A program made the translations under genes and the position numbers. From a virus, in the IMG/VR virus record IMGVR_UViG_3300043466_001019, positions 1 through 31,403 of that record: DNA of 31,403 bases; one strand, given 5' to 3'. The notes beneath the pieces were generated by a model. It was not told the DNA's origin. It did not search any database and saw nothing but the letters and a program-made list of their open reading frames with translations. Shown one piece after another: positions 1-31,403 of this stretch (positions are counted from its first letter, which is position 1; each line of letters begins with the position of its first letter).

Positions 1-127
1 CAAAATACCCTTGCGCCTGGAGTTTCTTTTTTATCTTAGTCTGTATTTGCTGCTCTGTGAGAATTTTAGACATTTAAAATAGTTTTTAGACATTATTTAG
101 ACATTAATGAGTCATTATAAAAAAAAA
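1..127. repeat. Terminal direct repeat, left copy (circular junction overlap)
   Basis: These 127 bases are identical to 31277-31403. The left copy holds the first 24 codons of the VRR-NUC gene (minus strand, ATG at 73-71), cut off by the contig edge, and the end of a 30-aa ORF. A repeat of exactly 127 bases that cuts through a gene is what a de Bruijn assembler with k=127 leaves at the ends of a circular contig, so I read it as overlap rather than a biological terminal repeat. The unique circle is then 31,276 bp. Confidence 0.9.
65..104 (-). repeat. Three copies of ATGTCTAAA around the VRR-NUC start
   Basis: On the minus strand the 9-mer ATGTCTAAA occurs at 104-96, 93-85 and 73-65 (repeated at 31380-31341 in the right terminal copy). 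The last copy is the start of the VRR-NUC gene (Met-Ser-Lys). The first opens a three-codon frame ending in TAA, and the second opens a frame of about 21 codons. It may be a small duplication or a translational re-initiation arrangement, since the preceding 30-aa ORF stops right at the first copy. Confidence 0.6.
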
Positions 128-196
128 AGCAACGGCTAACGTGATTACTGAAATCCACGCCATAATTTCTACGATTAATTCCTCTTTATTATTCAT
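104..196 (-). CDS. Very small membrane protein (30 aa)
   Basis: The ATG at 196-194 opens a 30-codon frame ending in TAA at 106-104. The product begins MNNKEELIVEIMAW and continues as one hydrophobic segment rich in Val, Ala, Phe and Ile, so it should be a single-pass inner-membrane peptide. The ATG overlaps the stop of the upstream 56-aa gene in the form ATGAATAA, the same coupling seen at 8025-8032 elsewhere in this genome. The function is unknown. It could be a chance ORF, but the tight overlap and clean TM segment favour a real gene. Confidence 0.5.
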   Translation of the reverse strand: MNNKEELIVEIMAWISVITLAVAFFFIMTH

Positions 197-359
197 TACG
201 TTTTTTATAAATTTTAAATAATTCCTCTATTGTTAAATCCTTTCCCTTATAATCCCAAAGGTATATTGAATTAAAATCGCACTCCAATCGCAACCAAGTT
301 ACAAATTGAATAATCTCGATTAAATCGTCGTCCTTTGGAATGTATTTTGTACCTTTCAT
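189..359 (-). CDS. Small protein of unknown function (56 aa)
   Basis: The frame runs from ATG at 359-357 to TAA at 191-189. The product starts MKGTKYIPKDDDLIEIIQFV and is mixed in charge, with a Lys-rich C-terminus and no membrane segment. The start overlaps the stop of the preceding 66-aa gene by 4 nt (ATGA), and its own end overlaps the next small ORF by 8 nt, so it sits inside a translationally coupled string of small genes. I do not recognise a family. Two Trp residues and good frame continuity support a folded small protein. Confidence 0.65.
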   Translation of the reverse strand: MKGTKYIPKDDDLIEIIQFVTWLRLECDFNSIYLWDYKGKDLTIEELFKIYKKRNE

Positions 360-556
360 AATAATTCAATTTCTTTTTTAACTTCTTCCCAATACTTTGT
401 AAATACATTCGTATGTGAATTTTCTAATACCTCATCAACTGCTATTAATGCACAAACCTTAGCATCTTCTACAGCTTCTTCATCATACATTAAATTAGCT
501 TTTAAATAACTATAGTATTTATTAACCAATTTCCAAGCTTTTTCTTTTGCTGTCAT
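356..556 (-). CDS. Small conserved phage protein, tandem paralogue A (66 aa)
   Basis: The product has the pattern AKEKAWKLVNKY near the N-terminus, then CALIAVDEVLE in the middle, and ends YWEEVKKEIELL. The next gene upstream (68 aa) has the same three blocks in the same order, and the 105-aa protein at 1028-1345 has a diverged version, so these are paralogues. Small proteins with a CALIAVDEI core are common hypothetical genes in Bacteroidetes phages and prophages, from memory and without known function. It appears mostly helical and cytoplasmic. It overlaps its neighbours by 4 nt on both sides. Confidence 0.85.
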   Translation of the reverse strand: MTAKEKAWKLVNKYYSYLKANLMYDEEAVEDAKVCALIAVDEVLENSHTNVFTKYWEEVKKEIELL

Positions 557-759
557 AGTTTTTCTATCTTTTTTTTAACTTTTTCCCAGTTTATATCTTG
601 ACCATAGCATTCGTATTTACTGCATCCATTTTTTTCTTTTAATATCTCATTAACTGCTATTAATGCACATTTTTTTTGCTCGTGTATTGAGGGAATAAAT
701 ATTTCATTTAAAAAACTGTATTTATTTACTAACTCTTTGGCTTTCTCTTTTGCTTTCAT
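553..759 (-). CDS. Small conserved phage protein, tandem paralogue B (68 aa)
   Basis: This is a second member of the same family: KAKEKAKELVNKY at the start, KKCALIAVNEILKEK in the centre and WEKVKKKIEKL at the end. The middle linker differs from copy A and carries two extra Cys residues. The stop overlaps the start of copy A by 4 nt (ATGA). Tandem copies with divergent linkers suggest an old duplication retained in the phage rather than an assembly artefact. The function is unknown. Confidence 0.85.
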   Translation of the reverse strand: MKAKEKAKELVNKYSFLNEIFIPSIHEQKKCALIAVNEILKEKNGCSKYECYGQDINWEKVKKKIEKL

Positions 760-770
760 AGGTTTAATAT

Positions 771-1028
771 TTATCTCTCATTACTGAGAGATATTTTCTT
801 TACAAAATTATCGTTATAATCAAACTCCAACTCAAAAAATTCTCCATTGTCTAAATACTTAAATGTATAAATGTAATGAGAGCAAAAGGCTTTTTTATCG
901 TTGCTCCACTTCTCCGGCATTTCTAAATTTTTAGCCGTTCCGATCATTCGAAACTCACGCCCAGCCGTTCCGACTTGAGGTAATAAGTGAATACCGATTT
1001 TATTATTCTTTACAATTAGATAGTCCAT
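771..1028 (-). CDS. Small protein of unknown function (85 aa)
   Basis: The frame starts with ATG at 1028, sharing one base with the TAA of the upstream 105-aa gene (TAATG), and ends 11 nt before the paralogue B start. The product is beta-like with alternating hydrophobic residues (MDYLIVKNNKIGIHLL, then FCSHYIYTFKYLDNGEFFEL). It has no signal or membrane segment. It separates two members of the CALIAV-type family. I do not recognise it. Confidence 0.75.
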   Translation of the reverse strand: MDYLIVKNNKIGIHLLPQVGTAGREFRMIGTAKNLEMPEKWSNDKKAFCSHYIYTFKYLDNGEFFELEFDYNDNFVKKISLSNER

Positions 1029-1345
1029 TATTTAGGATAATTTTTATCAATATTATTTTTTACACTATTCCAAAAAATAACAAAATTACTTATTTCAGCT
1101 CTTACTTTTGCATCCAACTCAATAGCATGAGTTGTATTTGTATAATCAATAGTATAAGCGCATTTTTTATTAGCATCAAGTATTTCATCAATTAAATCAA
1201 ATATAATTTTTTTACTTAATTCTTTATCTATAACAGCTACAATCCAGCCAATTTTTTCATCGTTATAGTCTTTATGTTTTAAATAAAATTTATTCCAAAG
1301 CTCTTCAGCTTTTTTTTCTACTGATATATCAAAATCACTTTTCAT
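1028..1345 (-). CDS. Third, diverged CALIAV-family paralogue (105 aa)
   Basis: The product contains EKKAEELWNKFYLKHKDY, then an inserted segment of about 35 residues, then IFDLIDEILDANKKCAYTID, and ends FWNSVKNNIDKNYPK. The order (K-x-x-ELxNKF, a DEI-like helix with Cys, W-x-x-VKxxI at the end) matches the 66- and 68-aa proteins, with the central Cys-Ala block reordered and insertions. It lies 3 nt downstream of the DUF3310-like gene, so all are on one transcript. The homology to the two shorter copies is my reading by eye. The function is unknown. Confidence 0.75.
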   Translation of the reverse strand: MKSDFDISVEKKAEELWNKFYLKHKDYNDEKIGWIVAVIDKELSKKIIFDLIDEILDANKKCAYTIDYTNTTHAIELDAKVRAEISNFVIFWNSVKNNIDKNYPK

Positions 1346-1348
1346 AAC

Positions 1349-1579
1349 TTATAAATTTTTTATCGCCCAATTGGCGTAGTCAATAATCTTTTGAAAATCC
1401 TCTTTGTCTTGATCTTTTTTTCTCCAGTTGTATTTGTCAATATTAAATTTGCAAATAGCCAATATTTCCTCCTTACTTAAGTTTGCCTCAGCTCGCTCAA
1501 AGGTATCGATACCGATTTGATATTGCTTTGGTTTTTTGACGTATGGATTTGTAATTGTCTCAAAAAATTCTTTACTCAT
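1349..1579 (-). CDS. DUF3310-like small protein
   Basis: The 76-aa product has the layout of DUF3310 proteins: an N-terminal NPYVKKPKQYQIGIDTFE segment (like the usual HY..GIE motif), a central LAICKFNIDKYNWRKKDQDK (counterpart of the family's GN.IKYLWR...K) and a C-terminal DFQKIIDYANWAIKNL helix. DUF3310 is widespread in phages and is often annotated as nucleotide-kinase-like, but its function is not established. It is the first gene after the TATATTTG box at 1665-1672 and its structured leader, and so heads an operon that runs through the junction to the nuclease and methyltransferase. Confidence 0.7.
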   Translation of the reverse strand: MSKEFFETITNPYVKKPKQYQIGIDTFERAEANLSKEEILAICKFNIDKYNWRKKDQDKEDFQKIIDYANWAIKNL

Positions 1580-1609
1580 AATATAAAAAATAAACCCTCC
1601 TCGATTGCT

Positions 1610-1660
1610 ACCGCCAAGTGCAAAAGAAAAGGGAATTATTAAATACTTTACTTTGGCGGT
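1610..1660 (-). ncRNA. Structured 5' leader of the DUF3310-like operon
   Basis: Between the -7 box at 1665-1672 and the ATG at 1579 there is an 8-bp perfect inverted repeat, ACCGCCAA at one end and TTGGCGGT at the other (plus-strand arms 1610-1617 and 1653-1660), enclosing 35 nt. The enclosed CCCTTTTC can pair with GAGGAGGG located after the stem (two G-U pairs), which would make a pseudoknot. The GC-rich arms stand out in this AT-rich genome. A leader RNA structure is an inference. Confidence 0.5.
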
Positions 1661-1664
1661 TGTA

Positions 1665-1697
1665 CAAATATAATAATATTATTTTATTATATCCAAA
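1665..1697 (-). promoter_or_regulatory. Predicted host-type promoter for the DUF3310-like operon
   Basis: On the minus strand TTTG at 1697-1694 is followed after 21 nt by TATATTTG at 1672-1665. This matches the Bacteroidetes consensus of TTTG at -33 and TAnnTTTG at -7. The -33 part lies within the last codons of the upstream SF2 helicase gene. Transcription would begin about 80-85 nt upstream of the ATG at 1579, leaving room for the structured leader. Confidence 0.65.
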
Positions 1698-2920
1698 TTA
1701 TTTTGATTAAAAATTTTCAAAGTATAATCTTTTTTCTTTAATACCGTTTTATAAATGTCAAGTTCAATTCCTCCTTTGCTAAATATCCAAAAGACCTCAT
1801 TTGATTGTCTTTGCATTGTCGTTAATCTGTCTCGAGATTGCCAGTAACTCGTTGCACTGAAAGCGATATTATAATAGACTAAGTATTTGGCATTCTTTAA
1901 ACTTATTCCCTCACGTCCGGAGACGATTTGCAAAGCGATATTTTTATCGGTATTGTCAAACTCTTGAACATCATTTGTCAAGTTCTCGACGCCAAAAACT
2001 GAGAGCAAAGCGTTATATTCCTCTTTGAAGACGTAAAAAATTGCAATTTTTACTCCCTTAAATTTTTCGAGAGTAAATTCAGCCTTTGAGTAATCAATTA
2101 CTTTTGAAGTTCCGTCCTCAAATTTACAAGTCCCTGAGCTTAGTTGGTGGATTTTCTGCATTAATTTAACTCCAGTATCTCCGAGAATGACCTGTCCGTC
2201 GGTGTTCTTAACAACTAAATTTTTTTTGAGCTTGTTAATTATTAAATTTGTTATCGGTTGCATTTCACATTCGAGGATCATTTCGTTGACTGAGGTTGTG
2301 AAACCGGCTTGAGCTTGTGTAAAAGTGATTAAATAGTTTTGAATTACTCTTTTGATTAACGACTCTTTGGCTTGAGAGTAGTCTTTTATAACCGCATAGC
2401 CTAAGCGTTTCTCTTTTACGTCCACATAATCGACAGCCCACTTGTAAAAGTTAGTATATTGTTTAAATGGAGAATAATCGGAAACCCAAAATTGATTAAA
2501 CCATTGCGAATGACTCTCTGGCGTTGGCGTTCCGGATAAGAATATCATTGGCAAATGAGAGTAACGCTTTTTAAATAGCTGAGCGACTTTATTCGGCTTT
2601 GGAAACGCTCCATATTTGTGATGCTCATCCGAAACGACTAAGTCAAAATCAATATCGTCAATTTTATGTAAACTTTGATCGTTTATAATTACAATTTCAA
2701 ATTCATAACCAAAATTAAAATGATCTCTTTCAATACTTGAAATCGCTTTTTTCTTAGTTACAAATAATACCTTTTTAGCTCCAAAGAGTTTACAAGTTTC
2801 CAACGCAATAGCTGTTTTGCCTGTGCGGACTTCGCAGCAATAGTAAACTATTTTTTTATGCGTTAAAATCTCGACTCCCTCTTTGGCTAATTTTGACTGA
2901 TAATCTCTTAATTTAAGCAT
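1679..2920 (-). CDS. SF2 DNA helicase (SNF2/DEAD-like)
   Basis: The 413-aa protein has the motor motifs of superfamily 2 helicases in order: an RDYQ-like Q motif near residue 5, Walker A CEVRTGKT at 29-36, the DEHH box at 98-101, motif III SGTPTP at 129-134, and C-terminal motifs V/VI in the segments SGREGISL and YWQSRDRLTTMQRQ. It should be an ATP-dependent DNA translocase acting in phage replication or recombination. It lies downstream of the primase-helicase, with a homing endonuclease gene inserted between them. The ATG at 2920 lies inside the last codons of that endonuclease (8-nt overlap). Its own tail contains the promoter for the next operon. Confidence 0.92.
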   Translation of the reverse strand: MLKLRDYQSKLAKEGVEILTHKKIVYYCCEVRTGKTAIALETCKLFGAKKVLFVTKKKAISSIERDHFNFGYEFEIVIINDQSLHKIDDIDFDLVVSDEHHKYGAFPKPNKVAQLFKKRYSHLPMIFLSGTPTPESHSQWFNQFWVSDYSPFKQYTNFYKWAVDYVDVKEKRLGYAVIKDYSQAKESLIKRVIQNYLITFTQAQAGFTTSVNEMILECEMQPITNLIINKLKKNLVVKNTDGQVILGDTGVKLMQKIHQLSSGTCKFEDGTSKVIDYSKAEFTLEKFKGVKIAIFYVFKEEYNALLSVFGVENLTNDVQEFDNTDKNIALQIVSGREGISLKNAKYLVYYNIAFSATSYWQSRDRLTTMQRQSNEVFWIFSKGGIELDIYKTVLKKKDYTLKIFNQNNLDIIK

Positions 2921-3638
2921 ATCTAAAAAATGTATTATTTTTTTTATAAATTGACAAATGAGACCATAATTTTCTTTTATCCCAATTAATAGTTTTTGCT
3001 GCGTCTTCTAAGGTATCGTAATAAATTCCGGTTACAATATTAATAATTGGCTTATATAAATAATTTTTATCTCCTTTTAATTTTTCACTTATTTTTTGCT
3101 TTGAAACTTCAGTATGATTTTTTCCAAAGAATGGATTATTATCTTTTAATCTACTTTTACTTAAAAATAATTTTTGCCACTCAGGAATGTTTTTACCTCT
3201 TAATTTTGAAACTCTTTTTTCAATAGTTTCGTTTGATTGTTTTTTTCCTAAATTATACGATCTTAATTTTATTTTACATTCCTCGCTTATAATTTTACCT
3301 TTTTGAGATTGAGATATTTTTATTTTTGTCTCTTCGCTTAATCTACCGCTTTTATCATTTGTTTTAGTATAAACACAATTTAAACCAATTTCAATAGAAT
3401 TAAAAAATTCTTGCCAAAAACGTTCTTTTATATTTAATTCATTTATTTTACAAGTTTCTAAAATTTCAAATATATGATTTTCAGATCCGTATTTTTTTAA
3501 TGAATAATATAATTTTGGACTATCATTTGAATATAATTTTTTATGATAATTCCACCTTTTATAAATATCAACACTTTGCCCAATATAAATCTTATTATTT
3601 GGAGAAGTAATTTTATAAATTCCTATTTGTGTGTCCAT
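2913..3638 (-). CDS. GIY-YIG homing endonuclease 1 (NUMOD3-type)
   Basis: The 241-aa product starts with a GIY-YIG nuclease domain: GIY at 6-8, YIG at 18-20, the catalytic Arg at R28 and the metal-binding Glu at about E72 (KERFWQEF). Then come NUMOD3-type DNA-binding repeats (SEETKIKISQSQKG and GKNHTEVSKQKISEKLKG) and a C-terminal NUMOD1-like helix-turn-helix (TGIYYDTLEDAAKTI). Such enzymes cut DNA site-specifically and spread their own gene. The coding DNA is visibly more AT-rich than its neighbours. It sits between primase-helicase and helicase genes with no intron signals, so I call it free-standing. It resembles the second copy at 7086-7796. Confidence 0.93.
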   Translation of the reverse strand: MDTQIGIYKITSPNNKIYIGQSVDIYKRWNYHKKLYSNDSPKLYYSLKKYGSENHIFEILETCKINELNIKERFWQEFFNSIEIGLNCVYTKTNDKSGRLSEETKIKISQSQKGKIISEECKIKLRSYNLGKKQSNETIEKRVSKLRGKNIPEWQKLFLSKSRLKDNNPFFGKNHTEVSKQKISEKLKGDKNYLYKPIINIVTGIYYDTLEDAAKTINWDKRKLWSHLSIYKKNNTFFRYA

Positions 3639-3675
3639 AATTTAAAAATTTTTATTAAAAAATTTATTTTTTAAT

Positions 3676-6006
3676 CTAAAAAGCTATATCGTCGTCCTCG
3701 ACTAATTCAACGTTATTTGTTTTGATTGTAAACCAACGCATGCCGTTAGTATTTCCGTCGATATATTTTGCACCTATAAAATTGCAATACTTTTGTACCC
3801 AAATATTAAACTTCTTATTTGTCAACCATTTTTTATAATCCTGGTACTCGGTTGTAAAATTATTGAAGTAAAATGATTTTTCGAGTCTTTGATTGTGAGG
3901 TACGTTTTCAATATCCTTAACCCACTCCAAAAACTCCATAGAAGTCTCAGCGATAAATTTACGCATTTTAATATTTTTGGCGTTTTGAGGTACTAATCCC
4001 AATTTCAAATAAGATTGTAAACAATAAACCATATAATTATCAAAGCGCTTATAATCGTCTTCATCCCAGTCGTCAAATAGTTGGCGATTAAATTCGTCGT
4101 AAGGTGTCAAAGACTTTCCGTAAAATTGTGCGAACTCAATCTCAAACCTACGGCGATCGTGAGAATTTCCCTCTCCTTTAATTGCGTAATTTGTAGAGAT
4201 AACCATTTTAGGACTTTCCTCAACTTTCAATTTAATAGCGTCTTTGTTTTTACGCTCGAGAGTCATTCCCTCAGTTACCAAACTAAATTTGCTCTCAAAG
4301 TCAAAATTCTTTTTAACGTCGTCAAATACCAAAACTTGAGTCTCAGGCGAGACGGTCTGATATGGAAACGATTTTTTATCGTCAAATGACTTTCCGTCTA
4401 ATATTGATATTTTTCTAATTTGTTTTAAACCTTGTACAAATAATCCTTTCCCAGTTCCACCCTCCGGATTTTCGCTAATAACCTCATCATTTAAGATTAT
4501 AGCCTTATTATTCATTTTGTTTTTATAAGTACTTAAAAGATATCCAACGACGCACTCGATAGCTATTGGCTCATTATTGCTAATATTATTTATAAAAGTT
4601 TTATATTCATTCTCCAGGTCATCGCTTTGAATAAAATCTCTCTGAATAATTTGAGACTTCCAAACGTAGCCGTCAACGTCGATATAGTCAACCAATTTTA
4701 TAGAGTCTTTTGTGACTTCTAAAATTCCATTCTCAAAGGCAATATAAGATTTTGTTTTGGTGTCTTTTAGCATCATTAAATCGACGCTTTCAATCATTGA
4801 TAAATAATTCTCTGAGAATATATTTTGATAACTTGCGCAATAATTCCAAACGTCAATCTCTCCTCGATCCATTAAATAATTAAGTACGAAATCTTTTATT
4901 TTCTCGGCTGAGGTTTCAACTACTTTATTGGAGCTTATATAAATCCACGTTGCCTTTTGTGCCTCTGACTGAAAATATTTTTTAAATCCGTTACGCTCTA
5001 AAAATAATCGATACTTTAAATTATCAATTCTCAGTTTATTTTTTTCGCCATATTGCCAAAAGTCTTCGTGTTCGGATGCTTCCTTTATTTCGTTGAATGT
5101 ATCCTCCGTAATACCATATTTTTCGATTACTTCCTTTTTACCTTTCTTTAAATCTACTTTTATAGAGTCTATTTTATTATAATTCTCAAAGTATTTAATA
5201 TCAAAATTACGTTTTTTATAAGCGGATTTTATTGTCGTTTTTGCCTCTGTCTCTGAGAAGTCTCCTATTACTACATTATTAAGAATGTAACCCTCTGCAT
5301 TGCCTTGAGATATACCATATTCACAAAACGCTCCAGCCAAGTCAAAAATAAAAGCGTTACGCTCTCCCTCTCTAAAATCTTTTTGCCAATTCCACTCCAT
5401 TATTTTAGCAATAATTTTATCCTGGTCGGTAACCGGTAAAAGTGGCACTCGCTCCGATACATTAAATCCCTCCTCTTTTAATATTGGATTAAAAATTTCA
5501 GCCTCCGGATTAAAATAAATGTTCGGATCGTAGGACTCAAAACAAACTCGGTCAACGTTTGAGTTGCTAATATCAAAATAATCGAAATTAAATTGCTTTT
5601 GAAACTCTTTAAAGACTTTCGGATGAGTTTCTTTTGTGAGTTCATTTGATACTTTTATAACTCCTTTTATTCCTATTCCGGAGGGAGATATAAAAAGTAA
5701 ACAAAAATGTTTATTTTGTTTTAATACTTCCAATTGAGAAAGCATCGTTTCAACGTCAGGATATTTGTCAAAATCGACAACCATTAATCCGGAATGTTGT
5801 TGAAGTGAGTTTGAGTTTCGTTCGTTGAAAATACCGGCAAAAATAATACAGGGAAGTTTTGTTTTATTTTCTTTTGATCCGTTTCTGACTAATTCGACAA
5901 TCTCTTTTGAAGTTCCTTTTTTAATCCTATTGACTATTTTCTCAATTGGAACGTGAAAAGGTACGTCGGTTGACTTATACAAGTCTTTAAATACTGATAC
6001 TATCAT
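3676..6006 (-). CDS. Bifunctional primase-polymerase / SF3 helicase
   Basis: This 776-aa replication protein has an N-terminal VirE-N/archaeo-eukaryotic primase-like domain (GLMVVDFDK at 73-81, SPSGIGIKG at 107-115, SNVDRVCFESYDP at 149-161), a PriCT-like linker around 215-270, and a C-terminal SF3/D5-type helicase with Walker A PEGGTGKG at 514-521, Walker B VLVFDD ending at 563, sensor STNYAI at 604-609 and HDRRR at 616-620. It should prime and unwind phage DNA. The C-terminus is EDDDIAF, closely resembling the acidic tip of bacterial SSB proteins. It is preceded by a structured leader (6007-6091) and a TATCTTTG box at 6104-6111. Confidence 0.93.
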   Translation of the reverse strand: MIVSVFKDLYKSTDVPFHVPIEKIVNRIKKGTSKEIVELVRNGSKENKTKLPCIIFAGIFNERNSNSLQQHSGLMVVDFDKYPDVETMLSQLEVLKQNKHFCLLFISPSGIGIKGVIKVSNELTKETHPKVFKEFQKQFNFDYFDISNSNVDRVCFESYDPNIYFNPEAEIFNPILKEEGFNVSERVPLLPVTDQDKIIAKIMEWNWQKDFREGERNAFIFDLAGAFCEYGISQGNAEGYILNNVVIGDFSETEAKTTIKSAYKKRNFDIKYFENYNKIDSIKVDLKKGKKEVIEKYGITEDTFNEIKEASEHEDFWQYGEKNKLRIDNLKYRLFLERNGFKKYFQSEAQKATWIYISSNKVVETSAEKIKDFVLNYLMDRGEIDVWNYCASYQNIFSENYLSMIESVDLMMLKDTKTKSYIAFENGILEVTKDSIKLVDYIDVDGYVWKSQIIQRDFIQSDDLENEYKTFINNISNNEPIAIECVVGYLLSTYKNKMNNKAIILNDEVISENPEGGTGKGLFVQGLKQIRKISILDGKSFDDKKSFPYQTVSPETQVLVFDDVKKNFDFESKFSLVTEGMTLERKNKDAIKLKVEESPKMVISTNYAIKGEGNSHDRRRFEIEFAQFYGKSLTPYDEFNRQLFDDWDEDDYKRFDNYMVYCLQSYLKLGLVPQNAKNIKMRKFIAETSMEFLEWVKDIENVPHNQRLEKSFYFNNFTTEYQDYKKWLTNKKFNIWVQKYCNFIGAKYIDGNTNGMRWFTIKTNNVELVEDDDIAF

Positions 6007-6019
6007 ATTGTAAAAAAAT

Positions 6020-6091
6020 AGTCCCCAATACCAGCAGTGGTAGTTGCGTGGTATTAGGGACTTTGTAAAAAGTTAAATTATGGCTACCACT
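6020..6091 (-). ncRNA. Structured leader of the primase-helicase gene (hairpin with loop complement)
   Basis: Plus-strand arms 6020-6033 (agtccccaatacca) and 6049-6062 (tggtattagggact) form a 14-bp stem with one mismatch and a 15-nt loop. The loop holds agtggtag (6036-6043), an exact complement of ctaccact at 6084-6091, which would lie near the 5' end of the transcript. On the minus strand the stem is followed by A and then seven Ts just before the ATG at 6006, so it also resembles an intrinsic terminator. The layout fits an attenuator or a small terminated RNA in which the 5' end pairs with the hairpin loop. The structure is read from sequence; the function is inferred. Confidence 0.6.
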
Positions 6092-6103
6092 CCAAATGTT
6101 TTT

Positions 6104-6111
6104 CAAAGATA
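6104..6111 (-). promoter_or_regulatory. Predicted -7 box (TATCTTTG) for the primase-helicase operon
   Basis: TATCTTTG on the minus strand matches TAnnTTTG. The -33 region about 19 nt upstream reads TTAG, a weak match to TTTG. Transcription would start around 6098, placing the AGTGGTAG segment at the very 5' end of the leader. Confidence 0.5.
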
Positions 6112-6150
6112 ATAATTAATTTTATATAAACTAATTTTTTTTATTTTTTT

Positions 6151-6261
6151 TTAATAGTACACATTCAACACATTTTTTTGGAAAATGTACCCCCCCCCTA
6201 TAAATTTAAAATTTTATTTTCTAAGGGGGTATAGGGAAACGCTTAAAATGTGTACTATTAA
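6151..6261. repeat. 15-bp inverted repeat flanking a C9/G5 tract (origin-like intergenic region)
   Basis: The arms ttaatagtacacatt (6151-6165) and aatgtgtactattaa (6247-6261) are perfect inverted repeats 81 nt apart. Between them lie a run of nine Cs (6190-6198), an AT-only stretch and a run of five Gs (6225-6229), with TACCCCC and GGGGGTA able to pair. The whole 6007-6316 stretch has no gene. It lies between a terminator and the primase-helicase promoter, adjacent to SSB-like and primase genes, which is a typical place for a replication origin. That role is an inference. Confidence 0.55.
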
Positions 6262-6263
6262 GC

Positions 6264-6289
6264 AAAAAAAAGGAGGACTTAAGCCCTCC
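6264..6289 (-). terminator. Intrinsic terminator after the SSB-like gene
   Basis: On the minus strand GGAGG and CCTCC pair around an 8-nt loop (plus arms 6272-6276 and 6285-6289) and are followed by eight Ts (plus A-run 6264-6271). It lies 28 nt after the stop codon of the SSB-like gene and separates it from the primase operon. Confidence 0.85.
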
Positions 6290-6316
6290 GATTTCCATTA
6301 TTAACCAAACTAATTA

Positions 6317-7006
6317 TTAAAAATCCAAATCGTCGTCCTCGATAACCTCATCGCTTTCAATTGGTGCGATTGTATCAATTGGCTCGGCTTTTGCTAAATA
6401 CGTCTTTAAATAAGCCTCCAATACATTGTAAGCTTCATCCGCTAAGTCAGCCTCTGAGTCACTTAACGACTTCTCAAAGGCAAATCCTGGCGTTGTATAT
6501 TTAACAGCTCCCTTTTTGCCGTCGATAGCTTTGTCAACGACAACCCACTCGTCCGTTAACCTGGATCGAGTCTTTGCCGTAAAATCTCCGTAAGATTGGC
6601 ACGCTGCTCCCTTAAGTTGTAAGTTAGCAATTGAGCCGTCTTCTAGCATACAATATACGCTCTTAACATAATGACCTCCGGCAGCCTTAATTTTCTCTTT
6701 AATGTCTTTGTAAAGTCCCTTAGCAATTTCGTTTCCTTTAAATGGTTTAACAACCATTTCATCACGTGAGATAAATTTAACCTCGTTGGAATTGATTTGA
6801 CTAGAGCTTGCATCGTTCCACCCTTTTATGGTGTGCAATTCGTCAAGGACTAAAAATTTAAAAGGCAAAGGAATTGCGACGTTTTCTTTGGTTTCTTTAT
6901 CGTAATAACTGAAACCTTTGTCGTTGGATTTCCACTCGATAAATTTTGTCGCTGGGTTTGTTTGTGGTTGTGCAAACGCTTGTCTGCGGTTTGAAGTTGT
7001 ACTCAT
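6317..7006 (-). CDS. Probable single-stranded DNA-binding protein
   Basis: The 229-aa protein has a soluble beta-rich body (FIEWKSNDKGFSYYD, PLPFKFLVLDEL, WVVVDKAI) and an acidic C-terminus ending EDDDLDF. A short acidic tail ending in Phe is the hallmark of SSB proteins, where it recruits partner enzymes. The position directly before the primase-helicase, separated by its own terminator, fits a DNA-replication role in which it coats ssDNA. I cannot assign an OB fold by eye, so the call rests on tail, size and context. It has its own TATATTTG box (7071-7078) and a structured leader. Confidence 0.65.
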   Translation of the reverse strand: MSTTSNRRQAFAQPQTNPATKFIEWKSNDKGFSYYDKETKENVAIPLPFKFLVLDELHTIKGWNDASSSQINSNEVKFISRDEMVVKPFKGNEIAKGLYKDIKEKIKAAGGHYVKSVYCMLEDGSIANLQLKGAACQSYGDFTAKTRSRLTDEWVVVDKAIDGKKGAVKYTTPGFAFEKSLSDSEADLADEAYNVLEAYLKTYLAKAEPIDTIAPIESDEVIEDDDLDF

Positions 7007-7022
7007 AATTTATTTTATTTAT

Positions 7023-7054
7023 GGACTCAATAGATGCTCGTGAATCCTTCGAGC
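7023..7054 (-). ncRNA. Pseudoknot-like leader of the SSB-like gene
   Basis: In the 65-nt leader, GCTCG and CGAGC (plus arms 7036-7040 and 7050-7054) form a stem with the 9-nt minus-strand loop AAGGATTCA. The loop segment GGATTCA can pair with TGAGTCC just downstream (plus 7023-7029) over 7 bp with one G-U. The stem can be extended by AATA/TATT beyond a 3x3 internal loop. This is H-type pseudoknot geometry between promoter and ATG. The pairing is read from the sequence; the role is unknown. Confidence 0.5.
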
Positions 7055-7070
7055 TGTTATTATGATTTAG

Positions 7071-7078
7071 CAAATATA
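7071..7078 (-). promoter_or_regulatory. Predicted -7 box (TATATTTG) for the SSB-like gene
   Basis: TATATTTG on the minus strand, with TTTA about 19 nt upstream in place of TTTG. It starts 8 nt after the stop of the second homing endonuclease gene, and its -33 region lies within that gene's last codons, so the SSB-like gene can be expressed independently of the insertion. Confidence 0.6.
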
Positions 7079-7085
7079 TAAAAAT

Positions 7086-7796
7086 TTATATTAATATTAA
7101 AGAAGTTTTATTTTTTCTTTTACCTTTTAAAATTCTACTTAAATTTTTAATGTTATAAGTTTTTTCTGCATCTACAATTGAATTATAAAAAATACCATTA
7201 TTTAAATCCAAAACTATATTAATCCATTTTTTTGAATCAGACATTTTTTGTTTTGTTTCTTCAGACATTTTTTTACCTTTCCAATATTTAGCATTATTTT
7301 TTGAAATTTTATTTTTAGTTTCTTTTGTAACTATATGATTTTTTAATGATAAACTTATTTTATTTTTAATTTCATTTGAAATTATTATATTCATTTTTTT
7401 ATTTCTAATTTTTTCTTTTGACTCTTCGGTATGATTTCTTCCTAACCAATATTTATTATTTTTTTTAGATTGAGATATTTTATTTTTAGTTTCATTTGAA
7501 AATATTAATTTTAATTCGTTTGTTTTAGTTAATACACAATTTAATCCATTTTCTAATACATTATAATAATCTTGCCAATATCTTTCACGTTCATTTAATT
7601 TATTTATTTCACACTCTTCAATAATTTCAAATTTATGATTTTTTATTCCATATTTATTTAATGAATTATATAATTTAATTTGCGATTTATTTTTTTTATA
7701 TAATTTTAAATAAGAATTAAATCTATTTTCAATATTTATACTTTGACCAATATAAATTTTATTTTTTAAATTTGTTATTTTATATATTCCAATCAT
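7086..7796 (-). CDS. GIY-YIG homing endonuclease 2 (NUMOD3-type)
   Basis: I choose the ATG at 7796 (MIGIYKITN), since the seven residues from a possible start at 7817 (MGAFYIT) lie upstream of the GIY domain and overlap the structured leader. The 236-aa product has GIY at 3-5, YIG at 15-17, R25 and E72 (ERYWQDYY), then NUMOD3-type repeats (ISQSKKNNKYWLGRNH, SEETKQKMSDSKKW) and a NUMOD1-like end (NNGIFYNSIVDAEKTY). It shares the GLNCV.TKTN segment with the copy at 2913-3638, so the two are homologous. The DNA is extremely AT-rich, consistent with a mobile gene. It is inserted directly in front of the SSB-like gene's promoter. Confidence 0.92.
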   Translation of the reverse strand: MIGIYKITNLKNKIYIGQSINIENRFNSYLKLYKKNKSQIKLYNSLNKYGIKNHKFEIIEECEINKLNERERYWQDYYNVLENGLNCVLTKTNELKLIFSNETKNKISQSKKNNKYWLGRNHTEESKEKIRNKKMNIIISNEIKNKISLSLKNHIVTKETKNKISKNNAKYWKGKKMSEETKQKMSDSKKWINIVLDLNNGIFYNSIVDAEKTYNIKNLSRILKGKRKNKTSLILI

Positions 7797-7807
7797 TGTT
7801 ATATAAA

Positions 7808-7897
7808 AAGCGCCCACAATTTCAAGCGGGCAGGCTTTACTTTTGTGAGCGTTTAAATTTATTTTTAATTTCTATTGAGCCTGCCCGAACAATAGAA
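7808..7897 (-). ncRNA. Kissing-loop RNA element between the 43-aa ORF and endonuclease 2
   Basis: Two hairpins face each other. Hairpin A: arms ttctattg (7870-7877) and caatagaa (7890-7897), a perfect 8-bp stem with a 12-nt loop holding agcctgcccg (7878-7887). Hairpin B: arms aagcgcccacaa (7808-7819) and ttgtgagcgttt (7843-7854), 12 bp with one mismatch and one wobble, with a loop holding cgggcaggct (7827-7836). The two loop decamers are perfect complements, GC-rich in a very AT-rich region. In minus-strand RNA this would form a 10-bp loop-loop interaction. No gene lies in 7818-7900. The function is unknown. Confidence 0.65.
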
Positions 7898-7900
7898 TTG

Positions 7901-8032
7901 CTAAATTATATAATTTTTTTTAATTGACAAAATTTTTCTATACAAATTATTAACTCTTTCAGAGTTTATGCCTCTTTTATAGTAAAAATTTAACACTCTT
8001 TTAATCCTTGTTAGTTCGCTTTGCTTATTCAT
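7901..8032 (-). CDS. Small basic protein (43 aa)
   Basis: The frame runs from ATG at 8032-8030 to TAG at 7903-7901. The product starts MNKQSELTRIKRVLNFYYKR and continues with many Lys/Arg residues in a probably helical arrangement. The start overlaps the TAA of the upstream 70-aa gene as ATGAATAA, the same coupling as at 189-196. No family is recognised. A DNA- or RNA-binding role is possible from the charge but unproven. The kissing-loop element follows 4 nt after its stop. Confidence 0.6.
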   Translation of the reverse strand: MNKQSELTRIKRVLNFYYKRGINSERVNNLYRKILSIKKNYII

Positions 8033-8237
8033 ATACTTCCTCCAAATCTAAATAACGATAAGTATTTGTAAATTTTCCCCAGTCAACGACAACCGGAAGT
8101 CCGATTGTTCTTTTTGGATTTTGCAACTCGTTTCCTATTTCAACTATCACTCCGACTTTGTCGGTTGGATTGTGCCTGTCAATTTCCATTGCGAAAATAC
8201 TCGTTTCTTTTAGTTTTACTTTTTGTCCTAGTTTCAT
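8025..8237 (-). CDS. Small SH3/KOW-like protein (70 aa)
   Basis: The product begins MKLGQKVKLKETSIFA and continues with GVIVEIGNELQNPKRTIG and PVVVDWGKFTNTYRYLDLEEV. The pattern of short strands with G-x-K-V-K-L and a later V-I-V-x-I/VVVDW is that of small SH3-like beta barrels common in phage early regions, which often have no known function. It has no membrane segment. It lies 4 nt downstream of the 147-aa gene and overlaps the 43-aa ORF by 8 nt. The fold is suggested by eye only. Confidence 0.75.
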   Translation of the reverse strand: MKLGQKVKLKETSIFAMEIDRHNPTDKVGVIVEIGNELQNPKRTIGLPVVVDWGKFTNTYRYLDLEEVYE

Positions 8238-8241
8238 AATA

Positions 8242-8685
8242 TTAAAATTTTAGTGATATTGAATTTTTGCGAGGAGTCGTCCCTACTTTTGGAACGTCGT
8301 TTCCGTATGCGTCAATTATTGGTTGCTTTTGTGCGAGTTTTAACAGCTCAACCCTTGCGTCTAAGTCAGCTTTCAATTGGCAATAAATTTCGTCTTCAGC
8401 ATAATTGATTGTATCTCCTCCGTTTGTTGGAATAAACTCAACGCCGTAATACTTTAATTTTTCAAATGGTAAGTATTTTCTCATCTCTGAGTCGGCTGAA
8501 TTGATTACTTCTTTTAATCGGCAAATATTTGCCATAAAATGATGTTTGTCAACTTCTCCGCTTTCGATTACATTGTCAACCATTCTTTTGCCAGTTAGGA
8601 TTGCGTCCTTTTTTGTAAAAGTTGGCTCGTACATTGTCAGGACTTGCTCTGAATTTTCTAAAAATAATTTTGAATTTGCTCCCAT
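8242..8685 (-). CDS. Conserved phage protein of unknown function (147 aa)
   Basis: A soluble protein beginning MGANSKLFLENSEQVLTMYE, with a helical central part (DNVIESGEVDKHHFMANI, LKADLDARVELLKLAQ) and a C-terminal low-complexity tail (GTTPRKNSISLKF). I remember similar hypothetical proteins from Bacteroidetes phage early regions but know no function. The ATG shares one base with the stop of the upstream 39-aa ORF (TAATG), so it is translated as part of the operon that starts at 9408. Confidence 0.8.
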   Translation of the reverse strand: MGANSKLFLENSEQVLTMYEPTFTKKDAILTGKRMVDNVIESGEVDKHHFMANICRLKEVINSADSEMRKYLPFEKLKYYGVEFIPTNGGDTINYAEDEIYCQLKADLDARVELLKLAQKQPIIDAYGNDVPKVGTTPRKNSISLKF

Positions 8686-8804
8686 TACGATTTGATTTTT
8701 TGATAAGCGTTACACATTTTTTCGTTGTTTGAGTAGTGTATCGATTGGACTGTCTTACGCATCCATTTATCGAATTTTTTAATTTGTTTTAGTTTCTGAT
8801 CCAT
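8685..8804 (-). CDS. Small basic protein (39 aa)
   Basis: The ATG at 8804-8802 opens a 39-codon frame ending TAA at 8687-8685, one base into the next ATG. The product begins MDQKLKQIKKFDKWMRKT and is Lys-rich with one Cys. It overlaps the 47-aa ORF upstream by 16 nt. The chain of one-base and short overlaps fills what would otherwise be a 246-nt gap between two genes, which supports a real gene. The function is unknown. Confidence 0.5.
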   Translation of the reverse strand: MDQKLKQIKKFDKWMRKTVQSIHYSNNEKMCNAYQKIKS

Positions 8805-8932
8805 TTTTCTAAGATTTTTTCGATTGTTTGTTTGATTTCATTTTCTGACTCGATAGGGATTAACCTTTTAATTATTTTGGTTTGAGTTCCCTCTTTAAAT
8901 TTTGACTTGCGTCCTGCGTTTCTTTTATTCAT
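8789..8932 (-). CDS. Small basic protein (47 aa)
   Basis: The frame runs from ATG at 8932-8930 (TAATG with the 69-aa gene) to TAA at 8791-8789. The product begins MNKRNAGRKSKFKEGTQTKI and contains PIESENEIKQTIEKILEKW. The N-terminal GRKSKFKEG followed by an I-P-x-x-x-E-x-E-I pattern is reminiscent of small phage proteins related to plasmid-partition or ribbon-helix-helix families (a typical text is GRPKKGEE...TK.IRVPES...I). This is only a resemblance. It could be a small DNA-binding regulator. Confidence 0.55.
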   Translation of the reverse strand: MNKRNAGRKSKFKEGTQTKIIKRLIPIESENEIKQTIEKILEKWIRN

Positions 8933-9141
8933 TATTCTTTAAATAAGCTAAGTAAATTGTTTAAAGTAGTTTCGGTATCTAAAAACGTACAAATTGAACT
9001 TGCATCGGCAATAGTCAATCCGAAGACGCTTTGATTATTTTCTAAGCTCTTAATAATTTTTTCATAGGAAGTTGGATAATATTTTTTTACAATTTCTAAT
9101 TTCTCTAAATATTCCGGTTTTAATCTTTCTAATAAATTCAT
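8932..9141 (-). CDS. Small protein of unknown function (69 aa)
   Basis: The product begins MNLLERLKPEYLEKLEIVKK and reads as a helical, soluble protein (YPTSYEKIIKSLENNQS, then LTIADASSICTFLDTETTLNNLL). The start overlaps the stop of the upstream 64-aa gene by 4 nt. The stop shares a base with the next ATG. No family is recognised. Confidence 0.75.
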   Translation of the reverse strand: MNLLERLKPEYLEKLEIVKKYYPTSYEKIIKSLENNQSVFGLTIADASSICTFLDTETTLNNLLSLFKE

Positions 9142-9332
9142 AATGAATAATAATAAGTTAATAATCTATTTTCTATTTGTAGCATAACTTTGGCTCTTTG
9201 TAAATTGTAATTTAAATGTAAACCTAAATTTACTAATTCAATATGAGACTCAAATTTTTGCTGAGCGTTGTCAATCATTTTTAAGATTGCAATTTGTTTG
9301 CGGTGTTTGTGGATTAGTTTTTTAGTTTCCAT
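9138..9332 (-). CDS. Small basic helical protein (64 aa)
   Basis: The product begins METKKLIHKHRKQIAILKMID and reads on as helices (QQKFESHIELVNLGLHL, LQRAKVMLQIENRLLTYY). It is Lys/Arg/His-rich at the N-terminus. It overlaps the 28-aa membrane peptide gene upstream by 11 nt and the 69-aa gene by 4 nt. I do not recognise it. The gene is early in the operon behind the TATCTTTG box at 9440-9447. Confidence 0.72.
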   Translation of the reverse strand: METKKLIHKHRKQIAILKMIDNAQQKFESHIELVNLGLHLNYNLQRAKVMLQIENRLLTYYYSL

Positions 9333-9408
9333 AACGTAAAATAATTTGAATTAAAAAATAACTCGCTGCGATTAAGCAAAATCCGTAATAAAAATTTTTT
9401 GATTTCAT
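9322..9408 (-). CDS. Very small membrane peptide (28 aa)
   Basis: The ATG at 9408-9406 opens a 28-codon frame ending TAA at 9324-9322. The product begins MKSKNFYYGFCLIAASYFLI and is one hydrophobic segment flanked by Lys and Arg, so a single-pass membrane peptide is likely. It would be the first gene behind the predicted promoter at 9440-9447, with a leader of roughly 25-30 nt, and it overlaps the 64-aa gene. It is similar in kind to the 30-aa membrane ORF at 104-196. The function is unknown. Confidence 0.5.
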   Translation of the reverse strand: MKSKNFYYGFCLIAASYFLIQIILRYGN

Positions 9409-9439
9409 AATTTTAAATATTTGTTTGTTAATAATAGAG

Positions 9440-9447
9440 CAAAGATA
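9440..9447 (-). promoter_or_regulatory. Predicted -7 box (TATCTTTG) of the early small-gene operon
   Basis: TATCTTTG on the minus strand matches TAnnTTTG and lies 31 nt upstream of the first ATG (9408). I see no good TTTG at -33, so strength or activator dependence is open. The 10-bp tandem repeats at 9531-9560 lie about 85 nt upstream. Confidence 0.5.
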
Positions 9448-9530
9448 TAATCTATTTTTAATTAAAAGGACTTAAATTAAACTTTAACATTTTCTTAACA
9501 CTTATAAATTATATACAATAGGATATAATT

Positions 9531-9560
9531 ATCCGTATTTATTCGTAATTATACGTAAAA
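9531..9560. repeat. Three tandem 10-bp repeats (AT-N-CGTA-WWW)
   Basis: Three consecutive decamers, ATCCGTATTT, ATTCGTAATT and ATACGTAAAA, follow each other with exact 10-bp spacing, one helical turn, so CGTA recurs on the same DNA face. They lie in the gene-free stretch 9409-9621 between the late-operon terminator and the early promoter. This is the layout of a cooperative protein-binding site (operator or iteron). The rest of the gap is AT-rich with no other structure seen. Confidence 0.5.
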
Positions 9561-9565
9561 TGGTA

Positions 9566-9590
9566 TAAAAAAACCACTTATAAAAGTGGC
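9566..9590 (-). terminator. Intrinsic terminator ending the late operon
   Basis: On the minus strand GCCACTT and AAGTGGT pair around a 4-nt loop (CCACTT at plus 9583-9588, AAGTGG at 9573-9578), followed by seven Ts. It lies about 30 nt beyond the spanin stop. A second weaker inverted repeat (GCTTAA/TTAAGC, about 9598-9630) overlaps the end of the spanin gene. Confidence 0.85.
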
Positions 9591-9621
9591 TTTCATTTGC
9601 TTAAGGCTGTGACGTCTCCAG

Positions 9622-10095
9622 TTAAGCGAATAAATTTAGTTTCTTATTGAGATAATATAATAATATTAATACTAATATAATCCATAAATACCAAAATTCA
9701 GTAATTATTGATGCTTTACGTTCAATTTGTTTGTCGCTTGTTTTTGTTTGCTCTACTGACTTAATATTTTGTTTGCGACTACTTTGTACTATTTCGTTTT
9801 TTATTGTCTTATTTCGGCTCGTTTCACGTTTGTGACGTATCTTAGCATTAAGATAGGACGTTTTTTTGCCGTTATTGTCGATAATTACAATTGCTTTGCA
9901 CGTATCAATTGGCTCAATATAAAAATCATTAACGACTTTGTCAATATCATAGCTCGTATTGGTAACGATTTTAGTAGTGTCGGAGATACTTACCTCCATT
10001 TTTGTAGTCGTTTCGGTATTGCTTTTGTTTACTTTACGAGTTCCGCAACCAACTAAAAGCAATAATACTAATAAATATTTGATTTTATTTTCCAT
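9622..10095 (-). CDS. Unimolecular spanin (u-spanin)
   Basis: The 157-aa protein starts with a lipoprotein signal peptide, MENKIKYLLVLLLLVGCG, with a lipobox ending in Cys17. It has a long hydrophilic middle rich in Lys, Thr and Ser, and a C-terminal transmembrane segment (FWYLWIILVLILLYYL, about 133-148) followed by NKKLNLFA. An N-terminal outer-membrane lipid anchor and a C-terminal inner-membrane anchor in one chain is the definition of a u-spanin, which spans the periplasm and fuses the two membranes in the last lysis step (as phage T1 gp11). It is the last late gene, after lysozyme and metallophosphoesterase, and its terminator follows. Confidence 0.85.
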   Translation of the reverse strand: MENKIKYLLVLLLLVGCGTRKVNKSNTETTTKMEVSISDTTKIVTNTSYDIDKVVNDFYIEPIDTCKAIVIIDNNGKKTSYLNAKIRHKRETSRNKTIKNEIVQSSRKQNIKSVEQTKTSDKQIERKASIITEFWYLWIILVLILLYYLNKKLNLFA

Positions 10096-10105
10096 TAAAA
10101 GTACA

Positions 10106-11098
10106 TTATCGGATTTTATTTTCCACTATTCTTAGGTTATTGACCTCATATTCGCCATTTTTTTCCACTCTAATATGAGCAAAGCCATTATTCCAACTAT
10201 TAAAAGGCATATATTCCGGCTGTAAACCACATAAACAACCAACGCTCCAGGTCGTTGTCACGTTTCCACTTAAGGAAACCTCAGTGTGTTCGGACGTTCT
10301 ATGGTGGTGGCCAATAATTGAGCTTTCTTTTGCTTTCATATAAAGTCCTCTGGCCGGATTAACCGGAGGAGCAAAACCGCTGAAAAATTCGTGTCCGTGT
10401 AAAAGTGGCAATTTACCGGCTTTGGCTATTTGTTTACTTTTTACCTCTTGAACGCCAGCCTCTCCAAATCTTAAAATTGTGGAAAGTTCAAAATCTGGTA
10501 TTCCTAAAAGCTCAGGCGCTTGCAACTTTAAAAAGTTTTGCCAACGATCTTCGTGGTTTCCTATTTTATAATAAATCGGAGCTTGAAAATGGTCTTGTAA
10601 ATTCTTTAAAAAGTTTCGAGTCATTTCCAACTCGTCGGCCATATTTCGAAGTCGTCTATCTTTAATAAATCGAGATAGCATATACATATCGATTGTGTCT
10701 CCATTTAAATAAACGCAATCAATTTTCTCAGTTTTACCGTAATCAATCGCTAATTTAAGAGCGTCGTTGTTTTGGTACGGAAAATGAATGTCAGTCAAAA
10801 ATAAAATATTTTTGTTTGGAACTATTACTTCGCTTTGCTTTTCGTAGTCCGACTCTGGTAACTCAAAATTTTTTGTCATAAATTGTTTTTTTTCCTTTGT
10901 TGTTCTTTCAGAGATTGTCTCTTTTAATTTAATATTTAATTCGCCTCGATGCGCTCTTACAAGTCCTCGAGCTGACTCTACACTATTAAAATCGATTGGA
11001 TAATCTGCAACCAATAAACGAGAGATTGCGTTCGTGGATGCGTGTGGAAATTTAAGTAAATATTCTCTAACAATTTCCCCTTTATAAGTTACTTTCAT
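10106..11098 (-). CDS. Calcineurin-like metallophosphoesterase
   Basis: The 330-aa protein has the metallophosphoesterase motifs in order: DIH at 103-105, NGD at 132-134, GNHE at 180-183, HGH at 234-236 and GHHH at 263-266. The first 75 residues look like a helix-turn-helix-type domain (FPHASTNAISRLLV). The substrate is unknown; phage relatives act on nucleotides, nucleic acid ends or phosphoproteins. Its start overlaps the lysozyme gene by 17 nt, and it sits between lysozyme and spanin, an odd place for a nucleotide enzyme. Such genes are common in Bacteroidetes phages near lysis genes, from memory. Confidence 0.9.
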   Translation of the reverse strand: MKVTYKGEIVREYLLKFPHASTNAISRLLVADYPIDFNSVESARGLVRAHRGELNIKLKETISERTTKEKKQFMTKNFELPESDYEKQSEVIVPNKNILFLTDIHFPYQNNDALKLAIDYGKTEKIDCVYLNGDTIDMYMLSRFIKDRRLRNMADELEMTRNFLKNLQDHFQAPIYYKIGNHEDRWQNFLKLQAPELLGIPDFELSTILRFGEAGVQEVKSKQIAKAGKLPLLHGHEFFSGFAPPVNPARGLYMKAKESSIIGHHHRTSEHTEVSLSGNVTTTWSVGCLCGLQPEYMPFNSWNNGFAHIRVEKNGEYEVNNLRIVENKIR

Positions 11099-11537
11099 AA
11101 TAAATTTGACTTTCCTTTTCTCTTCTTATTGTCAATCCTTTTATCTCTTTGCCTCCGGCTTTATTCCACTTTAAAAACTCGTCTTTAATCGTTAAGTCGT
11201 CAGGATTGAAATTGACTTTTTTTAATAATGTACTTTTTGCCAATCCGTTCACTCCAATATTATAAGCAAAACTCACTAAGGCGTTGAATTGATTTTGATT
11301 AACATTTGATTTTACCAATTCGTCCACTTTTAAGGCGAATTTATCGGCTATAAATTTAAACATTTCAAACGCCTCAGGCTTTGTGATTGCTTTGTCTTGC
11401 ATCGTTACCTTTCTACCATTTGGATAGTATGTATTACCATATCCGATTGTCGGAACTTTGGCGCTACAAAGGTAAGGTGTCAACCTCAAGCCTTCAAATT
11501 TACAAATTAAAAGATAACCAGCGTTATTCAGTCTCAT
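11082..11537 (-). CDS. T4-type lysozyme (endolysin, GH24)
   Basis: The 151-aa product has the catalytic pattern E-x8-C-x5-T: E15 in CKFEGLRLTPYLC, C24 in the position usually Asp or Cys, and T30 in PTIGYGNT. Later conserved parts are NQNQFNALVSFAYNIGVNGL and GLTIRREKESQIY. It hydrolyses the MurNAc-GlcNAc bond of peptidoglycan. There is no signal peptide or SAR segment, so release should depend on a holin. The two small membrane proteins immediately upstream are candidates. It overlaps the upstream 57-aa ORF by 14 nt. Confidence 0.94.
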   Translation of the reverse strand: MRLNNAGYLLICKFEGLRLTPYLCSAKVPTIGYGNTYYPNGRKVTMQDKAITKPEAFEMFKFIADKFALKVDELVKSNVNQNQFNALVSFAYNIGVNGLAKSTLLKKVNFNPDDLTIKDEFLKWNKAGGKEIKGLTIRREKESQIYYESNL

Positions 11538-11697
11538 TTTTTTTATTTTTTTCCATTAAATACCAACGACGCAAAGTATAGCCTGAGGCTAATATAAAAG
11601 CAAAGACTTTCATTGCAACGTCAACCTCAGCAAAAGAGATAATAAAATAAGTTCCGGTCAATAGGGAAAGTTTTAAATCTAAAAAATATTGTCTCAT
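11524..11697 (-). CDS. Small membrane protein, holin candidate 1 (57 aa)
   Basis: The ATG at 11697-11695 overlaps the TGA of the 60-aa gene by 4 nt, and TAA is at 11526-11524. The product begins MRQYFLDLKLSLLTGTYFII, contains one or two hydrophobic stretches (LSLLTGTYFIISFAEV and VFAFILASGYTL) and ends in a charged tail (RRWYLMEKNKKNETE). Size, membrane segments, charged C-terminus and position directly before the lysozyme fit a small holin. Both this and the next gene could be holin or antiholin. Confidence 0.7.
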   Translation of the reverse strand: MRQYFLDLKLSLLTGTYFIISFAEVDVAMKVFAFILASGYTLRRWYLMEKNKKNETE

Positions 11698-11876
11698 TTT
11701 CTTAAACGCTCTACTATGTTAGTGACTCCCTCAATTCCAATATAAGCCGTTGCAATAACAACCCAATCGGATGAGGTTAATGTTTGATTAAATAAACCAA
11801 TACAAGCGATTACGAAAACCGATAATTTTCGAGATATTAATTTATTTAAAATTACGTCAAATTGCTGTCTGCTCAT
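11694..11876 (-). CDS. Small membrane protein, holin candidate 2 (60 aa)
   Basis: I choose the internal ATG at 11876 (MSRQQFDVILNKLISRK), because the 23 residues encoded from a possible start at 11945 overlap the coiled-coil gene and look like out-of-frame sequence. The product has two hydrophobic stretches (LSVFVIACIGLF and WVVIATAYIGIEGV) and a short charged end. Similar MSRQQF-type proteins occur in the lysis region of Flavobacterium phages, from memory. It is probably a holin or part of a holin-antiholin pair with the 57-aa protein, with which it overlaps by 4 nt. Confidence 0.75.
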   Translation of the reverse strand: MSRQQFDVILNKLISRKLSVFVIACIGLFNQTLTSSDWVVIATAYIGIEGVTNIVERLRK

Positions 11877-12027
11877 TTTTAATATTTTGTATTTCGTTGT
11901 AAATGCGTAAAAGTTCCGCCTCTTTTTCTTTAAGTAATTCCTCATTCGTTTGCTCGTCTTCGACTTCTATAAATTCGACTCTAACAAGTCCATTTTCGTC
12001 ATAAATTTCATTTCTTATTTGTGCCAT
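11857..12027 (-). CDS. Short coiled-coil protein (56 aa)
   Basis: The frame runs from ATG at 12027-12025 to TGA at 11859-11857. The product begins MAQIRNEIYDENGLVRVEFI and continues with a long Glu/Lys-rich helix (EELLKEKEAELLRIYNEIQN), so it is probably coiled coil. It lies 12 nt after the fibre gene and overlaps the 60-aa membrane protein gene by 20 nt. Short proteins of this kind after tail fibres are common in these phages; it may assist fibre assembly, but that is a guess from position. Confidence 0.7.
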   Translation of the reverse strand: MAQIRNEIYDENGLVRVEFIEVEDEQTNEELLKEKEAELLRIYNEIQNIKNEQTAI

Positions 12028-12039
12028 AATTATTATATT

Positions 12040-14646
12040 TTATGCAACTACTATTCCAACAAACATTGGCGCTCCAGATGTTAAAGTTCCTGTTCCAAAT
12101 GGATTTGGAGGAGATCCAAAAGTTGCCGTTTGAATAATATTTGTTGTTAAACTTGTTGGTATTCCCTGAGATATTGGCAATATAGTTGTTGAACCATAAG
12201 ACGAAACAGTACAAGTATTTTGAAAATGTGTGCCTATCCAATAAGTTGTACCGGCTGTAAAATTAAAAGTTGTCGTTGCTGTTTTTTGCCCTAAGGTTGA
12301 ACAATCTAAAGTTACACTTTCATAAAGTTTTGCGTCAGGTCTTCCGTTTAAATCTGAATAAATTAAAATTCTTGCATTTGCGGTTGCCCCTAAAATTGTA
12401 ACATTTATATATAAAGATGATGAAGTTATATTTTGAGCAGGAATAAAAGGCTGTAAAGTCATTCTATTGTTATTTGTTGCAATAGTTGCTAAAGTTGCTG
12501 AAGAGATGCAACAATTTGCAACTTGACCTGACGCCATTTTTACAATAGAATGCACTCCTAAAATTCCACTCCCTCCGCTTATTGTCAAATCGCCACTTCC
12601 TAAAATGTCATTTCCGTTTATTGTTTTTATATTCGTGCCACTTACAAGCGTATCTTGTTTTGAAGTAGCTAATCCACTATATTGGCTATTAGTCGCATTG
12701 TCTCCGGTATTCGTTCCGCTTTGGTTTCCAATAGTTGTCAAGTTAGCATCCGTAACATAACGCTTATTAGTAGAGTCAGAAATGTCAGCCGTTGTCAAAG
12801 TAACGTCTGAGCTTAACGCTTTAGTATTAATTGTGCGAGTATTTGGAACTAAGCCACTCAAGTCCTGATCTCCGGTATTACTTCCTGATAAAGTTGTAAT
12901 TCCAAGTTTTGATTTGATTGTCGCATCGGTTTCGTCTCCGGTATTCGTTCCACTTTGATTTCCTATTGTGGTTAAATTCGCATCCGTAACGTATCTCTTA
13001 TTGGTTGAGTCAGCAATATCGGCAGTCGTAACGCTTTTATTTTTCCAAAGTGATGTTGAACTCTCGTAAGATAATAATTGATTATTTGTAATGCCGTTTA
13101 TTGCTACATTGTGCAACTCTTGAAGTTCGTATCCGTTTTGAATTTGCACCTCAATTTGTCCTTGAGTTGGATGCGACCTTGTAATTTTTCCAATATAAAC
13201 TAAATGATCCGGAGCGCTTGGCTTTGTAGTTGTGTAAGCTCCAGCCGTTGTCGGACTCAAATATAATTGAGCGCCCTCCGTAAATGAGGAAGTATCTAAG
13301 CCGTTCAAATCTCCAACGATTACACAATTTCCAACGCCATTATTTAAAATGTCTGATTGTAATAATCCAAAAGTCCTTGAACTTAAACTCTCCGAACTTG
13401 CTTGCGCTTTTGAAACTAAAATTTTATTTCCATTTGCTCCACTAATATAAACAATAGTTCCCTTTGTTAAAGTTGAGCCAGTCATATTTTTAACCTCACG
13501 AACTAACGTACCGGCTTGACCTCCAACCGGAATATCTAAGGCTGTTATAAATGGATTAACTCCGTCAGCTCCGTCGTTTATTAAGTCACTCGTATTTGTG
13601 ACCGGAGTTGGAATTGTTGGCTTATTTAAAATTTGAGCAACGCCACTCGTTGCATTCCAATCGCTATTGACTTGCGCTGCTGGAATAGTTGGCTTGTTTA
13701 ATATCTGAGCGTCTCCACTTACAGCATTCCAGTCAGCGTTGACGTTAACCTCTGCTCCAGTTTGAATACCAGCCAATTTATTTTTTTCAGCCGTTGTATA
13801 GTCATTTGTACTTAGTCCCTTTCCGGTAACTTTGTCAACTTTCAAAGCGTCTTGAGTATCAACGTATGTTATTGTCGCCAATCCACTAATTGACGGAATG
13901 GTTGGCTTATTTAAAATCCTTGCGTCTCCACTTGTAGCGTTCCAATCTGCATTAACATTTACCTCCGCTCCGTCTTGTATTCCGTCAAGTTTTGTCTTTA
14001 ATGTATTTGTAAAGTCATTTGTACTTAGTCCCTTTCCGGAAACCTTATCGACTTTCAAAGCGTCTTGACTATCTACATAAGTAACCGTTGCCAATCCACT
14101 AATTGACGGGATTGTCGGTTTATTTAATATTTGAGCTTTCCCAGTTGTAGCGTTCCAATCTGAATTGACTTGCTCAGCTGGGATTGTCGGTTTATTTAAA
14201 ATTTGAGCAACTCCACTCGTAGCGTTCCAATCTGAATTGACTTGACTTGGTGGCAAGTCTTGAGCCGTAATAAATGGATGCACTCCGTCAGCTCCGTCGT
14301 TTGTTAATTCGCTAGTATTGGTAACTGGCGCTGGAATTGTCGGCTTATTTAAAATCTCAGCCACTCCGCTCGTAGCGTTCCAATCTGAATTGACTTGAGC
14401 GTTAGGAATTGTCGGCTTATTTTTAATATAACTCGGATCGTTTGGTTGCGTTTCGTTCCAATCGCTTTGAACTTGCTCTCCAATTACTCTATTAATATTA
14501 ATTATATAGTCGTTTGGATTGCTTATAATTGTAATCTCCTCAACGGATGCCTCAACAACTATGTCGATTGTCTCAACGATAGTTGATGAATTAACAATAA
14601 TATCGTTGATAGTGTCTTGTACTATTATATCTATATTATCGCTCAT
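12040..14646 (-). CDS. Long repetitive tail fibre / receptor-binding protein
   Basis: The 868-aa protein has an N-terminal part of about 60 residues, then seven copies of a module with the core SDWNATSGVAQILNKPTIP (first copy diverged, with NDPSYIKNKPTIP), interleaved with GLSTNDFT-type and TNDGADGVHPFITA-type segments. A second repeat family follows (DSTNKRYVTDANLTTIGNQSGTNTGD, twice), and a C-terminal domain of about 160 residues rich in Thr, Ser and Gly, probably a beta-sandwich that binds the receptor. The DWN...NKP repeats are typical of Bacteroidetes phage fibres. It sits after the BppU-like protein. The repeated DNA could allow recombination between copies. Confidence 0.88.
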   Translation of the reverse strand: MSDNIDIIVQDTINDIIVNSSTIVETIDIVVEASVEEITIISNPNDYIININRVIGEQVQSDWNETQPNDPSYIKNKPTIPNAQVNSDWNATSGVAEILNKPTIPAPVTNTSELTNDGADGVHPFITAQDLPPSQVNSDWNATSGVAQILNKPTIPAEQVNSDWNATTGKAQILNKPTIPSISGLATVTYVDSQDALKVDKVSGKGLSTNDFTNTLKTKLDGIQDGAEVNVNADWNATSGDARILNKPTIPSISGLATITYVDTQDALKVDKVTGKGLSTNDYTTAEKNKLAGIQTGAEVNVNADWNAVSGDAQILNKPTIPAAQVNSDWNATSGVAQILNKPTIPTPVTNTSDLINDGADGVNPFITALDIPVGGQAGTLVREVKNMTGSTLTKGTIVYISGANGNKILVSKAQASSESLSSRTFGLLQSDILNNGVGNCVIVGDLNGLDTSSFTEGAQLYLSPTTAGAYTTTKPSAPDHLVYIGKITRSHPTQGQIEVQIQNGYELQELHNVAINGITNNQLLSYESSTSLWKNKSVTTADIADSTNKRYVTDANLTTIGNQSGTNTGDETDATIKSKLGITTLSGSNTGDQDLSGLVPNTRTINTKALSSDVTLTTADISDSTNKRYVTDANLTTIGNQSGTNTGDNATNSQYSGLATSKQDTLVSGTNIKTINGNDILGSGDLTISGGSGILGVHSIVKMASGQVANCCISSATLATIATNNNRMTLQPFIPAQNITSSSLYINVTILGATANARILIYSDLNGRPDAKLYESVTLDCSTLGQKTATTTFNFTAGTTYWIGTHFQNTCTVSSYGSTTILPISQGIPTSLTTNIIQTATFGSPPNPFGTGTLTSGAPMFVGIVVA

Positions 14647-14647
14647 A

Positions 14648-14971
14648 TTATCTTGTTATGTCGTCAGTAATTGTAAATAATCCACTTATCCACGTGTTAA
14701 CCTCTCCGTCTTGATTTGTGATTTGAATATCGTATTTGTAATTACAAGCCGGAATGTTAATGATTTGCTCATCGATTGCAAATTGTCCGTTCTCAGCATC
14801 AAAAATAGTCAACGCTGGCTCTAAAGCAATAACTCCTCCAGCCTCTTTTCTTAATTGCATCTTAACCTCTCCGTCAGTTAAGTCGAAAGGTAACTCGTTA
14901 ATGTTTATTTGAAACGTTACTCGTCTGAATGTATCCCCTCTTTTGGTTGTAAAGTTTAATGTTTGCGCCAT
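14648..14971 (-). CDS. BppU-N-like baseplate/fibre attachment protein (107 aa)
   Basis: The product begins MAQTLNFTTKRGDTFRRVTF and has an all-beta pattern: PFDLTDGEVKMQLRKEAGGV, FAIDEQIINIPACNYKYDIQ, VNTWISGLFTITDD. This is the signature layout of the BppU N-terminal domain (RGDT...PxDLTG...M.lR..), which links receptor-binding parts to the baseplate in siphophages. It lies between the head-tail connector and the fibre, two nt before the fibre ATG, so a fibre adaptor role is likely. Confidence 0.75.
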   Translation of the reverse strand: MAQTLNFTTKRGDTFRRVTFQININELPFDLTDGEVKMQLRKEAGGVIALEPALTIFDAENGQFAIDEQIINIPACNYKYDIQITNQDGEVNTWISGLFTITDDITR

Positions 14972-15032
14972 TTGTCAAAAATTTTTTTAATTTCTTTATA
15001 TTTTCCTCTGTTCTTTTGTCCGTCTTCCTCAT
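14898..15032 (-). CDS. Possible small basic ORF overlapping the BppU-like gene (44 aa)
   Basis: An ATG at 15032-15030, directly after the TAA of the connector gene, opens a 44-codon frame ending at 14898. The product begins MRKTDKRTEENIKKLKKFLT and is strongly basic. It overlaps 74 nt of the BppU-like gene in another frame, which argues against it, but it fills the only 62-nt gap in this tightly packed stretch. It may be a real small gene or chance. Confidence 0.3.
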   Translation of the reverse strand: MRKTDKRTEENIKKLKKFLTNGANIKLYNQKRGYIQTSNVSNKH

Positions 15033-15033
15033 A

Positions 15034-15543
15034 TTAATATGGTTTGTCTAGCCACCATTTACCGCAAATTAAATTTGAGCGCATTGGATTAACTATATTG
15101 TTTGAATTACTAACGTACTCAGGCAAATGGAATTTATTTAACCAACGTAACATTCTATCTTGGTACATTTCCGACTTTAATCTCATATTATTAACTAAAT
15201 AATCGACCTCAGTTTTGTCAACCGCAACCGAATTGTCAGGCTGAGCCTTAAAAATTCCGTTATTATTTACTTTGTAAGCTCCGATTAATAGATATTCAAC
15301 GGCTGCCGCTGCAATTAGAAACGGAACTATATATCCCTCGTAAAGAGTTAAATATTCATTCTCTAAGTCATCGTTCTCAAAGTCTAAGCAAATCTTATTG
15401 TAAAGAGTTTCCCCTAAAATTTCCTCTAATCTTATTCTCTGAGCGTCTGCGATGCAAGGAATGTATAAATCAATATCGATATTCCCACCCAAAAGGGTGT
15501 TTTTAGTAAGTTCGTTCTCTTTTAAAAGTATTGTCGTTGCCAT
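15034..15543 (-). CDS. Head-tail connector (DUF6712-like)
   Basis: The 169-aa protein begins MATTILLKENELTKNTLLGG and is largely helical (CIADAQRIRLEEILGETLYNKI, YIVPFLIAAAAVEYLLI, NMRLKSEMYQDRMLRWLNKF). The combination of an I-x-x-AQ...LG..LY motif with a later Y....D..V.YL segment is that of the connector/adaptor family found next to portals in Bacteroidetes phages. It should close the capsid under the portal. It directly follows the portal gene (2-nt spacing). Confidence 0.65.
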   Translation of the reverse strand: MATTILLKENELTKNTLLGGNIDIDLYIPCIADAQRIRLEEILGETLYNKICLDFENDDLENEYLTLYEGYIVPFLIAAAAVEYLLIGAYKVNNNGIFKAQPDNSVAVDKTEVDYLVNNMRLKSEMYQDRMLRWLNKFHLPEYVSNSNNIVNPMRSNLICGKWWLDKPY

Positions 15544-15545
15544 AA

Positions 15546-17279
15546 TTACATATCGTGTGGCGCAATATACGCCTTTGGATTATTAGTTGGTAAAATTTCG
15601 CCCTCTTTTCTAGCAACCGCTGGCGTTATTATTTCGGCATTTGGATTATTTACGTCAGCTCTTTTTCTATAAGTTTCACGTACCCAAAAATGTTTGCAAG
15701 TTCCAAAAGGGAAAGCATCACTTAATAATCCTCCACCTTTCCATAAAAAAATATCGTAAGGTTGATCCGGATTTGGATGCATTCCAAAGCCTGGATTAAC
15801 ATTTTTTTGACTCATCATTTCGATGTCCTCTTTACGATATAACTTATTTGCGTTAATCATTTTTTTACAAAATTCTCTTTCAGGATTTGGATTTCCGCTA
15901 TATCTATAACGGCTTTTAAATAAAGCTCCGTCTTGATAACTTGATGCATTTGGACGAGCTACTCCGGTTGAAACTGAGTCTAAAGCTACTTTCATTAATT
16001 TAGTAGTAAAGCCGTTTAACCTTTCGATTTCTGCGTCCAATTCTGCCTCCTTGTCGTAATCTACCGGCTCAGAGCTTATCAATTCCCACTCGTTTAAATC
16101 AATATCCTCTCCTAAATCTGTAAAATCTTGAGAGCTTAATTGAGTAGTTTGAGCAATTGCTGGCGTTTCTACAATCGTTGTAGTTTCTGTAATTATTGGC
16201 TCTTCACTTCTTAGGCTTTCAAATTGTAAGTCCAAAGTGATTCCGTTAACTGCAAAGACTTCCATTAATCCGTCTAAAATAATCTCTTGCTTTGGTTTGA
16301 TTACGTTAATCATTAACTCAGCAAAACCGACTTTTATTTCCTCAGCGTTTGAGCTAAAACCATTTGCCTCTTTTATTCCAACTAACATTGGAGAAGTCAA
16401 TTTGTGAGAGGTACAAAGTTGTTGTCTCGCCTCAGCGCTTAAATAAGCGTATTGCTGGTGCGCCTCCGATACTTCTAAGGCTGAAATTGTAATCTCGCTA
16501 TCTTTATTGTCGTTCCAATTTAAAAAGAAAGCTCCGGCGTTTTGAGATCCGGTTAAGTGATTACGAATTTGTCGAGTATTTTCTTGAATTGTCTCAACGC
16601 TCTCTTGAACTCCACAATTCATATTTATAATATGTCCGAATGACAACCCTTTTTGAATGTGATTGATTGAGTAATTACTTATTTCCTCCTCCATTTTAGC
16701 CCACGAAATCCCTGACACGTAACTTGGATTTGAATAATAAAATTGCCCAACCTGATAATCTCTAAAAATGTAAATTTCTGAGCGTTCTCCTAAGCCATCT
16801 CCAAAACCAAAAGCGTCAAAACGTTCCGGCTTATATTTATTTACATTTGAAAAATCATAACTATAATAATATCCTGTAATGTCTCCCTCCTCATTTGCAA
16901 CCTCTGGAGCAATTCTTTGCTTAGCAATATGAAAGCATCTTTGAATTTTATTATTAATATATTTTACCTCAATTGATGCCTCGCCAAACATTTCAAAATC
17001 TTTGCATATTTTACGCAAATCTTTTTTTGAAACTAACGACAAAACAGATGCCCACTCGGACGGCTTTTTTGCTTTCTCGTCTGAGGTCAATCCCTTACCA
17101 TAAATAAATTGACTATAAGAGTCAATTATCGCTGAATTGGTTGGCGATCCATTATAAGCGTCAATAATAGTCTGATAAAAACTATTTTTATCTCCATTTA
17201 AAACCCACTTTTTACCGCTTACCTCCTTAATCTCAGGACGAATGTAATTTGAAAGGTTTATTATTTGTAATTTCTCCAT
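15546..17279 (-). CDS. Portal protein with fused C-terminal morphogenesis-like domain
   Basis: Residues 1 to about 360 read as a phage portal: NSAIIDSYSQFIYGKGL, EMFGEASIEVKYINN, SINHIQKGLSFGHIINMNCG and LSAEARQQLCTSHKLTSPMLVG (the conserved stem region). A linker rich in Thr/Glu follows, then residues 454-577 form a separate domain (SRYRYSGNPNPEREFCKKM, then GGGLLSDAFPFGTCKHFWVR) resembling the Cys/His-containing end domains of MuF-type minor head proteins, with no independent MuF gene seen elsewhere. The portal forms the dodecameric ring through which DNA is packaged. The fusion is visible; the MuF relation is inferred. Confidence 0.87.
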   Translation of the reverse strand: MEKLQIINLSNYIRPEIKEVSGKKWVLNGDKNSFYQTIIDAYNGSPTNSAIIDSYSQFIYGKGLTSDEKAKKPSEWASVLSLVSKKDLRKICKDFEMFGEASIEVKYINNKIQRCFHIAKQRIAPEVANEEGDITGYYYSYDFSNVNKYKPERFDAFGFGDGLGERSEIYIFRDYQVGQFYYSNPSYVSGISWAKMEEEISNYSINHIQKGLSFGHIINMNCGVQESVETIQENTRQIRNHLTGSQNAGAFFLNWNDNKDSEITISALEVSEAHQQYAYLSAEARQQLCTSHKLTSPMLVGIKEANGFSSNAEEIKVGFAELMINVIKPKQEIILDGLMEVFAVNGITLDLQFESLRSEEPIITETTTIVETPAIAQTTQLSSQDFTDLGEDIDLNEWELISSEPVDYDKEAELDAEIERLNGFTTKLMKVALDSVSTGVARPNASSYQDGALFKSRYRYSGNPNPEREFCKKMINANKLYRKEDIEMMSQKNVNPGFGMHPNPDQPYDIFLWKGGGLLSDAFPFGTCKHFWVRETYRKRADVNNPNAEIITPAVARKEGEILPTNNPKAYIAPHDM

Positions 17280-17283
17280 AAAT

Positions 17284-17592
17284 TTATACTTTTAGAACTC
17301 CTTTGTTAAGTTCAAAATTCTCAAGGTCGGTTTGAGCAGTTGCAAAAGCCTTGCCTCTATATATTAAATTGTCATTTTCATTGATTGTAATCTCGAAACT
17401 TTGCCCCTCTTTTAAAATTGGCTCTTCAAAATCTAATATTAACACATTATTTTGGTAAAATGTAGCCAATATTTCAATCTCAATCGTTGTATCTCTTAGC
17501 TCATCCCTTAAATAAAACGTCAATTCGCCTCCGTTATAATTACGAGGAATACATTTGAATTGATAGGGCGCTGTTAAATTAAATATCCACAT
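17284..17592 (-). CDS. Small beta-rich structural protein (102 aa)
   Basis: The product begins MWIFNLTAPYQFKCIPRNYN and is all-beta in pattern (GELTFYLRDELRDTTIEIEI, NVLILDFEEPILKEGQSFEI). It lies between the tail tube and portal genes, is the first gene of the fourth late module, and follows the bipartite late motif by exactly 5 nt. Proteins of this size and pattern occur in this place in Bacteroidetes phages. It is probably a small virion component or head decoration/neck protein, but I cannot assign a specific role. Confidence 0.7.
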   Translation of the reverse strand: MWIFNLTAPYQFKCIPRNYNGGELTFYLRDELRDTTIEIEILATFYQNNVLILDFEEPILKEGQSFEITINENDNLIYRGKAFATAQTDLENFELNKGVLKV

Positions 17593-17597
17593 ATATA

Positions 17598-17621
17598 TAT
17601 AACTATAAAATAGTGTTTTGT
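17598..17621 (-). promoter_or_regulatory. Late-module motif ACAAAA-N11-AGTTATA, copy 4
   Basis: Minus-strand ACAAAA (17621-17616) and AGTTATA (17604-17598) with an 11-nt spacer, ending 5 nt before the ATG at 17592. It lies directly behind a strong terminator, so a new transcript must start here for the portal module. The spacer and its flank contain ACTAT-TTT-ATAGT, a perfect short inverted repeat. Confidence 0.7.
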
Positions 17622-17624
17622 AAC

Positions 17625-17650
17625 AAAAAAAGCCACCGAAGTGACTTTTT
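17625..17650 (-). terminator. Intrinsic terminator after the tail tube gene
   Basis: The minus-strand stem AAGTCAC/GTGGCTT closes a TTCG loop (plus 17630-17647, one G-U pair) and is followed by seven Ts. The UUCG tetraloop makes this an unusually stable terminator. It lies 27 nt after the tail tube stop and immediately before the next late motif. Confidence 0.88.
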
Positions 17651-17673
17651 TTTAAACAAACTATGAAAGAAAA

Positions 17674-18198
17674 TTAGGAAACAACCACGTTGCTAACCAA
17701 AGCCATTAAATCGGCTTTTGTAGCTGAGTCCAAAAATGGACTTAAATTACTTTCCTCAGCAGTAATCGTCAAAGTGAAACCTGATAAATCAGCTCCAGCT
17801 CCTCCGGTTACTTTTGTGCAGTTTGACATTGTTCCGTTAGCCGCACCAACTAAAAGAATATTTCCGTTATAATCCTCTACGAAAACGTAAGGACGAGATG
17901 CGCAAATCAATTGAATTTGACCTTGTAAGTCAGCTGACAATTTTGGAAGTGTAACCGCTAACGATTGAGCGTTTAAAAATGTTCCGTTATCTTGTGAGCT
18001 TGTTCCAGTTTCAGTCAACGTATTGGTTGTCGCTTTTACTTCGTATTTAAAAACTTCCGGCAAAGTTCCCAAGTCAGTAACCTGGTGACCAGAGATAACA
18101 AAACCATAATCGTCGTAGTTAGCGAAGTATAGATTTTTATAACCTCCTCTTTGATCCTTGCATCCTAAAAGTTTACCTTTTGATATTAAACAAGACAT
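17674..18198 (-). CDS. Probable major tail tube protein
   Basis: The 174-aa protein begins MSCLISKGKLLGCKDQRGGY and continues with KNLYFANYDDYGFVISG, VFKYEVKATTNTLTETGTSS, DNGTFLNAQSLAVTLPKLSA and ADLSGFTLTITAEE. The order (N-terminal Cys-Lys-Asp-x-x-Gly-Gly, DNGT, then a VEDYNGN strand and a late D-L-S-G-F/Y-T-L-T strand) matches tail tube proteins of Bacteroidetes phages as I remember them. It should form the stacked hexamer rings of the tail. It lies after the capsid gene, with terminators on both sides, suited to high and separate expression. A degenerate late-motif-like A-rich stretch precedes it. Confidence 0.75.
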   Translation of the reverse strand: MSCLISKGKLLGCKDQRGGYKNLYFANYDDYGFVISGHQVTDLGTLPEVFKYEVKATTNTLTETGTSSQDNGTFLNAQSLAVTLPKLSADLQGQIQLICASRPYVFVEDYNGNILLVGAANGTMSNCTKVTGGAGADLSGFTLTITAEESNLSPFLDSATKADLMALVSNVVVS

Positions 18199-18217
18199 AT
18201 ATATATTTTTTTTTATT

Positions 18218-18243
18218 AAAAACCGCCCAAGTTAATGAGCGGT
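18218..18243 (-). terminator. Intrinsic terminator after the capsid gene
   Basis: The minus-strand stem ACCGCTC/GGGCGGT (plus arms 18222-18228 and 18237-18243, one G-U pair) has an 8-nt loop and is followed by five Ts. It is 15 nt after the major capsid stop and probably reduces read-through into the tail tube gene. Confidence 0.82.
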
Positions 18244-18258
18244 ATTTATGTTAATTAA

Positions 18259-19158
18259 TTAGTCTAAAGATAACCAAACGATTTCCTCAGCGTTGTAGTA
18301 ACCTACTCCAACAGCGTAAACTACTTTACCTCTAACTTTACCAGTTAATAAACCGATTTCGTCTTCGTCAACTAAAGCAACTTGATTGTAGTCAGCAGTT
18401 AATCCGGTAGCGAAAACTAAGTTTTTACGCTCGTAGATAACAACAGAGTTTGAAGGCAATCCGTTTAATACTACTAAAGCGTGACGACCGAATGAAAGTG
18501 GGAAGTCAGAGTTTCCGTTTCCGTAAACGATACCTTGAGTAGATAAGTAGAAAGCGTAAGCCTGAGCAACGTCAGGAGATACAGCAACGATTAACTCTTT
18601 ATTTCTTAATGCAACTGGTACAGCGTTTAAAGCTGGTTTCAAGTATTTAGTCAATACGTTAGCCTCAGTAACAGCAGCATCAGCAGTTGGCTTGTTAACG
18701 TCAGCGTCAGCAGCGAATAAAGTTAAGAATCCGTCGAAGTTAGTTGAAGATTGCCAAATGTCAGTCTCCAATTTTTCTCCGATAGCTCCTAAAACTTCAG
18801 CTTGGATTGCGTCCATAATGTCGCTTGGTGCTGTTGCGTTAGCAGCTCCAGCTCCCATAATTCCGTCAGACCAAGTTTGTCTGAAATCTTCTTTACAAAC
18901 GTCAAAGTCATTTTTGAATTTAAAAGGCTCGATAGTATTTTCGTTTAAAACGATAGTACCAGCTGGAGCAAAACCGCAAGTGTAAGCAGTTGTTCCGTCA
19001 GTGTAAGCGATTTTTCTTAGTGACAATTTAAAGTTTACATTCTCAGCGATAGTTACCGCATTTTTTTCGATTGTGTCAATCGTTTTGAACGCTTGACCGA
19101 TAATCATACCGGCAGCCGTTCCGTTGTAGTTTGATGATACAGTTGTAGTTGTAGCCAT
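18259..19158 (-). CDS. Major capsid protein
   Basis: The 299-aa protein begins MATTTTVSSNYNGTAAGMII and lacks Cys except two in the FDVCKEDFRQ and YTCGFAP regions. It has features of HK97-fold capsid proteins of this group: a long helical central part (IQAEVLGAIGEKLETDIWQS), AVSPDVAQAYAFYLS, LNGLPSNSVVIYERKNLVFA and the C-terminal VRGKVVYAVGVGYYNAEEIV. The gene has a higher GC and more uniform codon usage than its neighbours, as expected for the most highly expressed virion gene. It follows the protease/scaffold gene by 10 nt and is followed by a terminator. Confidence 0.88.
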   Translation of the reverse strand: MATTTTVSSNYNGTAAGMIIGQAFKTIDTIEKNAVTIAENVNFKLSLRKIAYTDGTTAYTCGFAPAGTIVLNENTIEPFKFKNDFDVCKEDFRQTWSDGIMGAGAANATAPSDIMDAIQAEVLGAIGEKLETDIWQSSTNFDGFLTLFAADADVNKPTADAAVTEANVLTKYLKPALNAVPVALRNKELIVAVSPDVAQAYAFYLSTQGIVYGNGNSDFPLSFGRHALVVLNGLPSNSVVIYERKNLVFATGLTADYNQVALVDEDEIGLLTGKVRGKVVYAVGVGYYNAEEIVWLSLD

Positions 19159-19168
19159 TTTTTAAAAT

Positions 19169-20269
19169 TTAATTTTTTAAGTTATTTAATATTTTTTGTG
19201 ACCTTGTTAATTTCACATTTTTTGTTGAAGTTTCAGCAACTTCCGGCTTTGCTTTTGTTGACGCTTTCACTTCAACTTGAGTAGTTTTAACCTCAGCGAT
19301 TTGAGCGCTTAACTCAGTTTTGATTGCCTCGATTTGTTTTGAAACTTCAACGCTCATATTGGTAACGATAGCTTTTATCATTTCCTCAGTAGACATTGCA
19401 ACCTCAACCTCAACCTCAGCCTCAGGAGTTTCAACTTCCTCAGCCATTACTTCCTTAATTTCAGCAATTTTTCCCTCTTCGGTAATTACTAAAATTCGTC
19501 CGTCTTCAAGTTCGTGTTCTCCAATTGGAGCTGGAACTTTGTCGCCATTTTCAGCAACGATAAAAACCGCTTGCTCAGGCTCAAAAGCCTCAGCCTCTAA
19601 AATAGTGACACCATCTTTTAGCATCATTGTAGCCATTGTAATTTCAACCGCTTCAACTTGCTCAGCCTCGTTCGATAATTTTACCGATGCGAAACCCTCT
19701 TTTATCGCATTAACGATAGTTTCTAAATTCATATTGATTTCTGATTTTAAATTTACTTTCTCCATATCAAAGACTCCGTCAATCGAAAATCCTTTGACTT
19801 TGCCAGTCTTAACGTAATCGTTCCAAATCTCGTCGTTATTGACTTTCATTGCAGCGTACCACGTTCCAACCGGCTCATTAAATCCGTACATTACGGACTT
19901 GTCGTGTACCTCGTCTTCTTTTATCCAAGTTTCAACAAACGTAACGTTTTCAATTTGCTTTCCTGAGTGTTCAATCGTTGAATTATTTTGATACCCTTGT
20001 TGACTAAAATTTTGTTGAACTTGTTTAATCGTTTCTTTTGGAAATACGATGTTAAATTCGTGTCCGTCTTGTACTCTATAAATTGGTTGGTTTGGTATTA
20101 ATACCGCACCTAATAAAATTCTTTGCTCCTCGTTAATCGTTGCAAGTTTGATTTCCTTTTGTTTTGACAAGGTTACAAATTGCACTTCGATTGCCGGATC
20201 TGAAACTAAGGAGATTGCATAAACTCCCTCGTTTTCTTTTTCGTTAAATAAAACTTTATAAGTCTCCAT
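19169..20269 (-). CDS. Prohead protease (XkdF/S78_2-type) fused to scaffold
   Basis: Residues 1-170 match the XkdF-like prohead protease family: VYAISLVSDPAIEVQFV, LGAVLIPNQPIYR, TIEHSGKQIENV with candidate catalytic His101, and GKVKGFSIDGVF with candidate Ser162. From about residue 180 the protein becomes acidic, repetitive and helical (Glu/Val/Ala-rich, coiled-coil type), typical of a scaffold. Met180 (ATG at 19732-19730) could start a free 187-aa scaffold. The protease would remove scaffold during capsid maturation. The capsid gene follows directly. The gene starts 5 nt after the late motif. Confidence 0.83.
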   Translation of the reverse strand: METYKVLFNEKENEGVYAISLVSDPAIEVQFVTLSKQKEIKLATINEEQRILLGAVLIPNQPIYRVQDGHEFNIVFPKETIKQVQQNFSQQGYQNNSTIEHSGKQIENVTFVETWIKEDEVHDKSVMYGFNEPVGTWYAAMKVNNDEIWNDYVKTGKVKGFSIDGVFDMEKVNLKSEINMNLETIVNAIKEGFASVKLSNEAEQVEAVEITMATMMLKDGVTILEAEAFEPEQAVFIVAENGDKVPAPIGEHELEDGRILVITEEGKIAEIKEVMAEEVETPEAEVEVEVAMSTEEMIKAIVTNMSVEVSKQIEAIKTELSAQIAEVKTTQVEVKASTKAKPEVAETSTKNVKLTRSQKILNNLKN

Positions 20270-20274
20270 AATAC

Positions 20275-20298
20275 TATAACTTTTTTTTATTGTTTTGT
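20275..20298 (-). promoter_or_regulatory. Late-module motif ACAAAA-N11-AGTTATA, copy 3
   Basis: Minus-strand ACAAAA (20298-20293), 11-nt A-rich spacer, AGTTATA (20281-20275), then 5 nt to the ATG of the protease/scaffold gene at 20269. No terminator is seen between the tape measure stop (20312) and this motif. Confidence 0.65.
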
Positions 20299-20311
20299 TA
20301 TAAACTTTTTT

Positions 20312-22207
20312 TTATCCTCCTATCGTTGCATTCTTAATAATATTCCTATCGAGAGCTTGAGCAGTGCTTACGTCTGACGCTACTACATAACTTCTTATTG
20401 GCGTTTGAGATTGACTTCCTATCGATTGAGCTAGTTGGTTTGTTGAGCTTGAGCCAACCGTGTTAAAACTCGGAGCAGTCATTGAGTTACCTCCGCTCGG
20501 TGCTGTTCCTCCCGATCCACCTCCGCCCGGAGTTTTAACGGCTAATATTTTTTGAACGTTTAACAATCCTCCGGCTATTGCAATACCAGCAGCGATTGTC
20601 GCTCTAATTGGTGCGTCAGGTGTTGGAATTGCTAACTGAGACTCGTAAGCCTTATTTGCTGCGCTATATGTTGAAATTGTTGCACTTGCTACAGCAGCAG
20701 CCTTTCCAGCAGTTGTCGACTCTCCTAACATTCCGGCAATACTTCCTAAGGCGCTCCCGTAAGAGTCTAAGGCATCCATTTTAGCCTTTGCCTCAGCTTG
20801 AGCGATTTTAACTTTTGCGTCAGCTGTTGCTTTCTCTTTGTCAAGTTGTTTTTGTTTTTGCTCTGCGTCCATATTTTCCATATCGGAAATATGTTGCATT
20901 TCAAGTTCAAATGTGCTTTTATTGGCTGCCTCTAAAATTGCTTTTTTCTCTTGAAATTCTCTCTCTAATTTTTGAGCTGGCGTCTCTTGACTTTTAGCCA
21001 AATCGTCCAAAATCTTTTGAGCGTCGTCTTGTCTTCTTTTTTCTGCGTCGGCTTGGCTTTTATTTAAATCCTCAATTCCTTTTTGAGTTTCCTCGTCAAA
21101 CTTCTTTTTGTCTTCGGCTTTTTTCTTAGCTGCCTCCTTTGCGTCTTCTCTCGCTTTGTTTGCTGCCTCTTTGTTTTTATCGGCAACCTCTTTATTGTGA
21201 TTAGTTTCGGCTTGTCGAATTTCAACTTGGTGTCTCAATTGAATATCCTTGCGCTCATCATAAGCCTTTTTTAAATTTTCGCTTTGCTTATTAACTTGCT
21301 TAACTGACTCGTTAACGACCTCCGTTTGTTTTTTAATTAAATCCTCGTCAGCTCCGGACGCTTTCAAAGACATTAAATAGTTTTTATTTTTTTCGTAGGT
21401 GTTCATCGCTACGGCTTTCGCTGACTTCTCGTAAGCGATTTTTTCGTCAATCAATTTCAACTCCAACGCTCTAATAGCTGACGCACTCGCTCCGGACGCT
21501 TTCGCCATTGCAAGCTCGTGACTTTGCTTTCTTTGTAATTCAGCCGAGTTTTTGTCTAGTGTTTGAGATTGACTTTTTATAGCTTTCTCGTTTTCTTTTA
21601 CGGCTGCCGTATTTTGAGCCGTAGCTGCCGACGCTCCCTTAAAATAATTTACTAACGCAACTCCAGCAGCAATCAAAGCAGCAATCACTACAACAAGCGC
21701 TCCGATTGGATTGGCTGCGAGAGCAGCGTTCCACAAATATTGACCGGCTGTGACTATTTTTTGAACTATAGTATAGGATTTTGCAACGGCGCTCAATTGC
21801 TTAAATGAGTCAACGCTTTCTCCGATAGTTTGCAACCCTTGAGACAAAGCCATTGCAGCTTGAACTTTTAAAAGTGTTTGCTCAACCTCTTTTGATTGCT
21901 CTCCGAATAATGATTGCGCTCCTTGTAACGCTGCAAAACCTCCGGCAACTCCAGCCAAAGACGAACTCAACGCCTTAAATTTAGCGTCCGGATTAAAGGC
22001 ATCCGTTAAGGCTCTTGCGTCTGCAATTTGATCCTTTAATTGACCGGCTCTTTTAGCAGCCTCAATTGCCTCCTTTGAGGTAACTCCAAATTTTTCGGAT
22101 AATGCAGCAACGTCAGCCTGAGCCTCCCTTAATTGTGAGCGTAAACTTCCAACCCTTTCGTCTGCGTTGCTTTCAATTTTTATATCAATTACTTTCTCAA
22201 TCGCCAT
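20312..22207 (-). CDS. Tail tape measure protein
   Basis: The 631-aa protein has an N-terminal helical part (VGSLRSQLREAQADVAALSE), a hydrophobic membrane-like region near residues 155-190 (NPIGALVVVIAALIAAGVAL), a long Lys/Glu/Ala-rich coiled coil from about 195 to 480 (NKEAANKAREDAKEAAKKKA), a second small hydrophobic Ala-rich section and a Gly-rich GGGGSGG stretch before the C-terminus. This is the composition of a tape measure protein, which sets tail length and enters the membrane during DNA ejection. It is short for the family, implying a short to medium tail. It follows the tail-tip genes, not the chaperones directly, an unusual order. Confidence 0.82.
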   Translation of the reverse strand: MAIEKVIDIKIESNADERVGSLRSQLREAQADVAALSEKFGVTSKEAIEAAKRAGQLKDQIADARALTDAFNPDAKFKALSSSLAGVAGGFAALQGAQSLFGEQSKEVEQTLLKVQAAMALSQGLQTIGESVDSFKQLSAVAKSYTIVQKIVTAGQYLWNAALAANPIGALVVVIAALIAAGVALVNYFKGASAATAQNTAAVKENEKAIKSQSQTLDKNSAELQRKQSHELAMAKASGASASAIRALELKLIDEKIAYEKSAKAVAMNTYEKNKNYLMSLKASGADEDLIKKQTEVVNESVKQVNKQSENLKKAYDERKDIQLRHQVEIRQAETNHNKEVADKNKEAANKAREDAKEAAKKKAEDKKKFDEETQKGIEDLNKSQADAEKRRQDDAQKILDDLAKSQETPAQKLEREFQEKKAILEAANKSTFELEMQHISDMENMDAEQKQKQLDKEKATADAKVKIAQAEAKAKMDALDSYGSALGSIAGMLGESTTAGKAAAVASATISTYSAANKAYESQLAIPTPDAPIRATIAAGIAIAGGLLNVQKILAVKTPGGGGSGGTAPSGGNSMTAPSFNTVGSSSTNQLAQSIGSQSQTPIRSYVVASDVSTAQALDRNIIKNATIGG

Positions 22208-22335
22208 TTTAATAAGTCTTTAAATTGTTGTAAATAGTTTTTTTTAAGTTCAAATTTTCCCTTAGCGGTTGCGATAATTTCATTTTTTTCGTATTGCTCA
22301 GCGTGTTTGAGCATTTGCAAAATATTTGTTATCAT
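22189..22335 (-). CDS. Small helical ORF coupled to the tape measure gene (48 aa)
   Basis: The ATG at 22335-22333 overlaps the TGA of the 680-aa gene (ATGA), and the TAA at 22191-22189 lies 19 nt inside the tape measure gene. The product begins MITNILQMLKHAEQYEKNEI and is helical and Lys-rich. The exact 4-nt coupling suggests a real gene. The function is unknown; it may be a small tail assembly helper. Confidence 0.6.
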   Translation of the reverse strand: MITNILQMLKHAEQYEKNEIIATAKGKFELKKNYLQQFKDLLKWRLRK

Positions 22336-24374
22336 AATTCATTTAAAAGCTCGATGTCGCTCTCTCCGTTTGTTAAGTTAGTAGTTATTTTATTAATTCT
22401 AAAAATACGATCCACAATTTTAAACCTATCATTTAGCTTTAAATTCATAAAAATACTTATTGGCAAAATTGCTTTGATTTTTGTAAGTCTATTTTTAGCA
22501 TTAAAAACTTGCATAATATAATCCTGATAATATTTAAAAAATAATGTATCAATAAAATCGTTAGTTGCAGTCCATTCGTTTAATTCAGCTTTAAAATTTA
22601 TATTTGAAGTCCCGGTTGTTGGATCTAAATAAACCGAGTTTGACGGCAAAATATATTTTGTAATTTCCTGATGAGTTGAGGTTGTTTTTTTAAACGAAAA
22701 CGCTACATTGTCATTATAAATAGGATAAAATAAAAGCGGTTTGTTAAGTGACGCCTCATAATTACCAGTAGCAGCGTTAAAATTGTCGTTTGCTGAATAA
22801 CCCCACTGAATATCCGTAACACTATTATCGAAAATATCGTACAATCTCTCAAATTTCATATGAGAAAACGGAAGAGTTACTTTATAAACGCCTCCCTCAA
22901 TTTCCGGTAACTCATTGTAAATCTCTTTCGCCCAGTCGTAATTAAATTGCTGGCTATGTTTTAACGCTAAAAGTGTCTTTGTGTCTTCATATCCGAACTC
23001 AACTTGCTTAAATGGTAGAGCTACGTTGACGCTTTTACTATCTACTTTAATATATTTAGTAATATTGTGAACGTTTCCAGTACTATAAAAGTCGTTTAAT
23101 GTTTTTACTACTATTATATTATTCTCAACGTAAGCCGTCAAATTAAACATTTTAAAAAGTCCGGTTAAAAAATCCAATACTTTCATCTCAGGAATTTGCT
23201 GAGCAATATCGAAAATAAAATCATTTATAGTATTGAAAGCCGGTACAGTATAAACGTCAAAAACTACACTACTCGGATTATCCGGATAATCAAAACGAGG
23301 CAAATTTAAATCTATTAAGTCTATTGTAATAATGACTTGAGATTGAATAAAAAATGTATAACTTGCAACATCAATAATTCCCAAATCTAAATAAGCGTTT
23401 CCGTTTAAAGTATTACTTTGAAAAAATAAAACTCCGTTTCTAAATACGCTAATTTTGTAATCGTCAGTTGAGGTTGTGGTAGTTTGAATGTAAGAGTTCC
23501 CAGCTAAATAGTCTTGAGTTACGTGCAAAATTGTCGAGTTTTCGAAATAGCTATCGACACCAGTTCCCGTCCAGGTATCGATTAACTCCGGAGGTAAAAT
23601 ATTTGAGTCAACTCCTTGAACGTTTCCTTTACTTCGGTGCAACCACATAAATAATTGATAATAGTCAACGTTTGAATTATTAAAAAAATCATTACTAAAA
23701 GTCAATCCGTATTGACTCTCAATTGCTCTAATTATTTTATCAATTCGAATAGCATATTTTAACTCGCTCCACAAAAGCCCGTGATTGTGTCCTCCTCCGC
23801 TATGGTAGTGTAAATTTCTATCGTCATTTGAATGTCCGGAGCTACTATCAAAATAATATCTATTTGTGTGCGTAATAAAAGGCACTAAAACGTCGGCAGT
23901 TGTCGGATCTTCTCGAAAGTAAGTCAATATCTCATCTGCATTATAGATTTTATTATAAGCCGACAAAGGCAAAGCGTTCAATTTATCCTCTCCGATTAAG
24001 TCGTTGAGTTTTATTGTGTCTCCGTAGTAAGTAATTCTATAAGCGTAAGGCTGGTTATTTTGTAAGTCAACGCCCTCAAGTTTGATTTTACCACTATTAA
24101 ATCGGTTTGAGTCAATTTCAATATAGCCGTCAATTCTTACTCTCGCATCAAATCCTCCGTCAATATCGTAATTGTAATAATGTTTAAATAAACGATTATT
24201 TTCTGAGGTTGCTGGAATTGAGAACGACTTAGAAAAATCGGTAAATACTTTGGAAATATCTTGAACGTCTTGAATGACTTGAGTGATTGATATTGTCTCG
24301 TCGTTAAATAAGTCAATCCTTTGATAAGCTCCGGTTGTAATGTCTTTTAAAAATAAAGCTAAAGTTAAATCCAT
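22332..24374 (-). CDS. Tail tip / baseplate-associated protein (680 aa)
   Basis: A large, largely beta-structured protein beginning MDLTLALFLKDITTGAYQRI with FTDFSKSFSIPATSENNRLF soon after, and a His-rich segment near residue 190 (HYHSGGGHNHG). Later parts include FIFDIAQQIPEMKVLDFLTGLFKMFNL and IEVKTLNDFYSTG-like text. FSIPAT...N in an N-terminal beta domain and the LDFLTGLFKMFNL helix recur in Bacteroidetes phage tail proteins next to a partner of about 370 aa, from memory. The His-rich loop could bind metal. It is probably part of the tail tip. The partner gene is directly upstream. Confidence 0.7.
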   Translation of the reverse strand: MDLTLALFLKDITTGAYQRIDLFNDETISITQVIQDVQDISKVFTDFSKSFSIPATSENNRLFKHYYNYDIDGGFDARVRIDGYIEIDSNRFNSGKIKLEGVDLQNNQPYAYRITYYGDTIKLNDLIGEDKLNALPLSAYNKIYNADEILTYFREDPTTADVLVPFITHTNRYYFDSSSGHSNDDRNLHYHSGGGHNHGLLWSELKYAIRIDKIIRAIESQYGLTFSNDFFNNSNVDYYQLFMWLHRSKGNVQGVDSNILPPELIDTWTGTGVDSYFENSTILHVTQDYLAGNSYIQTTTTSTDDYKISVFRNGVLFFQSNTLNGNAYLDLGIIDVASYTFFIQSQVIITIDLIDLNLPRFDYPDNPSSVVFDVYTVPAFNTINDFIFDIAQQIPEMKVLDFLTGLFKMFNLTAYVENNIIVVKTLNDFYSTGNVHNITKYIKVDSKSVNVALPFKQVEFGYEDTKTLLALKHSQQFNYDWAKEIYNELPEIEGGVYKVTLPFSHMKFERLYDIFDNSVTDIQWGYSANDNFNAATGNYEASLNKPLLFYPIYNDNVAFSFKKTTSTHQEITKYILPSNSVYLDPTTGTSNINFKAELNEWTATNDFIDTLFFKYYQDYIMQVFNAKNRLTKIKAILPISIFMNLKLNDRFKIVDRIFRINKITTNLTNGESDIELLNEL

Positions 24375-25490
24375 TTAAATAGCGTCGTTAATTAAATTAT
24401 AACTATATTCAAAATCAATCTCGTAGTTAATCAATCTATTTTTTAATTTAGTTTTTAGCTCAGTGCCTTGAGTTTTTACAATTACTGGTTTGCGATCCAA
24501 CAAAACGGTTTCGCTTAAAAGTAAATCAGTAATTAATTCGTTATAACTTTCGTCAATCCAACCGGAATTAACTTTTATCGTTTGAGTTCCTACAAAATTA
24601 AAGGACTTATTTTGACCTCTTAACGCTGTATAATTTACGTTATCTGGACTCAATTTATAATCACTATTTTTGACGCTTAAATTATTGGTTTGAGCTTTGT
24701 AAAAAGTCAAAGTCTGCCAACCTCCGTAACGATTAATAAAATCAATTAATACCGGCGTATATTTTGGTTCACAAATTGGATAAGTATAAAAAGGATCGAA
24801 ACTAATAGGAGGAGTTACATCATCGCCGGGAGTGAATGTAATTGTTACACTTGATCCATTTACATAATTACTATCGCTTTTAACTAACGAAATCGGAATG
24901 CGATATAAATAAACTCCGATTAAATTATCAAAATTTATTGCAGTTGAATAAGTCACTCCGTCAATACGATTATAAGTAATATTTAAATTGTCTAGTAAAT
25001 TTTTATATTCAACTAAAATATTTAAATATTGAATTGTATTTGTCGGATAGGTATTTTGTATTTGATAATTGTTTTTTATATTTGGATTAAATAACAAATC
25101 TACTCTACTATTAACAGCATTTTGCAATCCGTCCATATATTGAGTGAAACCATTTACCCCTACATAATTAGTCGTATCAATCAAAACATAAGTACCGGCA
25201 TTATTCCAATATCTTTTTACTTTAAACAAAGCAAAATTTTCGTTATAATCTCCAAGTGGAACGTCAGTATATAAAGGCGCAATATTATCGATAAATTCCT
25301 TAACGAAATTTGATATATTATAATAATTTGATACGTTTGTTGGATCAGGCGACGGCTTGCTCAAAGTGTATCTCGGAGAAATTGGAGGGACTTCGCCTTG
25401 TCTCCAAATAAATAACTCTATTTTAGAGCCAATTTGTCCAGCCTCAGTGACTTCAATTACAAAAGGACTTCTTACTTTAACTACTTTCAT
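24375..25490 (-). CDS. Tail protein, probable distal-tail component (371 aa)
   Basis: The protein begins MKVVKVRSPFVIEVTEAGQI and continues SKIELFIWRQGEVPPISPRY and NISNFVKEFIDNIAP. The middle and C-terminus read as beta-rich structure (LIDFINRYGGWQTLTFYKAQ, TLKV-like ends). A start of the form V.SPF.I.v...G.....e...W.g....P....Y.L.K recurs in Bacteroidetes phage tail proteins. It has no membrane segment and precedes the 680-aa tail-tip protein with one base between them, so both are likely assembled together. The specific role is inferred from position. Confidence 0.68.
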   Translation of the reverse strand: MKVVKVRSPFVIEVTEAGQIGSKIELFIWRQGEVPPISPRYTLSKPSPDPTNVSNYYNISNFVKEFIDNIAPLYTDVPLGDYNENFALFKVKRYWNNAGTYVLIDTTNYVGVNGFTQYMDGLQNAVNSRVDLLFNPNIKNNYQIQNTYPTNTIQYLNILVEYKNLLDNLNITYNRIDGVTYSTAINFDNLIGVYLYRIPISLVKSDSNYVNGSSVTITFTPGDDVTPPISFDPFYTYPICEPKYTPVLIDFINRYGGWQTLTFYKAQTNNLSVKNSDYKLSPDNVNYTALRGQNKSFNFVGTQTIKVNSGWIDESYNELITDLLLSETVLLDRKPVIVKTQGTELKTKLKNRLINYEIDFEYSYNLINDAI

Positions 25491-26015
25491 TTATTTAATA
25501 TCTTTTAATGTAAATTCTAAAAACGACTCCAAATCTAAGCCGTACTTCTCAGCTATTTTATTGTCAAAATCTTTGTACTCATTGTCAAACGCATTCCTAA
25601 AAAATCTCGTCTCGTATGTTCCCGTCCTATTTATCGAGTTCGTTATCGAGGTAACCATTAATTTACGATTTGTAAATTGACCTCCAGCGCCTCGCACTCC
25701 CTGAATGCCTTTGCGAATAACCCACTTATCAATTGCACTCCTTGAGGCGTTTGCTTTATATGGAGAATTTGGAGCTTTTGCACTTGACTCACTTCCTTTC
25801 GTTCCATAATCTAATTGCGCCCAATAGTCCTCAGCGTAAAAATCAAACTCAATTGAGTTTTTATTCTCTTTGGCTTTGTAATCTAACGACTTCGACAATT
25901 GACCGGACGCATTGTGCGTTCCGTAACGTCCTCCGACTTTTAGATTTTGCCTCGCTCTCTCGACAACCGATTGACCGAACTCGTTTAGCGCTTGCTGTAC
26001 ATTTTTAATCTCCAT
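25491..26015 (-). CDS. HK97 gp10-like tail completion protein
   Basis: I choose the ATG at 26015 (MEIKNVQQALNEFGQSVVER), since the possible start at 26030 adds only MEFVV and overlaps more of the upstream gene. The 174-aa product has the gp10 layout: N-terminal helix, RTGT-like turn replaced here by ASGQLSKSLDYK, EFDFYAEDYWAQLDYGTKGS, then a C-terminal helix. Such proteins join the tail to the head or complete tail assembly in siphophages. It lies in the tail module after the candidate tail terminator (11-nt overlap). Confidence 0.72.
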   Translation of the reverse strand: MEIKNVQQALNEFGQSVVERARQNLKVGGRYGTHNASGQLSKSLDYKAKENKNSIEFDFYAEDYWAQLDYGTKGSESSAKAPNSPYKANASRSAIDKWVIRKGIQGVRGAGGQFTNRKLMVTSITNSINRTGTYETRFFRNAFDNEYKDFDNKIAEKYGLDLESFLEFTLKDIK

Positions 26016-26469
26016 TACAACAAACTCCAAAATCGTTATTCGGTACGCTTATTTCAATATCACACTTCCAGCCGTCAAGTGCATTCGTAAACGCTAAAAG
26101 TATTGGTTGCAAACTCGGATCGTTTTGTAATTCAATATCAAACTCATTACGTTGCAATCGCATTTTCGTAATCATATAATTGAGGATTGCGTGGCAAGTG
26201 TTGAGGTTGTCAAGCTCGTTGTCGTTCCCTAAGAATTTATCTTTTACATTTATCTTTGACATATTACGAATATCGACAACAGCCACCTCGAAAGTAAAAT
26301 TAACAACTCCGTTATTAATTGAAGAGCTGAGTATATTAATATGAGCAAGCGGAAATATATTTTTTTTAACATTGTCGATTATGTCTGTGCCGTGAGTAAT
26401 TGTATTTAAAAGAGGTGCGCTCTCCAACGTACTTTTAATGTAATCTATTGCCTGATAAAATGCTCTCAT
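26005..26469 (-). CDS. Candidate tail terminator / tail-completion protein (154 aa)
   Basis: The protein begins MRAFYQAIDYIKSTLESAPL and contains NTITHGTDIIDNVKKNIFPL, AHINILSSSINNGVVNFTFE and VAVVDIRNMSKIN. The N-terminal helix followed by a T.G...D....FPL.hi strand pattern and a V.F.v.v...D segment is typical of tail terminator/minor tail proteins of this phage group. It would cap the tail tube. The start overlaps the stop of the -1 frame of the chaperone by 4 nt, linking its translation to the frameshift product. The identity is probable, not certain. Confidence 0.6.
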   Translation of the reverse strand: MRAFYQAIDYIKSTLESAPLLNTITHGTDIIDNVKKNIFPLAHINILSSSINNGVVNFTFEVAVVDIRNMSKINVKDKFLGNDNELDNLNTCHAILNYMITKMRLQRNEFDIELQNDPSLQPILLAFTNALDGWKCDIEISVPNNDFGVCCNGD

Positions 26470-27211
26470 TTTTTAAAGTGATTTTTAATTTGTTTTGCCT
26501 CCTCTTTGCTCTCGTCTATTAAGTATGATAATAACGTGAGTGACTCGTGAAGAGGCTCGTTTCCAACTTCTCTAGGTTTAATTCCAAGCTCTCTTGAAAG
26601 TCTAACAAAAGATTGATACCAACCCCACCGCTCGTTAAAACCTCCTCGAGAAATTTCCCCTCCCTCATCGCCTTGCTCTCCAAATGCGATAGGATATTGC
26701 TCAATAATTCCTTGCTTAAATTCCAAAAAAAAAGTATCGCTCCAGTTACTACGTCCATTCTCACGTCGTTAAATAACTCGGCTTTGCTCTCGTCTCCGTC
26801 GTAATCCTCAATTTGATAAAACGGCATTGCTGACTTTGTAACTGGACGATATAATACTGACATCAATAGAGCCAAATTATCCTGGTCTCCGAGTAAGGTG
26901 TCAATCGTTGCGTGTTCTCCGATAGTCATTTTGTCTAAATTCGGAATAAATCCATAATTAACTCCGTTCATTTTAAACGTCCTAACGAGCTGAGGTTTTT
27001 GATCCAATACCTTAGCCAATTGCTCAACGATTTCAGCGAAGTCGTTTACCGGTATTTTCATAACGTCAGCCACACTCAAATTACAAAATATCGCAACCAT
27101 TTGAATGCAAACAAAAGTCTCATCGTCTTGGTTGTCTTTTACTACTTTTAAATATCTCAAATATTGAGACAATTTAATCTCCTTTAAATCCGTTGGAATT
27201 ACTACTCTCAT
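26466..27211 (-). CDS. Tail assembly chaperone, -1 frameshift product (about 248 aa)
   Basis: The frame from ATG at 27211 reads 162 codons to a run of nine Ts (minus strand; plus A-run 26725-26733) within CTT-TTT-TTT-TGG. A -1 slip on TTT-TTT continues as LEFKQGIIEQYPIAFG and on through ERWGWYQSFVRLSRELGI, with 86 further codons to the stop at 26468-26466. That stop overlaps the next gene by 4 nt (ATGA). The -1 part resembles the C-terminal domains of tail chaperones in related phages (WGWY..., then LTLLSYLID). This is the lambda G/GT arrangement: the long form loads the tape measure. A one-base sequencing indel at the homopolymer is the main alternative. Confidence 0.72.
26519..27211 (-). 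CDS. Tail assembly chaperone, unshifted short product (230 aa)
   Basis: The zero-frame protein begins MRVVIPTDLKEIKLSQYLRY and includes FVCIQMVAIFCNLSVADVMK, VRTFKMNGVNYGFIPNLDKM and LALLMSVLYRPVTKSAMPF; this 162-residue part is shared with the frameshift product. Beyond the T9 run it continues for 68 more residues in the zero frame (WNLSKELLSNILSHLESKA to SHSRYYHT). In lambda the short G form is made in excess. The long unshifted tail makes the overlap region open in two frames over 208 nt, which is unusual. It follows TerL with a bipartite late motif in the gap. Confidence 0.7.
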   Translation of the reverse strand: MRVVIPTDLKEIKLSQYLRYLKVVKDNQDDETFVCIQMVAIFCNLSVADVMKIPVNDFAEIVEQLAKVLDQKPQLVRTFKMNGVNYGFIPNLDKMTIGEHATIDTLLGDQDNLALLMSVLYRPVTKSAMPFYQIEDYDGDESKAELFNDVRMDVVTGAILFFWNLSKELLSNILSHLESKAMREGKFLEEVLTSGGVGINLLLDFQESLELNLEKLETSLFTSHSRYYHT

Positions 27212-27216
27212 ATATA

Positions 27217-27240
27217 TATAACTAAAAAAAGTGATTTTGT
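27217..27240 (-). promoter_or_regulatory. Late-module motif ACAAAA-N11-AGTTATA, copy 2
   Basis: Minus-strand ACAAAA (27240-27235), spacer TCACTTTTTTT, AGTTATA (27223-27217), then 5 nt (TATAT) to the ATG at 27211. It shares nine of eleven spacer bases with copy 1 at 30035-30058. It lies in the 38-nt gap after the large terminase gene. Confidence 0.7.
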
Positions 27241-27249
27241 TTATAAAAA

Positions 27250-28515
27250 TTATGTGATTATTATTTTGCGCGTTGGCTTAAGTTCAAAAAATATTCTCAT
27301 CATTAAAGCGTCAGAGTAATCCGGAGAGCGTCCAATTTTCTTTTTAATTTCGTCTTTGTTTATTAAAGCTATTTTTGAGGCGTCTGTCTCCCTTGCTAGT
27401 CTAACCATTTCCAACTCTTCCGTTAATTGCTGAGATTGTTTTTCGTTGCAATTTATATAAATTTCATTTCTATTTACTGTCTCAGCTAATTTATAATAAC
27501 ATTGAGTTTTAATATTTTGAAAATTCTCTTCTTTATTGTTGTATTTTATTGGCTTTGCGTTATTGGTAAATCCTAAGCATTTTAAATAATCTTTTACTCC
27601 TCCTCCAACGCCGTCCTCATCGACAATAATATTATTTCTATTTACATTATATTTTTCAGCTAATTTATTAATTGCATCAACGCTTTCGTCAACTCTTGAG
27701 ACTTGCATTTCAAAAACTTCAATAACTCTAAACCCGTCCCAACAAAAAATAACGGTCTTATCTCTACCAAGTCGAGCAATATCGGCGGTAATATATTTGA
27801 CTCCGCTTTCAATATGTGTATTTGAAAATAATTTAACTATGCTTTCATTTGTCATTAGTTGTCCCTCATCTTCCGATTGCTCAGCCTCATAAAGTTCTTT
27901 AAAAATTTTCTCAGGTAAATCTCGTTTTGCTTGTAGAATTTCCTCTTCTTCAATTATTCCCTCTGCTACCGCATCCCAACAAGTCACTTTGAAATACTCA
28001 TATTCTTTGTCTGTTTTGGCTTTTTCTTTTAATTTATGCACCCAGTTTGAAATTCCTCCAAAGTTACCAATTAATTTGCAAGGTGCATTTGTTGAGGTTA
28101 ATGTTGAACGTAAAGCAAACCACGCCTCCTCTCTTGCTCTTGGTGCCTCGTCAAATACACACGCATAAACATCCTCTCCATATAAATTATCCGGTTTTTC
28201 TGCTGACTTAAAATGTATTTCAGCTCCATTGGGACAATAAATAATAAGATTTGTCTCGTTGAATTTATATAATTTTGTAGCTGCTAAATATCTTCGAAGT
28301 CTATTAAATGCGATTTTAGATTGATTAAATACTGGAGCAACCCACCAATAATTATGACCTTGTTGGTTTTGATTTTCGTGAGCCTTACCAAATAGCCAAA
28401 TAATATGCGAAAACGTTTTACCTACTTTGGTTGATGCCTCAGTAATTGTAAAACGTGATTTCGAATTTAATATTTTCTTTTGGTAACTTGTTAAATTTGG
28501 AGGTATTATGTCCAT
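27250..28515 (-). CDS. terL: Terminase large subunit
   Basis: The 421-aa protein has a Walker A-type ATPase motif EASTKVGKT at 26-34, Walker B VYACVFDE with acidic residues D122 and E123, a C-motif region (KLIGNFGG), and the RNase H-like nuclease motifs: ITADIARLGRDKTV with D245, IIVDEDGVGGGV with D299, and SPDYSDAL with D399 and D402. It powers DNA translocation into the prohead and cuts concatemers. It overlaps the candidate small subunit gene by 10 nt. It appears complete at 421 residues, at the small end for the family. Confidence 0.95.
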   Translation of the reverse strand: MDIIPPNLTSYQKKILNSKSRFTITEASTKVGKTFSHIIWLFGKAHENQNQQGHNYWWVAPVFNQSKIAFNRLRRYLAATKLYKFNETNLIIYCPNGAEIHFKSAEKPDNLYGEDVYACVFDEAPRAREEAWFALRSTLTSTNAPCKLIGNFGGISNWVHKLKEKAKTDKEYEYFKVTCWDAVAEGIIEEEEILQAKRDLPEKIFKELYEAEQSEDEGQLMTNESIVKLFSNTHIESGVKYITADIARLGRDKTVIFCWDGFRVIEVFEMQVSRVDESVDAINKLAEKYNVNRNNIIVDEDGVGGGVKDYLKCLGFTNNAKPIKYNNKEENFQNIKTQCYYKLAETVNRNEIYINCNEKQSQQLTEELEMVRLARETDASKIALINKDEIKKKIGRSPDYSDALMMRIFFELKPTRKIIIT

Positions 28516-28775
28516 TTAGTCATGTCGATAACAGGAATTGTCACTCCCTCAACGTCAATAGTTTGATCCGGTTTTCCAACTGTGTACTCTAAAAATAATT
28601 TTGCAGCGGAAACGTCTTGATCTCCAATAGCTTTGATTTTTAACATCGTCAAAACTTGGATAATATCTTCGTTATTAAAAGACTCATTTATTATCTCTTT
28701 AAATTTATTTTTTCTTTTGTCGTCTGGACGAGTTGCCTTTGTGCTATGCCCTCCGTTGTTTTTTCTATTATCCAT
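28506..28775 (-). CDS. Candidate terminase small subunit (89 aa)
   Basis: The product begins MDNRKNNGGHSTKATRPDDK and has a helical core (FKEIINESFNNEDIIQVLTM) followed by AAKLFLEYTVGKPDQTIDVE. The K-L-F-L-E-Y-x-x-G-K-P segment is a recurring feature of small terminase proteins of Bacteroidetes phages, and the position directly before TerL with a 10-nt overlap supports this. It would recognise phage DNA and start packaging. It is short for the family and lacks an obvious HTH by eye. Confidence 0.65.
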   Translation of the reverse strand: MDNRKNNGGHSTKATRPDDKRKNKFKEIINESFNNEDIIQVLTMLKIKAIGDQDVSAAKLFLEYTVGKPDQTIDVEGVTIPVIDMTKWT

Positions 28776-28787
28776 AATTAATACAAA

Positions 28788-29006
28788 TTAACTATTAATT
28801 TTATAAGCTCCTAAAATTACTTCGTTATTAGTCAGAAACTCCGACGTAAACAATTTAAAGCCGTTGTGAGACTTCTTTTTTAATAACTTATATAAGTTAC
28901 TCGGCATCCAAATTTCGTTCGCTGATAGGTCTGCTGGTGCGTTTTCAATTATAGCGTCGAGGAATTGATAAAATTCGGCTTGCTGTTGTTTTTTAGTTGT
29001 TTTCAA
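28788..29006 (-). CDS. Small protein of unknown function (72 aa)
   Basis: The product begins MKTTKKQQQAEFYQFLDAII and continues ENAPADLSANEIWMPSNLYK, LLKKKSHNGFKLFTSEFLTN. It seems to be a soluble, Lys-rich helical protein. It overlaps the Cys-rich protein gene by 14 nt and precedes the small terminase by 12 nt, within the sigma-to-terminase operon. I do not recognise a family. A role in transcription or packaging would be a guess from context. Confidence 0.7.
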   Translation of the reverse strand: MKTTKKQQQAEFYQFLDAIIENAPADLSANEIWMPSNLYKLLKKKSHNGFKLFTSEFLTNNEVILGAYKINS

Positions 29007-29370
29007 AACTGAATAATTTATATAAATCTTTGATTATAGCCTCGTGGACTTTTGAGCAACTTGAGCAATTTGAGTTATCGATACCAAAATAATACGAATA
29101 AAGTCCGTTTAAAAATTCAGCATCCTCAAAATTTAACTCAGTACGTTTTCCGTCGATTACTCTTTGACCTTTTACGTCTAAAAATATCCTAAAATGTTCT
29201 TTGTCGATTGCTGTCATTTCCGATTTTACCTTTTTAAAGTTAAATAATCGGTTAAGTCCGAAACGTCTCTCCTCGCATCCTTGACAAGGCTCAATTCCTA
29301 CAGCTGAGGTTACAGCTGCAACCACGTCGCCAAGTCCTTGAATTTCTTTTTTAGTCTTTCTTTTTGCCAT
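28993..29370 (-). CDS. Cys-rich, possibly zinc-binding conserved phage protein (125 aa)
   Basis: The product begins MAKRKTKKEIQGLGDVVAAV and has Cys-x-x-Cys (PCQGCEERR) near residue 30, followed by the basic segment FGLNRLFNFKK, and C-S-S-C-S-K-V-H near residue 103. Two Cys pairs plus a nearby His could bind one zinc. I remember similar GLGD...CQGCEERR proteins in Bacteroidetes phages beside terminase genes, without known function. It overlaps the sigma-like gene by 20 nt. A nucleic-acid-binding or protein-bridging role is possible. Confidence 0.75.
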   Translation of the reverse strand: MAKRKTKKEIQGLGDVVAAVTSAVGIEPCQGCEERRFGLNRLFNFKKVKSEMTAIDKEHFRIFLDVKGQRVIDGKRTELNFEDAEFLNGLYSYYFGIDNSNCSSCSKVHEAIIKDLYKLFSFENN

Positions 29371-29779
29371 TTAATTTATTTTTTACCATTTTATTAATCC
29401 GGTGTATAGTTTGAATATGTATTCCGGTTTGTCTTGAGAGTTCTCGTTGCCCTAAGAGCGTCGATTGCTCAAACATCGTCCTTTCGTACCAAGTTAAATC
29501 TTTTGATAGCTCTGAATAGTCAATTCCCTCGCAATATTCCTCGTCTTCGACTTCAAAATTACTAAAATCGTCGATTAAAATATCGTTATTTTTAAGAGAG
29601 TCATAAAATAATGACCTCAAAGTTACAAAAATATATCCGTCAGTGACTGGAATAGTCCTTTCTGATAATTTAATATACATATTTTGCACCAACTCATCTG
29701 CTAAGTCCTTGCTTTTGCAAATTTGAAAAGCCATTTTCCGCCATTGAGCGTCCTTTTTAGCGAGTTCGTGGATTATCAA
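29351..29779 (-). CDS. Sigma-70-family-like transcription factor (ECF type)
   Basis: The 142-aa protein begins MIIHELAKKDAQWRKMAFQI with a region-2-like block CKSKDLADELVQNMYIKLSE (about 21-40) and YIFVTLRSLFYDSLK (about 49-63), an acidic linker at 64-92, and a region-4-like helix-turn-helix GQRELSRQTGIHIQTIHRIN (110-129) ending in KKKD. This two-domain layout is that of a minimal sigma factor, shorter than typical ECF factors. It would direct host RNA polymerase to phage promoters, with the late motif as a candidate target. It overlaps the 77-aa gene by 4 nt and lies two genes before TerS. Confidence 0.75.
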   Translation of the reverse strand: MIIHELAKKDAQWRKMAFQICKSKDLADELVQNMYIKLSERTIPVTDGYIFVTLRSLFYDSLKNNDILIDDFSNFEVEDEEYCEGIDYSELSKDLTWYERTMFEQSTLLGQRELSRQTGIHIQTIHRINKMVKNKLNGKKKD

Positions 29780-30009
29780 AGCCTCATCGGATTAAAATAC
29801 TCACTTAAAAAATGCAATACGTGAGTTTCGTTTTCAATATAATATGCCGTACCTCGAATAATCAACACAATTTCCTCTGGAGACTCAACCCAATATCCGT
29901 CGATACTATCGACGTTGACTCTAAAATCCACAAAAGATCCGTTGAGTCCGAGATTGTCGTCTTCCTGTTCCAACCACATTTGAGTCGATATTGTGTAAGG
30001 TTTAATCAT
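29776..30009 (-). CDS. Small protein of unknown function (77 aa)
   Basis: The product begins MIKPYTISTQMWLEQEDDNL and continues with a beta-like body (GSFVDFRVNVDSIDGYWVES, EEIVLIIRGTAYYIENETHV), ending LHFLSEYFNPMRL. It is acidic and soluble. It heads the first late module, directly before the sigma-like gene (4-nt ATGA overlap). Both a TATATTTG box and the late motif lie upstream. I do not recognise it; the tight coupling suggests it could modulate the sigma-like protein, but there is no direct evidence. Confidence 0.75.
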   Translation of the reverse strand: MIKPYTISTQMWLEQEDDNLGLNGSFVDFRVNVDSIDGYWVESPEEIVLIIRGTAYYIENETHVLHFLSEYFNPMRL

Positions 30010-30013
30010 ATTA

Positions 30014-30021
30014 CAAATATA
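30014..30021 (-). promoter_or_regulatory. Host-type -7 box (TATATTTG) before the sigma-like operon
   Basis: TATATTTG on the minus strand matches TAnnTTTG and ends only 4 nt before the ATG at 30009, so a transcript would be leaderless or nearly so. The sequence about 20 nt upstream is a T-run belonging to the late motif rather than TTTG, so the -33 match is poor. Confidence 0.5.
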
Positions 30022-30034
30022 GTAATTATATTGA

Positions 30035-30058
30035 TATAACTAAAAAAAGTTATTTTGT
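30035..30058 (-). promoter_or_regulatory. Late-module motif ACAAAA-N11-AGTTATA, copy 1
   Basis: Minus-strand ACAAAA (30058-30053), spacer TAACTTTTTTT, AGTTATA (30041-30035). Unlike the other three copies, 25 nt, including the TATATTTG box, separate it from the ATG at 30009. ATAACT and AGTTAT also form a 6-bp inverted repeat here. Confidence 0.68.
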
Positions 30059-30066
30059 AACAAAGT

Positions 30067-31074
30067 TTAAAAAATAGTTGGATTATCAATTATTTTTTTA
30101 ACTCTTTTATTTGCTATGTTAACGTGTTTTTCTGTTATCTCATAACCTATAAAATTCCTATTTTCTTTTATTGACATCGCGCACTCTGTCCCACTTCCAG
30201 CAAAAGGAACTAATACTAAATCATTTTCACGTGAACAAGTTAAAATTAATGCTCTTGTTAAGGTTTCAGGTTTAACAGTATCGTGATCATATTTTGCTCC
30301 AGTTGTGTTTTGTTCGTTTGAAAAATTTAAAATTTCTCTTAAATTAAATAAATTATTATAAGGTCTGCGCATTTCTTCGTACTCCAATTTTATTTCTTCG
30401 TACTCCAATTTTATTTCTTCGTACTCCAATTTTATTTCTTCGTATGGTTTTAATAAATATTTATTATTTAGATATTCCCTAACTTTTAAATATTGTTCTT
30501 CTGTAATTACATTATCACCGTTTAACCAGTTTGAAACGCATCCAGTTAATCCTCCGGTTTTACTTGGAAATAGTTTTGCAATTTCTTTATTATTTACTTT
30601 TGCGTTTTCAAATTCAATCCTCAAATACTTACTAAATGGATTTTTAGGTTTTAAAAATTGTTCAAATACTAATTCACCTCCTGTTTTTTGGTCTGTTTTT
30701 TCATAATACAAAATCCTTTCAGTACAAGGAGCAAAAGTTCTAATCCCTTTGCTTTCCTCAAGCCCCATAAATGATCCTTTATTCCAAACTAAATTATTTA
30801 ATAAATTAAGGTGTTTATCAAATATAATTTGAGAATAAGCAATATTTTTAGCGTCTCCATACCATAATAAAGTTCCATTGTCAGATAATAATCTTTTACA
30901 TTCAATCGCCCATTTTTCAACGTCAATTAAATAATCGTCAAAAGTCTTCCATATAAAATCAAAATCTCCTTTAACTTTATAATAAGGAGGATCGGCAATA
31001 ATTAAATTGGCGCATTTGTCTGGCAAATCATTATTTAAAAAATTCAAATGATGAATTTTATTAATTTCATTCAT
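30067..31074 (-). CDS. DNA N6-adenine (or N4-cytosine) methyltransferase, beta class
   Basis: The 335-aa protein has motif IV DPPY at 28-31 near the N-terminus and the AdoMet-binding motif I FAGSGT at 291-296 near the C-terminus, the order of beta-class amino-methyltransferases. Between them lies a variable target-recognition region with an in-frame repeat, EEIKLEY, three times (21-bp DNA repeats at 30371-30444). It would methylate phage DNA, probably to avoid host restriction, and no restriction endonuclease partner is present. The VRR-NUC gene precedes it by 2 nt. Confidence 0.92.
   Translation of the reverse strand: MNEINKIHHLNFLNNDLPDKCANLIIADPPYYKVKGDFDFIWKTFDDYLIDVEKWAIECKRLLSDNGTLLWYGDAKNIAYSQIIFDKHLNLLNNLVWNKGSFMGLEESKGIRTFAPCTERILYYEKTDQKTGGELVFEQFLKPKNPFSKYLRIEFENAKVNNKEIAKLFPSKTGGLTGCVSNWLNGDNVITEEQYLKVREYLNNKYLLKPYEEIKLEYEEIKLEYEEIKLEYEEMRRPYNNLFNLREILNFSNEQNTTGAKYDHDTVKPETLTRALILTCSRENDLVLVPFAGSGTECAMSIKENRNFIGYEITEKHVNIANKRVKKIIDNPTIF
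30371..30444 (-). repeat. 21-bp tandem repeat inside the methyltransferase gene
   Basis: Three perfect 21-bp units starting at 30371, 30392 and 30413, plus 11 bp of a fourth unit at 30434-30444, encode repeated E-E-I-K-L-E-Y heptads. The unit is a multiple of three, so copy-number change keeps the frame, and a heptad repeat suits a coiled-coil spacer whose length can vary. Confidence 0.9.
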
Positions 31075-31076
31075 AT

Positions 31077-31349
31077 TTATTTACTTTTAAATTCAACATT
31101 CCAATCACTCCAAACATAAACTTGACAGCCGTGTTTTTTAAGCTCTGAGAGCCTCAATTCTTGTAAAGGTGACAATATACCATTTTCTCTTTTTACTTCA
31201 ATAAACGTCGCCTTTCCGTCTTTTATAGCTAAGAGATCCGGAATGCCATTTGTTGAGGTCTTTATTAACTTGGTTACAAAATACCCTTGCGCCTGGAGTT
31301 TCTTTTTTATCTTAGTCTGTATTTGCTGCTCTGTGAGAATTTTAGACAT
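31077..31349 (-). CDS. VRR-NUC domain nuclease
   Basis: The 90-aa protein is a stand-alone VRR-NUC domain: an N-terminal helix with E8 and Q9 (TEQQIQTKIKKKL), the GIPDLLAI strand with catalytic D38, FIEVKR with E51 and K53, and the PLQELRL helix with Q63. Such small PD-(D/E)xK nucleases are common in phage replication regions and can act as Holliday-junction resolvases or structure-specific nucleases. Three ATGTCTAAA repeats surround the start. It is separated by 2 nt from the methyltransferase. The gene is complete only at this end; bases 1-73 repeat its first codons. Confidence 0.93.
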   Translation of the reverse strand: MSKILTEQQIQTKIKKKLQAQGYFVTKLIKTSTNGIPDLLAIKDGKATFIEVKRENGILSPLQELRLSELKKHGCQVYVWSDWNVEFKSK

Positions 31350-31403
31350 TTAAAATAGTTTTTAGACATTATTTAGACATTAATGAGTCATTATAAAAAA
31401 AAA
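31277..31403. repeat. Terminal direct repeat, right copy
   Basis: This is an exact copy of bases 1-127. It contains the intact start of the VRR-NUC gene and its upstream region, so the gene is complete here and truncated in the left copy. Joining the ends restores one continuous minus-strand gene series from 1579 down through base 1 to 30067. Confidence 0.9.

Follow-up and report, generated by a model that had tools for sequence, protein, structure and literature searches.

A pair of hairpins joined through their loops almost certainly forms the 5' leader of a minus-strand RNA in the viral DNA analysed here. The window, i.e., the whole stretch of 31,403 bases, is a virus record whose structural and replication genes lie almost all on the minus strand. 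We infer that the leader, which is predicted to be transcribed, acts in cis. Phages of Flavobacterium, Polaribacter, and Cellulophaga share this architecture, which is nearly free in sequence, has at least 25 different kissing pairs, and typically stands upstream of DNA replication genes; a genome often has several copies. Hardly anything is known of early-gene control in Bacteroidetes phages, which translate without Shine-Dalgarno sequences and use a promoter type of their own.

The leader upstream of the endonuclease gene

The elements of the leader and its gene are as follows.

7901 to 7908, minus strand: promoter -7 box TAATTTAG, recognised from sequence, with one mismatch to the Bacteroidetes consensus TAHHTTTG
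7870 to 7897, minus strand: hairpin A, the RNA 5' end, defined by covariation in 38 homologues and by an identical nested structure from RNAalifold
7852 to 7869, minus strand: A/U-rich linker between hairpins A and B, about 19 nt across the class
7811 to 7851, minus strand: hairpin B, defined by covariation, with an internal loop also seen with other kissing sequences
7828 to 7833, minus strand: kissing partner in loop B, forming 6 bp with loop A at 7881-7886 (2 of 6 kissing columns covary; 99.6% paired)
7805 to 7809, minus strand: U-tract 3' of stem B, taken from the class profile, terminator-like and weak in the window copy
7086 to 7796, minus strand: gene for a GIY-YIG homing endonuclease with NUMOD3 motifs, from Pfam and PHROGs matches

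In F. johnsoniae, transcription starts 4-5 nt downstream of the -7 box (PMC6847099). By this spacing rule, the predicted +1 falls at 7896/7895, among the initial base pairs of hairpin A; any RNA made from this promoter would thus start with the hairpin. The endonuclease ATG at 7796 lies about 15 nt past stem B; a GTG-started frame in the mechanical ORF list (7086-7817) simply extends the gene into hairpin B.

The original prediction had placed two hairpins here with an exact 10-nt complementarity, and both features are present. Their inner anatomy required revision. Hairpin A had been drawn as a perfect 8-bp stem with a 12-nt loop. It has a UU/CU mismatch step and a C-G pair (C7887-G7880) that closes the hexaloop GGGCAG (7886-7881). 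The 12-bp stem and 23-nt loop proposed for hairpin B are replaced by an outer stem (7851-7843/7819-7811, including a G-U pair), an internal loop AAGUA/GAAA, an inner stem of 4 bp (AAGC/GCUU, 7837-7834/7827-7824), and the hexaloop CUGCCC (7833-7828).

The evidence for this fold is comparative. A distant DNA search found an intergenic copy in Flavobacterium phage 11b with about 77% identity, and pattern scans of viral contigs yielded an alignment of 38 distinct copies. In this alignment, 99.2% of the structure cells are paired, and 14 of the 26 pairs, including two kissing pairs, show double-sided changes (95 cells). None of 500 shuffles reached these counts, and with the partner shifted by 1-3 columns no more than 43% remained paired. 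RNAalifold recovered the same nested helices from the alignment alone. The two kissing columns changed from G-C to A-U in 4 copies and from G-C to U-A in 3, and the kissing pair occurs across homologues as GGGCAG/CUGCCC, GUGCAG/CUGCAC, and AGGCAG/CUGCCU. The compensatory changes by which the prediction was to be judged are thus present. The loops do pair, as had been proposed, but over 6 bp only: column pairs 14-21 and 71-78, to which the outer 4 nt of the proposed 10-nt kiss belong, covary within their own hairpins, and the true kiss therefore consists of 6 bp between two 6-nt loops. An extended kiss of 8-10 bp is ruled out by the changes of columns 71-78 to A-U and G-C and of columns 14-21 to U-A inside these closing stems.

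Two wobble pairs, U57-G91 in 38 of 38 copies and U10-G25 in 25 of 38, favour an RNA of the minus strand over a DNA structure. Together with the covariation, they bear out the proposal of a loop-loop interaction in a minus-strand leader RNA. The single-sequence folding energy is unremarkable (z about -1.3) and of no evidential use; chance is excluded by the comparative evidence.

The element had also been suggested to be an undescribed structured RNA, and as far as checked this agrees with the databases. Rfam 15 gave no match on the window at the gathering score and none at E up to 5 on 6950-8000. No description of such leaders was found in the literature searched, which did not extend to subscription journals and preprints. 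The class has apparently not been described before.

Kissing leaders as a class

The window has three kissing leaders, at 7.9, 6.1, and 1.7 kb, and at least one unstructured leader near 9.44 kb. The two further kissing leaders are:

6007 to 6111, minus strand: second kissing leader, with promoter TATCTTTG at 6111-6104, followed by a primase gene
1580 to 1672, minus strand: third kissing leader, with promoter TATATTTG at 1672-1665 and a U-tract, followed by the ORF 1349-1579

In the second leader, loop A' (GUGGUAG, 6090-6084; AGUGGUAG) pairs with loop B' (CUACCAC, 6043-6037; CUACCACU), the outer stem measures 14 bp, and the U-tract lies at 6018-6012. It has topology alone, not sequence, in common with the first leader. 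It has 20 homologues and was matched independently, with E 8.8e-6, by the covariance model R2 of the second family. In the third leader, ACCGCCAA (1660-1653) pairs with UUGGCGGU (1617-1610). The model of the first family (R1) gave weak extra matches, the better of which lie between promoter and gene and include window 6120-6008 before the primase; with R2, several type-1 leaders were the best or next-best match of their genome. With topology alone conserved, the class escapes family searches based on sequence.

Fourteen sequences of the second family contain six kissing variants (GUCGUCG, GUGGUCG, GUAGUCG, GUCGUAG, GUGGUAG, and GUCGCAG). The partner loop matches in every variant, the 7-bp kiss is 100% paired, and three of the seven kissing columns show double-sided changes. 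Judged from the sequences compared, the kissing sequence is freely exchangeable provided that both loops change together. The kiss could be broken and restored by loop swaps, which makes a clean functional test possible, and the swappable loop pairs would lend themselves to use as orthogonal RNA parts.

The extent of the class was surveyed from all promoter-like TAnnnTTG sites of the collected loci; a candidate had to combine hairpins A and B, with loop complementarity over 6 nt or more, and to end in a U-rich tail. The scan gave 156 promoter-linked candidates versus 9 in dinucleotide shuffles, and 124 versus 0 at a score of at least 24; since the loci were partly picked for holding the element, these counts show its reality and not its frequency. 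The candidates form about 28-30 kissing-sequence groups, of which at least 25 look genuine. Their common architecture runs from the promoter through hairpin A, a linker of about 19 nt, hairpin B with its internal loop, and the U-tract to the start codon. Hairpin A mostly begins 4-6 nt after the -7 box, and the ATG mostly follows stem B by 12-21 nt. By its letters, the internal loop AGUA/GAAA resembles the sarcin-ricin (loop E) motif; it is seen again together with several kissing sequences and stems that are unrelated to one another. UG/AUUU, UGAA/AGAU, or almost no internal loop is present elsewhere in the class.

This recurrence bears on one alternative, namely that the leader senses a ligand or protein and controls translation of the first gene in a riboswitch-like or autoregulatory manner, with the internal loop as candidate binding site. 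The constancy of AGUA/GAAA among unrelated stems and the closeness of the start codon would suit such a sensor. The fold, however, leaves the start region unsequestered, and the internal loop differs or almost disappears in other leaders, which makes a sensing role rather improbable.

Some scan results were set aside. The first search pattern (CGGGCAGGCTCAATAG) had 8 matches, several of which (L081, L085, L086, and L088) are chance occurrences in other phages. The loosest pattern produced many chance matches in coding DNA, which were removed by eye. The scan clusters CAAAGC, TTTTCCACA, CAACACT, ATTTTGAACC, TTTGCG, CAGCCA, AATCCG, and TGTAACC were judged to be chance and excluded.

Among isolates, one plausible leader each was found in Flavobacterium phages 11b and elemoF, Polaribacter phage P12002L, and Cellulophaga phage phi10:1; all of these calls except that in 11b rest on a single sequence, without covariation. 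The P12002L leader lies upstream of an annotated replication protein and that of elemoF upstream of replication initiation genes. Scans of the isolates phi46:1 and Leef_1 found no leader. The exact pattern found nothing in the host genomes of 84,980 species. In 199 Flavobacterium genomes neither R1 nor R2 gave a true match; R2 returned nothing, in a set that lacked a positive control, and the sole R1 match is a plain terminator hairpin. Among loci near primase relatives in cellular assemblies there is one convincing leader, on a 5.8-kb contig (L203).

Leaders and genes are combined freely. One primase type is preceded by GUGGUAG, CAUCUAC, AACUUCGACA, or CUGGAAG leaders, and one leader type serves many genes. 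Leaders of one genome use different kissing pairs, which fits pairing within one molecule. None of 48 same-record leader pairs shares its kissing sequence, where label shuffling predicts 4.4 (P 0.009, indicative only, as the records are related). This absence of sharing is suggestive of intramolecular pairing and avoidance of cross-pairing.

The same data weigh on the idea of a small trans-acting RNA whose gene stops at hairpin B, leakage then accounting for expression of the gene downstream. A promoter, a compact fold, and a U-tract would indeed yield an RNA of 90 nt. The element nevertheless lies nearly always directly 5' of a start codon, and the free change of the kissing sequences implies that there is no fixed trans target; a small RNA gene is accordingly very improbable.

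The mobile cassette and its surroundings

Comparison with relatives delimits a further feature around the first leader:

7082 to 7897, minus strand: mobile cassette composed of the leader, the endonuclease gene, and a new promoter

The alignment of four relatives with the window runs as far as 7897 and is taken up again at 7081 (L001, L003, and L006) or 7111 (L002), the latter junction falling within a small shared A/T-rich sequence. In relatives without the cassette, the same promoter runs directly into another leader. The cassette is therefore inserted exactly at the +1 of the next transcript, bounded 5' by the leader and 3' by a new promoter. It is 99.6% identical to that of another record (L012), versus 85-87% in the flanking DNA, which indicates recent movement.

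The position at the edge of a mobile cassette might suggest that the leader is part of the homing endonuclease element, as an intron-like or target-site RNA. This reading is refuted by context. In other phages the same leader precedes genes for a helicase, DUF6291, a replisome-organiser-like protein, a methyltransferase-like protein, a primase, and an HNH endonuclease; its presence before helicase, DUF6291, replisome-organiser-like, and methyltransferase-like genes without an endonuclease shows that it does not belong to the endonuclease gene. A group I intron finds no match among Rfam introns and no interrupted gene at the empty site, and the insertion lies between promoter and leader.

Other features of these loci were recorded alongside. 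A second GIY-YIG/NUMOD3 endonuclease gene (window 2913-3638) lies between the primase and helicase genes and has no kissing leader. Paralogous endonuclease leaders occur twice in L078 (8317-8450 and 10180-10290), with both loops changed in step (GUGGUCG/CGACCAC versus GUGGUAG/CUACCAC), and twice in L193 (2450-2560 and 3880-3980), with matched loop changes (GUGGUCG versus GUAGUCG).

Just after the cassette, the transcript of an SSB-like gene (phrog_6706) has a leader of its own at 7054-7004 on the minus strand, with an H-type pseudoknot at 7054-7023 and, between it and the ATG, an unpaired A/U-rich stretch. The leader also lies upstream of the phrog_6706 gene in L001-L080. In 16 sequences, 99% of the cells are paired and 10 of 12 pairs show double-sided changes. 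This leader resembles the one through which gene 32 of phage T4 is autoregulated. The SSB-like protein (gene 6317-7006) has an acidic C-terminal tail, and its only relatives among annotated phages are in mycobacteriophages, at about 33% identity; no significant match was found for the fold of its predicted structure (mean pLDDT 68). Between the terminator of the SSB operon and the primase promoter (about 6215-6190, minus strand) there is a run of at least 8 G (ATAGGGGGGGGGTAC) adjoining the inverted sequences TTAATAGTACACA and TGTGTACTATTAA. Farther away, at 12040-14646, the window encodes a tail-fibre-like protein with repeated VNSDWNATSGxAxILNKPTIP units.

Possible functions and known systems

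The reading tentatively preferred here is that of a cis-acting attenuator, in which hairpin B would be a conditional terminator or pause site whose loop is held by A. The transcript would begin at the base of hairpin A, and hairpin B would be made next. The small apical loop of B could then be captured by the loop of A, giving a compact kissing complex just 5' of the first gene. Together with the U-tract, hairpin B would terminate transcription weakly and conditionally or make the polymerase pause, and the docking of A onto B would set the frequency of read-through into the replication or endonuclease genes. A protein or ligand, perhaps at the internal loop, might shift the docking.

In a sample unfiltered for U, this base makes up 80-87% at positions 2-4 after stem B and returns to background by about position 11. 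From -20 to -8, U accounts for 57% in kissing leaders versus 29% in short ordinary leaders of the same phages; the latter are rich in A at -11 to -14, in keeping with Bacteroidetes translation starts. A terminator-type score, whose formula is calibrated on E. coli, is positive in 45 of 78 distinct B hairpins. The median of the B hairpins is +5 and the window copy scores -16; two ordinary terminators nearby score +21 and +48. As the U-tract is clear but the scores are modest, a conditional terminator or pause is proposed. Several observations speak against attenuation: the score is borderline and, in the window copy, negative; no competing anti-terminator fold was found; and a hairpin exactly at the 5' end, which attenuation does not need, is needed for protection of that end.

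Protection of the 5' end is the main rival, although it is judged unlikely. The knotted hairpins would shield phage messages from 5'-end-dependent decay, so that they outlive those of the host. Across families, hairpin A starts on or close to the predicted +1, and in the alignment of the first family pairing is complete from the column where the RNA should start. The architecture is kept while its sequence is free, and protection would suit any gene. It leaves unexplained why stem B is strictly followed by a U-tract where ordinary leaders are rich in A, and some promoters of the same phage, e.g., near 9440, have no structure.

If the attenuator reading is extended to the whole class, the kissing leaders could form a phage leader superfamily whose 5'-terminal hairpin, by docking onto a terminator-like hairpin at its apical loop, provides an RNA-only switch for the first replication-gene transcripts. 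Each leader of a genome would have its own, mutually exclusive kissing code, and leaders would move between genes as modules and be acquired by homing endonuclease genes. This wider proposal is possible and is advanced with reserve.

Several known systems resemble the kissing leaders in part. With attenuators and intrinsic terminators they share a GC-rich stem base, an A-tract before and a U-tract after hairpin B, and a position upstream of genes. They differ in their borderline strength and in the capture of the apical loop by a 5' hairpin, and neither a leader peptide nor an alternative anti-terminator was found. Purine and cobalamin riboswitches are leader RNAs with loop-loop contacts; unlike them, the class has no conserved ligand core and the window no Rfam match. 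Kissing complexes of the TAR-TAR* type have 6-nt loops that are fully paired, as in the type-1 family, whereas the kissing leaders are intramolecular, lie in a phage leader, and change in sequence.

Phage cis-acting leader RNAs are known from few systems, of which put of HK022 is the best example. The putRNA, of about 70 nt, consists of two hairpins close to or at the beginning of early phage transcripts and folds without protein (PMC9378689). Its V shape includes a minor-groove triplex, and the words "kissing" and "pseudoknot" are absent from that paper (PMC9378689). In the kissing leaders, too, two stem-loops lie just 3' of an early phage promoter, the timing being judged from gene content. 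A put-like processive antiterminator, binding RNA polymerase for read-through of later terminators, would agree with this position at the start of early transcripts, with the size class, and with the two hairpins (PMC9378689). It is distinctly improbable, since put acts via defined nucleotides that contact the polymerase zinc-binding domain; across the families of kissing leaders, by contrast, only the architecture and some internal loops recur, and the transcription units are short, each with its own promoter. As the HK022 putRNA has no kissing loops and depends on specific polymerase contacts, the kissing leaders are not filed as put: their loops pair mutually, their sequence is nearly free, several occur per genome, and a U-tract follows.
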